Source: an uncultured Cetobacterium sp.
Lineage (GTDB): Bacteria > Fusobacteriota > Fusobacteriia > Fusobacteriales > Fusobacteriaceae
Direction: 5' to 3'
Length of the DNA stretch: 64,000 nt
NCBI RefSeq assembly: GCF_947072685.1
Contig: NZ_CAMTIK010000001.1
Coordinates: 62,001 to 126,000 of the forward strand
Shown: positions 1 to 64,000 of the stretch, one piece after another
Position numbering within the stretch: position 1 is the stretch's first letter
Layout: each line of letters begins with the position of its first letter
Made by a program: the position numbers and the translations under genes
Notes under the pieces: generated by a model
Told to the model about the DNA's origin: nothing
The model's input: only the letters and a program-made list of their open reading frames with translations
Database searches by the model: none

Positions 1-646
1 CATTTTTCATCATTATTAGCTCATCACAAAACATAGACGCTAAGTTCAAATCATGTAAAACTGCTACACTTGTAATCTCTCTTTCTAAAACCAAATTTCT
101 TACTCTATTTAAAAGCTCAACTGCATGATTTAAATCTAAAGCTGAGGTAGGTTCATCTAAAAGAAGAACTTTTGGATTTTGAGTCAGAGCTCTTGCCAAA
201 AGGACTCTTTGAAACTCTCCTCCCGAAAGACTCAATGCAACTCTACCTTTAAACTTTGACAGTCCTAAAAAATCCAAATTTTCATCTGCTATTTTCATAT
301 CCTCATATGAATACCCGTCCCAAGATGATTTCAAATGCGGAAGTCTTCCCATAAGAACAAAATCACTGACGTTTAATGTTGTCATAAGGTTTGATTTTTG
401 TGGAACTAAAGATACTATCTTTGCCAACTCTTTTTTTTCTATACCTTTAAAGGTTTGATTATTTATAATCACCTCTCCTGAATCAGATTTTAAATAACCT
501 AAAACATTTTTTAAAAAAGTGGATTTCCCACACCCATTAGGTCCTAATATACCTGTCATTTTCCCCTTTTTTATATTTAAATTTATATTTTTTAAAATCT
601 CTTTTTCACCATATGAAAACTTTAGATTTTTAACTACAACTCCCAT
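1..646 (-). CDS. Iron/heme (FecE/HmuV-type) ABC transporter ATP-binding protein, 3' end truncated by window edge
   Basis: Manual minus-strand translation from ATG at 646: MGVVVKNLKFSYGEKEILKNINLNIKKGKMTGILGPNGCGKSTF.., with LSLSGGEFQRVLLARAL signature and LLLDEP Walker B. Absent from the ORF track because no stop lies in the window. Confidence 0.9.
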   Translation of the reverse strand, partial: MGVVVKNLKFSYGEKEILKNINLNIKKGKMTGILGPNGCGKSTFLKNVLGYLKSDSGEVIINNQTFKGIEKKELAKIVSLVPQKSNLMTTLNVSDFVLMGRLPHLKSSWDGYSYEDMKIADENLDFLGLSKFKGRVALSLSGGEFQRVLLARALTQNPKVLLLDEPTSALDLNHAVELLNRVRNLVLEREITSVAVLHDLNLASMFCDELIMMKN

Positions 647-1615
647 CTATCTCGCTCCTTTGGATTTAAATGCTAAATATAAAAAGAATGGTGCTCCAAA
701 GAATGCTGTTACAACACCAATTGGAACTTCTACTGGTCCTAGTATAAGTCTTCCGACAGTGTCACAAATCAGTAAAAATAGTGCTCCTGCTAACGCTGCA
801 TTAGGAAGTAACTTTGAGTTTGATGGCCCCACAATCATTCTTATTGAATGGGGTATTATAAGTCCTACAAAACCAATCATTCCTGAAAATGCAACAGAGA
901 ACGCAACAACTAGAGCTGATACAGTTAAAACCTTAACTTTTAATCCTTGAACATCTACTCCTAGCGAATGTGCTTCTTCATCCCCTGATAAAAGTGCATC
1001 TAACTGAGTTCTTTGAACAAAGAAAAATATCATAGAAAAGACTAATGGAACTATCAATATCCCAACCTTTTTCCAAGTTGCTCCTCCTAAATACCCCATC
1101 AACCACATCGTTATTTTAAACGACTCCTCTCCAATCAAGTACATAGCAAATGAAGTGAACGCTCCTATAAATGCAGAAACCGCTATTCCAACTATTAAAA
1201 GTGTTGTTATATCTACCTTTCCTTTTCTATTTGAAAGTTTAAAAATAATAAAAGTACTCAATAAGCAAGACACAAATGCCAAAACTCCATATAAAATATC
1301 TGGTAATTGAAACACATAGGCTATCACTGCTCCAAATGTTGCACTTGCTGCTATTCCTATTATATATGGATCAGCTAATGGATTTTGGAACACGGCCTGA
1401 ACTACAACCCCACTCGATGAGAGCATCATCCCTATCAATAATGCCATTAATATTCTAGGTAAACGTATATCGTAAACAATTGTTTTTATATAATCTGGGG
1501 CTTCACTCATTGTTAGTAATTGTTTCAATGATATAGGAACACTTCCTAAACCAATAGAAAGTATTCCTAAAAATAATATTCCCAGAATTAATATTGTTGG
1601 TAAGTATCTTTTCAT
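647..1615 (-). CDS. FecCD/BtuC-type ABC transporter permease (iron/heme)
   Basis: Multi-TM protein with FecCD motifs (GSVPISLKQLL, RLPRILMALLIGMMLSSSGVVVQAVFQNPLADPYIIGI); abuts the ATPase gene. Confidence 0.92.
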   Translation of the reverse strand: MKRYLPTILILGILFLGILSIGLGSVPISLKQLLTMSEAPDYIKTIVYDIRLPRILMALLIGMMLSSSGVVVQAVFQNPLADPYIIGIAASATFGAVIAYVFQLPDILYGVLAFVSCLLSTFIIFKLSNRKGKVDITTLLIVGIAVSAFIGAFTSFAMYLIGEESFKITMWLMGYLGGATWKKVGILIVPLVFSMIFFFVQRTQLDALLSGDEEAHSLGVDVQGLKVKVLTVSALVVAFSVAFSGMIGFVGLIIPHSIRMIVGPSNSKLLPNAALAGALFLLICDTVGRLILGPVEVPIGVVTAFFGAPFFLYLAFKSKGAR

Positions 1616-1645
1616 ATTAATTCTCCTATTTTATTTTCTAAATTA

Positions 1646-3679
1646 TTAAAAATTGTACTTAAATCCTGAATAGATACTTCTTTCTGCCGCAGGATCAAAC
1701 TCTTGTCCATCTGAGCTCACTGAATTATAATATTTTTCATTGAATACATTGTTAATTCCAGCAAAAACTCTCAGTGATTCTGTTGGTTTATAATTTAATG
1801 AAATGTTTGAAACTATATTCTCATTTTGTTTTCCACCTGTATTTTTATTGTTTGTATAGTATCCAGATGAGTAAACTGTATCTAAAATAACATTTAATTT
1901 AGTATTAAATCTATAATCTAATGCTATATTAAATCTATTTGTTGGAACGTTTGCAATCTCTTTCCCTTCAATTTCACTATCTAAATCCTTTAGTATTTTT
2001 GTTTTTACGAACGCATATCCCTCTCTCACTGTCAGCTTTCCTATATACTGCTCAGCATTTAACTCCATTCCGTATCTTCTTGTTTTCCCTATATTATAAG
2101 TTTTGAAATTCATCCCAGTGAAATTTTCAGATGCTATTTCATCTTTTGTTTCTGTTAAATATAGTGCTCCACTGAAAAAACTTCCAAATAAATAGTCTTT
2201 AAATCCTGTTTCATAAGTCATATATGTTTCTGATTCTAAATCGTTGTCTATATACACCCCATTAATTTTATCTACAAGTTGTGAAGGTGTTGGAGATGTA
2301 AATCCTTTCTCCGCTTTAACATATACATTTCCTGTATCTGAGTATAGATAGTTTCCTACAAGTTCATATGCCATATTCTCCATTGTAGTATCTTTTTCTA
2401 TCGATGTTCTACTCGCTATATTTCCGCTAGATAAAGAACCCTTTTTATATGATCTTTTTGTATTGAAGTCTGCATACTCATATCTTATTCCTTGGGTAAA
2501 TTCAAATTTTCCTACTGGATTCGTATTTAAAACAAAAACACTATGTGTTTCTTTTGTCAGGTCATTTCTATATTTTTCTGAGCTAAACATTCTCATCTCA
2601 CTATCTCTAGTTAGATTACTATTGATATAATCATATCCAAATATTAAGTTACTTCCCTCACCGTATTTTAATTTCAATTTCGGTTTAAACCCTATTTTTT
2701 TATCCTTATAATTCATATAGTTTTCAACAGCATAACCCATTTTCCCATAGTTATTAGTACTCTCAATATCTGTTTGTTGATAAAATCCTAGTAAATTAAA
2801 AGTTATATCATCAGTTAATCTATTCTCATAGTTTAAGTTGAACTCATCTTTTGTCGTATTGTTCACTATTAACTGATCATACTTACTTACTAATCCATCA
2901 CTTGTGGGATTATTTAAATTTTCTTTTGTAAGCCCTCTTGGTGAAGTCGCATCCTCATCAAATCTTGAATACTTTAGTGAAATATTTTGTCTTTCCGTCA
3001 TTTTATATTTTAACGTTCCTTCAAAATAGTTTGAATCCGCTTCATCTCCGTCTCTAAAACCTTTATAGTCATCTCTTGAGTAGTTTAAATTTATACCTAA
3101 ATCTCCTATGCTAGTACCATAAGAAACATCCCCTTTTTTTCCACCAAAAGTGTTTATCTCCGAAGATATTGATCCACCATTAAATCCTGCTCCAGATTTT
3201 GTAATAATGTTGATTATTCCCCCTCTAGTTCCTCCACCATAAAGTATCGCTCCTCCTCCAGGAATAACCTCTATTTTTTCAATATTTTCTACTGGAACTG
3301 TATTTATAGGTGTCTTTGCGTGAGATGTATCTAAAAGATTAGCTCCAACTCCATCTACTAATATTTGTACATTCGCAGTTGCCTTGCTTCCTTGTCCTCT
3401 CATATCTATAATAGGGTTTGTAGGATCCCCTATAACATTTATACTTGGAACATCTTTTAACGCTTCCGTTACAGACTTATAATTTTTCTCCTCAATGTCC
3501 TTAGCTGTTATAACTGTCACAGTATTTGTTATATTTCTTTGAGATGTTTCAAACCCCGTTGTTGAAACGACACTCTCATTTAATTTAACCCCTTTATTAG
3601 CTTCTTCAAAAAAAAAGTCTTCATTTCCATAACTCATTGCTGAAACTAATAAACTTAAAATTGCTATTTTCTTATTCAT
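1646..3679 (-). CDS. TonB-dependent outer-membrane receptor (probable heme/iron receptor)
   Basis: Signal peptide, plug domain (VTVITAKDIEEKNYKSVTEALKDVPSINV, VEVIPGGGAILYGGGTRGGIINIITK), beta-barrel ending in aromatic F (YSGFKYNF). Confidence 0.93.
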   Translation of the reverse strand: MNKKIAILSLLVSAMSYGNEDFFFEEANKGVKLNESVVSTTGFETSQRNITNTVTVITAKDIEEKNYKSVTEALKDVPSINVIGDPTNPIIDMRGQGSKATANVQILVDGVGANLLDTSHAKTPINTVPVENIEKIEVIPGGGAILYGGGTRGGIINIITKSGAGFNGGSISSEINTFGGKKGDVSYGTSIGDLGINLNYSRDDYKGFRDGDEADSNYFEGTLKYKMTERQNISLKYSRFDEDATSPRGLTKENLNNPTSDGLVSKYDQLIVNNTTKDEFNLNYENRLTDDITFNLLGFYQQTDIESTNNYGKMGYAVENYMNYKDKKIGFKPKLKLKYGEGSNLIFGYDYINSNLTRDSEMRMFSSEKYRNDLTKETHSVFVLNTNPVGKFEFTQGIRYEYADFNTKRSYKKGSLSSGNIASRTSIEKDTTMENMAYELVGNYLYSDTGNVYVKAEKGFTSPTPSQLVDKINGVYIDNDLESETYMTYETGFKDYLFGSFFSGALYLTETKDEIASENFTGMNFKTYNIGKTRRYGMELNAEQYIGKLTVREGYAFVKTKILKDLDSEIEGKEIANVPTNRFNIALDYRFNTKLNVILDTVYSSGYYTNNKNTGGKQNENIVSNISLNYKPTESLRVFAGINNVFNEKYYNSVSSDGQEFDPAAERSIYSGFKYNF

Positions 3680-3705
3680 TATTTAATCCCTCTCCTATTA
3701 ACTTT

Positions 3706-4959
3706 TTATTTTTCTAACGTCCCTTCAACCAATCTCACTAAAACTTCTCTTGAAATGTTATTTCCCCAAAACACGCCATCCTCTGTCAATGTATATGTTT
3801 TTTCATTCTCAACAACATATCCCCCATCTTTTAACTTGGTCATTATCTCTTCAAATATTTTTTTCTCACCATCAATTAAAAATTTTTCAGCTATTTTTTT
3901 CTCTATAACTGGAAATTGAAATAATCCTGTCAATCTATCAAGTCTTTGTTGATGCTCACTTTTCTCAACAAACATAGCCATCTCTTTTTTCATTCTAAAG
4001 ATTGTTATATCATCCACATTTCCACCAGCTCCAACACCTATCGGGAATGTATCTCCACCAAAGCTTCTAGCTTTTATATATCTATATTTATCTCTTCCTT
4101 TTTTAGCTATTTTTGTAAGTTCTAAAAGATAATAATCTCCATCTGAAGTTAACTCCTCTACAAACGCATCATGAAGTTCTCTTTCTCTTTTTAAACTCTC
4201 ATCTAATTTTATCCTATCCTCTTTTATATCCTTTGAAAGTGCCGATCCTTCATGAACCATAAGTGAGTAAAAACTTACACTTCCTAAATCTAACTCTTTA
4301 ACTGTCCTAGCATCACTTCTAACATCCTCTATCTTTTGATCCGGATAGTTATATATTATATCTACACAAACTTCTCCATTGAATTTAATCTTTAAATCTT
4401 TTAACCTTCTTATCGTCTCATCTTTTGCATATGTTCTGTTGTAAAACTTTCTTCCTTCTGTTGTAAAACTTTGTATCCCCACAGAAAGTCTATTTACTCC
4501 ATACCTATTCAGAGTTTCTATTTTCTCATCACTCAAATTGTGAAGTGTCGTCTCTAAAGTAAACTCATAATCTTCCGACAGTTTTATATTCTTTTTTATT
4601 GATTCTAAAATTTTCTCTAGTTGATTATTTTTATAAACAGTTGGAGTTCCACCACCAAAATATATTACATCTACAGGTCTTTCCTTAAAATATCTATACT
4701 GTCCATATTTTTCAAACTCCTTTGCTATATATTCTGCATAGCTATCTAAACTCCCATTCAACTGCTCTCTATTCAAATTACAAAACGAACATATCTTGTC
4801 GCAATAAGGGGTATGTACATATATGACTCTTGGTACATCCTTTGGTTTTTCCGACAATTTATTTAGTAAAATCTCCTCACTCAATCTTTCAGGTGGATAA
4901 TACTTGCTAAATATCCCACTCGAATTATGATGACTCTTAGCCCTTGTTTCAAACTTCAT
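3706..4959 (-). CDS. hutW: HutW/ChuW/HmuW-type radical SAM protein (probable anaerobilin synthase, anaerobic heme degradation)
   Basis: HemN-like fold with CDKICSFC (CX3CX2C) radical SAM motif; located inside a TonB/ExbBD/heme-uptake operon. Confidence 0.85.
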   Translation of the reverse strand: MKFETRAKSHHNSSGIFSKYYPPERLSEEILLNKLSEKPKDVPRVIYVHTPYCDKICSFCNLNREQLNGSLDSYAEYIAKEFEKYGQYRYFKERPVDVIYFGGGTPTVYKNNQLEKILESIKKNIKLSEDYEFTLETTLHNLSDEKIETLNRYGVNRLSVGIQSFTTEGRKFYNRTYAKDETIRRLKDLKIKFNGEVCVDIIYNYPDQKIEDVRSDARTVKELDLGSVSFYSLMVHEGSALSKDIKEDRIKLDESLKRERELHDAFVEELTSDGDYYLLELTKIAKKGRDKYRYIKARSFGGDTFPIGVGAGGNVDDITIFRMKKEMAMFVEKSEHQQRLDRLTGLFQFPVIEKKIAEKFLIDGEKKIFEEIMTKLKDGGYVVENEKTYTLTEDGVFWGNNISREVLVRLVEGTLEK

Positions 4960-4966
4960 ATTTCAA

Positions 4967-5404
4967 TCACTTCCCTTTAGTTTCTATATCTATAGCTCTA
5001 GCTCCAGATATTTTTATATCCGACATCACATCTACAATCTCACCATAACTAATCCCCTTATCTGCCAAGATTGATACTCTTTTACTTTCAATTTTTGGTA
5101 AATTTTCTTGAAGTTTTGTTATTAACTCCTCTTTTTTTACATCTATTACAATATCTCCATCTTTTTTTGTAATCTTAATTTTCAACTCATTCTCTTGATT
5201 TAAAATTACAGATATTTTATCAACTACCTCTGTCAGCTCAGATACCTCTGATTTTGGGAGTTCAATTTTCATTCCTCCCATATCATCAAACGTGGTAGCT
5301 ACCATAAAAAATATTAAAAGTAGAAATACCACATCAATAAGTGGTGTTAAATCTGGAGTTAATTGCTTCTTTTGATAGTTCATAAACCCTTTTGATCTAA
5401 ACAT
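4967..5404 (-). CDS. exbD: ExbD/TolR biopolymer transport protein
   Basis: N-terminal TM, TPLIDVVFLLLIFFMVATTF motif; adjacent to exbB. Confidence 0.92.
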   Translation of the reverse strand: MFRSKGFMNYQKKQLTPDLTPLIDVVFLLLIFFMVATTFDDMGGMKIELPKSEVSELTEVVDKISVILNQENELKIKITKKDGDIVIDVKKEELITKLQENLPKIESKRVSILADKGISYGEIVDVMSDIKISGARAIDIETKGK

Positions 5405-5415
5405 CTGCAGCCCCT

Positions 5416-6036
5416 TTACATCTTTCTTAAAATATTTATAAATTCCACAACATTTTTTTCCATATCAATCATCGCTTTCTCTATTTTCTTTTGATAAAAA
5501 TTATAAAAAATTAAAGCTGGAATAGCCACTGTCAACCCCGATGCTGTTGTTATAAGTGCTTGAGATATACCAAACGCCAGTACTGTCGGATCCCCTGCCC
5601 CATGTTTAGACATAGCTGTAAACGCTCCTATCATACCTGTGACCGTTCCTAAAAGTCCCGCCAAAGGAGTTACATTTGCAGCTATTGCTAATATCCACAT
5701 ATTCTTTTCTAATTTTGGGAGTTCTCTTAGAGCACACTCTCTTGCTTTCTCTTCCAAATAATCATACGTACAGCAACTCATCTTCTCTCCACTATATTCC
5801 ATCAATATCGTTTTCATCACTTTTGATGAGGTATTTTTAAAGTAATCGCATGTTTTTATCGCCCTTTCTTTTTCCCCATTTTTTATAAATTTCTCCAAAT
5901 GACTAATAAGTAACTCCCCATTGTCTTTTTCATTTTTAAAAAAATAGTAACCTCTTTCTAAAATTACACTGAGACCAGCTATAGACAAAAATATAATAAC
6001 AATCATCAATGGTCCCCCAGCTTTTATAAACTCCAT
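5416..6036 (-). CDS. exbB: ExbB/TolQ/MotA-type proton channel protein
   Basis: MotA_ExbB domain (LGTVTGMIGAF..., ALITTASGLTVAIPALIFYN). Start moved to the ATG at 6036 following GGTGGAGGTAAAA. Confidence 0.92.
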   Translation of the reverse strand: MEFIKAGGPLMIVIIFLSIAGLSVILERGYYFFKNEKDNGELLISHLEKFIKNGEKERAIKTCDYFKNTSSKVMKTILMEYSGEKMSCCTYDYLEEKARECALRELPKLEKNMWILAIAANVTPLAGLLGTVTGMIGAFTAMSKHGAGDPTVLAFGISQALITTASGLTVAIPALIFYNFYQKKIEKAMIDMEKNVVEFINILRKM

Positions 6037-6075
6037 TTTTACCTCCACCTTTAAAATATTTTGATTTTCAAAGTT

Positions 6076-6104
6076 ATTATATATATTTTTTTATGTTCAG
6101 TCAA
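6076..6104 (-). promoter_or_regulatory. Predicted sigma70-type promoter for the exbB-exbD-hutW-receptor-ABC operon
   Basis: Minus strand TTGACT (6104-6099), 17-nt spacer, TATAAT (6081-6076). Confidence 0.65.
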
Positions 6105-6127
6105 CAAATTTTTGTAACAAAAATAGT

Positions 6128-6156
6128 TTGATTATTAAAATATTATTTGTTATAAT
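6128..6156 (+). promoter_or_regulatory. Predicted sigma70-type promoter for tonB-flavodoxin operon
   Basis: TTGATT (6128-6133), 17-nt spacer, TATAAT (6151-6156) with upstream TG (extended -10). Confidence 0.65.
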
Positions 6157-6190
6157 CATTTATACCTTAAAAACATTAAACGGAGGACCC

Positions 6191-6856
6191 ATGAAATTTA
6201 TTATTTTTTCTATAGCTTTACATACAATTATTTTTATTAGTGTTTTTACTTTTGATAATAAAAACAGTTTTGAAATTCAAAATCCAGGTCACAATATAGA
6301 TGCTATAAATATCTCAATGAATCTTTCTCAGAAAATAGTACCTGAAAAAACACAAGAAGAGAGCGTTCAATCTGAACCTGAAATTAAAGCTGAACCTGAT
6401 GTGGTAGCAAAACCCAAACCAAAAGTAGAAGCTAAGCCTAGAGAGATACCTAAATCAAAAGCAATAAAGAAAGCTAGCACAAATAAAACTAACACTGAAG
6501 TTTTGCCATCTAATTCCAATTCAAATAGTCTTATTGAATTATCTAAAGGAATTTTTGCTGCTAAAAATCAAGGTGTAAAAGGGCTTGAATATAAATTTAT
6601 ATCTCAACCTGATCCTGAATATCCTCTTGCTGCTAAAAGAGTTGGATATAATAAAAAAATTTCCATAAAAGTAAGATTTTTAGTTGGTTTAGATGGGAGA
6701 GTTGAAGAGGTTAAATTCTATAATGAAAAGGACTCTTTAGGATTTCAAGCCGAAGTGGAAAAAGTTTTAAAAGAATGGAAACTTACTCAAGTAACACTTG
6801 ATAAAAAACCTATAAAATTATATTTTTATAAAGAATTTAAATTTGACCAAATATAA
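6191..6856 (+). CDS. tonB: TonB-family energy transducer
   Basis: Single N-terminal TM, K/P/E-rich linker, C-terminal TonB domain (PDPEYPLAAKRVGYNKKISIKVRFLVGLDGRVEEVKF). Start moved from 6128 to the ATG at 6191 after CGGAGGACCC. Confidence 0.88.
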   Translation: MKFIIFSIALHTIIFISVFTFDNKNSFEIQNPGHNIDAINISMNLSQKIVPEKTQEESVQSEPEIKAEPDVVAKPKPKVEAKPREIPKSKAIKKASTNKTNTEVLPSNSNSNSLIELSKGIFAAKNQGVKGLEYKFISQPDPEYPLAAKRVGYNKKISIKVRFLVGLDGRVEEVKFYNEKDSLGFQAEVEKVLKEWKLTQVTLDKKPIKLYFYKEFKFDQI

Positions 6857-6872
6857 ATTGGAGGCATTTACT

Positions 6873-7367
6873 ATGAAAATTTTAATTACTTATTCATCAA
6901 AAACTAGAAATACAGAAAAAGTCGCAAAAGCTATTTTTGAGGGAATACCTAGCGCTGATTTTCTTCCAATCTCAGAAGTTGAGAACTTAGACTATGATCT
7001 AATTATTATAGGAGGATGGATTGATAGAGCAACTTTTGACAGCAACACCTTAGCTTTTTCAAAAAATATTATCAAAAAAAATGTCGCATACTTTTTTACC
7101 CTAGGTGCATATCCTAACTCTGATCATGCTTTAGATTGTGTTAAAAATATTGATACTCTATTGGGTGAAAATGAAAATACCATCACTGGTAGATACTTCT
7201 GTCAGGGGGCTATTGATCCTAAACTTATCTCTTGGTTATCTACACTTCCTAGTGACCACAAGATGTCTCCTAGCGAAGAGAGAAAACAAAGATGGGAGGA
7301 TGCTAAATCTCATCCCAATTCAGAAGATTTAGAAAGAGCTAAAGAGTTTGCAATATCTCTTCTATAA
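6873..7367 (+). CDS. Flavodoxin-family protein (possible heme/anaerobilin-associated flavodoxin)
   Basis: Flavodoxin-like N-terminus MKILITYSSKTRNTEKVAKAIFEGI. Start at ATG 6873 after TTGGAGG; co-transcribed with tonB. Confidence 0.8.
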   Translation: MKILITYSSKTRNTEKVAKAIFEGIPSADFLPISEVENLDYDLIIIGGWIDRATFDSNTLAFSKNIIKKNVAYFFTLGAYPNSDHALDCVKNIDTLLGENENTITGRYFCQGAIDPKLISWLSTLPSDHKMSPSEERKQRWEDAKSHPNSEDLERAKEFAISLL

Positions 7368-7370
7368 ATA

Positions 7371-7412
7371 AAAAAGTACCTACAAACTAAAAAGAATGTA
7401 GGTACTTTTTTT
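7371..7412. terminator. Bidirectional intrinsic terminator between convergent flavodoxin and hutX-like genes
   Basis: AAAAAAGTACCTACA..TGTAGGTACTTTTTTT inverted repeat with A/T tracts on both sides. Confidence 0.85.
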
Positions 7413-7881
7413 ATAACGAGTTAAAACTATTTAGGCATTCCTGTATAAGTTCTTTTTTCTCATCTCTAGGTACATATATAGCAAATATCTCTTTTTCATC
7501 TTTTCCATAAAACTTTATAGAATAGCTCTCTCTTCCAAACATAGTATCTTTAACTAAAAATATCTCACTTATCTCTCCCACACTCAGGTGTCCACCGATA
7601 GAAGTCATCTTATCATGAAAATTTAAAAATCCATGAGCATAGAACCCTTTTGGAAATTTATCTTTAATCTCTAAGACAAAATTTGGTGTTACAACCAATA
7701 AAAATACCTGTTCCCACCCTCTTAAAACTTGAAATAGATAGTCTATTTTTTCCACATCAAAGGCTCTCACCGTAGGGGCATTTCTTAAAACCTCTATCAT
7801 TGATATTTCTAACTCCGATGAAATCTTTGACAGTGAAGCCTTCTCATTCATATCTAAAATGTTTTGTATTCTCTTTTTCAT
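7411..7881 (-). CDS. hutX: HutX/ChuX-like heme utilisation protein
   Basis: FPKGFYAHGFLNFHDKMTSIGGHLSVGEI.. resembles the HutX/ChuX family. Start at ATG 7881 after GGAGGGAAGAG. Confidence 0.75.
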   Translation of the reverse strand: MKKRIQNILDMNEKASLSKISSELEISMIEVLRNAPTVRAFDVEKIDYLFQVLRGWEQVFLLVVTPNFVLEIKDKFPKGFYAHGFLNFHDKMTSIGGHLSVGEISEIFLVKDTMFGRESYSIKFYGKDEKEIFAIYVPRDEKKELIQECLNSFNSL

Positions 7882-7918
7882 CTCTTCCCTCCATTTGTTT
7901 AAGTTATACAAATATATT

Positions 7919-7956
7919 ATATTTTAAATATTTTGTCAATCAAATATTTAAAATAT
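7919..7956. repeat. Perfect 15-bp inverted repeat (8-nt spacer) in the hutX promoter, candidate operator
   Basis: ATATTTTAAATATTT-tgtcaatc-AAATATTTAAAATAT. The minus-strand -35 TTGACA (7939-7934) lies in the spacer. Confidence 0.55.
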
Positions 7957-7957
7957 A

Positions 7958-7991
7958 AAAAAAGAATGGATTAATAGCTCCATTCTTTCTA
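7958..7991 (-). terminator. Intrinsic terminator of the yihY/brkB-family gene
   Basis: Minus strand AAAGAATGGA-gctatta-TCCATTCTTTTTTT; overlaps the stop codon. Confidence 0.8.
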
Positions 7992-9143
7992 TTGAGTCAA
8001 GTTATAACTTTCCCCTAAATTTTTCAAATCTTCACATAATGTTTCATCGCTTATTTCATTCACATTAACTGTAAGTTTATATTTTTTCTCTTCACTTGAA
8101 TCTGTATCGATAGCTGATATATACTCAATCCCTTTCAAACTTTCTATTGTATCTATAACTATCTCGCTGGGAATATTCAACTCCTTTGACATCTCTTTCG
8201 GGGACATAGGTCTTCCATTGCTACTATAGTTTTCTACAAATTTTTTCAATATAATTTTTGCTATCATATATTTAGAATTAAAACTTAATTTTTCTGTCCC
8301 ATCTAGTTTTGCTAAACTCTCTCTATTTTGAAGAATATATGAAAAATGAGCTCCTATAAGAATTAAAAACCATACCACTTTTAGCCATATCAAAGAGAGT
8401 AAAAGCACTGAAAAACTCCCATATATTTTGTTGTAGGTTCCTATTATCAACTGTAATCTTACAAGTAGCATATTACTTTGGTTCAACAGAAATGAAACTA
8501 TAAAACTACTCCATATAACTGGAACAATATTTACTCTAGTATTTGGTAAAACTTTATAAAATACTATGAAAAATATCCAAAGCGCAAGATATGGAGCTAC
8601 CATTTGTATCAAGTGATTTGTATAAAATATATCTATTTTTAAATTTGTAAGTATATTTGCTCCTATAATACTCACTGGCAACATCAAAAATGTTATGAAA
8701 TAATCTGCAAATTTTCTAAAAAATGGCCTAGATTTTTTCACTCTCCAAATACTATTTAACGCTTTTTCTATAACCGAAAACATAGTTATTACAACCCAAC
8801 CTAGTGATATAAATCCAAATCCCGCAATTAGACCACTTCGAGTATTTTGAAGCAATGTCTGGGTTGTTTCTAGTATCATGTTTATGGTATCTTCATTCAA
8901 TGGTGAGCTCTCTGCAAGTTGCTTCAAATAATATTTATCTATTCCAAACCATCTCCCAATACTAAAAGCAATTGCTAAAATTGGAATAAAAGACAGTGTT
9001 GTAAAATAGCAAAGTGTGTTCGCCCAAAGATTTGAGTTGGATCTTCGATAGTTTTCATAAGCTCCTTTCAGCTGACTATAAAAATGTGTGAGCTGTAACT
9101 CCTCCAAGTATCCTTTTACTTTTTTCAAAAATTTAATATCCAT
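7989..9143 (-). CDS. YihY/BrkB (RbnA-like) inner-membrane family protein with C-terminal winged-helix-like extension
   Basis: YihY family pattern (NTLCYFTTLSFIPILAIAFSIGRWFG, GFISLGWVVITMFSVIEKALNSIWRVKKSRPF). Start moved to ATG 9143 after GGAGGGAGATTT. Confidence 0.85.
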   Translation of the reverse strand: MDIKFLKKVKGYLEELQLTHFYSQLKGAYENYRRSNSNLWANTLCYFTTLSFIPILAIAFSIGRWFGIDKYYLKQLAESSPLNEDTINMILETTQTLLQNTRSGLIAGFGFISLGWVVITMFSVIEKALNSIWRVKKSRPFFRKFADYFITFLMLPVSIIGANILTNLKIDIFYTNHLIQMVAPYLALWIFFIVFYKVLPNTRVNIVPVIWSSFIVSFLLNQSNMLLVRLQLIIGTYNKIYGSFSVLLLSLIWLKVVWFLILIGAHFSYILQNRESLAKLDGTEKLSFNSKYMIAKIILKKFVENYSSNGRPMSPKEMSKELNIPSEIVIDTIESLKGIEYISAIDTDSSEEKKYKLTVNVNEISDETLCEDLKNLGESYNLTQ

Positions 9144-9189
9144 AAATCTCCCTCCTATCTGTATTTTATCATCTTTTTTTAATTTTCCT

Positions 9190-9230
9190 TTAAAAAAAAA
9201 AATCATCTAAAATAATTTAGATGATTTTTA
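9190..9230 (-). terminator. Intrinsic terminator of the mur operon
   Basis: Minus strand AAAAATCATCTAAA-ttat-TTTAGATGATTTTTTTTTTT just downstream of murP. Confidence 0.85.
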
Positions 9231-9232
9231 CA

Positions 9233-10627
9233 CTAAAGTGCTTCATTTATATCCTTTGGTATACCAAAGAAATATGTAATTATAAATCCTGCAACATAAG
9301 ACATTCCTAATCCAATTACATAATACATTATTTTACCCGGTATAACAAGTGGAATAGCTGTTACTCCAGCTGGTCCAAAAGCTATTGTCTGTACTTTTGT
9401 CGCTGCCAGAAAAGCTCCGCCGATTCCTCCTGCTATTGAAGCAGTAATAAACGGTTTTCCAAGAGGTAGTGTCACACCATAAAGCATAGGTTCGCCTATC
9501 CCTAAAATTGCCACCGGCATAGCTGATCTTATAATATTTCTTAACTTTTCATTCTTTTTAGCTTTTATATATATTGCTGCTGCTCCACCTATCTGTCCTC
9601 CACCTGCCATACATAGTATTGGGAAAAGCGATATGCTTCCAAACTGTGTCAACTGTACCATGTAAAATGGAATCAACCCATGATGTAGACCAACCATCAG
9701 AAGTGGTAAAAAAGATGCTGCTAATATAAATCCACCCACTATTGCCATAGGTCCCTCACTCATGATGAAAAAAGAGAACACTTTTATTATTCCGTCTGAA
9801 ACAATACCCGCAAAAGGCATTATTGCAAATATAGTTAAAGCTCCCACAACTAAAATAGATATCATTGGTGTCAATATAGTGTCTAAAAAATCTGGAATAA
9901 AGGTCCTTAATTTTTTCTCCACCCAAGCAAGGATTGCAACACCTATAATAACACCTATTATTCCACCTTTTCCAGGAATTAATATACTATTTAAAGGTAC
10001 TTCTGCATTGTAAAGTCCTAAAGCCTTTGAAAAAATATTTATATTTCCACTTATTGTAATCGCACCTATGACTCCCCCCAAAGCAGGAGTAGCTCCAAAC
10101 TCATTGGCAGAATTAATTCCTACAAATATTGCAAAATAAGCAAACAATCCACTTCCTAAAGTTTGAAAAAATGTTATCCACATAGGAAGTTCTTTTATTC
10201 CCTCCGCTGTATATAAATTTTGAAAATAACCTGAAATACCGTTTAATAATCCCGCTCCAATTATAGCTGGTATCAACGGAATAAAGATATTTGCTAACCT
10301 TCTTAAAACTGATGAAAACTTGGTTTGTTTTGATTTTACACTCTCTTTTGTTTTTTTCCATTCCTCATCTGTTATTTTTAACTCCCCACACAGTCTTTTC
10401 ATTTCATCTGCTATTTTTTTACTTTTTCCAGGACCTACAACAACCTGAATTGTGTCATCTTTTATCACTTTAATTATTCCAGGAACCTCATCCAAATTTT
10501 TAAAATCTACCTTTTCATTATCTTTAACGGAAACTCTCACTCTCGTCATACAATTATTTATCACTACAATATTATCTTTTGATCCCAACTTCTCAATTAT
10601 CTCTTTTGCAATCGATTGATTATCCAT
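9233..10627 (-). CDS. murP: PTS EIIBC component, probable N-acetylmuramic acid permease
   Basis: EIIB (NCMTRVRVSVKD) plus glucose/sucrose-family EIIC (GIGEPMLYGVTLPLGKPF); linked to murQ and murR. Start at ATG 10627 after GGGGAG. Confidence 0.88.
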   Translation of the reverse strand: MDNQSIAKEIIEKLGSKDNIVVINNCMTRVRVSVKDNEKVDFKNLDEVPGIIKVIKDDTIQVVVGPGKSKKIADEMKRLCGELKITDEEWKKTKESVKSKQTKFSSVLRRLANIFIPLIPAIIGAGLLNGISGYFQNLYTAEGIKELPMWITFFQTLGSGLFAYFAIFVGINSANEFGATPALGGVIGAITISGNINIFSKALGLYNAEVPLNSILIPGKGGIIGVIIGVAILAWVEKKLRTFIPDFLDTILTPMISILVVGALTIFAIMPFAGIVSDGIIKVFSFFIMSEGPMAIVGGFILAASFLPLLMVGLHHGLIPFYMVQLTQFGSISLFPILCMAGGGQIGGAAAIYIKAKKNEKLRNIIRSAMPVAILGIGEPMLYGVTLPLGKPFITASIAGGIGGAFLAATKVQTIAFGPAGVTAIPLVIPGKIMYYVIGLGMSYVAGFIITYFFGIPKDINEAL

Positions 10628-10652
10628 TACACATCTCCCCATTAGTAATTTT

Positions 10653-11549
10653 TTATTTTATAGCTTCCCTTATAAACCCATTTGATTTTTCTAATTTTTC
10701 TATAGCCTCTATTTTATTACACCCTAGCAATACCATAACAATAGCTAATTTAACTTGATTTTCTGACTGTCTCAGAGCCTCTTGAGCCACATCATAACTG
10801 CATCCAGTTATTTGCATAACATTATTTTTTGCTCTCTCTTGAAGTTTTATATTAGTAATTTTTAAATCTACCATTAAATTTTCATAAACTTTCCCAATAC
10901 CTGTCATTGACGCCGTGCTAATCATATTCAGGATTAATTTTTGTGCCGTTCCAGCCTTCATTCTAGTTGAACCTGTTAAAACTTCTGGACCAACTTCAAC
11001 TTCTATTGCTACATCAGCTATCTCTCCAACTTTACTCCCTTTATTACATGCGATAGCTATTGTTTTACAGCCCAGCTCTTTTGCAAATTCGATTCCACCA
11101 ATAGCATATGGGGTTCTTCCAGAAGCTGCTATACCACAAACTACATCTTTTTCGTTTAAATCTATCCCTTTTAACTCTTCTATTGCTAAATCTTTTGAAT
11201 CCTCTGCCCCCTCTTGAGCCTCAATGAAAGCTTTTTCTCCTCCAGCTATAAGACCCATAACTTTTGTTTTATCAACACCAAAAGTTGGCGGACACTCCAC
11301 AGCATCTAAAACTCCCAATCTTCCGCTTGTTCCAGCTCCCATATAGATCAATCTTCCTCCTCTATTGAAAGCTTCAACAATATATTTTACAGCTTTTTCA
11401 ATTTCAGGTATAACCTTTCCAACACTTTCGGGTACATTTTTATCCTCTTCATTTATAAGAGTTAAAATCTCTCTTATACTCATACTATCCATTTTCATAC
11501 TTTTTAAATTTCTTTTTTCCGTTGTTTTTCCCTCTAATATTTTTTCCAT
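10653..11549 (-). CDS. murQ: N-acetylmuramic acid 6-phosphate etherase
   Basis: SIS domain with GAGTSGRLGVLDAVECPPTFG and GPEVLTGSTRMKAGTAQKLILNMIST motifs. Confidence 0.95.
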   Translation of the reverse strand: MEKILEGKTTEKRNLKSMKMDSMSIREILTLINEEDKNVPESVGKVIPEIEKAVKYIVEAFNRGGRLIYMGAGTSGRLGVLDAVECPPTFGVDKTKVMGLIAGGEKAFIEAQEGAEDSKDLAIEELKGIDLNEKDVVCGIAASGRTPYAIGGIEFAKELGCKTIAIACNKGSKVGEIADVAIEVEVGPEVLTGSTRMKAGTAQKLILNMISTASMTGIGKVYENLMVDLKITNIKLQERAKNNVMQITGCSYDVAQEALRQSENQVKLAIVMVLLGCNKIEAIEKLEKSNGFIREAIK

Positions 11550-12398
11550 TTATTTTTCCACCCAACCCACTATTTTTTTACTTTTATCTATATATTGTTT
11601 TACTTTTTTATAATCCTTTTGAACTAACCTTAAAAATATACTATCTAATATTATCATTTGTGCCATTCTCGATGAAATAGCTGAACTTCTAAATATACTT
11701 TCTTTTGAAACTACTCCCAAGTTATAATCACTTAAAGATGACACAGTATTTTTGCCAACCGATGTTATCGATACAACACATATATCCATATCTCTAGCCG
11801 CTTTTATAACATCTATAACCTCCTGTGTTTCACCTCTATGAGAAATTGCTATCACCAAATCTTTCTCATTCATTGTAGATAGTTTCATAAGTTGCATCTG
11901 TTTACTATCATAATGCACAGTATCCATTTTTATCTTCATTAATTTCAATTCTAAATCTCTAGCTACTATTGATGACATTCCTGCTCCAATTATTAAGATT
12001 CGGCCACTCCCTCTTATTTTACTTATAACCTCTTCAAAATTTTCATAATCCATTATATCTAAAGTATTTTTCAAAGCCTCTATTGTCTCGGCTAAAGTTT
12101 TTTTAGTTACATCTTCCAAAGAATCTTCTAAACAAATATCACTATGAATTTTATTTCCATCTAGCTTTTTCTTATTTTCTAAATCTCTTTCTAGTTGTAA
12201 TTTAAAAACTACATATCCAGAAAAACCTATTTTTTTTATAAATTTTATTACTGAGGATTGACTCACCCCTATTTTTTTAGCTAATTGTGTAGATGTAATC
12301 TCCCCAATCTCATTTTTATTTTCAACTATATACATACCTATCATTCTTTCACTGTAAGAAAAAGAATTAATCATACTTTTTATAATATTTTCAATCAT
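11550..12398 (-). CDS. murR: MurR/RpiR-family transcriptional regulator (HTH_6 + SIS)
   Basis: N-terminal HTH (SYSERMIGMYIVENKNEIGEITSTQLAKKIGVSQSSVIKFIKKIGF) plus SIS domain; adjacent to murQ. Confidence 0.88.
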   Translation of the reverse strand: MIENIIKSMINSFSYSERMIGMYIVENKNEIGEITSTQLAKKIGVSQSSVIKFIKKIGFSGYVVFKLQLERDLENKKKLDGNKIHSDICLEDSLEDVTKKTLAETIEALKNTLDIMDYENFEEVISKIRGSGRILIIGAGMSSIVARDLELKLMKIKMDTVHYDSKQMQLMKLSTMNEKDLVIAISHRGETQEVIDVIKAARDMDICVVSITSVGKNTVSSLSDYNLGVVSKESIFRSSAISSRMAQMIILDSIFLRLVQKDYKKVKQYIDKSKKIVGWVEK

Positions 12399-12419
12399 AA
12401 AACCTCCTTTACAAACACT

Positions 12420-12448
12420 ATATTACAACATTTTTTTTAATAAATCAA
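12420..12448 (-). promoter_or_regulatory. Predicted promoter for murR-murQ-murP
   Basis: Minus strand TTGATT (12448-12443), 17-nt spacer, TAATAT (12425-12420). Confidence 0.5.
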
Positions 12449-12509
12449 GAATTTTTTATTTCTTTTATTTAAAATTTTAAGAATAATTTATTCTCAATTA
12501 AAAAAAGTA

Positions 12510-12541
12510 AAAAAAAATGGAGAATATCTTCTCCAAAATTT
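12510..12541 (-). terminator. Intrinsic terminator of the glutamate mutase/citramalate lyase operon
   Basis: Minus strand TTTTGGAGAA-gata-TTCTCCATTTTTTTTT. Confidence 0.8.
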
Positions 12542-14080
12542 TTACTTAACTTTTTTTATAGTATCTACAACAGTTCCATCTCTATACTCTACAATAGCTA
12601 CTATCTCATCTTCAAACTCTATTTCACTCTCTTGACCAGTCATATTTTTAGCTATTTCTCTCAACTCTTCAATCGTTTTTATCGGAAGTTTAGATCCTTT
12701 AAACTTCTCAATTAAATCCATTCTTAGAGGATTTATAGCGATTCCTCTCTCTGTTACAAGAACATCTACTGTTTCTCCAGGAGTTGTTACAGTTGTAACT
12801 TTATCCTTAACTACAGATATTCTTGAATTTACAAGTTGAGAAACTATTATACATAATTTTGATCCTGCGGCTGTATCAGAATGTCCACCTGAACCACCCA
12901 TAATAACTCCATTAGATCCTGTTGTTACGTTTACGTTGAAGTTTGTATCCATCTCAGTCGCACCTAAAATTACTACGTCTAGCTTGTTTACAACCGCTCC
13001 TTTATTGTTTGCATTAGCATACATAGATGCTGACATTGTTATGTGTGCAGGATTTTCTTTAGCCGATTTTATCGCATCTAAATCAAAACATTGCACATCA
13101 AATAAAGCTTTAAATAGCCCCTCTTTATACATATCTACTATATATCCAGTGATTCCTCCAGATGCAAAACTTCCACAAATATTTTTATTTTTCATGATAT
13201 TTTTTAGTTCTGCTGCAACTGCTAAAGATATTCCTCCAGCACCAGTTTGGAAACTCATACCATTTTTTAAATATCCTGATTCCTCAATGAATTTTGATGT
13301 TAAATCTGCTACTTTTAGCCCAATAGGATTTTTAGTAATCTGAGTTGTTCCAGATACGATCCCCTTAGGATCTCCAATAGCATCTACAACTAATATATAG
13401 TCAACTAGAGTTTGATTTATCTCAATTGTTGGATTTGGATACTCCACTAAGTTGTCAGTTATAGCTACAACTATATTTGCTAACTCAGCGTCTGTATGAG
13501 CGTATCCTAATGCTCCACAAGCTGATTTCCCATCCACACCGTTGATATTTCCATACTCGTCACTTGTAGGAGCCGCCATGAATGCTATATCAATAGTTTT
13601 TTCTCCACTTTCAAATATTCTAGCTCTTCCACCGTGAGTATGCATTACAGCTGGTTTAGCAAGTTTTCCATTCGAAATTGCTTCAGCTACTGGTCCTGAA
13701 ATATATGCGGCATATATCTGCGTTACAGTTCCATCCTCTAACATTTTTACAAGTCCTTTATGACAAGGAAAAATTGAACTAGCTGCAACAGTAATATCTT
13801 TATATCCTCTTTTTGCAATCTCTTCCATAACCATGTTTAAAACAAAATCACCATTTCTTAAATGGTGATGAAATGATACTACCATCCCATTTTTAAGTGG
13901 TAATCTATCCATTAAAGACTCCAAATTATCGCTTAACTTAGAATCCTCAGGTGTTATTGCTTTAAATTTAAAATCTTTTTTTATTACTCCTTGAGTATTT
14001 GAAAGGTACCCACTATACTGTTTTACCTCTCCATATCCCTCTATAAATTCAGGAATTTCTCTTCCTAAAATATTTTTCAT
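12542..14080 (-). CDS. citF: Citrate/citramalate lyase alpha subunit (CitF family)
   Basis: CitF family (SFHHHLRNGDFVLNMVMEEIAKRGYKDITVAASS, GGSGGHSDTAAGSKLCIIVSQL). Context suggests a citramalate substrate. Confidence 0.92.
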   Translation of the reverse strand: MKNILGREIPEFIEGYGEVKQYSGYLSNTQGVIKKDFKFKAITPEDSKLSDNLESLMDRLPLKNGMVVSFHHHLRNGDFVLNMVMEEIAKRGYKDITVAASSIFPCHKGLVKMLEDGTVTQIYAAYISGPVAEAISNGKLAKPAVMHTHGGRARIFESGEKTIDIAFMAAPTSDEYGNINGVDGKSACGALGYAHTDAELANIVVAITDNLVEYPNPTIEINQTLVDYILVVDAIGDPKGIVSGTTQITKNPIGLKVADLTSKFIEESGYLKNGMSFQTGAGGISLAVAAELKNIMKNKNICGSFASGGITGYIVDMYKEGLFKALFDVQCFDLDAIKSAKENPAHITMSASMYANANNKGAVVNKLDVVILGATEMDTNFNVNVTTGSNGVIMGGSGGHSDTAAGSKLCIIVSQLVNSRISVVKDKVTTVTTPGETVDVLVTERGIAINPLRMDLIEKFKGSKLPIKTIEELREIAKNMTGQESEIEFEDEIVAIVEYRDGTVVDTIKKVK

Positions 14081-14099
14081 CAGAACACCTCACCTTAAA

Positions 14100-14972
14100 T
14101 TAATCTAATAATCCAATCATCTCAGCAATCTCTAAAGTTTGAATAGCTCTATTTATAATTGGAAGATCTACCATTTTTCCATCTAAAGAGAATACTCCTA
14201 GTCCCTCTTTTTCAGCCTCTTCTTTAGCTGCCATAACTCTTAAAGCATGATTTATTTCAGCCTTTGTAGGAGAATAAACTGCATGAATTGTATCTATCTG
14301 TCTTGGGTTAATAGCTAACTTTCCAGAAAAACCTAACATTTTTGCTTTTCTAGAATCTGCTTCCAATCCTTCATAGTCATTAGTGTCTGTAAAAGGAGTA
14401 TCTATAACGTCTATCTTTAATGCTTTGCAAGCATTTACAAGTTTTGTTCTAGCGTAGAATAATTCATCTGAATCTTTAGTTCTCTTTACTGCTAAATCCG
14501 CTGCTAAATCTTCTCCACCTAATAAAACAGCTTCTATTCTTTGAGATAACTTCAAAGTTTCATAAACTGTTTCTACTCCATATGCTGTTTCTACCAATGC
14601 ATGAACTTTAATAGTTCCAATCTCAAGCCCTTCCTCTTTTTCAATTCTCTCCAACTCTTTTTCAAGAATTACCATATCCTCAGGAGTTGCTTTTGGCAAA
14701 AGTATTGCATCCGGCTTTAATCTTGCCATTTTATCTATATCCATCATTGCAAATGGAGATGATAGCGGATTAATTCTTATAACCACTTCTGTTTCTCCAT
14801 ATGTCATTGTTTTCATAGCCTCTGCTACCAATATTCTGGCTGCATCTTTCTCTGTTAAAGCAACAGCATCTTCCAAATCAAATATAACTGAATCCGCTCC
14901 AAAAGTGTCTGCTGTTTGAAGCATTCCTGGATTATTTCCAGGCATAAATAACATTGTTCTTCTTAATTTCAC
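14100..14972 (-). CDS. citE: Citrate/citramalate lyase beta subunit (CitE family, HpcH/HpaI aldolase)
   Basis: MKLRRTMLFMPGNNPGMLQTADTFGADSVIFDLEDAVALTEKDAAR, typical CitE. Confidence 0.94.
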   Translation of the reverse strand: MKLRRTMLFMPGNNPGMLQTADTFGADSVIFDLEDAVALTEKDAARILVAEAMKTMTYGETEVVIRINPLSSPFAMMDIDKMARLKPDAILLPKATPEDMVILEKELERIEKEEGLEIGTIKVHALVETAYGVETVYETLKLSQRIEAVLLGGEDLAADLAVKRTKDSDELFYARTKLVNACKALKIDVIDTPFTDTNDYEGLEADSRKAKMLGFSGKLAINPRQIDTIHAVYSPTKAEINHALRVMAAKEEAEKEGLGVFSLDGKMVDLPIINRAIQTLEIAEMIGLLD

Positions 14973-14999
14973 TCTAACACCTCACCTTAAAAGGAATAA

Positions 15000-15260
15000 T
15001 TAATAACTTCTTTTAACAGCTCCTTCAATTCTAGCTCTTATTGTATAATCCAAAGCTCCTTTATCTTGAGCCTTTACTAAAACAGATACAATTCCCATCT
15101 CTTTTAATTTTTCCTCTATAACATTTTTTATATGAGCTCCAAATTGCTTTTCAACAACACTTTCTAATTCGATAACTATTCCATTTTCATTTGGAGCAAG
15201 CATAACGAATATATCATTTGATTCAAGAGTCCCACATTTAACTGGCTTATTTATTGTCAT
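15000..15260 (-). CDS. citD: Citrate/citramalate lyase acyl carrier protein (gamma subunit)
   Basis: Small ACP of CitD size (CGTLESNDIFVMLAPNENGIVIELESVVEKQFGAHI); upstream of citE/citF. Start at ATG 15260 after AGAGG. Confidence 0.9.
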   Translation of the reverse strand: MTINKPVKCGTLESNDIFVMLAPNENGIVIELESVVEKQFGAHIKNVIEEKLKEMGIVSVLVKAQDKGALDYTIRARIEGAVKRSY

Positions 15261-15295
15261 CCTATTCACCTCTTAGAATATTCTATAAAATTAAA

Positions 15296-15325
15296 GGAAA
15301 AGGTAGGAGATTTCCCACCTTTTCC
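15296..15325 (-). repeat. Intercistronic hairpin between methylaspartate ammonia-lyase and citD (possible partial terminator)
   Basis: GGAAAAGGT..ACCTTTTCC arms, followed on the minus strand by TTTAATTTT. Confidence 0.7.
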
Positions 15326-15340
15326 AGAATTAAAAGTCTA

Positions 15341-16582
15341 TTACTTTCTTCTGTTAACTAAAGCTTCTACTCTGCTCATTTCGTTGAATACGATCATAAA
15401 TCCTTCATCAACACCCATTCCTGGTTTAGCAAGAACCTGAAGAGCTCCACAAGCCATAGCAATGTTTGTAGTTACTTCAGCCGATCTGTTAGTCTCGTTA
15501 CAAGTTCCTCCACTGTAAGATCCGATTCCTACTTTGTTACAGTAAAGAATTGCATCAGCAATGTTATTAACTCCTCCTAAGTCTGGAGTTTTTATTTGTA
15601 CTACGTGACCTGCTTTTGCATCAGCGAAAGCTTTGATGTCATCGTAAGTGTTACACCACTCGTCAGCAACTAACTCGATTCCCATGTTTCTTGCATCCAC
15701 TTCAGCAGTTAATGCAGCTAAAGATTCAATTTGCTTATCTCTATCCTCAACGTCCATAGGACCTTCAATTCTTAATTTGAACGGCTTTGCAGCTTCTACT
15801 AAAGTAGCTAAATAATCAGCCATTCTTGTAGTATCGCAACCAAACGCAGCTCCGATTGTTCCATATACATCTATATGAAGGATTGGTGCATAATCCTCAG
15901 AATCTCTTAAGTGGATTATTCTATCTCTTAACCATCCAACATACTCAAGTAATAACTCTCCGTTATTTCCTAATTTAGTTTCAACATGGTTGATTAGTGC
16001 ATGAGGTAATACATCTGCTGATTTGATTATCATTTTATCAGCATTCTCATATCTGTTATCTCCAGATTGAGTGAATATAGGTCTTTTAGTGATCTCTAAA
16101 CCTGTATTATAGTCTTTTTGGATAACTTCAGCCATAGTTACTTTTCTTGTTTTAGCAACAGCATCTAATAAAGATTGAGTTATTCCATATCTTATAGCAG
16201 TATGCATTCTTTTTCCATCTATTAACATAGAATCAAACTCTTCAGCTAATGATTTAAAGTTGTCTAATTCTCTTCCAATTAATTTTGGAGCGATTTCTTT
16301 TTCGATTACCGGAATGAAATCTTTAGCTAGGAATAATGGATCTCTCCCTCCCGCACCTGAGTATTGAACCGCAGCACAATCTCCATACGCCACTTGTCCA
16401 TCTTCTAATATTAATTGTACAGAGATAGATTCTCCAGCTTGTCTTATAGAGTTAAACCCTTCAGTTACTGGCTCTCCAACGTAAGCAAATCCGTCATGTC
16501 CTGCTCCACTTTTTATAGCTCTTTGGTCATCAAAATAGAAACCTGTTTTTCCTGCTGAACACACTACATCAACTATTCTCAT
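15341..16582 (-). CDS. Methylaspartate ammonia-lyase
   Basis: MAL family (MRIVDVVCSAGKTGFYFDDQRAIKSGAGHDGF, VQIKTPDLGGVNNIADAILYCNKVGIGSYSGGTCNETNRSAEV). Confidence 0.95.
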   Translation of the reverse strand: MRIVDVVCSAGKTGFYFDDQRAIKSGAGHDGFAYVGEPVTEGFNSIRQAGESISVQLILEDGQVAYGDCAAVQYSGAGGRDPLFLAKDFIPVIEKEIAPKLIGRELDNFKSLAEEFDSMLIDGKRMHTAIRYGITQSLLDAVAKTRKVTMAEVIQKDYNTGLEITKRPIFTQSGDNRYENADKMIIKSADVLPHALINHVETKLGNNGELLLEYVGWLRDRIIHLRDSEDYAPILHIDVYGTIGAAFGCDTTRMADYLATLVEAAKPFKLRIEGPMDVEDRDKQIESLAALTAEVDARNMGIELVADEWCNTYDDIKAFADAKAGHVVQIKTPDLGGVNNIADAILYCNKVGIGSYSGGTCNETNRSAEVTTNIAMACGALQVLAKPGMGVDEGFMIVFNEMSRVEALVNRRK

Positions 16583-16606
16583 TTTTAAATCCTCCTGATT
16601 TTTAAT

Positions 16607-16622
16607 GAGGGCCTCGGCCCTC
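16607..16622. repeat. GC-rich intercistronic hairpin between mutE and methylaspartate ammonia-lyase genes
   Basis: GAGGGCC-TC-GGCCCTC perfect inverted repeat in an AT-rich intergenic region. Confidence 0.7.
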
Positions 16623-16654
16623 TATTATATTATAAATCAAACTTTTTTTTAAAA

Positions 16655-18112
16655 TTATTTAGCGTCTGGTCTTCCGATTAAGTTTCCTTTTCCAACAGCA
16701 AATATATCGTCTACTGTCATTTGGAAGCTGATCTCTCTTCCTTCAAAAGCTGCTCTTTCCTCTAGTTTTGCTGTATGGAAAGCTTTAATATCTTCTGATA
16801 AAGGAAGATTTCCTGCATTTAGGTATCTGATCATTCCGTTGTTATCTCTAGCTGGTAACATCTTTCCAGCATTGTACTTAGATGGTGCAAATGGAATATC
16901 TAATACTCCTTGCTCAAATGCTTTAACAGTTCCTACTGCTAAATCTCCATTTCCTAACTCAAGTACTTTATCTATAATTTGCTTAACTTCTTTTTTTATC
17001 ATATCTTTTTCAAACTGAACTTCTACTGAATTTGGTAATTTTTGCCCTTTTAATAGATTTAGAACCATTTTTGTCGCTCTAATTCCCATAGCGTTAGCTT
17101 CCTTTGTAGGTACTCCAATTGCCTCATGAGGAGTTTTTACGATTACTTTTGTAGCTCCAGCTAAAGCAGCAGCAGATGCTCCGTTTGATATAACTCCAAA
17201 CGCCTTAGCTTCATCTTCTGGGAATCCTCCCATCCATTGGTGGAATACAGAAGTTAATTGCATATTTTCGTATCCGAACTCATTACAGTACTCTTCTGCT
17301 TGCTCCATCATAGATCTTACTGCAGCAACGTCTTGTACTAAGTTTCCACATTGTCCGTATCCTAAAGTGATATTTTTAACTCCTTGCTCAGCAGCTAATA
17401 AACACTCAATTATTTGAACAGCGTTTGATACTGATGGAGGAACTAATGTTCCAGTTAATGGTCCAAACGGCTCTCTATTGATAGAAACTCCTTGCTCTTC
17501 GTACCATCCAACTAATCTATCGTTATATTGCCAGTCTCTGATTGTTTGCTCAAGAGTTACTGATTTAGCATAAGGAATGTTATAAGAAATTCCTCCACCC
17601 TCGTTTGATGTGAATCCAGCTGCTAACATTATCTCAGATAATAGTCTAGCATCAGGAGTTCCGTGTCTTAATTGTAATGGTAAGTTTACAGCTTCAACAA
17701 CCTCTCTACATCCTTTAACTCCGTGGTTTACACCTGGGAATCCATTAAGTAGTGATCTTCCTGCTTTCTTAGACTCCTCTATTCCTTTTTCACAGTTCTC
17801 ATACTTATTTTGTCTTGTATAAGAATCTATTGTTGAAGGTAGTAAATCTGCTCCACCCTCTTTATCTAGGAAGTTTAATAACTCTATGTGCTGCTCAACT
17901 AAAGCAACCCCTGCTCTTGGCTGTGCCAATGTGATATTTTTAGCTTTTGCATCTATTAACTTTTTAGCAAAGTTCTTGTGATCTGGTAAAGCTTTATGGT
18001 AAGCTACTGCCTCTTCTAAATCAACATCAGCTCCTGTTGGCCACTGCTTTAATACCTCTTCTCTTACTTTAAAGAACTCCTCATCGGTCCATCTTCTAAA
18101 TTCTAAATTCAT
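16655..18112 (-). CDS. glmE: Glutamate mutase (methylaspartate mutase) epsilon subunit
   Basis: MutE/GlmE signature ([48 protein letters not shown]). Confidence 0.95.
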
Positions 18113-18137
18113 TGATTAGATTCCTCCTCAAAAAAAA

Positions 18138-19544
18138 CTATACTTCAATTAGATATTTTTTCATTATTTTCACTGCTAAATCGGGGTTTGATTGAGCTAA
18201 CAATCCCATAGAAGATAGGATATACGTCTTATCTACCATAAGTTTTGGATCCTTAGGCTTCAAATTTATTGGTTCTGCTGGATTAAATTTCCCAGCCTCT
18301 AAAATCCCTCTAGGATTTTCACTATGAACAATAACTCCCCCTGTTCCTATTATGTAAGGAGCGTTCAAAAGGTCTTTTCCTGTCTGATTAAACATTGTTC
18401 CCATAGGAGTATAGACACACTCTAAAACTCCGCAATGTCTTGTCATCGACAGTTCTGTTGCAACCTTTGCCATAGCTTCATCAAACAGTATCTCCTCTTT
18501 GTTTTGAGGAACCATTTTTATATGATCATGTCTATAGTTACACATCCCTTTTACATCCCACTGCTTATCTATATCATTCAAATATGCTCTTATTTTTTTT
18601 GTTCCTCCCGCTTCTAAAAGTGAAATAGCTGAATATCTCATCCCTAAATCACCCTCCACAGTTCTCTTTGCAAACGGATCTTCAAGTCCTTTTAATAATA
18701 CTCCAGCTTGAGAAGGGTCTCCCTTTCCAATAGAGTGTATGTCAGTAGTAGCACCACCGATATCAACTATTATTAAATCTCCTATTCCATCCTCATCATC
18801 TGTTCCTTCTGAAAGAACCTCTGCCGCTTTTAAAACTGCTGCTGGAGTTGGCATCAAAATTCCACTTATGAAATCTTCAGCCTTTTTCATCCCTTTAGCT
18901 TCTACAATTTTATTCATAAAAACTTTTCTTATCTCTTCACGTGCTGGTTCAACATTTAATTTATTGATCTTTGGCATCACATTTTCAGCTAAATAATAAT
19001 CTATATTTGATTCAGTGAATATCTTCTCAATCTCATCTGAAGCCGCTTTATTTCCAGCAATCACTATTGGCTTATCAATATGATGTTCAACTATCAATTT
19101 TGCATTGTGAATTATGCACTCTTTATTACCACCATCTGTTCCACCTGCTAAAAGAATTATATCTACCGCGGAGTTTTTAATCTCACGCATCTCATGAGAG
19201 TTCAACTCATAAGAATATGTTTTTATAACTCTTGCTCCAGCCCCTAATGCAGCTTTTTTTGCAGCTTCGGCAGTCAGCTCTGGGACTAATCCTATTGCAA
19301 CCATTTTCAATCCACCAGCAGCTGATGAACATGCGATTTTGTCAACAAACTCAACTTTCGAAATAGGAAGTTCTCTCTCTATTTTTTCTACAAGTTTTCT
19401 GTAAGCATTATCAAAACCTGTCATTATATCATCCTCAACCGTTGTTATATCTTTAGCAGTTGCAAGTATTCTTTCCCCTGCTACATCTATTGCCGTTAAC
19501 TTAGTATATGTACTTCCAAAGTCAATAGTTAGATAACACTTCAT
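18138..19544 (-). CDS. glmL: Glutamate mutase-associated MutL/GlmL protein (putative B12-reactivase, actin/Hsp70-like ATPase)
   Basis: CYLTIDFGSTYTKLTAID.., DLIIVDIGGATTDIHSI; located between the mutS and mutE homologs. Start at ATG 19544. Confidence 0.9.
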   Translation of the reverse strand: MKCYLTIDFGSTYTKLTAIDVAGERILATAKDITTVEDDIMTGFDNAYRKLVEKIERELPISKVEFVDKIACSSAAGGLKMVAIGLVPELTAEAAKKAALGAGARVIKTYSYELNSHEMREIKNSAVDIILLAGGTDGGNKECIIHNAKLIVEHHIDKPIVIAGNKAASDEIEKIFTESNIDYYLAENVMPKINKLNVEPAREEIRKVFMNKIVEAKGMKKAEDFISGILMPTPAAVLKAAEVLSEGTDDEDGIGDLIIVDIGGATTDIHSIGKGDPSQAGVLLKGLEDPFAKRTVEGDLGMRYSAISLLEAGGTKKIRAYLNDIDKQWDVKGMCNYRHDHIKMVPQNKEEILFDEAMAKVATELSMTRHCGVLECVYTPMGTMFNQTGKDLLNAPYIIGTGGVIVHSENPRGILEAGKFNPAEPINLKPKDPKLMVDKTYILSSMGLLAQSNPDLAVKIMKKYLIEV

Positions 19545-19576
19545 GAAAATCATCTCTTTTCTTTGTAATTTATTAA

Positions 19577-19990
19577 TTAAATTCCTAAATCAGATTTTAA
19601 ATGCTCAGTTGTAATCTCGATTGGAGTTCCTGGTCTGTAAACTCTATTGAATCCCATAGCCTTAAATCTAGACTCTACATCTGTCCAATCTTGCTTTCCA
19701 ACAACGATATTTCCACCAACATAAAGAACGATATCTTTTAAGCCAGCTTCTTCACACTTCTCTCTCATACCTTGACAATCTAACTCTCCATGTCCATATA
19801 GAGAAGATACAATTATTGCATCAGCCTTAGTTTCAACTGCTGCATTTATAAAGTCAATTTGTGGAGATAGTACTCCAATATTAACTACTTCAAATCCATT
19901 AGTCTCTAATACATGGTGAATTATTTTGTTCCCTACTGCATGACAGTCAGATCCAATTACACCAATTACTACTTTTTTACCATTTTTCAT
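19577..19990 (-). CDS. glmS: Glutamate mutase sigma subunit (B12-binding)
   Basis: B12-binding DxHxxG motif in [44 protein letters not shown] at 19990. Confidence 0.95.
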
Positions 19991-20053
19991 TGAAAATAAC
20001 ACCTCACTATTTTTTTTCCTATAAAAAACAAACTTTTATAATATATTTTATAC

Positions 20054-20082
20054 ACTACGTTTTAAAAAAATACAATAGAAAT
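20054..20082 (-). promoter_or_regulatory. Possible promoter of the glutamate mutase operon
   Basis: Minus strand TTGTAT, 17-nt spacer, TATAAA in the divergent intergenic region (approximate coordinates). Confidence 0.35.
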
Positions 20083-20196
20083 AATAAATTTATATTGTTT
20101 GCTTTTGAATTATTTATAAAATATATTGTGAACATTCATTTCTAACAAACTTACTTTTTTCTTTTTCTACATTAATATATCGATAACAGTATTTCG

Positions 20197-20225
20197 TTGA
20201 TTTTTTTTAATTTATATGCTATAAT
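20197..20225 (+). promoter_or_regulatory. Predicted strong promoter for rimP-nusA-infB operon
   Basis: TTGATT (20197-20202), 17-nt spacer, extended -10 TGCTATAAT (TATAAT 20220-20225). Confidence 0.7.
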
Positions 20226-20253
20226 CTACTTAGATAATTTATACTAGAGCTGA

Positions 20254-20278
20254 AAAGAGTGGGGAAATCCCACTCTTT
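20254..20278 (+). promoter_or_regulatory. Leader hairpin in rimP 5' UTR
   Basis: AAAGAGTGGG-ggaaat-CCCACTCTTT stem-loop about 20-30 nt downstream of the predicted start site, followed by CTTTG. Confidence 0.6.
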
Positions 20279-20308
20279 CTTTGTAGTTTTAATCAGGAAA
20301 GAGGTGAT

Positions 20309-20797
20309 ATGATGATAAAATTAGATAAATGGGAGATGGAACAAACTCTTTTAAATATAGAAAAAATTGTTTTCCCTGCAGTTGAAAAAAGAGGGCTTGA
20401 CCTTGTTGATTTAGAATATATACAAGAGGGTGGTTATCTTTATGTTCGTGTTTTCATTGAAAAGGAGAACGGAGATATAACTCTTGAAGACTGTGGAGGA
20501 TTAAGTAATGATATCGATGAAAAAATTGATACACTTATTCCACATAAATTTTTCTTAGAGGTTTCTTCTCCAGGGGTTGAAAGACCTTTAAAAAAAGAGA
20601 AAGATTTTATTAGGTTTATAGGTGAGACAATTAAAGTGAGTTTAAAGCATAAACTTAATGATAGTAAGAACTTCGAAGGGACTCTTGAGAATTTTCAAGA
20701 GGAAACACTATTCCTTAACATAAAAGGCGAGATTTTAGAAATCCCTTTCAAAGAGGTAAAAAAATCAAATATTGTCTTTGATTTTAGTGACATTTAA
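20309..20797 (+). CDS. rimP: Ribosome maturation factor RimP
   Basis: GLDLVDLEYIQEGGYLYVRVFIEKENGDITLEDCGGLSNDID..; SPGVERPLKKEKDF; upstream of nusA. Confidence 0.95.
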   Translation: MMIKLDKWEMEQTLLNIEKIVFPAVEKRGLDLVDLEYIQEGGYLYVRVFIEKENGDITLEDCGGLSNDIDEKIDTLIPHKFFLEVSSPGVERPLKKEKDFIRFIGETIKVSLKHKLNDSKNFEGTLENFQEETLFLNIKGEILEIPFKEVKKSNIVFDFSDI

Positions 20798-20824
20798 TTA
20801 TTTAGTTAGGAGGAAAAACCAGTT

Positions 20825-21925
20825 ATGAGAAGTAAAGACGGAAAAGTTTTTTTAGAGGCTCTTGAGCAACTAGAAAAAGAAAAAGGAATTAATAAAGAAA
20901 GTCTTCTTGAAGCAGTTGAACAAGCTATGCTTGCTGCATATAAAAAACACTACGGTGAAGAGGAGAACGTTGAGGTTGAAATCAACAGATCTACTGGTGA
21001 AGTAAAAGTTTTTGAAATAAAAACTGTTGTTACTGCTGAAGATCTATACGATGCTGCTTTAGAGGTGTCTGTAGAGGATGCTGCTGAAGCTGGTCACAGA
21101 AGAATTAAGCTTGGAGATGTAATCAAACTTGAAGTTAACTGTGAAGAATTTAGAAGAAATGCTATCCAAAATGGTAAGCAAATCGTAATACAAAAAGTTA
21201 GAGAAGCAGAAAGACAAAATATCTTTGATAAATTCAAAGTTAAAGAGCATGACATAATGACTGGAATCATCAGAAGAATCGATGAGAAAAGAAATATCTT
21301 TATTGAGTTTGATGGTTGCGAGGCTATTCTTGCTACTGCTGAACAATCTCCAGCAGATGTTTATAGAGTTGGGGAAAGAATCAAAGTTTACATATCTGAA
21401 GTAGAAAAAACAAACAAGTTTCCTAAAATTATCATCTCTAGAAAAAATGAAGGGCTTCTAAGAAAATTATTTGAATTAGAAATTCCAGAAATCGCAGAAG
21501 GGGTTATCGAAATCAAATCTGTTGCTAGAGAAGCTGGTTCTAGAGCTAAAGTTGCCGTTTATTCATCAGATGAAAATATAGATACTGTAGGTGCATGTAT
21601 CGGACAAAAAGGATTAAGAATTAGAAACATCGTTAACGAATTGAATGGAGAGAAAATTGATATCGTAGTTTGGAAAGAGGATATTAAAGAGTTCGTATCA
21701 GCTGTTCTAAGTCCAGCTAAAGTTATCAGTGTTGAAGTTCTTGAAGAAGGAACTACTGCTAGAGTATTAGTTGAAAACTCTCAGCTATCTTTAGCTATTG
21801 GTAAAAATGGTCAAAATGCAAGACTTGCTGCTAAGTTAACAGGTATGAGAGTAGATATCAAAACTGTTGAATCTTTCAGTACTGAGGAGAACGTTGTAGT
21901 AAATGATGAGGAACACCATGGATAA
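20825..21925 (+). CDS. nusA: Transcription termination/antitermination factor NusA
   Basis: NusA N-domain, S1 and KH domains (GACIGQKGLRIRNIVNELNGEKIDIVVW; LAIGKNGQNARLAAKLTGMRVDI). Confidence 0.97.
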   Translation: MRSKDGKVFLEALEQLEKEKGINKESLLEAVEQAMLAAYKKHYGEEENVEVEINRSTGEVKVFEIKTVVTAEDLYDAALEVSVEDAAEAGHRRIKLGDVIKLEVNCEEFRRNAIQNGKQIVIQKVREAERQNIFDKFKVKEHDIMTGIIRRIDEKRNIFIEFDGCEAILATAEQSPADVYRVGERIKVYISEVEKTNKFPKIIISRKNEGLLRKLFELEIPEIAEGVIEIKSVAREAGSRAKVAVYSSDENIDTVGACIGQKGLRIRNIVNELNGEKIDIVVWKEDIKEFVSAVLSPAKVISVEVLEEGTTARVLVENSQLSLAIGKNGQNARLAAKLTGMRVDIKTVESFSTEENVVVNDEEHHG

Positions 21926-22442
21926 TCACACTCCTGAAAGAACTTGTGTGGTTTGTAGAGAAAAAAAAGACAAAGGCGATCTATTTAGAATCGCTAAAAT
22001 AAGTGAGAACAACTATTCGTTTGATGAAAAGCAAAAAATGCAATCAAGAGCAATCTATGTTTGCAAAACACATGAATGTATTAAAAGAATTTCAAAAAAT
22101 AAAAAATATAGCCTAAGAATAGAAGATTTACTTTCTATGGTAAACCTTCTTAAAAAGCAATCTAAAGATTACCTAAATATTTTAAAGGCAATGAAAAACT
22201 CTGAACACTTAGCATTCGGAATCAATATGGTTATGGATGAGATAGAACATATTCATTTTTTAATTATCGCAGAGGATATCAGCGAAAAAAATGATAAGAA
22301 ACTAATTACAAAAGCTAAGGAATTAAATATTCCTTATGCTCATTTTGGGAATAAAACACAACTTGGTGATATATTCAACAAAGATGAAGTCAACGTTATT
22401 GCTATAAAAAATAAAAAAGTGGCAAGGGGATTGGTAGATTAG
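21918..22442 (+). CDS. Fused YlxR (DUF448) + YlxQ/L7Ae-type RNA-binding protein
   Basis: N-terminal PERTCVVCREKKDKGDLFRI (YlxR), C-terminal L7Ae-like half (FGINMVMDEIEHIHFLIIAEDISEKNDKKLITKAKELNIPYAHFGNKTQLGDIF). Start ATG 21918 overlaps the nusA stop. Confidence 0.85.
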   Translation: MDNHTPERTCVVCREKKDKGDLFRIAKISENNYSFDEKQKMQSRAIYVCKTHECIKRISKNKKYSLRIEDLLSMVNLLKKQSKDYLNILKAMKNSEHLAFGINMVMDEIEHIHFLIIAEDISEKNDKKLITKAKELNIPYAHFGNKTQLGDIFNKDEVNVIAIKNKKVARGLVD

Positions 22443-22465
22443 GCTATTTGGAGGTGTCTAGCTTT

Positions 22466-24628
22466 ATGAAAACAAGAGTACACGAATTAGCTAAAATGTA
22501 TGGTATTGGCAACAAAGAGTTTTTAGATATTTTAAACAATATTGGAATTGAGGTACACTCAAATCTTGCAGGGTTAAGTGATGAGCAGGAGAAGATAATT
22601 TCAGCTCATTTTTCCCACATCAATGAGGTTGTTTCTAACAGCGCTTATATCGAGGAGGAAACAATGAAAAATAATATCGATTTACAAGAAGCTGATGATT
22701 TTTTAGTAGAAGATCAACCAACTTCAAAGAAAAAAAAGAACAACAATAAAAATAAAACAGATAACAATACTACTGATTCAAAATCTAAGAAAAAGAAAAA
22801 GGGAAGAAGAGCAGATTTCGTTGTTAAGAAAGCTGAACAAGGACCTGAGATTATTGAAGAAGATGGAATGAAAATAATCAAGATCAGAGGGGAGATCACT
22901 CTTGGTGAATTCGCTGATAGACTTGGTATTGGAAGTTCTGAAATAATAAAAAAACTTTTCTTAAAAGGTCAAATGCTTACTATAAACAGCCCAATATCTT
23001 TTGAGTTAGCTGAAGAGTTAGCTATGGAGTATGACGCTTTAGTTGAAATGGAAGAAGAAGTAGAATTAGATTTCGGAGATAAGTTTGATTTAGAAATAAC
23101 TGATAGAGCTGAAGATTTAACTGATAGAGCTCCTGTTATAACTATCATGGGACACGTAGACCATGGTAAAACATCTTTACTTGATGCTATCAGAGCAACT
23201 ACTGTAGCTTCTGGAGAAGCTGGAGGTATCACTCAAAAGATTGGAGCCTACCAAATCACTAAACCTACAGGAAAAATCACTTTCGTAGATACTCCTGGAC
23301 ATGAGGCGTTTACTGATATGAGAGCTAGAGGAGCACAGGTTACTGATATTGCTATCCTTGTTGTTGCTGCTGATGATGGTGTAATGCCTCAAACTATAGA
23401 AGCTTTATCTCACGCTAAAGCTGCTCATGTGCCAATTATTGTTGCTATCAACAAAATTGACAAACCTGAAGCTAACTCAATGAGAATTAAACAAGAGCTT
23501 ATGGAGCACGGATTAGTTTCTGTTGAATGGGGAGGAGAGACTGAATTTGTTGAGGTTTCTGCCAAGGCTAAATTAAACCTTGATACTTTACTTGATACAA
23601 TTCTTATCACTGCTGAAATTTTAGAGCTTAAAGCCAACACTAAAAAAAGAGCTAAAGGTATCGTTTTAGAATCTAGACTAGATCCTAAAGTTGGACCTAT
23701 AGCTGACGTTCTTATCCAAGAAGGAACTTTAAAAATTGGAGAGGTTATCGTTGCTGGTGAATGTATGGGTAAAGTTAGAGCTTTAGTTAATGACTTAGGT
23801 CAAAAAGTTCAAGTTGCAACTGTTTCTCAACCAATAGAGATTATTGGATTTAATGAGGTACCTTCTGCTGGAGATACTTTCTATGTTATTCAAAATGAGC
23901 AACACGCTAAAAGAATTGTTGAAGAGATGACAAAAGAGAGAAAAATTTCTGAAGTTACTAGAAAAACTATATCTCTAGAATCACTATCTCAACAAATGGA
24001 TAGCGCTAACATAAAAGAACTTAACTTAATTTTAAGAGCTGACTCAAGAGGTTCTGTTGAAGCTTTAAGAGATTCTCTATTAAAACTTTCTACAGGTGAA
24101 GTTGCTGTTAATATTATGCAAGCTGCTTCTGGTGCTATTACAGAGAGTGACGTTAAACTTGCTGAAGCTTCAAACGCTATCATCATCGGATTTAACGTAA
24201 GACCTACTACAAACGCTTTAAAAGAAGCTGATTCTAACGGTGTTGAAATCAGAACTTCTAACATTATCTATCATATCATTGAAGATATTGAGAAAGCTCT
24301 AACTGGTATGCTAGATCCTGAATTCAAAGAGAACTACTCTGGAAGAATCGAGATCAAAAAAGTATTCAAAGTTTCAAAAGTTGGAAACATTGCTGGATGT
24401 GTTGTTGTGGATGGTAAAGTTAGAAAAGACTCTAACATCAGAATCCTTAGAAATGGAGTTATTGTTTATGAAGGTAAACTAAATACTCTAAAAAGATATA
24501 AAGATGACGCTAAAGAAGTAGTTGCTGGTCAAGAATGTGGATTGGGAATCGAAAACTTTAATGATATTAAAGAAAGCGATATCGTTGAGGCATTTGATAT
24601 AATCGAAGTTAAAAGAACTTTAAAGTAG
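22466..24628 (+). CDS. infB: Translation initiation factor IF-2
   Basis: IF2_N ([23 protein letters not shown]) and GTPase motifs ([33 protein letters not shown]). Start at ATG 22466 after GGAGG. Confidence 0.97.
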
Positions 24629-24638
24629 GTGATAAATT

Positions 24639-24995
24639 ATGAATAAGAAAAGATTAGCTGCAATTGAAAAAGAGATCAGTAGAGTTGTTTCGAAAGCTCT
24701 TTTCGAAGATATAAAAAATCCAAAATTAAAAAAAGCTATGGTTTCTATTACTAGTGTAAGAGTTACTGAGGATTTAAAATTTGCTGATTTATTTTTCAGC
24801 ATTATGCCAATAGCTGGTAAACAAATGAATAAGAATGAAGTTTTAGAAGGATTAAATGAGATCAAAGGTTTTCTAAGAAAAAGAGTATCCGAAGAACTAG
24901 CCTTAAGATATACTCCTGAAATGAGAATTAAACTTGACGATACTATAGAACACGCAATAAAAATATCTCAGTTACTTGATAACTTAAAAGGGTAA
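24639..24995 (+). CDS. rbfA: Ribosome-binding factor A
   Basis: RbfA family length and motif (VSKALFEDIKNPKLKKAMVSITSVRVTEDLKFADLFFS). Confidence 0.93.
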   Translation: MNKKRLAAIEKEISRVVSKALFEDIKNPKLKKAMVSITSVRVTEDLKFADLFFSIMPIAGKQMNKNEVLEGLNEIKGFLRKRVSEELALRYTPEMRIKLDDTIEHAIKISQLLDNLKG

Positions 24996-24998
24996 TCT

Positions 24999-26696
24999 AT
25001 GCACTGGGAATATAAAACAGTATCTGAAAATCTTATTGAAACTAAGGCTAGTCAGTGGGATGTTTCTGAATTTTTAACTACTTTACTTTTAAAAAAAGGC
25101 TTTTTAGAAAAAGAAGACGTACAGAATTTTCTTAATCCATCTATCGATAAACTTAAAAACCCTTTTGATTTTGAAGTGATGGATAAAGTAGTAGAAAAAA
25201 TAGTTTCAGCTAAAAATAACGGAGAAAGGTTATTTATCTATGGCGATTATGACGTAGATGGAATAACCGCTGCTATCTTCCTTGTCTTAGCGTTTAGAGA
25301 GATTGGAATTGATATTGATTACTATATTCCCAATAGGATGGATGAGGGCTATGGTCTTGATAAAAAAACTATCGATTTTATCCACCACAATTTGGGGAAA
25401 TTAATAATCACTGTCGATACTGGAGTTAATTCCCGTGAAGATGTTGAGTATGCTAGAAGTTTAGGGATTGATGTTATTGTCACTGATCACCACAAAAGTG
25501 TAAAGGATGATGAAAAGGACAATGTTCTTTTTATCAATCCTAAGCTCAGTGACCATTACCAATTCAAATTCCTAGCTGGAGCTGGAGTAGCTTTAAAAGT
25601 TGCTCAAGCTGTGTATTCTCATTTGAATGAAGACTTCTCTAAGCTCTATCAATTTTTAGATGTTGTTATGATAGGAACTGTTGCTGATGTTGTTCCTATG
25701 TTTGATGAGAATAGAATTATTATCAGCAAAGGTTTAGAAACTCTTAAGAATACTAAAATTAAAGGTTTAGTATATCTTATGAAATATCTAAAGCTTTATA
25801 ACAAAGATATTAGTACAACGGATATTAGTTATTTTGTATCACCTCTTATCAACTCCTTGGGAAGGCTAGGCAACTCTAAACTTGGTGCAGATTTTTTTAT
25901 GAAAACAGATGATTTTGAAATATATAATATTATTGAAGAGATGAAAAAATCAAATAAACAAAGAAGAGAACTAGAAAGAGCTATCTTTGATGAAGCGAAT
26001 AGTATGGTTCAAAAAAAAGGAACCGAAAATTTAAAGTATATTTTTGTGGCTTCTGAAAAGTGGCATCCTGGAGTCATTGGTGTTGTCGCATCTAGGTTAA
26101 GTGTGAAATATGATCTTCCTGTCGCTATGATATCTTTAAAAGATGGAGTGGCTAAAGCTTCTTGTCGGAGTATTCCAGGAGTTAATATTTTTAATATTTT
26201 AAAGCTTGTAGAAGATAAATTAATTCGATTTGGAGGTCATGATTTAGCTGCTGGTTTTATAGCTAATCAAAAAGAGCTACCATGTATTGAATCCTTCTTT
26301 GAAAAAGAGATTCAAATCCACGAACACTCTTTCAAGCAACCAAAATCTTTAGAGATTGATTTAGAATTTCCAATCGATAAAATAGATAAAGATATTATTC
26401 AAGATATAAAAAAATTAGCACCTTTTGGCTTAGAAAATAGACACCCATATTTTTTAGATAAGGGTGTAAAAATTGTTGATACCAAATTTTTTGGTATTGA
26501 AAATAGACATTTTAATGGTTTTTTAATTAAAAATGGAAATTCCTATCCTCTTGTGGCTTTTGATTTAAGTTCTAAACTTTTAAAAAGTGGCAAAGATACT
26601 GTATATGATATTATCTATTATCCTGAAAAGATCATATCCAGAGGAGAGGAATTCTATCAGTTTCGTTTAAAAGATCTTAAAGCTCAAAAAGCTTAA
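24999..26696 (+). CDS. recJ: Single-stranded-DNA-specific exonuclease RecJ
   Basis: DHH/DHHA1 motifs (YGDYDVDGITAAIFL, VTDHHKS, RFGGHDLAAGF). Confidence 0.95.
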   Translation: MHWEYKTVSENLIETKASQWDVSEFLTTLLLKKGFLEKEDVQNFLNPSIDKLKNPFDFEVMDKVVEKIVSAKNNGERLFIYGDYDVDGITAAIFLVLAFREIGIDIDYYIPNRMDEGYGLDKKTIDFIHHNLGKLIITVDTGVNSREDVEYARSLGIDVIVTDHHKSVKDDEKDNVLFINPKLSDHYQFKFLAGAGVALKVAQAVYSHLNEDFSKLYQFLDVVMIGTVADVVPMFDENRIIISKGLETLKNTKIKGLVYLMKYLKLYNKDISTTDISYFVSPLINSLGRLGNSKLGADFFMKTDDFEIYNIIEEMKKSNKQRRELERAIFDEANSMVQKKGTENLKYIFVASEKWHPGVIGVVASRLSVKYDLPVAMISLKDGVAKASCRSIPGVNIFNILKLVEDKLIRFGGHDLAAGFIANQKELPCIESFFEKEIQIHEHSFKQPKSLEIDLEFPIDKIDKDIIQDIKKLAPFGLENRHPYFLDKGVKIVDTKFFGIENRHFNGFLIKNGNSYPLVAFDLSSKLLKSGKDTVYDIIYYPEKIISRGEEFYQFRLKDLKAQKA

Positions 26697-26733
26697 GATA
26701 TTTAAATACATAATATACTTTAAGGAGGAAAAA

Positions 26734-28020
26734 ATGAAACACGAATTAAAAAAAATTGAACATTCAGCAGTTGAGATAAAAATGACTTTAACGGCTGAAG
26801 AGTTATCACCAATTAAAGCTGAGGTTCTTAAAAAAGTTGCTTCTCAAGTTGAAGTACCTGGATTTAGAAAAGGACATGCACCTTTAAATAAAGTTGAAGC
26901 TGCTTATGTTGACGCTATAAAAGAAGAGGTTGTTGAAGCTGTATTAAAAGCTAACTTTGATAAAGTTATCGCTGAAGAGAAAATTTCTCCAGTAAGTTTC
27001 ATCTATGATCTTGTTGCTGAAATGAAAGAAACTCTTGAAATTACTTTCAAAGTTGATGTTTATCCAGAAGTTACTTTAGGAGAATATAAAGGGTTAGAAG
27101 TTGAAAAAGAAACTTTTGAAATGTCTGACGACCTTTTAAATAAAGAGATTGAAAATATGATGACTTCTAAAGCTAAATTAGAAGATGCTACTGAAGGACA
27201 TAAAGCTGAGATGGGTAACACTGTAGATCTTGCTTTTGAAGGATTTGTTGATGGTGTTCCTTTCGAAGGTGGACAAGCTGATTCACACCAATTAAAATTA
27301 GGTTCTAAAATGTTCATCGATACATTTGAGGATCAATTAGTTGGATACACTGTAGGACAAGAGGGAGAAGTTAACGTAATGTTCCCTGCTGAATACCATT
27401 CTGAAGCTTTAGCTGGAAAACCTGCTACATTCAAAGTTAAAATTAACTCTATCAAAACTTTAGCTAATCCTGAATTAAATGATGAGTTTGCTAAAGAAGC
27501 TGGATTTGAATCTGTAGAGGATTTAAAAGCTAAAAAAACTGCTGAGATTATAGCTAGAGAAGAAGCTAGAGTTCAAAATAACTTTGTTGGAAAATTAATT
27601 CAAAAATTAGTTTCTGAATCTAAAGCTGAGGCTCCTAAATCTATGGTTGTAAAAGAAGTAGAAAATAGAATGGCTGAAATGAACCAACAATTAGCTATGC
27701 AAGGAATGGATCTTGATCAATATCTAAAAATGACTGGTATGACTAAAGAGCAAGCTTTCAACCAAATCGCTCCTATGGCTCACAACAAAGTTTTAGTTGA
27801 TGTTGTTTTAGAAGCTGTTGCTAAAGCTGAAAACATTGAGGTTTCTGAAGAAGAATTAAATAAAAGAACTGAAGAGATTGCTAAAATGTACGGAATGACT
27901 GTTGAGCAATTGGATGCAGAGTTAAATAAAAACTCTAATTTTGACGAGTTCAAACATAGTTTAAAACATGAAATCACAGCTCAAAAAGCTGTTGAAGTTA
28001 TTGTTAACAACGCTAAGTAA
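26734..28020 (+). CDS. tig: Trigger factor
   Basis: Trigger factor N-domain (VPGFRKGHAPLNKVEAAYVDAIKEEVVEAVL) and PPIase region (DLAFEGFVDGVPFEGGQADSHQLKLGS). Confidence 0.96.
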   Translation: MKHELKKIEHSAVEIKMTLTAEELSPIKAEVLKKVASQVEVPGFRKGHAPLNKVEAAYVDAIKEEVVEAVLKANFDKVIAEEKISPVSFIYDLVAEMKETLEITFKVDVYPEVTLGEYKGLEVEKETFEMSDDLLNKEIENMMTSKAKLEDATEGHKAEMGNTVDLAFEGFVDGVPFEGGQADSHQLKLGSKMFIDTFEDQLVGYTVGQEGEVNVMFPAEYHSEALAGKPATFKVKINSIKTLANPELNDEFAKEAGFESVEDLKAKKTAEIIAREEARVQNNFVGKLIQKLVSESKAEAPKSMVVKEVENRMAEMNQQLAMQGMDLDQYLKMTGMTKEQAFNQIAPMAHNKVLVDVVLEAVAKAENIEVSEEELNKRTEEIAKMYGMTVEQLDAELNKNSNFDEFKHSLKHEITAQKAVEVIVNNAK

Positions 28021-28031
28021 TCTATATTAAC

Positions 28032-28072
28032 CAGTATTGAGTAGGGATCCCCCTGCTCAATACTGCTTTTTA
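28032..28072 (+). terminator. Intrinsic terminator downstream of tig
   Basis: CAGTATTGAGTAGGG..CCCTGCTCAATACTG followed by CTTTTT. Confidence 0.85.
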
Positions 28073-28082
28073 AAAAATTAGT

Positions 28083-28114
28083 GTTAAATACCAAAATTCT
28101 TTTTAGTATTTAAC
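28083..28114 (+). promoter_or_regulatory. Inverted repeat in clpP upstream region
   Basis: GTTAAATAC..GTATTTAAC perfect 9-bp arms between the tig terminator and the clpP SD. Confidence 0.5.
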
Positions 28115-28140
28115 TTTAAGTTTTTAAAGGAGGGATAAAA

Positions 28141-28716
28141 ATGTATAGTCCAACAGTTATTGAAAATACCGGAAAAGGTGAAAGAGCCTACGATGTCTAT
28201 TCTAGACTTCTTAAAGATAGAATTATCTTCTTAGGTTGTGAAATTGATGACCAGATAGCTAATGCAATTGTTGCTCAACTCCTATTTTTAGAAGCTGAAG
28301 ATCCTAATAAAGATATAATTATGTATATAAATAGTCCTGGAGGAGTTATTACCTCTGGTATGGCAATCTATGATACTATGAACTATATTAAGCCAGACGT
28401 TCAAACTGTTTGTATTGGACAAGCTGCTAGTATGGGAGCTCTTCTACTTTCTGCTGGAGCAAAAGGAAAAAGATTTTCTTTAGAAAATTCTAGAATTATG
28501 ATCCATCAGCCTTTAGGCGGAGCAAAAGGACAAGCTACTGACATAGAGATTCAAGCAAAAGAAATTTTAAGAATGAAAGATTTGACATCTAAAATTTTAA
28601 GTAAAAATACAAATAAAACGGTTGAAGAGATAATATCTGCAACTGAAAGAGATAATTTTATGAGTGCTGAAGAAGCTAAAGAATTTGGTCTTATAGACCA
28701 CGTATTCATTAAATAG
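28141..28716 (+). CDS. clpP: ATP-dependent Clp protease proteolytic subunit
   Basis: [35 protein letters not shown], ClpP catalytic Ser/His. Confidence 0.98.
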
Positions 28717-28726
28717 GAGGGGAAAG

Positions 28727-29974
28727 ATGAATAAAAAAGAACAGTGCTCTTTTTGCGGAAGAACACAAGATGAAGTTTCTAAACTTTTCTCTGGAATTGA
28801 TGGTTCATTTATTTGTGATGAATGTATTGAAACTTGTTTTGATATGCTTGGCTATGAAAACGACATCTATTATGGAGAAAAAGCAACAGATGCTTCTACA
28901 ACTAGCTCTTTAACAGGTATACAACTACCAATACCAAAAGAGATTAAACAAAGACTTGATGAGTATGTTATTGGACAGGAAGACAGTAAAAAAGTATTAG
29001 CTGTTTCTGTATATAATCACTATAAAAGAATTATGCATAAAGATCAAGGAAGTAAGGATGTTGAATTACAAAAATCAAATGTACTTCTAATAGGACCTAC
29101 TGGTTCTGGTAAAACTCTTTTAGCTCAAACTTTAGCTAGAACACTTCATGTTCCGTTCGCTATTGCTGATGCAACTACATTGACAGAAGCAGGTTATGTT
29201 GGGGATGACGTTGAAAATGTTTTAGTTAGACTTTTACAAGCTGCTGACTATGATGTTGAAGCGGCTGAAAGAGGAATTATTTATATTGATGAAATAGACA
29301 AAATCGCTAGAAAATCTGAAAATACCTCTATCACTAGAGATGTTTCAGGAGAAGGGGTTCAGCAAGCTCTTCTTAAAATTATAGAGGGAACTAAATCACA
29401 AGTTCCGCCACAAGGTGGCAGAAAACATCCAAACCAAGAACTAATCGAAGTGGATACAACAAATATTTTATTTATTGTTGGTGGAGCTTTTGAAGGTGTG
29501 GAAAAAATTATTAAATCTAGAACAAATAAAAAAGTTTTAGGATTTGGAGCTTCTCAAAATGCATTAACTCAAGAAAAAGAGATCGAACTTTTAGGTAAGG
29601 TTCTTCCTGAAGATTTAGTTAAACAAGGAATTATTCCTGAATTAGTTGGAAGACTCCCAGTTATTACAACATTATCTCCTCTTGATGAAAAAGCACTTAT
29701 ACAAATTCTTTCTGAACCTAAAAATTCCATTGTAAAGCAGTATAAAAAATTCTTTGAAATGGAAAATGTTGAACTAGAATTTGAAGAAGCCGCTCTTAAA
29801 AAAATTGCAACACTTGCTTTAGATAGAAAAATTGGAGCAAGAGGACTTAGATCTATTATCGAAAATATCATGACTGAATTGATGTTTGAAATTCCATCAG
29901 ATAAAACTATTAAAAAAGTTCTTATCACTGAGGAATCTATTCAAGATTCAACTAAAGTTAAAATTGAACGTTAA
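28727..29974 (+). CDS. clpX: ATP-dependent Clp protease ATP-binding subunit ClpX
   Basis: Zinc-binding N-domain ([22 protein letters not shown]) and Walker A ([18 protein letters not shown]). Confidence 0.98.
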
Positions 29975-29987
29975 GGAGTGATTACTT

Positions 29988-32291
29988 ATGAGTAGATTAC
30001 CTTTTTTACCTACTAGGGAGATGGTACTTTTCCCTGGAGCAGCTTCTCCTCTTTATGTTGGAAGAGAAAGAAGTTTACTAACAATGACTTTTGCTATGAA
30101 AACTAAAAACAAAGTAATTCTGAGTCTTCAAAAAGATCCTTTAGATGAAAATCCAGATTTAAATGAAGGCATTCACAAAATAGGGGTATTGGCTACCATT
30201 ATACAATCTATACCTCTTCCAAATAAAAGTCTTAAAATTTTAGTTGAAGTTGATAAAAGAGTTCTTATTGAAAGTATTGTTGAAGAAAATGGAATTCTTA
30301 TGGCTGATTATAGTGTTATTTCTGCTACTGAAGAACCTTCAGCTGAACTTACAGCTCTAAAAAGAAAAGTTATTAGTCTGTTTGAAGAATATTCTTCTTT
30401 AAATACTCAAATAAATGCTGAATTCATGGTTCAATTAAAAGGTTTTAGAAAAGCTGGTAAAGTTTTTGATGCTGTTGCCTTCACTTTAGAAGTTGAAGAT
30501 TCTTTAAAAAGTGAGATTTTAGAAACTCTAGATGTCAATGCCAGAGGATATAAACTTTTGGAAATTCTTAATGACGAAATTGAAATAGCAACTATCGAAC
30601 AAAAAGTGGATCAAAAAGTTAAGGACAAGATTAATGAAAGTCAAAAGAGTTACTTTATTAGAGAGAAGATTAATACTCTTAGAGAAGAACTTGGAAAAAA
30701 TGGTGGCGATGAGGATACAGATGACTTAGCTGAAAAAATCAATGCTACAGATCTTCCAGTAGAAGCTAAGCAAAAATTAGAGAATGAGATGAAAAAACTT
30801 TCTAAAATGGCTCCTTACTCTGCTGAAGCTACTGTTTCAAGAGCTTATATAGAAAATGTTTTAGAGCTTCCTTGGAATGTTCTTACTCCTGAAACTCTAG
30901 ACTTAAAAATAGCTCATAATGTTCTTGAGAAAGACCACTACGGACTTAAAGATGTGAAAGAAAGAATTCTAGATTATCTAGCTGTAAAGAAATTAAATCC
31001 AGATATGAAAGGAACAATTCTTTGTTTAGCTGGTCCTCCTGGTGTTGGAAAAACATCTCTTGCCAAATCTATTGCTGACTCTTTAGGAAGGAACTTTGTT
31101 AGAGTTTCTCTTGGTGGGGTTAGAGATGAGGCTGAAATTAGAGGACATAGAAGAACATATATCGGTTCTATGCCTGGAAGAATAATTAAAGCTATTAAAA
31201 ATGCTGGAAGTGTTAACCCTGTTATCCTTCTAGATGAGATTGATAAAATGTCTAGTGATTTTAAAGGTGATCCTAGTTCTGCTATGCTTGAAGTACTTGA
31301 TCCTGAACAAAACAAACATTTTGAAGATCACTATTTAGATATGCCTTTTGATCTCTCTAAAGTATTTTTTGTTGCAACAGCAAACGATTTAAGAAATATT
31401 CCTGGACCTCTTAGAGACAGAATGGAAATTATAAATCTTTCATCATACACTGAGTTTGAAAAATTACATATCGCTAATAACTATCTTATAAAGCAAGCTC
31501 AATCTGAAAATGGTCTTTCTAACTATAAGATTTCATTTACAGATAAAGCGGTTTTAAAAATTATTGATGAATATACGAGAGAAGCCGGAGTTAGAAATCT
31601 AAAAAGAGAGATCTCATCACTTTTCAGAAAAGTTGCTAGAAAAGTATTGGATTCCGAGACAAAATCTATCAGTGTTACAGTTAAAAATCTAGAATCATAT
31701 CTTGGTCATCCTAAATTCAGACCTGAAAAAGCTAAAAAAATGACTTCTAAAATTGGAGTTGTTAATGGTTTAGCTTGGACTTCTGTTGGTGGAATGACAC
31801 TTGAAGTTCAAGGTGTTAAAATCCCTGGAAAAGGAAATCTTTCTTTAACTGGAACGCTTGGAAATGTAATGAAAGAATCAGCTATGGTTGCATTTACATA
31901 TTTAAAAGCCAATTTAGAAAAATATGGAATTGATCCTACAATCCTAGAAAAAAAGGATATACATCTACATTTTCCTGAGGGAGCTACACCTAAAGATGGT
32001 CCTTCGGCAGGAACAGCTATTACCACTACAATTCTATCTGTTTTAACAGAGAGAAAAGTAAAACAAACTTTTGCAATGACTGGTGAAATCACTATAACAG
32101 GTGAAGTTCTTCCAGTTGGTGGAATTAAAGAAAAGGTTATTGGAGCTCATAGAGCTGGAATAAAAAACATTATTCTTCCCGATGAAAATAGGGTTGATGT
32201 TGAAGAAATTCCTGCTGAAGTAACAAAAGATATTACGATATATTTTGCTTCTAACTATGAGGATGTTGAAAAACTTGCTCTTGAAAAATAA
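29988..32291 (+). CDS. lon: ATP-dependent endopeptidase La
   Basis: LON N-domain, AAA (GPPGVGKTSLAKSIA), Ser-Lys protease domain (PKDGPSAGTAITTTILS). Confidence 0.97.
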   Translation: MSRLPFLPTREMVLFPGAASPLYVGRERSLLTMTFAMKTKNKVILSLQKDPLDENPDLNEGIHKIGVLATIIQSIPLPNKSLKILVEVDKRVLIESIVEENGILMADYSVISATEEPSAELTALKRKVISLFEEYSSLNTQINAEFMVQLKGFRKAGKVFDAVAFTLEVEDSLKSEILETLDVNARGYKLLEILNDEIEIATIEQKVDQKVKDKINESQKSYFIREKINTLREELGKNGGDEDTDDLAEKINATDLPVEAKQKLENEMKKLSKMAPYSAEATVSRAYIENVLELPWNVLTPETLDLKIAHNVLEKDHYGLKDVKERILDYLAVKKLNPDMKGTILCLAGPPGVGKTSLAKSIADSLGRNFVRVSLGGVRDEAEIRGHRRTYIGSMPGRIIKAIKNAGSVNPVILLDEIDKMSSDFKGDPSSAMLEVLDPEQNKHFEDHYLDMPFDLSKVFFVATANDLRNIPGPLRDRMEIINLSSYTEFEKLHIANNYLIKQAQSENGLSNYKISFTDKAVLKIIDEYTREAGVRNLKREISSLFRKVARKVLDSETKSISVTVKNLESYLGHPKFRPEKAKKMTSKIGVVNGLAWTSVGGMTLEVQGVKIPGKGNLSLTGTLGNVMKESAMVAFTYLKANLEKYGIDPTILEKKDIHLHFPEGATPKDGPSAGTAITTTILSVLTERKVKQTFAMTGEITITGEVLPVGGIKEKVIGAHRAGIKNIILPDENRVDVEEIPAEVTKDITIYFASNYEDVEKLALEK

Positions 32292-32308
32292 TAAAAAGAG
32301 GTAAAACA

Positions 32309-32902
32309 ATGAATATAAAACAAGCAGATTTCATTAAGTCAGCTGTATTTGAAAGAGATTATCCTGAAGAGTTAAACCATTCTGAGTTTGCTTTTGTGGG
32401 TAGATCCAATGTTGGAAAATCATCATTGATCAACAGTATTACTGGAAGAAATAAACTTGCTAAAACAAGTAAAACTCCAGGTAGAACACAATTAATAAAC
32501 TATTTCCTAATCAATAAAGAGATCTTCTTTGTTGATTTACCTGGTTATGGTTTTGCTAAAGTTCCCAAAGAGATGAAAAAAGAGTGGGGACAAACAATGG
32601 AAAGATATCTTGCTAGTCCTAGAAAAAAACTAGTTTTTGTTCTTCTAGATATTAGAAGAGTTCCAAGTGGAGAAGATCTAGATATGTTAAGATGGCTAGA
32701 TCACTATGGAACTCCTTTTAAAATAATTTTCACTAAAATGGATAAGGTGTCAAATAACGATAAAGTTAAAGCACTAAAAGATATCAGAACAAAAATTGAT
32801 TTCCATAATGATGATGTTTTCTTCCACTCATCACTAAATAATAATGGAAAACAACAGGTCTTAGACTTTGTTGAACAATATTTAAATGGAGAAACAGAAT
32901 AG
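32309..32902 (+). CDS. engB: Ribosome biogenesis GTPase EngB/YsxC
   Basis: EFAFVGRSNVGKSSLINSITGRNKLAKTSKTPGRTQLINYF. Confidence 0.96.
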   Translation: MNIKQADFIKSAVFERDYPEELNHSEFAFVGRSNVGKSSLINSITGRNKLAKTSKTPGRTQLINYFLINKEIFFVDLPGYGFAKVPKEMKKEWGQTMERYLASPRKKLVFVLLDIRRVPSGEDLDMLRWLDHYGTPFKIIFTKMDKVSNNDKVKALKDIRTKIDFHNDDVFFHSSLNNNGKQQVLDFVEQYLNGETE

Positions 32903-32914
32903 GAGGATTTTTAA

Positions 32915-35575
32915 ATGAATGAATTAGCTACTACATATTCCCCTGGTGAAATTGAGGGAAAATGGTATAAACATTGGGAGGAATCACAGTTCTTTGCAGC
33001 TACTATGGACGACAATAAACCAAATTATTCTATTGTTATCCCACCTCCAAACGTAACTGGAATACTTCACATGGGGCATATACTTAATAACAGTATTCAA
33101 GATGTTCTTGTTAGATATAAAAGAATGAGTGGTTATAATACTTTATGGATGCCTGGAACTGACCATGCAGGTATCGCTACTCAAAATAAAGTTGAAAGAA
33201 AACTAGCTGATGAGGGATTGACTAAAGAGGATCTTGGCAGAGATGAGTTCATCAAGCAAGTTTGGGAATGGAAAGAACAATATGGTGGAGCTATCACTAA
33301 TCAATTAAGAAAAATTGGTGCTTCTCTTGATTGGAAAAGAGAAAGATTTACTATGGACGAAGGATTATCTGAATCTGTTAAAGATATCTTCATCAAGCTT
33401 TTCAATGATGGATTAATTTACCAAGGTGAATACATGGTTAACTGGTGCCCTAGATGTGGTACTGCACTCGCTGATGACGAAGTTGAACATGAAGAGAAAG
33501 CCGGGTTTTTATGGAATCTTAGATATCCTGTTAAAGATTCTGATGAGTTTTTAGTTATTGCAACTACAAGACCTGAAACTATGCTAGCTGACGTTGCTAT
33601 TGCTGTAAATCCTAACGACGAGAGATATTCTCACTTAGTTGGAAAATCTGTTATTCTTCCTCTAGTTGGAAGAGAGATTCCTGTTATTGCTGATGAATAT
33701 GTTGATATGGAGTTTGGTACAGGAGCTTTAAAAATAACACCTGCACATGACCCTAATGACTTTGCTTTAGGACAAAAGTTCAATCTTCCAATAATCAACA
33801 TGATGACTCCAGACGGTAAAATTTCTAATGACTATCCTGCATATGCTGGTATGGATAGATTTGATGCCAGAAAAAAAATGGTTGAGGATTTAGATACTCA
33901 AGGCTTCCTTGTTAAAGTTGAGGCACATACTCATAACGTTGGTGGATGTTACAGATGTAATACTGTCATAGAACCTAGAGTTTCTAAACAATGGTTTGTT
34001 AAAATGGAACCACTTGCTAAAAAAGCATTGGAAGTTGTTAGAAATGGAAAAGTTAAACTGATGCCTAAAAGATGGGAAAAAGTTTACTATAACTGGTTAG
34101 ATAATATAAGAGATTGGTGTATCTCTAGACAAATCTGGTGGGGACATAGAATTCCTGCTTGGTATGGTCCTGATATGCATATATTTGTTGCTAAAACTGA
34201 TGAAGAAGCTTATGCTCAAGCTTATGCTCACTATGGTAAAGAGGTTGAATTAACTCAAGAGACTGATGTTCTTGACACTTGGTTCTCATCTGCACTTTGG
34301 CCTTTCTCAACTTTAGGTTGGCCTGAGCAAACTCCTGAACTGGATAAATTCTATCCTACTTCAACTCTAGTTACTGGTGCTGATATATTGTTCTTCTGGG
34401 TTGCTAGAATGGTAATGTTTGGTATGTATACTATGGATGATATTCCTTTTGAAAATGTTTATCTTCATGGAATTGTTAGAGACGATTCTGGAAGAAAAAT
34501 GTCTAAATCTTTAGGAAATTCTCCTGATCCTATCAACTTAATTCAAGAGTATGGTGCGGATGCTATAAGATTTACTATGTTATACAATACATCTCAAGGA
34601 CAAGATGTTCATTTCTCTGAGAAATTAATTGAAATGGGTAGAAACTTTGCCAATAAAATTTGGAATGTTTCAAGATTTGTTTTAATGAACCTTGAAGATT
34701 TTGATATCAAATCCTTCGATAAATCTAATGTTGAATTAGAACTTGTTGATGAGTGGATTTTCTCAAGACTTAATAAAACAGCTAAAGATGTTGCTGATAA
34801 ATTGGATAAATTCCAACTTGATGAAGCTGGAAAATCAATTTACGAATTCCTGAGAGGAGACTTCTGTGACTGGTATGTTGAGCTTGCTAAAGTTAGACTT
34901 TACAATAAAGAAGAGTCTGGAATAAAATCTAGACAAACTGCACAATATGTTTTATGGACAGTGCTAGAATCTGGATTAAAACTTTTACATCCATTTATGC
35001 CGTTCATTACTGAGGAAATCTGGCAAAAGATAAAACTATCTGGAGATACCATTATGTTAGCTGATTACCCAGTTTGTAATGACTCTTTAGTAAGTGATGA
35101 GAAAGAAAGATCTTTTGAATACATTCAAGGTCTTATTTCATCTTTAAGAAATATAAGAGCTGAGAGAGGAATCTCTCCTGCTAAGGAAGCTAAAGTGGTT
35201 ATCAGAACAGCTAATTCTACTGAGCTTGAGACCTTAAAAGCAAATGAACTATTTATAACTAAACTTACTAAAATTGAAGAATTAACTGTTGGTTCTGATA
35301 TCCCCACTCCTGAACAAAGTGGATTTAGAGTAAATGGTGATTCTGAGGTGTTCATGATTCTAACTGGACTTTTAGATACTGAATCTGAGGTTAAAAAAAT
35401 AAATGAACAACTTGAGAAAGTTAAAAAAGATTTAGATAAGGTTAACTCTAAACTATCTGATGAGAGATTTACTTCAAAAGCTCCTGAGCATATTTTAGAT
35501 AGAGAAAGAAGAATTCAAAAAGAATTCCAGGATAAATATGATAAGTTGGTAGAAAATTTAAAAACCTTCCAATAA
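32915..35575 (+). CDS. valS: Valyl-tRNA synthetase
   Basis: HIGH-like (PPPNVTGILHMGHILNNSIQDVLVRYKRM), KMSKS (GRKMSKSLGNSPDP), C-terminal coiled coil. Confidence 0.98.
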   Translation: MNELATTYSPGEIEGKWYKHWEESQFFAATMDDNKPNYSIVIPPPNVTGILHMGHILNNSIQDVLVRYKRMSGYNTLWMPGTDHAGIATQNKVERKLADEGLTKEDLGRDEFIKQVWEWKEQYGGAITNQLRKIGASLDWKRERFTMDEGLSESVKDIFIKLFNDGLIYQGEYMVNWCPRCGTALADDEVEHEEKAGFLWNLRYPVKDSDEFLVIATTRPETMLADVAIAVNPNDERYSHLVGKSVILPLVGREIPVIADEYVDMEFGTGALKITPAHDPNDFALGQKFNLPIINMMTPDGKISNDYPAYAGMDRFDARKKMVEDLDTQGFLVKVEAHTHNVGGCYRCNTVIEPRVSKQWFVKMEPLAKKALEVVRNGKVKLMPKRWEKVYYNWLDNIRDWCISRQIWWGHRIPAWYGPDMHIFVAKTDEEAYAQAYAHYGKEVELTQETDVLDTWFSSALWPFSTLGWPEQTPELDKFYPTSTLVTGADILFFWVARMVMFGMYTMDDIPFENVYLHGIVRDDSGRKMSKSLGNSPDPINLIQEYGADAIRFTMLYNTSQGQDVHFSEKLIEMGRNFANKIWNVSRFVLMNLEDFDIKSFDKSNVELELVDEWIFSRLNKTAKDVADKLDKFQLDEAGKSIYEFLRGDFCDWYVELAKVRLYNKEESGIKSRQTAQYVLWTVLESGLKLLHPFMPFITEEIWQKIKLSGDTIMLADYPVCNDSLVSDEKERSFEYIQGLISSLRNIRAERGISPAKEAKVVIRTANSTELETLKANELFITKLTKIEELTVGSDIPTPEQSGFRVNGDSEVFMILTGLLDTESEVKKINEQLEKVKKDLDKVNSKLSDERFTSKAPEHILDRERRIQKEFQDKYDKLVENLKTFQ

Positions 35576-35594
35576 TAGATTAATTTTAAAATTT

Positions 35595-35628
35595 TAAGTA
35601 GTAGAAATTAATTTTCTACTACTTTTTT
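35595..35628 (+). terminator. Intrinsic terminator downstream of valS
   Basis: AAGTAGTAGAAA-ttaa-TTTTCTACTACTTTTTT. Confidence 0.85.
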
Positions 35629-35712
35629 AAAATAAAATGTATTCATTGTGTAAAAATTATGCTAAAATAGAATAGTAACTATACATATGAATAATAGTTG
35701 GGAGTGATACAA

Positions 35713-36579
35713 TTGGATTTACATTATTTAAGAATATTTTATGAAGTAGCTAAAGAAAAAAGCTTTACTAAAGCAGCTAATAAATTATACATAAATCAAT
35801 CAGCGGTTTCAATACAAGTTAAAAAATTTGAGGAGATTTTAAATTCTAAACTTTTTGATAGAAGTTCTAAGAAAATAAAATTAACTTACACTGGGGAAGC
35901 TCTTTTCAAAATGGCTGAAGAGATTTTTGAAAAAGTAAAAAGAGCAGAAAAAGAGATGGAAAGAATTATCAATCTGGATAAAGCTAAAATATCAATCGGA
36001 GCCACATCTGTTATTGGTGAGCCTCTGTTACCACTTTTAATGAAAGATTTCATATCTATTCACGATGAAATTGAATACGATATTACAATCTCTACAAAGC
36101 AATGGCTTTTAAAACTATTAAAAGAAGGGGAGTTAGATATTCTTTTAATAGATGAAGAACATATTACAGATCCTAACCTCGAGGTTATAACTGTTGGTTC
36201 TGTTCCTTACATACTTGTAGGGATTAAAAACTCATTAAAATTAGAAGCGGTGGCTAAAGAACCATTGATATCAAGAAAAAATATCTATAATAATGATAAG
36301 GCAATCAGCCATCTTGAAGATAAAAATCATATTTGTTTCAATACAAAAATCCCTGTTCTTGGTAATCTTGGTGTTATCAAGGGGATGGTAAAAGAGGGAA
36401 TGGGAAATGTTATCCTCCCTTACTACGCTGTTTATAAAGAGATTCAAAGTGAAGAATTCAAAGTTATCAGAACAATTGATGAAGTTACAGATTCGTATCA
36501 AATTGTTATAACTAAGGATAAGAAAAATTTAGCTCACATTATTAAATTTATAAACTTTGTTAAAAACTTTAAACTTTAA
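35713..36579 (+). CDS. LysR-family transcriptional regulator
   Basis: LysR HTH (LDLHYLRIFYEVAKEKSFTKAANKLYINQSAVSIQVKKFEEILNSKLFDR). Probable TTG start at 35713 after GGGAGTGATACAA. Confidence 0.92.
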   Translation: MDLHYLRIFYEVAKEKSFTKAANKLYINQSAVSIQVKKFEEILNSKLFDRSSKKIKLTYTGEALFKMAEEIFEKVKRAEKEMERIINLDKAKISIGATSVIGEPLLPLLMKDFISIHDEIEYDITISTKQWLLKLLKEGELDILLIDEEHITDPNLEVITVGSVPYILVGIKNSLKLEAVAKEPLISRKNIYNNDKAISHLEDKNHICFNTKIPVLGNLGVIKGMVKEGMGNVILPYYAVYKEIQSEEFKVIRTIDEVTDSYQIVITKDKKNLAHIIKFINFVKNFKL

Positions 36580-36598
36580 TTAAAATTAGGAGGTTTAT

Positions 36599-37174
36599 AT
36601 GTCGCTATTAGATTCATATAAAATTACTCTTTCTCTTTTAGAAAATTTTATAAAAGAAGAAAATGAAAAAAACGAAACAGAAAAAGTTGCTAAAGATTTA
36701 GCATCTATTTTTGAATCTGGAAATAAAGTACTGATCTGTGGAAATGGTGGAAGTAACTGTGACGCTCTTCACTTTGCTGAAGAGTTTACAGGAAGATTTA
36801 GACAGAACAGAAGAGCACTACCTGCTATATCTCTTTCTGATTCTTCGCACATAACTTGTGTAGGAAATGACTATGGCTTTGACTATATTTTTTCCAGAGG
36901 TGTCGAAGCTTACGGTAAAGACGGAGATATGTTTATTGGAATTTCTACTAGTGGAAATTCTGCAAATGTTATTAAAGCTGTTGAAGCTGCAAAAAAAATG
37001 GGACTTAAAACCTGCGTTCTTCTTGGGAAAGACGGTGGAAAACTTAAAGGGATGTGTGACTATGAATTCATAATCCCAGGTGAGACTTCCGATAGAATCC
37101 AAGAGATACATATGATGATACTTCATATTATTATTGAAGGTGTGGAAAAAATAATGTTCCCCGAAAACTACTAA
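36599..37174 (+). CDS. gmhA: SIS-domain phosphoheptose (sedoheptulose 7-phosphate) isomerase
   Basis: GmhA-like (CGNGGSNCDALHFAEEFTGRFRQNRRALPAISLSD; SDRIQEIHMMILHIIIEGVE). Confidence 0.88.
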   Translation: MSLLDSYKITLSLLENFIKEENEKNETEKVAKDLASIFESGNKVLICGNGGSNCDALHFAEEFTGRFRQNRRALPAISLSDSSHITCVGNDYGFDYIFSRGVEAYGKDGDMFIGISTSGNSANVIKAVEAAKKMGLKTCVLLGKDGGKLKGMCDYEFIIPGETSDRIQEIHMMILHIIIEGVEKIMFPENY

Positions 37175-37176
37175 AA

Positions 37177-37202
37177 TGCCCCCACAGGGGGTATTTTTTT
37201 TG
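37177..37202 (+). terminator. Compact intrinsic terminator downstream of gmhA, abutting the next gene's SD
   Basis: TGCCCCC-aca-GGGGGTATTTTTTTT followed directly by TGGAGG. Confidence 0.8.
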
Positions 37203-37213
37203 GAGGTATTTTT

Positions 37214-38068
37214 ATGAGCAAACTTTTAAAAAGAAGACTACTTCTTGTTCTTATTCTATTAAATCTATTTTGTCTACTTCTTTCTGCTGAAACTCCTGTA
37301 TCTCAAGCTTATATTGCAACTTTTAATACTCTGAGATTGGGAAAAGGAGTTAAAGACTACTCCCATCTGGCTAAATCTGTTGAGCCTTTTGATATCATTG
37401 GGTTAGTTGAGGTTATGAATAAAAAAGGAGTACACAAACTTTTGAGTGAGATTGAAAAAATAAGTGATGAGAAATGGGGCTATTTTATCTCTCCCTATCC
37501 TGTAGGAACTGATGAGTATAAAGAATATTATGCCTACATATATAAAAAAAATAGAGTGGAATTTATTAGAAGTGATGGATTTTATCCCGATTTTGAAGAT
37601 AAATTTATTAGAGAACCTTTTGGAGCAACTTTTAAAATTGAAAACTTTGATTTTACATATGTTCTATTGCATTCAATCTATGGAAAAAAAATCAGCCAAA
37701 GGCAATTTGAAGCCAATCAACTTATAGATGTATATACTTATTTCCAAAACTTAGACGAAAAAGAGAATGATATTCTTATTGGCGGGGACTTTAATCTATC
37801 TGCTAATGATCCTAGTTTCAAAAATTTTCTTTCACATGAGGATGAGATAATTTACGCTTTAGACCCATCAATTAAAACAACAATCGGAACTAAAGGTTTT
37901 GCAAATTCATATGACAACATTTTTCTTTCAAAAAAATACACACAGGAATTTAAGGGGAGAAGCGGTGCTTTAGATATTACAAGGGGGGATTTTATAAAAA
38001 CTAGAAAGGAGGTTTCTGATCATCTACCTATTTTTTTAATTGTAGATACAGAATACGATGATGACTAA
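37214..38068 (+). CDS. Exported endonuclease/exonuclease/phosphatase (DNase I-like) family protein
   Basis: Signal peptide (KRRLLLVLILLNLFCLLLSAETP), EEP motifs (IATFNTLRLGKG, DIIGLVEVM, DILIGGDFNLSANDPSF, VSDHLPIFL). Confidence 0.85.
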   Translation: MSKLLKRRLLLVLILLNLFCLLLSAETPVSQAYIATFNTLRLGKGVKDYSHLAKSVEPFDIIGLVEVMNKKGVHKLLSEIEKISDEKWGYFISPYPVGTDEYKEYYAYIYKKNRVEFIRSDGFYPDFEDKFIREPFGATFKIENFDFTYVLLHSIYGKKISQRQFEANQLIDVYTYFQNLDEKENDILIGGDFNLSANDPSFKNFLSHEDEIIYALDPSIKTTIGTKGFANSYDNIFLSKKYTQEFKGRSGALDITRGDFIKTRKEVSDHLPIFLIVDTEYDDD

Positions 38069-38690
38069 AGCTTTTATCTTTTTAAATGGTGAATTTCCTA
38101 AAAAAAAATCATTTTACGACAGTTTAAATATTTCTGAAAACTCTCTTTTTTGCGCCGATGGGGGTGCTAAAAAAGCTATTGAATTAAATATTAAACCTCA
38201 AGAAGTTTGGGGAGATTTTGATTCTTTAGATGAGAAATATATCCAGTGGCTTATAGATAGATTTGTCAAATTAAAAAAATTTAATAAAAATAAAAATTTT
38301 ACAGATGGTGAACTTCTAATTGAATATGTTTCATCTTTAAATTTTGATGAAATCTATATTATTGGTGGACTTGGGGGCCGAATTGATCACTCCCTCACAA
38401 ATATAAATTTAATTTTTAAATATAATAAATTAATTTTTATAAATGAGTTTGAAAAACTTTTTCTTGTTAAGAATAATCAACATTTCAATTTCTTAAAAGG
38501 GAAAACGATATCTTTTATCCCTTTTTCTGATGAAGTTTTTGAACTGACTCTTGAAGGTTTTGAGTACCCTTTGTTTAAGCATCATTTAAAAAGAGGAGAT
38601 TCAATCTGCATCAGCAACATTATTACTTCTGAAAAAGCAATCGTTAATTTTTCTTCTGGAAAACTTTTGGGAACATTAAGTTTAGATTGA
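38058..38690 (+). CDS. thiN: Thiamine pyrophosphokinase
   Basis: FCADGGAKKAIELNIKPQEVWGDFDSLDE, DGELLIEYV, GGLGGRIDHSLTNINLI. Confidence 0.92.
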   Translation: MMTKAFIFLNGEFPKKKSFYDSLNISENSLFCADGGAKKAIELNIKPQEVWGDFDSLDEKYIQWLIDRFVKLKKFNKNKNFTDGELLIEYVSSLNFDEIYIIGGLGGRIDHSLTNINLIFKYNKLIFINEFEKLFLVKNNQHFNFLKGKTISFIPFSDEVFELTLEGFEYPLFKHHLKRGDSICISNIITSEKAIVNFSSGKLLGTLSLD

Positions 38691-38750
38691 CATTTTTCTT
38701 AAAATAATGTAGGCTATTCAATGGTAAAAAAAATTATGGAGGATTATAAA

Positions 38751-39989
38751 ATGACTAATTTATCTACAAAAAGTAAATTATTGCTAGGAATTCAACATGT
38801 TTTAGCTATGTTTGGTGCTACTGTTTTAGTTCCTTTTTTAACTGGGTTGAACCCTTCGATCGCTCTTCTTTCAGCTGGTATTGGAACTCTTCTTTTCCAT
38901 CTGTGCACGAAAGGAATTGTACCCGTTTTTTTAGGATCATCTTTTGCTTTTATTGGAGCTCTTTCTCTTGTTTTAAAAGAGGAGGGAATAGGTGCGATTA
39001 AAGGTGGAGTAATTTCTGCTGGTTTTGTCTATATCTTCATGTCTTGTATGGTTAGAGTCTTTGGGGTAGATAAAATAAAATCATTTTTCCCGCCAGTTGT
39101 AGTTGGACCAATTATTATGGTAATCGGTTTAAGACTTAGCCCTGTGGCTCTATCTATGGCTGGATATTCAAATGGACACTTTGATTTAAAAAGCTTAGTT
39201 GTGGCTCTTATTGTAGTTATAACAATGATAAGTATATCTATCTTAGAAAAATCATTTTTTAGACTTGTACCTATCTTAATCTCTGTTATTCTTGGATATA
39301 TCGTTTCAATTTTTTTAGGAATGGTTGATTTTACTCCTATTGCTAATGCAAACTGGATTGGATTTTCTTCTGAAGCTCTAAAAGATTTATTGACTCTACC
39401 TAAATTTTCTCTCACAGCTATTCTTGCTATCGCACCTATCGCTCTTGTTGTTTTTATTGAGCATATCGGGGATATAACCACCAATGGAGCTGTTGTTGGA
39501 AAAGATTTCTTTAAAAATCCTGGAATTGCTAGAACTTTACTAGGTGATGGTGTAGCAACTGTTGCTGCCGGTCTTATTGGAGGTCCAGCTAACACTACAT
39601 ATGGTGAAAATACTGGAGTTCTGGCTGTAACTAAAGTCTATGATCCAGCTATATTAAGAATTGCTGCTTGCTATGCAATCGTTCTTAGCTTTATTGGAAA
39701 ATTTGGAGTTATTTTACAAACAATTCCTACTCCAGTTATGGGTGGAATCTCTATTATTTTATTTGGTATGATAGCATCAGTTGGAGTTAGAACTGTAGTA
39801 GATGCGGAGTTAGATTTTTCTCACTCAAGAAACCTACTTATTGCATCTTTAATCTTTGTATTGGGAATTGCTATTGATAATATTATCATTTGGAAAACTG
39901 TTTCTCTATCAGGGCTAGCAATTGCTGCTCTTATTGGAGTTATTCTTAATAAAATACTTCCAAAAGATAGATTGGATGAAGAAAAATAA
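38751..39989 (+). CDS. uraA: Uracil/xanthine permease family transporter (UraA-like)
   Basis: NCS2 family (LLGIQHVLAMFGATVLVPFLTGLNPSIALLSAGIGTLLFHLCTKGIVPVFLGSSFAFIG; GGPANTTYGENTGVLAVT). Start at ATG 38751 after GGAGG. Confidence 0.93.
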   Translation: MTNLSTKSKLLLGIQHVLAMFGATVLVPFLTGLNPSIALLSAGIGTLLFHLCTKGIVPVFLGSSFAFIGALSLVLKEEGIGAIKGGVISAGFVYIFMSCMVRVFGVDKIKSFFPPVVVGPIIMVIGLRLSPVALSMAGYSNGHFDLKSLVVALIVVITMISISILEKSFFRLVPILISVILGYIVSIFLGMVDFTPIANANWIGFSSEALKDLLTLPKFSLTAILAIAPIALVVFIEHIGDITTNGAVVGKDFFKNPGIARTLLGDGVATVAAGLIGGPANTTYGENTGVLAVTKVYDPAILRIAACYAIVLSFIGKFGVILQTIPTPVMGGISIILFGMIASVGVRTVVDAELDFSHSRNLLIASLIFVLGIAIDNIIIWKTVSLSGLAIAALIGVILNKILPKDRLDEEK

Positions 39990-39994
39990 TTTTT

Positions 39995-40030
39995 AAAATA
40001 GGAAGAGCCCCTTCCTATTTTTTATTTTTT
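39995..40030 (+). terminator. Intrinsic terminator downstream of uraA
   Basis: AAAATAGGAAG-agccc-CTTCCTATTTTTTATTTTTT. Confidence 0.85.
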
Positions 40031-40073
40031 GTTGTAATATATAAAATATATTAAAGGAATAGGGGGATTTTTA

Positions 40074-42035
40074 ATGAAAAAATTTATGCTTCTTATCATA
40101 ATTGCCAACATAGGAGTTTTGGGTCACTACTTCTATGAAACTGACAAAAATCCATTCAAAGAAATAACCAATTTAAAATTTACTGAAAATAAAAAGGAGG
40201 AACTTTCTATGCAAAACAATAGAAACGAAATAGCTACAAAATATAAATGGAACTTAGATGATATATATCCTAACTGGGAACTTTGGAATAAAGATTTGAT
40301 AGTTCTTAAAGAGATGATGGCAAAAATACCATCTTACAAGGACAAACTCTCTCAAAATCCAACGGTTTTTATTGAATTTATCGAACTTGAGGAAAAAACT
40401 TCAAGACTATTGGATAAAATATATCTTTATCCCTATCTTCAAAGAGATTTAGATTCTACAAATGAAGAAGCTTCTATAAAACTACAAGAGATTGAAAGTA
40501 TATATGCTAATTATTCGATTTCATCATCTTGGGTTACACCTGAAATTTTAACTATCCCTAAAGAAACTATGATTGCTTGGATTGATACTAATCCTATTTT
40601 AGAGCCCAATAGATTCCCTTTGATGGAGATATATAGACTTCAAGAACACGTTTTATCATCTGATAAAGAAAGACTTCTATCATACTTTGGACAATATTTA
40701 GGTGTTCCTTCCGACATATACAGTGAACTTTCAACCTCTGACATCAAATGGAATGAGATTGAACTTGCAGATGGAACAAAACTTCCAGTTACAAATGCCG
40801 CTTATTCAAAGATTGTGTCTACTGACAGAAATCAAGAGGATAGAAAAAAAGCTTTTGAAGCTCTATATAACTCTTTTAATGTAAATAAAAATACATATGC
40901 TTCCATATATAAAAGTATACTTCAAAGAGATTTTGCATCTGCACAATCTAGAAACTATTCTAATAGTTTAGACAAAGCTTTAAATCCTAAAGATATCCCG
41001 ATTGAAGTTTATAAAACCTTAATCGAATCCACAAAAGAGAATACTTCTCCATTAAAAAGATATATCTCTCTTAGAAAAAAAGCTTTAAATCTTAAAGACT
41101 ATCACTACTATGACAATTCAATCAATATTGTTAACTACAACAAAGAGTTCTCATATGAAGAAGCTAAAGATTATGTTTTAGAGTCTGTAAAACCTCTTGG
41201 GGATAGTTATTATGATGGTTTAAATACAGCTTTAGGTGAAGGGTGGCTCGATGTCTATGAAACTCCTAATAAAAGAAGTGGAGCTTACTCTATAAATATC
41301 TATGATGTACATCCATATATGCTTTTAAATTATAATGGAACTATGGATGCTGTATTTACTCTTGCACATGAACTTGGTCATACTATGCACTCTATGCTTT
41401 CCACTAAAAACCAGCCTTATCCTATCAGTAGTTACACTATATTTGTTGCTGAGGTCGCTTCAACATTCAATGAAAGACTGCTTCTGGATAATATGCTAAA
41501 AAAAACAACTGACTCTAAAGAGAGAATAGCTTTAATTGAACAGGCTATCGGCGGAATTGTTGGAACTTACTATATTCAAACTCTATTTGCTGATTATGAA
41601 TATCAAGCCCATCAAATAGTTGAAAATGGCGGAGCTATCACCCCAGATATTTTAAATAACATTATGTCCAACTTATTTTTAGAATATTTTGGAGATGAAA
41701 TGACGATGGATGAATTACAAAAAATTATATGGGCTAGAATTCCTCATTTTTATAACTCACCATATTACGTATATCAGTACGCTACAAGCTTTGCATCATC
41801 TGCTAATCTATACAATAGAATAACTGATGATAAATATACTCTTGAAGAGAGAGAGGCATCTAAAGCGGCCTATCTTGAACTGCTAAAATCTGGTGGCAAC
41901 GACCATCCTATGAATCAGTTAAAAAAAGCTGGAGTAGATCTGAGTAAAAAAGACACTTTTTTAGCTGTCGCAACTGAATTTAATAGACTTCTAGACCTTT
42001 TAGAAGAGGAGTTAAAAAAAGAGAAAGGAGAATAA
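40074..42035 (+). CDS. pepF: Oligoendopeptidase F (M3 metallopeptidase), possible dual start (40074 or 40209)
   Basis: HELGHTMH zinc motif; N-terminus ATKYKWNLDDIYPNWELW. Extra 45-aa N-terminal hydrophobic extension. Confidence 0.93.
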   Translation: MKKFMLLIIIANIGVLGHYFYETDKNPFKEITNLKFTENKKEELSMQNNRNEIATKYKWNLDDIYPNWELWNKDLIVLKEMMAKIPSYKDKLSQNPTVFIEFIELEEKTSRLLDKIYLYPYLQRDLDSTNEEASIKLQEIESIYANYSISSSWVTPEILTIPKETMIAWIDTNPILEPNRFPLMEIYRLQEHVLSSDKERLLSYFGQYLGVPSDIYSELSTSDIKWNEIELADGTKLPVTNAAYSKIVSTDRNQEDRKKAFEALYNSFNVNKNTYASIYKSILQRDFASAQSRNYSNSLDKALNPKDIPIEVYKTLIESTKENTSPLKRYISLRKKALNLKDYHYYDNSINIVNYNKEFSYEEAKDYVLESVKPLGDSYYDGLNTALGEGWLDVYETPNKRSGAYSINIYDVHPYMLLNYNGTMDAVFTLAHELGHTMHSMLSTKNQPYPISSYTIFVAEVASTFNERLLLDNMLKKTTDSKERIALIEQAIGGIVGTYYIQTLFADYEYQAHQIVENGGAITPDILNNIMSNLFLEYFGDEMTMDELQKIIWARIPHFYNSPYYVYQYATSFASSANLYNRITDDKYTLEEREASKAAYLELLKSGGNDHPMNQLKKAGVDLSKKDTFLAVATEFNRLLDLLEEELKKEKGE

Positions 42036-42038
42036 TTT

Positions 42039-43754
42039 ATGATTCTATTACAAGGTATTTATAATTTTTTAAAATTTGTTATTAGAGAAATTTCATCCAT
42101 GCTTATTAAATTTATTTTCTTTATATTTTTAATTATTTTGGCTTTTAATTATTTTTCTAAAACTAAAAAATCTCCTGTTACAACAAAGACATATTTAAAG
42201 GTTGATCTTTCAAAAGAGTTTAAGGATACTTTTATTCAATCACCTTTGAGTCTTAGCCCTAATTCTCTAAATTTTTATCAACTTTTAAATAGAGTTTCTG
42301 CTTCAAAAGATGATGACAATATTCTGGGAATAATTTTATTTCTTGATGGAAACACACTCAATCGAACTCAGATTGGTGAATTAGGCGAATGCTTGAAAAA
42401 GTTTAAAGCAACAAATAAGCCAATATACTCATATGGTGCATACATGGATAATAACACTCTTCTGTTAAGCAGTTATTCCACTGAATCTATTATGCCACCA
42501 TCAGAATCTACCGCTGTTAATATAACTGGATATATTAAAGATTTACCTTACTACAAAGATCTCACAGAAAAATTAGGAATAGAGGTCAATGTTGTACATG
42601 TTGGTGATTTTAAAACATATGGTGAGAACTATACAAGAAGTGAGATGTCTCCTGAAAATAGACTGGATTTAAAAAGAATTTTAAATAAAGGTTATTCTTT
42701 TTTCATCGAAGATATCTCTAAAAATTTATCATTTGACATAGAGAAATTTAATACTTTAACTCTTTCTGGAGATTTAATGGGAGAAAGTTCCTCTATTTTA
42801 AATAAAAATAAGTTGATTACTTCATTAGCTTATTGGGAAAACTTTAAAAAAGAAAAAAAGATAGAATCTTTAACTGAAATTGGAGATTATAGTCTTCCTA
42901 AAGAACGTCTATCTAAAAATCAAATAGCTATTATTTATGCTGAAGGAGAAATTAACTATTCTAGTTCTAGAAATCCAACTTCAAATACAATCACCCCAGA
43001 TAAAATAATTCCTATTTTAGAAAAAGTTGAAAAAGATAAAAATATTAAAGGTGTTATCTTGAGAGTCAACTCCCCTGGTGGATCAGCCCTTGCATCTGAT
43101 ATCATATATAATAGTGTTAAAAAAATGACAAAACCTGTCTATGTATCTATTGGAAGTGTTGCTGCTTCTGGTGGTTACTATATATCTACCGCAGCCACAA
43201 AAATTTTTGCTAATAAAGATAGTATTACTGGTTCAATAGGGGTAGTTAGCTTAATTCCGAATTTCAAAAAATTAAGTGAAAAAGTGGGTGTAAATATTGA
43301 GGGTATATCTTTGGGGAAATTTGCTGATCTATACTCTTTAACCGCTGAAATGACTCCTGAAAGAAAAGAAAAGATATACAACTCAAATTTAAAAGTTTAC
43401 AATGAATTTTTAAATAAAGTTGCTTACGGTAGAAATCTTCCTTTAAATGATGTCGAAAAAATTGCACAAGGTAAAGTTTGGCTGGGTGAAGAAGCTATAA
43501 ATATAGGTCTTGTTGATTCTATTGGTGGTATCAATACGACAATTGAAACTTTGGCTTCTGATTTAAATATACAAGAGAACTACTCTGTAACTGAAATTCC
43601 TTATGAAGAGGATTTCAAATCTATGTTTGAATCAAATTTCTTTCCTATACAGACTTTACTAAATCTTAGACTTTTAGATAAAAGTGATTTAATGAAAACT
43701 TTAATTAAAGAGGATGAACTTTTATTTAAGCCTATTTTATACATGAGCTTTTAA
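42039..43754 (+). CDS. sppA: Signal peptide peptidase SppA (S49)
   Basis: N-terminal TM, GVILRVNSPGGSALASDIIYNSVKKMTKPVYVSIGSVAASGGYYISTAATKIFANKDSITGSIGV. Confidence 0.94.
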   Translation: MILLQGIYNFLKFVIREISSMLIKFIFFIFLIILAFNYFSKTKKSPVTTKTYLKVDLSKEFKDTFIQSPLSLSPNSLNFYQLLNRVSASKDDDNILGIILFLDGNTLNRTQIGELGECLKKFKATNKPIYSYGAYMDNNTLLLSSYSTESIMPPSESTAVNITGYIKDLPYYKDLTEKLGIEVNVVHVGDFKTYGENYTRSEMSPENRLDLKRILNKGYSFFIEDISKNLSFDIEKFNTLTLSGDLMGESSSILNKNKLITSLAYWENFKKEKKIESLTEIGDYSLPKERLSKNQIAIIYAEGEINYSSSRNPTSNTITPDKIIPILEKVEKDKNIKGVILRVNSPGGSALASDIIYNSVKKMTKPVYVSIGSVAASGGYYISTAATKIFANKDSITGSIGVVSLIPNFKKLSEKVGVNIEGISLGKFADLYSLTAEMTPERKEKIYNSNLKVYNEFLNKVAYGRNLPLNDVEKIAQGKVWLGEEAINIGLVDSIGGINTTIETLASDLNIQENYSVTEIPYEEDFKSMFESNFFPIQTLLNLRLLDKSDLMKTLIKEDELLFKPILYMSF

Positions 43755-43829
43755 ATCTGTAGTTGAAAATTCCTTCTTCTATATGATATAATCATAACAA
43801 TTACATAATAAATTCTAGGAGGGGTTAAA

Positions 43830-44183
43830 TTGGTTAGAAAAATAAAAGGACAAAAAGCTACTGGAGGAAACTCTCAAGCTGATATATTAAGACAAGCTCA
43901 AGCTATGCAACAAGAAATGCTTGCTGTACAAGATTCTTTAAAAGGAAAAGAGGTTGAAGCTTCTGTTGGTGGTGGAGCTGTTATTGTTAAAGCTAACGGA
44001 CAAAAAGATATCGTTTCTATTAAAATATCTGAAGAAACTATAAAAGATGCTATTGAAGATAAAGAGATGTTAGAGGACTTAATTCTTTCTGCTGTTACTG
44101 AAGCTATGAGACAAGCTGATGAGTTGGCTGAAAAAGAGATGTCTGCTGTTACTGGTGGAATCAACATCCCTGGACTATTCTAG
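43830..44183 (+). CDS. YbaB/EbfC nucleoid-associated protein family (TTG start)
   Basis: KGKEVEASVGGGAVIVKANGQKDIVSIKISEE..; SD AGGAGGGG upstream of TTG at 43830. Confidence 0.92.
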   Translation: MVRKIKGQKATGGNSQADILRQAQAMQQEMLAVQDSLKGKEVEASVGGGAVIVKANGQKDIVSIKISEETIKDAIEDKEMLEDLILSAVTEAMRQADELAEKEMSAVTGGINIPGLF

Positions 44184-44193
44184 TTTGAATTTT

Positions 44194-44228
44194 AAAGCAC
44201 CGATACTATTGTGTTGGTGCTTTTTTTT
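44194..44228 (+). terminator. Intrinsic terminator downstream of ybaB-family gene
   Basis: AAAGCACC..GGTGCTTTTTTTT. Confidence 0.82.
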
Positions 44229-44285
44229 ACATCAAATTTATGATATAATTAACTTAAAATACTATATTTATGGGTGGTTTTTTCA

Positions 44286-44924
44286 ATGGAAAATAAAAAA
44301 TACAAGAGGTATGGTTTAGTTCTATACTACTTATTAAAAATTATTTCAAAAACTATGAAAGTAGAAGTTATCAAAAGCTCATTGATTAAAGATGGAGAAG
44401 GTTATGTCTGTGGATTTTGGCACAATAAACTTGTTGGTGCATCCTTAGGACTAATTAATATATCACAAAATAAAGCTGTTTTAGCGAGTCCATCTAAAGA
44501 TGGTGAATTGATCTCTATCCCACTTGAAAAAATGGGTTTTACAGTTGTTAGAGGCTCTTCTGGAAAAGATTCCATCAAATCAGTTTTAAAGTTAATAAAA
44601 CTTATAAAGGATGGGTATAGTATTGGGACTCCGTTAGATGGCCCAAAAGGTCCTATTTACCAAGTTAAATCTGGAATGATATATCTTGCCCAAAAATCTG
44701 GGAACGCTATTCTTCCGGTTGGAGTCGCCTTCAGTAATAAGTGGACTTTTGAAAAAGCTTGGGATAAATTCCAAATGCCAAAACCTTTTTCTAAAATGGT
44801 CTGTATTCTTGGAGATCCTATTTTTATCCCTGAAAATGCTGAAAAAGAGCATTATTTAGATATTGTCAGAGATACTCTACTTGAATTAGACAAAGAAGCT
44901 GAAATGAAATTAGGAAAAAAATAA
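44286..44924 (+). CDS. DUF374 / lysophospholipid acyltransferase-like family protein
   Basis: VCGFWHNKLVGASLGL, VVRGSSGKDSIKSVLKLIKLIKDGYSIGTPLDGPKGPIYQVKSGMIYLAQKSGNAILPVGVAFS. Confidence 0.85.
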   Translation: MENKKYKRYGLVLYYLLKIISKTMKVEVIKSSLIKDGEGYVCGFWHNKLVGASLGLINISQNKAVLASPSKDGELISIPLEKMGFTVVRGSSGKDSIKSVLKLIKLIKDGYSIGTPLDGPKGPIYQVKSGMIYLAQKSGNAILPVGVAFSNKWTFEKAWDKFQMPKPFSKMVCILGDPIFIPENAEKEHYLDIVRDTLLELDKEAEMKLGKK

Positions 44925-44948
44925 AAAATATTTGAAAGGAGATTATAA

Positions 44949-46871
44949 ATGAGTAAAAATTTTTATGTGACTACACCGATATATTATGTTAATGGGGATC
45001 CACATGTTGGAAGTGCCTATACTACAATCGCTGCTGATGTTATTGCTAAGTATAAAAAATCGATGGGATTTGATGTTTTCTTTTTAACAGGAACTGACGA
45101 GCATGGACAAAAAGTAGAGGAGGCTGCAAAGACAAGAGGTCTTACACCTCAAGCTTGGACTGATTCTATGGCTCCTAGATTCATCGATATGTGGAAAGCT
45201 TTAGATGTAAATTATACAGATTTTATAAGAACTACTGAACCAAGACATAAAGAAGCCGTTAAAAAAATCTTAAAAACAGTTCATGATAAAGGAGATATTT
45301 ATAAGGGTGAATATGAAGGTAAATATTGTGTTTCTTGTGAAACTTTTGTTCCTGAAAATCAAATTGTAAATGGTAATCACTGTCCTGATTGTGGAAAGGA
45401 ATTAAGAACAGTTAAAGAGGAGTCTTACTTCTTCAAAATGTCTAAATATCAAGATATATTGTTAGATTATATAGAAAAACATCCCGACTTTATTCTTCCT
45501 CACTCTAGAAAAAATGAGGTTGTTTCATTTATAAAACAGGGATTACAAGATCTTTCAATCTCTAGAAATACTTTTGAATGGGGAATTCCCATTGAGTTTG
45601 CTCCAGGACATATAACTTACGTTTGGTTTGATGCCCTAACAAATTACCTGACTGCTGTTGGATATGAAAATAATCCCGAGCTCTTCGATAAGTTTTGGAA
45701 TAACTCTGAAGTTGTGCATCTTTTAGGAAAAGATATTTTGAGATTCCACGCTATTATATGGCCTTGTATGCTTCTATCAGCTGGAATAAAACTTCCTAAT
45801 AAAATTGTAGCACACGGTTGGTGGACTTCTGAAGGAGAAAAAATGTCAAAATCTAAAGGGAATGTTGTTGCTCCCTTAGATGAAGTAAAAAAATATGGTG
45901 TCGATGCTTTTAGATACTGCTTGATGAGAGAGGTTAATTTTGGAAATGATGGAGATTACTCAACACCTTCTATCGTAACAAGAATTAATTCCGATCTTGC
46001 AAATGATTTGGGAAATCTTTTAAATAGAACTTTAGGTATGTATGGAAAATACTTCAATGGAGTCATCGTTAAAGCCAATGCTTTAGATGATGTCGACTCA
46101 TCTGTTAAAATACTGTGGGAAGAAACTCTTAATCTTGTTGATTACCATATGAACAGGGTTGAATTTTCAAAAGCATTAGAAGCTATCTGGAAATTTATCT
46201 CTAGAATGAATAAATATGTTGATGAGACTGCACCTTGGTTATTAATAAAAGATGAAGCAAAAAAAGAAAGACTTGGAACAGTTATGAATTTTCTTGTTCA
46301 ATCGCTTTACAAAGTTGCTGTATTAACTGCTCCTTATATGCCAACGGCTTCTCAAAAGATTTGGAATCAACTTGGTTTTGAGCAAGATATTATGGATACA
46401 AAGATAGAGAGTATCAAAGGATGGGATCTTTTAACTGAAGGGCATGTTCTTGGAACTCCTGAACCAATTTTCCCTAGATTAGAGGTTGAGAAAAAAGAAG
46501 CTAAAAAAGATCCTTTATCTATAAATGAAGAGTTAGAAGTAGAAAATCCAATTGAAATTGCTGATTTTGATAAAATTGATATTCAAGTTGTAGAAATTTT
46601 AGAAGCTTCAAATATTGAAGGAGCTGATAAACTTCTTAAATTCAAAGTAAAAACAGCGAATGAAGTTAGACAAATCGTTTCAGGAATTGCAAAATATTAC
46701 CCAGCACCAGAAGAATTGATAGGTAAAAAAGTACTTGCTATTTTAAACCTTCCATCGGTTAAGTTAAGAGGGGTTCTTTCTCAGGGGATGCTTTTAAGCT
46801 CAACTGAAAAGAAAAAACTTAAACTTGTAGAAGTTGATTCAAGTGTAAAAATAGGTTCGAAAATAAAATAA
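44949..46871 (+). CDS. metG: Methionyl-tRNA synthetase with C-terminal tRNA-binding domain
   Basis: TTPIYYVNGDPHVGSAYTTIAADVIAKYKK, CVSCETF..CPDCGKE, KMSKSKGN, C-terminal EMAPII-like domain. Confidence 0.98.
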   Translation: MSKNFYVTTPIYYVNGDPHVGSAYTTIAADVIAKYKKSMGFDVFFLTGTDEHGQKVEEAAKTRGLTPQAWTDSMAPRFIDMWKALDVNYTDFIRTTEPRHKEAVKKILKTVHDKGDIYKGEYEGKYCVSCETFVPENQIVNGNHCPDCGKELRTVKEESYFFKMSKYQDILLDYIEKHPDFILPHSRKNEVVSFIKQGLQDLSISRNTFEWGIPIEFAPGHITYVWFDALTNYLTAVGYENNPELFDKFWNNSEVVHLLGKDILRFHAIIWPCMLLSAGIKLPNKIVAHGWWTSEGEKMSKSKGNVVAPLDEVKKYGVDAFRYCLMREVNFGNDGDYSTPSIVTRINSDLANDLGNLLNRTLGMYGKYFNGVIVKANALDDVDSSVKILWEETLNLVDYHMNRVEFSKALEAIWKFISRMNKYVDETAPWLLIKDEAKKERLGTVMNFLVQSLYKVAVLTAPYMPTASQKIWNQLGFEQDIMDTKIESIKGWDLLTEGHVLGTPEPIFPRLEVEKKEAKKDPLSINEELEVENPIEIADFDKIDIQVVEILEASNIEGADKLLKFKVKTANEVRQIVSGIAKYYPAPEELIGKKVLAILNLPSVKLRGVLSQGMLLSSTEKKKLKLVEVDSSVKIGSKIK

Positions 46872-46889
46872 ATTTTAGGGGGAAATATA

Positions 46890-47768
46890 ATGAAAAAAGT
46901 TACTAAAGCTATTATACCAGCAGCAGGTTTAGGAACAAGGGTTTTACCTGCTACAAAAGCTCAACCGAAGGAGATGCTTGTCATTGTTGACAAGCCTTCT
47001 CTTCAATACATTGTGGAAGAATTAGTTCAATCTGGAATTACAGATATCGTAATTGTTACTGGTAGAAATAAAAACTCTATCGAAGATCATTTTGATTTTT
47101 CATATGAACTTGAAAATACTCTTGAAAAAGATGGTAAGTTTGAACTGTTAAAAAAAATTGATGATATTTCGAGTATGGCCAATATCTACTACGTGAGACA
47201 AAACCATCCTTTAGGTTTGGGACATGCTATTTTAAAGGCTAAATCTTTTATTGGTAACGAGCCTTTTCTTATCGCTCTTGGGGACGATATCGTTCACAAT
47301 CCCGAAGCTCCTGTTGCCAAGCAACTCATAGATGTCTATGAAAAATATGGATCTAGTGTTATCGGGGTTCAAGAGGTTGAAAACAAAGATGTGTCAAAAT
47401 ATGGAATTGTTAAACCATCTAACACATTGGATCAAGATACTGTTGAAATAGTTGATTTTATTGAAAAACCAAGTATTGAAGAAGCGCCTTCTAATTTCGC
47501 CTGTCTAGGAAGATACCTTCTTTCTGGAGATATCTTTGATTATTTAGAGAAAACTGAACCTGGAAAAGGTGGGGAGATTCAACTTACTGACGCTATTTTA
47601 AAAATGATCCATGACGAAAAAAAAGTTGTTGCCTATAATTTTAAAGGAAAAAGATACGATATAGGAAATAAAATTGGTCTTCTTAAAGCCAATATCGAAT
47701 TCGGCCTTAGAAATGAAGAGACTAGGAATGATTTGATCAAATATCTAAAAGAGGAGATTAAATTCTAA
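46890..47768 (+). CDS. galU: UTP--glucose-1-phosphate uridylyltransferase
   Basis: KAIIPAAGLGTRVLPATKAQPKEMLVIVDKPSLQYIVEELVQSGI. Confidence 0.96.
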   Translation: MKKVTKAIIPAAGLGTRVLPATKAQPKEMLVIVDKPSLQYIVEELVQSGITDIVIVTGRNKNSIEDHFDFSYELENTLEKDGKFELLKKIDDISSMANIYYVRQNHPLGLGHAILKAKSFIGNEPFLIALGDDIVHNPEAPVAKQLIDVYEKYGSSVIGVQEVENKDVSKYGIVKPSNTLDQDTVEIVDFIEKPSIEEAPSNFACLGRYLLSGDIFDYLEKTEPGKGGEIQLTDAILKMIHDEKKVVAYNFKGKRYDIGNKIGLLKANIEFGLRNEETRNDLIKYLKEEIKF

Positions 47769-47771
47769 TAG

Positions 47772-49397
<1,626 letters not shown>

Positions 49398-49411
49398 GGG
49401 GAGGATTAAAA

Positions 49412-51112
49412 ATGGATAAATTTACTTTAGAAAACTATAACATATGGCTTAATTCAGAATATATTGATACAAAAGATAGAATTGACTTAAAATCTATTGA
49501 AAATAATCCGCAGGAAATTGAGGATAGGTTTTATACTAATTTAAGTTTTGGTACCGGTGGTATGAGAGGTGTTAGAGGAGTGGGTATAAACAGAATTAAT
49601 AAATATACTATTCGAAAAGCAACCCAAGGTCTAGCTAACTATATCCTTAAAACTACTGATGAAAATGGTAAAAAAATGGGAGTAGCTATCGCTTACGATT
49701 GTAGAATTGGTTCAGAAGAGTATGCTCTTAATACCGCATTAGTTCTTGCTGGAAATGGTATAAAATCTTATCTTTTTAAGTCTCTAAGATCAACTCCAGA
49801 ACTATCTTTTGCCGTTAGAGAATTAAAAGCCATTGCTGGGGTTGTTGTTACAGCTTCTCATAATCCACAGGAATACAATGGATATAAAGTTTACTGGAAG
49901 GATGGATGCCAAATTATCGAGCCTCAAGCTAGTGGTATTGTGAATATGGTCAATGATGTTAAATCTTTTGATGATATTAAAATTATGGATAAAAATCTAG
50001 CTTTTGAAAAAGGACTTGTTGAGTATATTGATGAGTGCATGGATACTAATTTTTTAGAAGCAGTTAAACAACAGATTATTCATAATGATATTCCTGGAAA
50101 AAAAGATTTTAAAATTGTTTATTCCCCTCTTCATGGAACTGGTGGAAGACCTGTTAAAAGAATTTTTTCTGAAACTGGTTTTAACTCTGTCTTTGTTGTT
50201 CCTGAACAAGAGCAACCAGATGGAAATTTTCCCACTTGTTCATACGCAAACCCTGAGGATCCTGCTGTTTTTAAATTGAGTATAGATTTAGCTAATAAAG
50301 TTGGAGCTGATATTTGTATGGCAAATGATCCTGATGCCGATCGAATTGGAGTTGCCGTTAAAGATTCCAATAATAACTGGATATATCCTAATGGAAATCA
50401 AATCGGACTTCTATTGATGAATTATATTCTTGAAAATAAGAAAAATATTCCTAAAAATGGTGCCGTTATCTCCACTGTAGTTTCTACACCTATGCTTGAT
50501 ATTATTGCCAAGGAAAAAAATATCAAAATTTTTAGAACATTGACTGGTTTTAAATTTATTGGAGAAAAAATAAGAGAGTTCGAAGAAGGAATTTATGACG
50601 CCACTTTTTTGATGGGGTTTGAAGAGTCTTATGGATATCTAGTAGGGACCCATGCTCGTGATAAGGATGCAGTTGTGTCAACTCTTCTTATCGCTGAAAT
50701 GGCAGCATACTACGCTAGTTTAGACTCTTCTATTCCTTGTGAACTTGAAAAACTTTATAAAAAATTTGGTTTTTATAGAGAAGGTATTCTAGCAGTTACT
50801 AAAAAAGGTAAAGATGGAGTTGAGGCCATCTCTAAAATAATGACTAATTTGAGAGAAAATGAATTCAAAACTCTTTTAGATAAAAAAGTAATTAAAAAGA
50901 TAGACTTTGAATCTGAAATTATTGAGCCCATTCCCCTTCCAAAATCAAATGTTATTCAATTTGTTTTGGAAGATAATACATATATAACTGCTAGACCTTC
51001 TGGAACGGAACCTAAAATTAAATATTATTTCTGTGTTGTTGACTCAACAGAGGAGAAAGCTAATGAAAAGTTAGCTAAAACTATGAAAGACTTTGAAACT
51101 TTCATCGGTTAA
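49412..51112 (+). CDS. pgm: Phospho-sugar mutase (phosphoglucomutase/phosphomannomutase family)
   Basis: GTGGMRGVRGVGINRINKYTIRKATQGLANYI, VVVTASHNPQEYNGYKVY, ANDPDADRIGVAV, ARPSGTEPKIKYY. Confidence 0.93.
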   Translation: MDKFTLENYNIWLNSEYIDTKDRIDLKSIENNPQEIEDRFYTNLSFGTGGMRGVRGVGINRINKYTIRKATQGLANYILKTTDENGKKMGVAIAYDCRIGSEEYALNTALVLAGNGIKSYLFKSLRSTPELSFAVRELKAIAGVVVTASHNPQEYNGYKVYWKDGCQIIEPQASGIVNMVNDVKSFDDIKIMDKNLAFEKGLVEYIDECMDTNFLEAVKQQIIHNDIPGKKDFKIVYSPLHGTGGRPVKRIFSETGFNSVFVVPEQEQPDGNFPTCSYANPEDPAVFKLSIDLANKVGADICMANDPDADRIGVAVKDSNNNWIYPNGNQIGLLLMNYILENKKNIPKNGAVISTVVSTPMLDIIAKEKNIKIFRTLTGFKFIGEKIREFEEGIYDATFLMGFEESYGYLVGTHARDKDAVVSTLLIAEMAAYYASLDSSIPCELEKLYKKFGFYREGILAVTKKGKDGVEAISKIMTNLRENEFKTLLDKKVIKKIDFESEIIEPIPLPKSNVIQFVLEDNTYITARPSGTEPKIKYYFCVVDSTEEKANEKLAKTMKDFETFIG

Positions 51113-51127
51113 AATGGAGGAATTTTT

Positions 51128-52207
51128 ATGTTAAATGGAATTTATATACATATTCCGTTCTGCTTAAACAAATGTAATTACTGCGATTTTTTATCTTTTA
51201 AATCAACAGTTGAAGAGAGAGAAAAATATGTAACCGCTCTTATTGAAGAGATCAATATGTATCCTAAATTCTCTTTGAACACTGTTTACTTTGGTGGAGG
51301 GACTCCGTCCCTTCTAACTCCTGAACAAGTTTCAAGAATTTTATCCAATTTAAATATCAGTGAAAATGCAGAAATTACCTTAGAAGTTAATCCTAAAACT
51401 GTAAATCTTGAAAAATTTAAAAGTTTTAGAAAGTCTGGTATAAATAGAGTCAGTATAGGAATCCAAAGCTTTGATAGTGAAAATTTAAAAACACTGGGAC
51501 GAATGCACTCCTCTGCTGAAGGCGAGGAGGCTTTCTTTTTAGCAAGAAAAGCTGGATTTGAAAATATAAGTTTAGATTTAATGTTCTCTCTTCCCAATCA
51601 AAGTTTAGAGAATTTGAAATTTGATTTAAAAAAACTCTTCTCCTTAAAACCAGAGCACTTTTCAATCTACTCCCTTATTTGGGAAGAGGGGACTGAATTC
51701 TTTACTAAGCTTGAAAAAGGAGAATACAAGGAAACTGATAATGATTTAGAAGCATCCATGTATGAAGTAATTATTGAAGAGGCAGAAAAACAAGGTTATA
51801 TACAGTATGAAATTTCAAATTTCTGTCTCCCTGGGAAAAGAGCTCTTCATAACACAAAATATTGGAAAAATGAGGAATATTTAGGTGTTGGTTTAGGAGC
51901 ATCCGGATACTATAATGACATACGTTATAAAAATGACTTAACCTTTCCTGAATATTATGGTAAGATATCTAATGGTATAAAACCTATTTTTGAAGAGGAA
52001 TTTGTATCTCCTGATGAAAAAGAAGTTTATGAATATATACTCGGTCTAAGAGTTATTCCTGATGGTATTTTTCCTAAGGGAAAATCTCTCTCTCTTTGCG
52101 AAACATTGGTTGAAAAAGGATTTCTTATAAAGAAAAATGCTAATAACTACACTCTTTCTAAAAAGGGTATTCTTATGGCCAACGATGTTTTTAGTGAATT
52201 TATATAA
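51128..52207 (+). CDS. hemW: HemW-type radical SAM heme chaperone (HemN-like)
   Basis: GIYIHIPFCLNKCNYCDF, VYFGGGTPSLL, GVGLGASGY. Confidence 0.92.
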   Translation: MLNGIYIHIPFCLNKCNYCDFLSFKSTVEEREKYVTALIEEINMYPKFSLNTVYFGGGTPSLLTPEQVSRILSNLNISENAEITLEVNPKTVNLEKFKSFRKSGINRVSIGIQSFDSENLKTLGRMHSSAEGEEAFFLARKAGFENISLDLMFSLPNQSLENLKFDLKKLFSLKPEHFSIYSLIWEEGTEFFTKLEKGEYKETDNDLEASMYEVIIEEAEKQGYIQYEISNFCLPGKRALHNTKYWKNEEYLGVGLGASGYYNDIRYKNDLTFPEYYGKISNGIKPIFEEEFVSPDEKEVYEYILGLRVIPDGIFPKGKSLSLCETLVEKGFLIKKNANNYTLSKKGILMANDVFSEFI

Positions 52208-52224
52208 TTTTTTAGGAGGATTTT

Positions 52225-52896
52225 GTGAATATTTCAGAAAATATAGATAGAATTTTTAAAGATATTGAACTTCATTCCCCACACCCTGAAAAAGTTGAGC
52301 TTATTGCTGTTACTAAATATGTGGATTCTGAAACCATTAAAAACGTTTTAAAGGGTGGAGCTAAAAATTTAGGAGAAAATAGAGTTCAAATTATAACTAA
52401 AAAAAACTGTGAACTTTTAGATTTTCCAATAGAAAAAAAATGGCATTTTATAGGCAATCTTCAAAAAAATAAAGTTAAATACATAGCTTCTTTTATCGAT
52501 ATGATTCACTCTGTGAATAAACTATCTCTTGCACAAGAGATTGACAAAAGAGCCCTAGAACACGGCAAAAAAATTGATATTTTATTAGAGATAAATCTCT
52601 TTGAAGAAGAAACTAAAGAGGGGTATAACTATTTAGAGCTTCTTCATGATATCCCAGCACTTCTAGATCTTGAAAATATCAATATAAAAGGACTTATGAC
52701 CATGGCTCCATATACTGATAATGAAGACTTTATTAGATCTGGCTTTAGAAAAATTAAAGAGCTCAGAGATGAACTAAACAAACTTTATTTCAATGATACT
52801 TTGACTGAACTATCTATGGGGATGAGCAATGACTATAAAATCGCCCTCGAAGAAGGTGCAACTCTGATCAGAGTAGGTAGTAAAATATTCGAATAA
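52225..52896 (+). CDS. YggS/PROSC-family PLP homeostasis protein (GTG start)
   Basis: ELIAVTKYVDSETIKNVLKGGAKNLGENRVQ, WHFIGNLQKNKVKYIA, LSMGMSNDYKIALEEGATLIRVGSKIF. Confidence 0.94.
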   Translation: MNISENIDRIFKDIELHSPHPEKVELIAVTKYVDSETIKNVLKGGAKNLGENRVQIITKKNCELLDFPIEKKWHFIGNLQKNKVKYIASFIDMIHSVNKLSLAQEIDKRALEHGKKIDILLEINLFEEETKEGYNYLELLHDIPALLDLENINIKGLMTMAPYTDNEDFIRSGFRKIKELRDELNKLYFNDTLTELSMGMSNDYKIALEEGATLIRVGSKIFE

Positions 52897-52915
52897 ACTA
52901 ACAATGGAGGTTACA

Positions 52916-53425
52916 ATGAAAATTACTAAATTTAAAAATGCTTTTAAAGATTTTACTGATAGTGTTGGACTTACTTTTGACCCTGATGAAAACTCTTATG
53001 AAGAGTTCCAAGAGGATGAAGGTTTAACTAGTCCTGTTCCCAGTATTAGGACAACATCTAAAGAAGAGGTTAGCGCCCCTTTTATAAATAACGCTGTTCC
53101 AAGAGCTGAGAGTAAAACCGTTGTTAATGGTTCTCAAGAGGATTGCCAAACTATATTTGTAAATCCTAAAAGTTTTGCTGAATGTAAAAAAATAGCAGAC
53201 TATATAAAAAATGACAAAGTGGTAACATTAAATCTAGAAAATGTAAATGGTAAAGATGCTCAGAGAATCCTAGATTTTCTAAGTGGAGCTATCAATATAA
53301 AAGAAGCTAAATGGATTCCTATAAGTAAAAATGTTTTTACTTCTGTTCCTAAAAATATTAACTTCTTCTATGATGGAAAAAATGATCTAAGACAAAATAC
53401 TTTTTTAGATATTGACCACGAATAA
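52916..53425 (+). CDS. sepF: SepF-like cell division protein
   Basis: C-terminal SepF domain (IFVNPKSFAECKKIADYIKNDKVVTLNLENVNGKDAQRILDFLSGAI); downstream of yggS. Start ATG 52916 after GGAGG. Confidence 0.92.
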   Translation: MKITKFKNAFKDFTDSVGLTFDPDENSYEEFQEDEGLTSPVPSIRTTSKEEVSAPFINNAVPRAESKTVVNGSQEDCQTIFVNPKSFAECKKIADYIKNDKVVTLNLENVNGKDAQRILDFLSGAINIKEAKWIPISKNVFTSVPKNINFFYDGKNDLRQNTFLDIDHE

Positions 53426-53442
53426 TAAGTGGAGGTTTAATT

Positions 53443-54435
53443 ATGAAAGCATTAGCACTTTTTTCTGGAGGACTGGACAGTGCTCTGGCAATAAAAGTTA
53501 TAAAAGATCAAGGAATTGAAGTTATAGCTCTTAACTTTGTATCTCATTTCTTTGGTGGAAAAAATGAAAAAGCTGAAAATATGGCAAAACAGTTGGGTGT
53601 TCAACTTGAGTATGTCAACTTCAGTAATGTTCACACTGATATTCTCAAAAATCCTGTACATGGTCGTGGAAAAAACATGAATCCTTGTATTGATTGTCAT
53701 GCACTTATGTTTAAAACTGCTGGCGATCTTATGGAGAAATTCGGGGCATCTTTTATTATATCTGGAGAAGTTCTTGGACAAAGACCTATGTCTCAAAACT
53801 ATCAAGCTCTTGAAAAAGTAAAAGCTCTTTCTCCTGGGCTTGAAAACCTTATTGTTAGACCTCTTTCTGCTAAACTTTTACCAGAAAGTACTCCTGAAAA
53901 ATTAGGTTGGGTTGATAGATCTAAACTTCTTGATATTCAAGGAAGAAGCAGAAAAGTACAGATGGAGCTTATGGAAAATTATGGAATCGTTGATTATCCA
54001 ACTCCTGGTGGTGGATGCCTTTTAACAGATCCTGGTTACTCTAAGAGACTTAGAATTCTTGAGCAAGATGGACTTCTTGAGGATGAGAACTCAAATCTTT
54101 TCCATCTTTTAAAAATAGGTAGATTCTTTAGATTTGAAAAAGGAAAATATTTGATTGTTGGAAGAGAGGAACAAGATAATTTAAAAATTGATGATTACAA
54201 AAGTTACGGTTCTATGTTTATTAGAGGTAAAGAGGTTCCAGGACCTCATATAGTTGCATATGGTCAACTTTCAAGTGAAGAGATCGATTTTGCTCTTAAT
54301 CTGTTCTCTAGATATTCTAAAGCCAAAGGAACTGAGGAAATTACTTTCCTTGCAAATGGGGAGGATGTTACAATCCCTGCTGTTAATTTTGACAAATTAA
54401 ATGAACAGATTAAACTTTATCAAATTGTTATGTAA
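53443..54435 (+). CDS. PP-loop ATPase of the MnmA/ThiI-like (tRNA thiolation-type) superfamily with C-terminal extension
   Basis: N-terminal ALFSGGLDSALAIKVIKDQGIEVIALNF PP-loop; NPCIDCHALMF CxxC; PTPGGGCLLTDPGYSKRL. Confidence 0.8.
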   Translation: MKALALFSGGLDSALAIKVIKDQGIEVIALNFVSHFFGGKNEKAENMAKQLGVQLEYVNFSNVHTDILKNPVHGRGKNMNPCIDCHALMFKTAGDLMEKFGASFIISGEVLGQRPMSQNYQALEKVKALSPGLENLIVRPLSAKLLPESTPEKLGWVDRSKLLDIQGRSRKVQMELMENYGIVDYPTPGGGCLLTDPGYSKRLRILEQDGLLEDENSNLFHLLKIGRFFRFEKGKYLIVGREEQDNLKIDDYKSYGSMFIRGKEVPGPHIVAYGQLSSEEIDFALNLFSRYSKAKGTEEITFLANGEDVTIPAVNFDKLNEQIKLYQIVM

Positions 54436-54438
54436 TTT

Positions 54439-54475
54439 TAAATGGTTAGGATTTTGTCTTAACCATTTTTTTTAA
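54439..54475 (+). terminator. Intrinsic terminator downstream of PP-loop ATPase gene
   Basis: AAATGGTTAGGA-ttttg-TCTTAACCATTTTTTTTAAT. Confidence 0.82.
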
Positions 54476-54558
54476 TATTTTATTTTATTTTATAAAAAAA
54501 CAGTATATAATAGCTTTGTGTTAACATATACTAAATAATTGTTAAGGAGGGGACAAAT

Positions 54559-55482
54559 ATGAAATTGTCCAGTTATCTTTCAGAAGATAAAATTATTCCA
54601 AATTTAAAAGGTAATAATTTTGAGGAGCTTGTGTCTAATCTTGTAGATGAAATTTCTAAAGTTAATAAACAAGTTAAAAGCGAAAGAGCTATTATGAAAA
54701 AAGCTATTATGAAAAGAGAGGAAGAAGCATCAACTTATATGGGCTGCGGTATTGCTATTCCCCATGCTAGATTGGAGTATTTTGATGATATCGTTGTGGC
54801 TATAGGTTTTCCTGAAAAACCTATTTTTATGAAAACTCTAGGTGATAAAACAGAAGAGGTTAAAGTTGTCATTCTTATTCTTGCTGATGTTTTAAAAAAT
54901 AAAAACATTTTAAAAATTATGTCTGGTATTTCTAGACTTTGTTTAAAAAACAAAGCTGTTTTAGATGAAATTTTAACTTATAAGTCAGCTGAAAAAACTA
55001 TTGAAATTCTCGATAAAACAAAAATTGAAATCGATCACAATATTATTGCTGAAGATTTATACACACACACTCCATCTCCAGCTAAAGTTACAAACACTTT
55101 GGAAGATATCGCTAAAAGAATTATTATTGAAAAAGTTAGTGGTATTCCTGTAGTTGACAATAACAATAATTTTTTAGGGGAGATTACGGAAAGAGAGCTT
55201 ATTGCTTTTGGAATGCCAAAACATACAACTCTTTTAAATGATTTAAGTTTTCTTACAATCGGTGAACCTTTTGAGAACTATTTAGTAAATGAAAAAACAA
55301 TGACTATTAGAGATTTATATCGAACTGAAGGGGTTGTTACTATCGATAAAGAAGCCTCTCTTATGGAGATTTCGTATCTTTTTATAAATCGTGGTGTAAC
55401 AAGAATATATGTTATTGAAAATAATAAGTACTTAGGAATTATTTTAAGATCAGATATCATAAAAAAAATACTACATATTTAA
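54559..55482 (+). CDS. PTS fructose-type EIIA domain fused to a CBS-domain pair
   Basis: EIIA active-site region YMGCGIAIPHARLEYFDDIVVAIG; C-terminal tandem CBS (KVSGIPVVDNNNNFLGEITEREL; INRGVTRIYVIENNKYLGIILRSDII). Confidence 0.85.
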   Translation: MKLSSYLSEDKIIPNLKGNNFEELVSNLVDEISKVNKQVKSERAIMKKAIMKREEEASTYMGCGIAIPHARLEYFDDIVVAIGFPEKPIFMKTLGDKTEEVKVVILILADVLKNKNILKIMSGISRLCLKNKAVLDEILTYKSAEKTIEILDKTKIEIDHNIIAEDLYTHTPSPAKVTNTLEDIAKRIIIEKVSGIPVVDNNNNFLGEITERELIAFGMPKHTTLLNDLSFLTIGEPFENYLVNEKTMTIRDLYRTEGVVTIDKEASLMEISYLFINRGVTRIYVIENNKYLGIILRSDIIKKILHI

Positions 55483-55502
55483 ATATATTGTTGGAGGTTT
55501 AT

Positions 55503-55871
55503 GTGGCTTATTTTATAAAAAATGTAGTTTTTGCTACAGGATTAACAGAACATACAATTCGATATTATGAAAAATGTGGTTTATTAGTTAATATATCTAG
55601 AAACAAAAATGGTGTAAGAGTTTTTACAGATGATGATATCTTTTGGATTGAAATTATTAAATGTCTAAAAAATACCGGTATGAAAATAGAAGATATAAAA
55701 TCCATTGTAGATTTAAGTCTTGAGGGTGATCATACCTGTGAAGAAAGAAAAAATATACTGCTCCAGCATAGAAAAAATATACTTGAACAGATTGAGGATC
55801 TTTATAAAAATTTGAATAAATTGGATTTAAAAATAGCATGGTATGATGATAAAGAAAACTCTTGTAAATAA
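55503..55871 (+). CDS. MerR-family transcriptional regulator (GTG start)
   Basis: MerR HTH (FATGLTEHTIRYYEKCGLLVNISRNKNGVRVFTDDDIFWIEIIKCLKNTGMKIEDIKSIV). GTG at 55503 after TTGGAGG. Confidence 0.88.
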   Translation: MAYFIKNVVFATGLTEHTIRYYEKCGLLVNISRNKNGVRVFTDDDIFWIEIIKCLKNTGMKIEDIKSIVDLSLEGDHTCEERKNILLQHRKNILEQIEDLYKNLNKLDLKIAWYDDKENSCK

Positions 55872-55875
55872 TTTC

Positions 55876-55906
55876 TTGACTTAGAGTTAACTCTAAGGTA
55901 TATAGT
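55876..55906 (+). promoter_or_regulatory. MerR-type promoter/operator of the alcohol dehydrogenase gene
   Basis: TTGACT (55876-55881), 19-nt spacer containing most of a perfect 18-bp palindrome CTTAGAGTTAACTCTAAG (55880-55897), TATAGT (55901-55906). Confidence 0.8.
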
Positions 55907-55940
55907 TTCCATATAACGAAAAAATTTGGAGGATGATATT

Positions 55941-57098
55941 ATGTTAAATTTTGATTTTTATAACCCTACTCGTATAGTTTTTGGAAAAGATACTCTTAAT
56001 CAATTAGATTCACTAGTTCCAAAGGATGCTAGAGTTCTTATTACTTATGGAGGAGGTTCTGTTAAAAAATTTGGTACTTTAGAAACTGTCTTAAAAAACC
56101 TTCCAAATAGAGATGTTTTTGAATTTGGTGGAATTGAACCTAACCCTCAATTTGATACCTTAATGAAAGCTGTTGAAATTGTAAAAGAAAAAAATATAGA
56201 TTTTTTACTAGCTGTAGGTGGAGGTTCTGTTATGGACGGAACTAAATTTATAGCACTTGCTGCTAACTATTCTGGAGATGCCCTAGACCTTTTAACTCCA
56301 GAGTTTGAACTTGCTCCTGTTGATAGAGCTACTCCTATGGGAACTGTTGTTACTCTTCCTGCTACTGGATCTGAAATGAATAACGGTGCTGTTATCAGTC
56401 ATAAAAATATAAAAGTTCCTGTTTTTAGTATGTTCACTTTCCCTAAGTTCTCGATTTTGGACCCTACCCTTACATTTACTCTACCTAAAACTCAAGTAGC
56501 TAATGGAATTGTAGATACATTCATACATACTGTTGAGCAATATGTGACATATCCTGTAGATGCTAGATTCCAAGATAGAACTGCTGAAGGAATTTTACAG
56601 ACTTTAATTGAAGTTGGAAAAACTACTTTAGATGACCCTGAAAATTATGATGCTAGAGCTAATTTAGTTTGGTGTGCTACAATGGCTTTAAATGGTCTTA
56701 TCGGTGCTGGTGTCCCTCAAGACTGGACTACACATATGATTGGTCATGAAATTACAGCTATATTTGGTATAGACCATGCTAAGACTCTGGCAATACTACA
56801 GCCTGCTATATGGGAAGTTAGAAAAGAACAGAAGAGAAAAAAACTTATCCAATATGCTGAACGTGTTTGGCATATCTGTGAAGAAGATGAAGATAAGAAA
56901 ATTGATCTAGCTATAAATAAGACTCGTGAATTCTTTGAAAGCTTAGGAATGAAAACTCATCTTTCAGATTTTAATATCACAGAAGATAAATTTGATGATA
57001 TTCTTAAATCTTTAGAACATAACAAAAGAACTGCACTATCTGAAACTGGAGATTTAAGTTTAAAAATTAGTAGAGAAATTCTTGAAAAAGCATTATAA
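55941..57098 (+). CDS. Iron-containing alcohol dehydrogenase (BdhA/YqhD-like)
   Basis: FDFYNPTRIVFGKDTLNQLDSLVP, GGGSVMDGTKFIALAA, LPATGSEMNNGAVISH. Start ATG 55941 after GGAGGATGATATT. Confidence 0.93.
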   Translation: MLNFDFYNPTRIVFGKDTLNQLDSLVPKDARVLITYGGGSVKKFGTLETVLKNLPNRDVFEFGGIEPNPQFDTLMKAVEIVKEKNIDFLLAVGGGSVMDGTKFIALAANYSGDALDLLTPEFELAPVDRATPMGTVVTLPATGSEMNNGAVISHKNIKVPVFSMFTFPKFSILDPTLTFTLPKTQVANGIVDTFIHTVEQYVTYPVDARFQDRTAEGILQTLIEVGKTTLDDPENYDARANLVWCATMALNGLIGAGVPQDWTTHMIGHEITAIFGIDHAKTLAILQPAIWEVRKEQKRKKLIQYAERVWHICEEDEDKKIDLAINKTREFFESLGMKTHLSDFNITEDKFDDILKSLEHNKRTALSETGDLSLKISREILEKAL

Positions 57099-57110
57099 TA
57101 TTCCTAACAG

Positions 57111-57133
57111 GCTGAGAATAATATTCTCAGCCA
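57111..57133. repeat. Perfect hairpin between ADH and GltD-like genes (possible weak terminator/processing hairpin)
   Basis: GGCTGAGAATA-ATATTCTCAGCC inverted repeat, poor T-tract. Confidence 0.65.
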
Positions 57134-57152
57134 TTTTAAAGAGGTGATGTTT

Positions 57153-58385
57153 TTGAATACTAACTTAATGGAGGAAGCAAATAGATGTTTAAATTGCAAG
57201 AAACCCCTTTGCAAGATTCACTGCCCTATTTCAACCGATATTCCAAATATTATAAACTTGTTTAAAGAAAATAAACTTGAAGAAGCTGGAGATCTTTTAT
57301 TTAAAAATAATCCACTATCTATATTCTGTGCAATTCTTTGTCCTCATGAAAATCAATGTAGCGGACACTGCATAAAAGGAATAAAAGGCACTCCTGTCGA
57401 TTTTCCTGCAATAGAAAAAGAGATTTCTTCTAAATATCTAGCTTCTCTTCCTTTAGAGAAACAAGAGCAAAAAAATGATAGTATTGCTATCATTGGTGGT
57501 GGTCCAGCCGGAATTACCGCTGCTATACTACTTGCTAAAGAGGGGTTTAAAGTTACAATTTTTGAAGCGTTTTCTAAATTAGGTGGCGTTTTAAGATATG
57601 GAATTCCTAAATTTAGACTTTCAAGAGAACTTATTGATACTTTTGAAACTTATCTTTTAAATCTAGGAATAAAAATAAAATATAATACTTTAGTTGGTCC
57701 CACTCATACTATTCAAAATCTTAAGGATGATGGATTTAAATATATCATCATATCTACAGGGGTTTGGAATCCTAAGCCTATGGGCATTAAAGGTGAAACT
57801 AAAGGGGATGTTCACTATGCTATCAACTATTTAATCTCACCTGAATCATATCATTTAGGTGACAATGTACTTGTTATTGGTGGTGGAAATGTAGCTATGG
57901 ATGCTGCAAGAACAGCTAAAAGAATGGGAAGTAATGTAACTATTATGTATAGAAGAGGCGAAGAGGATATGCCTGCTACTAAAGTAGAGATTGCTGAAAC
58001 TAAAGAGGATGGTGTCGATTTTAAATTTTATCTAGCTCCTAAAGAGATTTTAGATGATTTGATGATTTTCTTAAGAACTGAATCATTTACCGATGAAAAT
58101 GGAAATAGAAAACTTATCACTCTTAATGATAGTGATGTGGCTTTCCCTTATACATCTATAATTGTTGCTGTAAGCCAAGGCCCTAAAAAAAATATTGTCC
58201 TTTCTGAAAATAGAGTCAGTACTGATAAATGGGGTACTGTTGTAGTTGACGACACATTTGAGACCTCTTTAGAAAATGTTTTTTCTTGTGGTGATGTGGT
58301 TACTGGTCCTAAAACAGTTGTAGCTGCTGTGAATGATGCTAAAATTGTCGTGGCTAATATTTTAAAAAAAAATAATACTATATAA
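57153..58385 (+). CDS. Glutamate synthase small-chain (GltD)-like FAD/NAD(P)H oxidoreductase
   Basis: N-terminal Cys-rich Fer4_20-like domain (RCLNCKKPLCKIHCPISTDIPNII), double Rossmann motifs (AIIGGGPAGITAAILLAKEGFKVTIFEA, VLVIGGGNVAMDAARTAKRMG). Probable TTG start at 57153 after GAGGTGATGTTT. Confidence 0.88.
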   Translation: MNTNLMEEANRCLNCKKPLCKIHCPISTDIPNIINLFKENKLEEAGDLLFKNNPLSIFCAILCPHENQCSGHCIKGIKGTPVDFPAIEKEISSKYLASLPLEKQEQKNDSIAIIGGGPAGITAAILLAKEGFKVTIFEAFSKLGGVLRYGIPKFRLSRELIDTFETYLLNLGIKIKYNTLVGPTHTIQNLKDDGFKYIIISTGVWNPKPMGIKGETKGDVHYAINYLISPESYHLGDNVLVIGGGNVAMDAARTAKRMGSNVTIMYRRGEEDMPATKVEIAETKEDGVDFKFYLAPKEILDDLMIFLRTESFTDENGNRKLITLNDSDVAFPYTSIIVAVSQGPKKNIVLSENRVSTDKWGTVVVDDTFETSLENVFSCGDVVTGPKTVVAAVNDAKIVVANILKKNNTI

Positions 58386-58428
58386 ATTAAAACAGGAGGC
58401 ATTTTATTTGCCCTCCTGTTTTAATTTA
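58386..58428. terminator. Bidirectional intrinsic terminator between convergent gltD-like and pyrE
   Basis: ATTAAAACAGGAGGCA-ttttatt-TGCCCTCCTGTTTTAAT. Confidence 0.85.
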
Positions 58429-59052
58429 TTATCTTCCCCAAGTATCTGGAGTTTTATTCCATTTTAGAGCTATTTCTGCCTCTTCAGAATCTAAATAGTT
58501 CTCCTCTGTAGCAACCTCTACCAATGAGGCAAAGTTCGAAAGTGTTATCCAAGAAATATCATCTGCCGAGAAATTTTTATATGCCTTTTCAAACTCATAT
58601 GAGAATATTGCTAGAACTTCAACTTCGATAGCACCTGCTTCTCTTGCAGCCGCAACTGCTTTTATAGAACTTCCTCCTGTTGAAATAAGATCCTCTATTA
58701 TGATTACTTTCTTCCCAGCAAAGTCAGCTCCTTCTATTTGTCTTCCAGCACCATGAGCCTTCTTTTCCCCTCTTATGTAAGCCATTGGAATATGCATCTC
58801 TTGAGCTATAAATGCCGCCCAAGGAATTCCTGCTGTTGCAGTTCCAGCTACAATATCGAAATCTTTCTCTTTTAAAACCTCTATAAATGCATCTACTACA
58901 ACTTGTCTTTCTTTTGGAAATCCTATCATTTTTCTATTATCACAATAAATTGGACTCTTAATTCCTGATACAAATGTAAACGGTTCCTTTACATTTAATC
59001 TCACTGCCTCTGTTCCTAATAATGATTTTGCTATATCTTTTGCTCTAGACAT
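58429..59052 (-). CDS. pyrE: Orotate phosphoribosyltransferase
   Basis: PRPP motif (KVIIIEDLISTGGSSIKAVAAAREAGA). Confidence 0.96.
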   Translation of the reverse strand: MSRAKDIAKSLLGTEAVRLNVKEPFTFVSGIKSPIYCDNRKMIGFPKERQVVVDAFIEVLKEKDFDIVAGTATAGIPWAAFIAQEMHIPMAYIRGEKKAHGAGRQIEGADFAGKKVIIIEDLISTGGSSIKAVAAAREAGAIEVEVLAIFSYEFEKAYKNFSADDISWITLSNFASLVEVATEENYLDSEEAEIALKWNKTPDTWGR

Positions 59053-60247
59053 TATAACTCACTCCTCTTCCATTTTTATTCATAAATTCTTTCCCATCAT
59101 AAACCATTTCACCTCTAACAAAAGTTGCTAAAATTTTCCCTCCACCAACTATCTCGTTATAAGGTGTCCACCCACATTTTGAAACTACATTCTCATTCTT
59201 TATTACTTCTTTATTTTTCAAATCTACTACAACAAAATCTGCATCAAATCCTATTTCAATTTTTCCTTTTCCCACTATTCCAAATATTTTTGCTGGATTC
59301 TCAGACATAACCTCTTGTAGCTTTTTCATATCTATTTTTTTATTTAGCTCCTTTAGCATCATGACCAAAGAATTCTCTACTCCTGGTATCCCATAAGTTC
59401 TTTTAGATTTTTTTTCTTCCAAGGTATGTGGTGCATGATCTGTTCCAATAGTATCTATTGTTCCATCTTGTATCCCTATCCATAAAGCTTCATTGTCCTC
59501 TTTTGTTTTCAGCTCAGGCTTCATTAAAAGTAGATTATTTACATGAGATTCATTTAAAAATAAATGGTGAGGTGCTACTTCACCATAAACTTTAACTCCC
59601 TCTCCTTTTGCTTTTCTAAGAAGTTCAACTTCTGAAGCCTTTGAAAGATGACATAGATATAATGGCTTTTTAAATTTTTTAGCTAACTCTATAGCTTTTT
59701 CAACCATCTCTTCTTCAGCATGAACTGAAACTATTTTTGATTCTCTAAAAAGATTTTCTAAAATTTTCTCCTCTTCGACAAGCATATCCCCAGTTGACAT
59801 ATTTAAAAATATTTTCGTAGATGCAACTCTATCTCTTACTCTTTTTATTTCTGAACTATTATCTATTCTGCTTCCCCCAAAGTGAAAACCATAATCCACA
59901 TAACTTCTTCCCTTAGAATTGCTCTCTTTATCTTTCAATACCTCTTCAGTCGTAGTGTTTGGAACTGTATTTGGCATATCTATAAAAGTTGTTACTCCAC
60001 CTTTTGCACAAGCCATACTTCCGGTTTCAAAATCCTCTTTATAACAAAGCCCTGGATCTCTCATATGAGTATGTGCATCTATTATCCCTGGAAGCAACCA
60101 ATTCCCATCCACATCCACTACCTCTTCTATATCCAACTCTTCTATATCAGAGCAATTATAAACTTTAGTTATTTTTCCATTTTCTACTAATATATCCTTT
60201 ACCTCTTCAACTCCTTGATATAGAAGTTTACAGTTTTTTATTAGCAT
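59045..60247 (-). CDS. pyrC: Dihydroorotase (class I)
   Basis: LLPGIIDAHTHMRDPGLCYKEDFETGSMACAKGGVTTFIDMPNTVP; GTDHAPHTLEEK. Confidence 0.95.
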   Translation of the reverse strand: MLIKNCKLLYQGVEEVKDILVENGKITKVYNCSDIEELDIEEVVDVDGNWLLPGIIDAHTHMRDPGLCYKEDFETGSMACAKGGVTTFIDMPNTVPNTTTEEVLKDKESNSKGRSYVDYGFHFGGSRIDNSSEIKRVRDRVASTKIFLNMSTGDMLVEEEKILENLFRESKIVSVHAEEEMVEKAIELAKKFKKPLYLCHLSKASEVELLRKAKGEGVKVYGEVAPHHLFLNESHVNNLLLMKPELKTKEDNEALWIGIQDGTIDTIGTDHAPHTLEEKKSKRTYGIPGVENSLVMMLKELNKKIDMKKLQEVMSENPAKIFGIVGKGKIEIGFDADFVVVDLKNKEVIKNENVVSKCGWTPYNEIVGGGKILATFVRGEMVYDGKEFMNKNGRGVSYNV

Positions 60248-60966
60248 ACCCCTGCCTCTTTCATCCCCTCTTCAATTTCTACTAAAATCATTTCTGCTGC
60301 CTTTACAGGATTCTCGTTTTTAGTTACAGGTCTTCCTACAACTAAATAATCACATCCATTTACTATAGCATCTTTTGGAGTCATTATTCTCTCTTGATCA
60401 TCAGCTACCGACCATTTAGGTCTTACTCCTGGACAAACAGTTTTAAAGCTTTTTCCACAAAGTTCTTTTATAGCTTTAGCTTCCCAAGGTGAACAAACTA
60501 TTCCGTCCATTCCAGCTTTTTTTGTTAATTTAGCTAAATTTAAAGCTAACTCTTTTAATGATAGCTGACTTTGAAAAGTTTCTTTTACTCCCTCTTCAGA
60601 AAAACTTGTTAAAATAGTTACAGCTATTGAGAGTATCTCAGGATTTATCTCTTTTACTTTTTTTGCAACTGATTCCATCATCGCTCTACCACCACTTGCA
60701 TGTACATTGAACATAAATACATTTTGTTTTGCAGCAAATAAAGATGCCATAGTTGTTGTGTTTGGTATATCATGAAACTTTAAATCCAAGAAAACTTTTT
60801 TTCCTCTCTCAGTTAAGTAATCCACCATCTCTCCTTTTGAGTTTAAAAAAAGTTCCAATCCAACTTTATAAAAAGATACTGTTTCCCCTAATATTTCTAC
60901 TATCTTTTTTGCATCCTCCATATTTGAATAATCTAAAGCTATTATCAATCTATCTTTAACGTTCAT
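60241..60966 (-). CDS. pyrF: Orotidine 5'-phosphate decarboxylase
   Basis: RLIIALDYSNMEDAKKIVE, VFLDLKFHDIPNTT, CPGVRPKW. Confidence 0.96.
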   Translation of the reverse strand: MNVKDRLIIALDYSNMEDAKKIVEILGETVSFYKVGLELFLNSKGEMVDYLTERGKKVFLDLKFHDIPNTTTMASLFAAKQNVFMFNVHASGGRAMMESVAKKVKEINPEILSIAVTILTSFSEEGVKETFQSQLSLKELALNLAKLTKKAGMDGIVCSPWEAKAIKELCGKSFKTVCPGVRPKWSVADDQERIMTPKDAIVNGCDYLVVGRPVTKNENPVKAAEMILVEIEEGMKEAGVC

Positions 60967-60989
60967 TTTTTCCTCCAGTTTTCTATCTA

Positions 60990-61913
60990 TTATTTTTGAT
61001 GTGCTACTCCTACAATCTCTTGTATATTTTCTAAAGCATTCTCTTCACAGAATTTTTCCAAGCCCTCTTTTATTTCTACAGGTAAAATTGGATTACTGAA
61101 CAACCCTGTCCCTAATGATACCATTGTTGCCCCTGCCATCATAAACTCTATAGCATCTTCCGTAGATGATATCCCGCCCATACCAACAACAGGTATCTTA
61201 ATATTTTGTGAGACTTGATAAACCATTCTAAGAGCTACTGGCTTCACTGCTGGTCCTGAAAATCCACCAAAAGTATTTCCTAAAATTGGTTTTCTTGTTT
61301 TTATATCTATTGCCATCCCTAAAAGAGTATTTATAAGGGATACAGCATCTGCTCCATTGGCTTCTACGACTCTAGCTATATTAACAATATCTGTCACATT
61401 TGGTGACAATTTTACTATCAAGGGTTTTGTTGTTACGGCTCTAACTGCTTTTGTTACAGCTCCTGCGACATCTGGATTTGCTCCAAAAGCCATCCCCCCA
61501 TCTTTTACATTTGGACAAGATATATTTAACTCAATCATATCTACTTCCTCAATTTTTTCAACTCTTTTTGCTATCTCTACATACTCCTCTATAACTTTTC
61601 CGTTTATATTTACAATTATTGGACACTCTATTCCTGACGTCTTGATATTTTTTACGATTACATTTTCAAAATAGTCTACACCTGGATTTTCAAGTCCTAC
61701 ACAATTTAACATTCCACCTGGTGTTTCTGCTATTCTTGTCCCATAATTCCCATCTCTTGCTTCCATTGTTATTCCCTTTACAACTATTCCACCTAAAACA
61801 TTGGGATCAAAATAATCTTTATACTCCATTCCAAATCCAAAGCATCCCGAAGATGTTACCATCGGATTTTTAAACTCCATTCCTAAAAAATTTGTTTTTA
61901 ATCTATTCATCAA
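60990..61913 (-). CDS. pyrD: Dihydroorotate dehydrogenase (class 1B catalytic subunit)
   Basis: ELNISCPNVKDGGMAFG, KPLIVKLSPNVTDI, GGFSGPAVKPVALRMVYQ; next to pyrK. Confidence 0.95.
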   Translation of the reverse strand: MMNRLKTNFLGMEFKNPMVTSSGCFGFGMEYKDYFDPNVLGGIVVKGITMEARDGNYGTRIAETPGGMLNCVGLENPGVDYFENVIVKNIKTSGIECPIIVNINGKVIEEYVEIAKRVEKIEEVDMIELNISCPNVKDGGMAFGANPDVAGAVTKAVRAVTTKPLIVKLSPNVTDIVNIARVVEANGADAVSLINTLLGMAIDIKTRKPILGNTFGGFSGPAVKPVALRMVYQVSQNIKIPVVGMGGISSTEDAIEFMMAGATMVSLGTGLFSNPILPVEIKEGLEKFCEENALENIQEIVGVAHQK

Positions 61914-61926
61914 TAAGCACCCCTTT

Positions 61927-62727
61927 TTAGTTACAACTACAACCTAGATTTTCTTTTGGATTTATATCTACTATTATCTTTGAATCAAATACCGGTCCAT
62001 CATGACAAACTTTTTTCATTCCATCCAAAGTTTTTATTGAACATCCCACACAAGCTTTCACACCACACGCCATTTTTTCTTCAAGTGAAACTTCACAGAA
62101 AACTCCAGCTTCAAGAGATGTTTTTGCCACAGCTTCCATCATTTTATGAGGTCCACATGTTTGAACCATATCAATCTTATTCTCTTTTAAAACCCTAGAC
62201 AATACCGATATTACATTCCCCTTTTCTCCAACAGAACCATCATCTGTTGTTATATAAGTTGTAACTCCTTCAAGATTTAAATTTTTTAATATCTCTAAAG
62301 CACCTGAATTTCTACCACCAGCTATAAAAATAACTTCATTATTTTTTTTAAGATTATCTATTAAAAGTTTTGTCGGAGCTATTCCCATTCCCCCTCCAAC
62401 AACCACACATTTTTTCTCTGAAATCTCTGTTTTAAACCCATTTCCAAGAGGTCCTTGAATATTTATAACATCCGCAGCTTTTAAAGTTGAAAATTCTTTA
62501 GTCCCTCCACCTTTTACCTCATAGTAAAACTCTAAGATATTTTTATCTTTATCCACAAAATGTAAGCTGATTGGTCTTCTTAAAACTCTTATTTCATTTT
62601 TTACTTTTAGCATAAAAAACTGTCCAGCTTTTGAATTTTGTATAGCTTTTTTCGACTCTATTTTCATCAAATAGTAATTATCTCCCACCTGATAATTTTC
62701 TAGTATTTTACAATCCTCTAAAAACAT
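61927..62727 (-). CDS. pyrK: Dihydroorotate dehydrogenase electron-transfer subunit
   Basis: FAD/NAD domains and C-terminal [2Fe-2S] cysteines (CEVSLEEKMACGVKACVGCSIKTLDGMKKVCHDGPVFD). Confidence 0.95.
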   Translation of the reverse strand: MFLEDCKILENYQVGDNYYLMKIESKKAIQNSKAGQFFMLKVKNEIRVLRRPISLHFVDKDKNILEFYYEVKGGGTKEFSTLKAADVINIQGPLGNGFKTEISEKKCVVVGGGMGIAPTKLLIDNLKKNNEVIFIAGGRNSGALEILKNLNLEGVTTYITTDDGSVGEKGNVISVLSRVLKENKIDMVQTCGPHKMMEAVAKTSLEAGVFCEVSLEEKMACGVKACVGCSIKTLDGMKKVCHDGPVFDSKIIVDINPKENLGCSCN

Positions 62728-62756
62728 CTTTTCCTCCTAAATCTATCCCAAATTTT

Positions 62757-63824
62757 TTATTTCTTTATATCTTTATTACAATAGTAGCAGTATATATGTT
62801 TTCCAGTTACTACATATTTATTTTCTGTCTCTTCAAATTTTGTTATACATTTTTCATTTCCACATATAACTGTATCTGAAGTTTTTATATTTTTTTCTAT
62901 TTTACCTTTGCTCTCTATTTTTACTTTATCTAAAGCTATTGCAAATATTGATTCTCTTGTAGGTACACCATTTGCTGCCTGAACAAAATATTTTGCGTGC
63001 TTTGTTTCATCTAAATCAATCTTTATCTCATCCACTCTTGGTAAAGGATGAAGAATTATCATATCCTCTTTACACTTTCCTACAACGCTATCTTTATCTA
63101 TTACATATACACCTGCAACCTTCTCATAATCTGCTTGTGCATCAAATCTCTCTTTTTGTATTCTTGTCATATACATAACATCTATTTCGTGAAGAATCTG
63201 CTTATAGTCTTCAATCAAATGATACTTTATCCCTTTCTCATCTAACTCCCTTGTTATGTACTTCGGTATTTGAATAATCTTCGGAGCTACAAAATAAAAC
63301 TCGCAATTGAATAGTTGAAGTGCCTTTGTTAAAGAATGGACTGTTCTCCCATATTTCAAGTCCCCTATAAAAGCTATTTTTTTATTTTCAATCTCTCCAA
63401 ACTCCTTTTGAATTGTATATATATCTAAAAGAGTTTGACTTGGATGCTCGTTAGCACCATCACCTGCATTTATTACTGGTACTTTTGCTATATCTGCTGC
63501 AAATCTTGCTGCCCCATCTCTATTGTGCCTCATTACAATTATATCTGAATACGCTTCCGTCATTTTTATTGTATCTCTTAGACTCTCACCTTTTTTTAAT
63601 GATGTTGCATCTGGAGAATCAAATCCCAGTACTTTTGCACCTAATCTATAGGCTGCTGAAGTAAATGATAGTCTTGTTCTAGTAGAAGGTTCGAAAAACA
63701 AGCTCCCTACAATTTTATTTTTTAAAAGTTCTACCTCGTTTTTTTCTTCTAACTCTTTTGCCACTCTTAAAATCTCTAAAATATCCTCTTTAGTAAAATC
63801 TTTCATCGAAATAAAATCTCTCAT
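62757..63824 (-). CDS. pyrB: Aspartate carbamoyltransferase with C-terminal PyrI-type zinc-binding domain (PyrB-PyrI fusion lacking the PyrI allosteric domain)
   Basis: FFEPSTRTRLSFTSAAYRLGAKVLGF; C-terminal CGNEKC-x(n)-CYYC as in the PyrI zinc domain. Confidence 0.93.
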   Translation of the reverse strand: MRDFISMKDFTKEDILEILRVAKELEEKNEVELLKNKIVGSLFFEPSTRTRLSFTSAAYRLGAKVLGFDSPDATSLKKGESLRDTIKMTEAYSDIIVMRHNRDGAARFAADIAKVPVINAGDGANEHPSQTLLDIYTIQKEFGEIENKKIAFIGDLKYGRTVHSLTKALQLFNCEFYFVAPKIIQIPKYITRELDEKGIKYHLIEDYKQILHEIDVMYMTRIQKERFDAQADYEKVAGVYVIDKDSVVGKCKEDMIILHPLPRVDEIKIDLDETKHAKYFVQAANGVPTRESIFAIALDKVKIESKGKIEKNIKTSDTVICGNEKCITKFEETENKYVVTGKHIYCYYCNKDIKK

Positions 63825-63835
63825 TTTTCCTCCTT

Positions 63836-63880
63836 AAAAAAAAAAGAATAGAAATTACAAATTAATTGTAACTTCTATTC
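63836..63880 (-). terminator. Transcription attenuator (intrinsic terminator) immediately upstream of pyrB
   Basis: Minus strand GAATAGAAGTTACAA-ttaat-TTGTAATTTCTATTC (15-bp stem, one G.U) followed by T10, then the pyrB SD AAGGAGG. Confidence 0.85.
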
Positions 63881-63975
63881 CTAATATTAAAATTAAAAGA
63901 TAAAAATAATGAAAATATAGTTTTTTTCTTTTTTTGAATTAAATATATAAAAAGACTTAACATTTTTTTCTTCAC
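63862..63975 (-). CDS. Putative pyr operon leader peptide (37 aa, GTG start) ending in the loop of the attenuator
   Basis: SD AGGAGGG + 7 nt + GTG; translation MKKKMLSLFIYLIQKKKKTIFSLFLSFNFNIRNRSYN*; stop TAA (63864-63862) in the terminator loop. Confidence 0.65.
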   Translation of the reverse strand: MKKKMLSLFIYLIQKKKKTIFSLFLSFNFNIRNRSYN

Positions 63976-64000
63976 TTTTTTACCCTCCTAAATTTTTTAC

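What the first reader, a model, noticed from the sequence alone, without database searches (positions are those of the whole stretch)
63836..63990. Candidate UTP-sensing leader-peptide attenuator in front of the pyr operon (pyrL/pyrBI-like architecture)
Seen in sequence, minus strand: AGGAGGG-7 nt-GTG opens a 37-codon ORF (MKKKMLSLFIYLIQKKKKTIFSLFLSFNFNIRNRSYN). Codons 19-32 (63921-63880) contain 25 U out of 42 nt, directly before a 15-bp intrinsic terminator. The ORF reads through the whole 5' arm of that hairpin and its TAA stop sits in the 5-nt loop. The T10 tract then runs into the pyrB SD (AAGGAGG). Established knowledge: E. coli pyrBI attenuation uses a translated leader, U-rich pausing when UTP is low, and ribosome invasion of the terminator hairpin. 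Inference: at low UTP, RNAP stalls in the U-rich stretch, the leader ribosome catches up, occupies the stem and prevents termination. I see no PyrR-type anti-antiterminator element and no pyrR gene here. The same layout in a distant, AT-rich lineage would be either convergent or a wider class of tiny pyr leader genes. The ORF is not in the supplied ORF track.
Basis: partly seen in the sequence, partly recalled or inferred. Interest (0 to 1): 0.87.

Follow-up and report, generated by a model that had tools for sequence, protein, structure and literature searches.

The report
Leader-ORF attenuator before fusobacterial pyrimidine genes
A tiny reading frame that overlaps a transcription stop signal sits before the pyrimidine-making genes of a Cetobacterium; the same arrangement guards both pyrimidine gene sets (pyr and carAB) in most Fusobacteriaceae genera and recurs before pyrB in many Brachyspira, so these bacteria probably sense their UTP level by racing a ribosome against RNA polymerase, as E. 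coli does at pyrBI.

Summary
A GTG-started 37-codon ORF with a strong Shine-Dalgarno (SD) runs through a 25-of-42-U tract, enters a 17-bp terminator hairpin and stops in its loop, just before the pyrB SD. A promoter-like site lies 10-38 bp beyond the window end, after the neighbouring gene's stop.

In 1.24 Mb of this genome, 456 terminators were found; only two have an SD-led ORF ending in the hairpin zone plus a gene directly downstream: pyrB and carA. Such an ORF occurs in 33 of 56 fusobacterial pyrB and 31 of 40 carA regions that have a terminator (0.11 and 0.05 expected from shuffles). The peptide drifts, the frame stays open, the hairpin covaries. Where carA is duplicated, argJ-linked copies lack the leader. 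True PyrR occurs only in three genomes, which lack it. Brachyspira pyrB has a related hairpin and ORF with a weaker SD.

Best explanation: pyrBI-type, UTP-responsive, ribosome-dependent attenuation of pyr and carAB. UTP dependence, translation and termination are inferred, not measured. In Cetobacterium the U tract can also pair with the leader's own ribosome-binding site, a possible second layer.

The parts
63983..63989 (-). Shine-Dalgarno of the leader ORF (AGGAGGG, 7 nt before GTG)
   Evidence: Sequence; AGGAGG or GGAGG kept in all Cetobacterium relatives
63862..63975 (-). Leader ORF, 37 codons, GTG start, TAA stop in the hairpin loop
   Evidence: open frame, SD and GTG start kept in Cetobacterium, other peptides of the same design in other genera
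63880..63921 (-). U-rich tract, 25 U of 42, presumed UTP-sensitive slow zone for RNA polymerase
   Evidence: U enrichment before the stem in 72 leaders, mean 0.574 against 0.344 for generic terminators
63844..63882 (-). Terminator hairpin, 17 pairs, 5-nt loop at 63861-63865
   Evidence: covariation in the relatives
63836..63845 (-). T10 tract of the terminator (first two T overlap the 3' arm)
63829..63835 (-). Shine-Dalgarno of pyrB (AAGGAGG)
62757..63824 (-). pyrB, aspartate carbamoyltransferase catalytic chain with a PyrI_C-like zinc tail; first gene of the controlled operon
61927..62727 (-). pyrK, electron-transfer subunit of dihydroorotate dehydrogenase B
   Evidence: Pfam PF10418, PF00175, PF00970
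60990..61913 (-). pyrD, dihydroorotate dehydrogenase
   Evidence: Pfam PF01180
60241..60966 (-). pyrF, OMP decarboxylase
   Evidence: Pfam PF00215
59045..60247 (-). pyrC, dihydroorotase (amidohydrolase family)
   Evidence: Pfam PF01979 and operon context
58429..59052 (-). pyrE, orotate phosphoribosyltransferase
   Evidence: Pfam PF00156 and operon context

Best explanation
A ribosome-dependent transcription attenuator of the pyrBI type, one of two found in this genome (pyr operon and carAB). RNA polymerase starts just upstream of the leader and a ribosome loads on the leader SD. With ample UTP, polymerase crosses the U-rich tract fast, the hairpin folds ahead of the ribosome and transcription ends before pyrB. 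With scarce UTP, polymerase slows in the U-rich tract and the ribosome closes up; because the reading frame extends into the hairpin, the ribosome covers its 5' arm, the terminator cannot form, and the operon is transcribed. Shown here: anatomy, conservation, hairpin covariation, target genes, absence of PyrR. Inferred: that the hairpin terminates, that the ORF is translated, that UTP is the signal.
For: Genome-wide specificity: of 456 terminators in 1.24 Mb, only pyrB and carA have an SD-led ORF ending in the hairpin zone plus a downstream gene (45 more terminators in a further 100 kb add none). Conservation far above shuffles: 33 of 56 pyrB against 0.11 expected, 31 of 40 carA against 0.05. 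Stop codon in the hairpin or within 30 nt past it in nearly all leaders. U enrichment directly before the stem. Frame kept, peptide loosely constrained: pN/pS 0.60 and 0.55 against 0.17 for pyrB itself. Hairpin covariation: 98.9% of cells pair in the true register, with 26 cells in 8 pairs changed on both sides, against 0-5 in other registers. argJ-linked carA paralogs lack the leader while the other copy has it. PyrR above cut-off only in three genomes, whose pyrB has no leader. Same detector finds E. coli pyrL. Published: a ribosome at a stop codon close to a terminator represses it (PMC4824070).
Against: No transcript, termination, translation or UTP measurement. Phe and Ile codons occur in 69 of 72 leaders, so composition alone does not exclude amino-acid sensing. 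Leptotrichia, g12 and some other relatives lack the leader. 38% of the genome was not scanned. Chance estimates ignore shared ancestry. The Shine-Dalgarno in Brachyspira is weak.
Confidence: 0.82

Rival explanations
1. The hairpin is only the 3' terminator of the upstream aminotransferase gene and the ORF is accidental.
For: No other terminator was found between the upstream stop (about 64046) and pyrB, so the hairpin may also end upstream read-through.
Against: A promoter-like site and an SD-led ORF lie between the upstream stop and the hairpin; the same unit stands before carA; ORF and hairpin are kept together across genera.
Confidence: 0.03
2. Amino-acid attenuator: the leader ribosome stalls at Phe, Ile or Leu codons when that amino acid is short.
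For: Phe and Ile are frequent in the leaders, present in 69 of 72.
Against: The targets are pyrimidine genes, and the argJ-linked carA copies are free of it. The ORF runs into the terminator, whereas amino-acid attenuators keep their terminators more than 20 bp past the leader gene (PMC4824070). No single residue is fixed; U-rich codons are the common factor.
Confidence: 0.04
3. Leader translation controls the terminator, but the sensed signal is not UTP: for example general translation capacity, CTP, PRPP, or an unrecognised RNA-binding factor.
For: The ribosome-overlap geometry alone does not name the signal. The genome has no CTP synthase match, so its pyrimidine pools may be unusual.
Against: The U-rich tract sits where slow UTP addition would matter, and C is rare there. 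Only pyrimidine operons carry the layout in the scanned genome. No Rfam family matches the leader.
Confidence: 0.1
4. PyrR-type attenuation with a missed regulator or binding site.
For: PyrR regulates pyr operons in many other bacteria (established knowledge).
Against: No PyrR above cut-off in this genome; the three genomes that have it lack the leader at pyrB. No Rfam match at gathering score.
Confidence: 0.01

Closest known systems
E. coli pyrBI attenuator with leader gene pyrL (b4246)
   Same: Short SD-led ORF that overlaps an intrinsic terminator directly before pyrB, with U-rich stretches before the stem.
   Different: No recognisable sequence similarity in peptide or hairpin by inspection (E. 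coli stem GC-rich, here AT-rich). The E. coli ORF ends 27 nt past the hairpin; here the stop is in the loop. Here carAB has the same device, while the E. coli carAB review describes initiation control and UTP-dependent reiterative transcription (PMC6245113). The E. coli leader shows no excess pairing of the RBS with the U tract.
Amino-acid leader-peptide attenuators (trpL, hisL, pheL type)
   Same: Translated leader and intrinsic terminator before a biosynthetic operon.
   Different: Those terminators lie more than 20 bp past the leader gene and competing structures are controlled by ribosome pausing (PMC4824070); here the ORF enters the terminator itself.
PyrR-dependent attenuation of pyr operons
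   Same: Terminator before pyr genes (established knowledge).
   Different: No PyrR above cut-off in this genome; PyrR occurs only in three g3 genomes, whose pyrB regions lack the leader.

Membership tests
pyrBI-type UTP-sensitive attenuator | SD-led short leader ORF upstream of a pyrimidine operon | tested here: met
pyrBI-type UTP-sensitive attenuator | Reading frame extends into or past the terminator stem | tested here: met
   TAA in the loop here; stop in the hairpin zone in most relatives
pyrBI-type UTP-sensitive attenuator | Intrinsic terminator between leader and first structural gene | tested here: met
   Sequence and fold, covariation; termination itself not measured
pyrBI-type UTP-sensitive attenuator | U-rich transcript just before the terminator | tested here: met
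   25 of 42 U; mean 0.574 in 72 leaders against 0.344 for generic terminators
pyrBI-type UTP-sensitive attenuator | Low UTP raises read-through, depending on leader translation | not testable with these tools
   needs transcription or reporter experiments
pyrBI-type UTP-sensitive attenuator | Common descent with enterobacterial pyrL (not needed for working like it) | not tested
Amino-acid leader-peptide attenuator | Terminator well separated (more than 20 bp) from the leader stop codon | tested here: not met
   stop lies inside the hairpin; criterion from PMC4824070
PyrR-dependent attenuation | pyrR gene in the genome | tested here: not met
   no match above the curated cut-off in G000
Known riboswitch or other Rfam leader | Match to a curated RNA family | tested here: not met
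   none at gathering score; best sub-threshold match 20.3 against 48.5 bits

The most novel reading that the evidence does not exclude
In Cetobacterium the U-rich tract does two jobs: besides slowing polymerase when UTP is low, its RNA pairs with the leader's own SD and start codon. Fast transcription at high UTP would then close the leader's ribosome-binding site before a ribosome loads, so UTP would set a time window for ribosome loading, not only a catch-up race. SD plus start are predicted 9-15% unpaired in the nine distinct Cetobacterium pyrB leaders, against 44-59% with the tail shuffled (at most 1 of 60 shuffles as low) and 26-35% with synonymous codons resampled. The effect is also seen in a few other pyrB leaders, is weak at carA and absent in several genera.
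Probability: 0.22. Interest if true: 0.75.

Novelty: new member of a known kind. Interest (0 to 1): 0.6.

Why it matters
UTP-sensing leader attenuation is, to my knowledge, documented experimentally in enterobacteria; [quoted passage not shown] The same design on both pyrimidine operons across most Fusobacteriaceae genera, and before pyrB in Brachyspira, would explain how these bacteria, nearly all without PyrR, control pyrimidine synthesis. [quoted passage not shown] It adds a class of unannotated small genes.

Tried and rejected
Rfam search: nothing. A first terminator detector that stepped hairpin length by two misplaced odd-length hairpins, including the one in question; it was replaced. 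My hand-written bracket string for the covariation count was two columns out of register; the +2 slide in the same output is the true register, and one search confirms it. An alignment with three loci taken on the wrong strand was discarded. Considered and rejected: upstream-gene terminator, amino-acid sensing, PyrR, known riboswitch (see rivals). A conserved-peptide function was rejected because the peptide is unrelated between genera and loosely constrained within Cetobacterium. Literature: no paper in the held library was found to describe this leader in Fusobacteria; the F. nucleatum transcriptome paper PMC11005410 holds none of the terms searched. The library lacks most subscription journals, so an earlier description is not excluded.

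Full report
Setting. The window is part of a Cetobacterium-like genome (close relatives carry that name; family-wide search). On the minus strand it ends with pyrB-pyrK-pyrD-pyrF-pyrC-pyrE. The leader lies directly before pyrB at the very end of the window.

Observation. Sequence beyond the window (L002) shows that the upstream gene, an aminotransferase of class V, ends at about 64046, and that a promoter-like TTGATT-17-TATACT with an extended -10 lies at 64038-64010. The -10 box and the following stretch ending in G(T/C)GTAAAAAA are kept in other Cetobacterium; carA leaders have a TTGACA/TATACT promoter-like site in the same place. These are consensus matches, not mapped starts.

Specificity inside the genome. 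In 1.24 Mb of the genome there are 456 intrinsic terminators by my criteria, 125 of them with a gene start within 140 nt downstream. Only two combine an SD-led ORF of 15 or more codons ending in the hairpin or up to 25 nt past it with a downstream gene: pyrB here and carA (L130/L243). Two other ORFs that end at a hairpin have no downstream gene. A further 100 kb with 45 terminators, and the flanks of four uracil/xanthine-permease genes, added none. About 38% of the genome was not scanned.

Conservation. pyrB 5' regions were collected from Fusobacteriales and Brachyspirales and carA regions from Fusobacteriaceae. Among distinct regions with a terminator, an SD of 5 or more bases plus an ORF of 25 or more codons ending within -15 to +25 of the hairpin is present in 33 of 56 pyrB and 31 of 40 carA regions, against 0.11 and 0.05 expected from dinucleotide shuffles. 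The shuffles ignore shared ancestry, so they measure rarity by chance, not independent origins; but the peptides differ between genera. With the SD rule relaxed further loci qualify, such as the g5 group with a long SD spacing and the stop in the hairpin; a few relaxed hits are ends of ordinary genes (L037, L043) and should not be counted. Leptotrichia (g21), g3 and g12 lack the leader. In g14, where carA lies about 4 kb upstream of pyrB on the same strand, the leader sits before carA and not before pyrB. Brachyspira pyrB regions keep a hairpin with the same outer GGAAT...ATTCC and mostly an overlapping ORF, but with a weak SD or none: none meets the strict rule, and 13 of 25 have an SD of 4 or more bases under the relaxed one.

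What is under selection. In Cetobacterium the leader frame is open while the other two frames hold 2-6 (pyrB) and 3-9 (carA) stops; pN/pS is 0.60 (pyrB leaders) and 0.55 (carA leaders) against 0.17 for pyrB itself. So the frame is kept and the peptide is loosely constrained. The hairpin covaries: in the true register (slide +2) 98.9% of cells pair and 26 cells in 8 pairs changed on both sides, against 0-5 cells in the other six registers; RNAalifold agrees. The 45 nt before the stem average 57% U in 72 leaders against 34% (sd 9) before generic terminators of this genome, where A exceeds U.

Which signal. The targets are pyrimidine genes. Genomes with two carA genes give a natural control: copies behind argJ have no leader (L120, L250, L252 with ArgJ by Pfam; L123 and L126 by the same upstream sequence), while the other copy has one (L244-L246, L251). 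PyrR above its cut-off is found only in three g3 genomes, next to a divergent pyrB; their pyrB regions, and the two of their carA regions examined, show no leader. Phe and Ile codons occur in 69 of 72 leaders, so composition alone cannot exclude amino-acid sensing, but the position of the stop does not fit that type (PMC4824070).

Mechanism. Best reading: UTP-dependent slowing of polymerase in the U tract lets the leader ribosome close up and cover the 5' arm of the hairpin. The E. coli pyrL locus, run through the same detector, shows the same layout. Shown: anatomy, conservation, covariation, targets. Inferred: termination, translation, the UTP response, coupling.

A possible second layer. 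The fold of the whole leader pairs the SD and start with the U tract. In Cetobacterium pyrB leaders this pairing exceeds shuffles and mostly exceeds synonymous recoding; over 38 pyrB leaders the mean unpaired probability is 0.20 against 0.37 shuffled and 0.30 recoded, and 16 loci reach 0.05 or lower by shuffling; carA is weaker (5 of 34) and E. coli pyrL shows none. This is a lineage-specific lead, not part of the main claim.

Novelty. All testable defining features of a pyrBI-type attenuator are met, so I file it as a new member of that kind in new phyla, with carAB as an added target. No earlier description was found in the papers searched, which is not proof of absence.

Noticed in passing
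L130 (own genome, G000:C21:30400-31700), upstream of carA: A second leader of the same design before carA: 49-codon SD-led ORF whose stop is in the 5' arm of an AT-rich hairpin.
   Followed up: yes
window 62757-62930, C-terminus of pyrB: The catalytic chain of aspartate carbamoyltransferase carries a fused PyrI_C-like four-cysteine zinc tail (PF02748, 23.5 bits against a cut-off of 23.4; similar to 2yww_A), apparently without the PyrI nucleotide-binding part; g8 genomes have a separate PyrI-like ORF.
   Followed up: partly
whole genome G000 and relatives: No CTP synthase (PF06418) match in this 99.8% complete genome and in 28 other Fusobacteriales genomes, some of them single-contig (G014, G036, G037, G091), while close relatives have it. 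How these make CTP is unexplained; masked stretches are not excluded.
   Followed up: partly
window 63921-63983 and Cetobacterium relatives: The leader SD and start codon are nearly complementary to the U-rich tract of the same leader: a possible anti-RBS hairpin.
   Followed up: partly
L120, L123, L126, L250, L252: Arginine-linked carA paralogs directly behind argJ have no leader or terminator, unlike the pyrimidine-type copy in the same genomes.
   Followed up: yes
L007, L008, L154-L176 (Brachyspira): Spirochaete pyrB about 60% identical to the Cetobacterium one carries a similar GGAAT...ATTCC hairpin and mostly an overlapping ORF; transfer of pyrB together with its leader between the phyla is possible but was not tested with a tree.
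   Followed up: partly
own genome, e.g. window about 38775-39875 (+): Eight uracil/xanthine permease family (PF00860) genes in a 2.15 Mb genome, one of them in the window.
   Followed up: no
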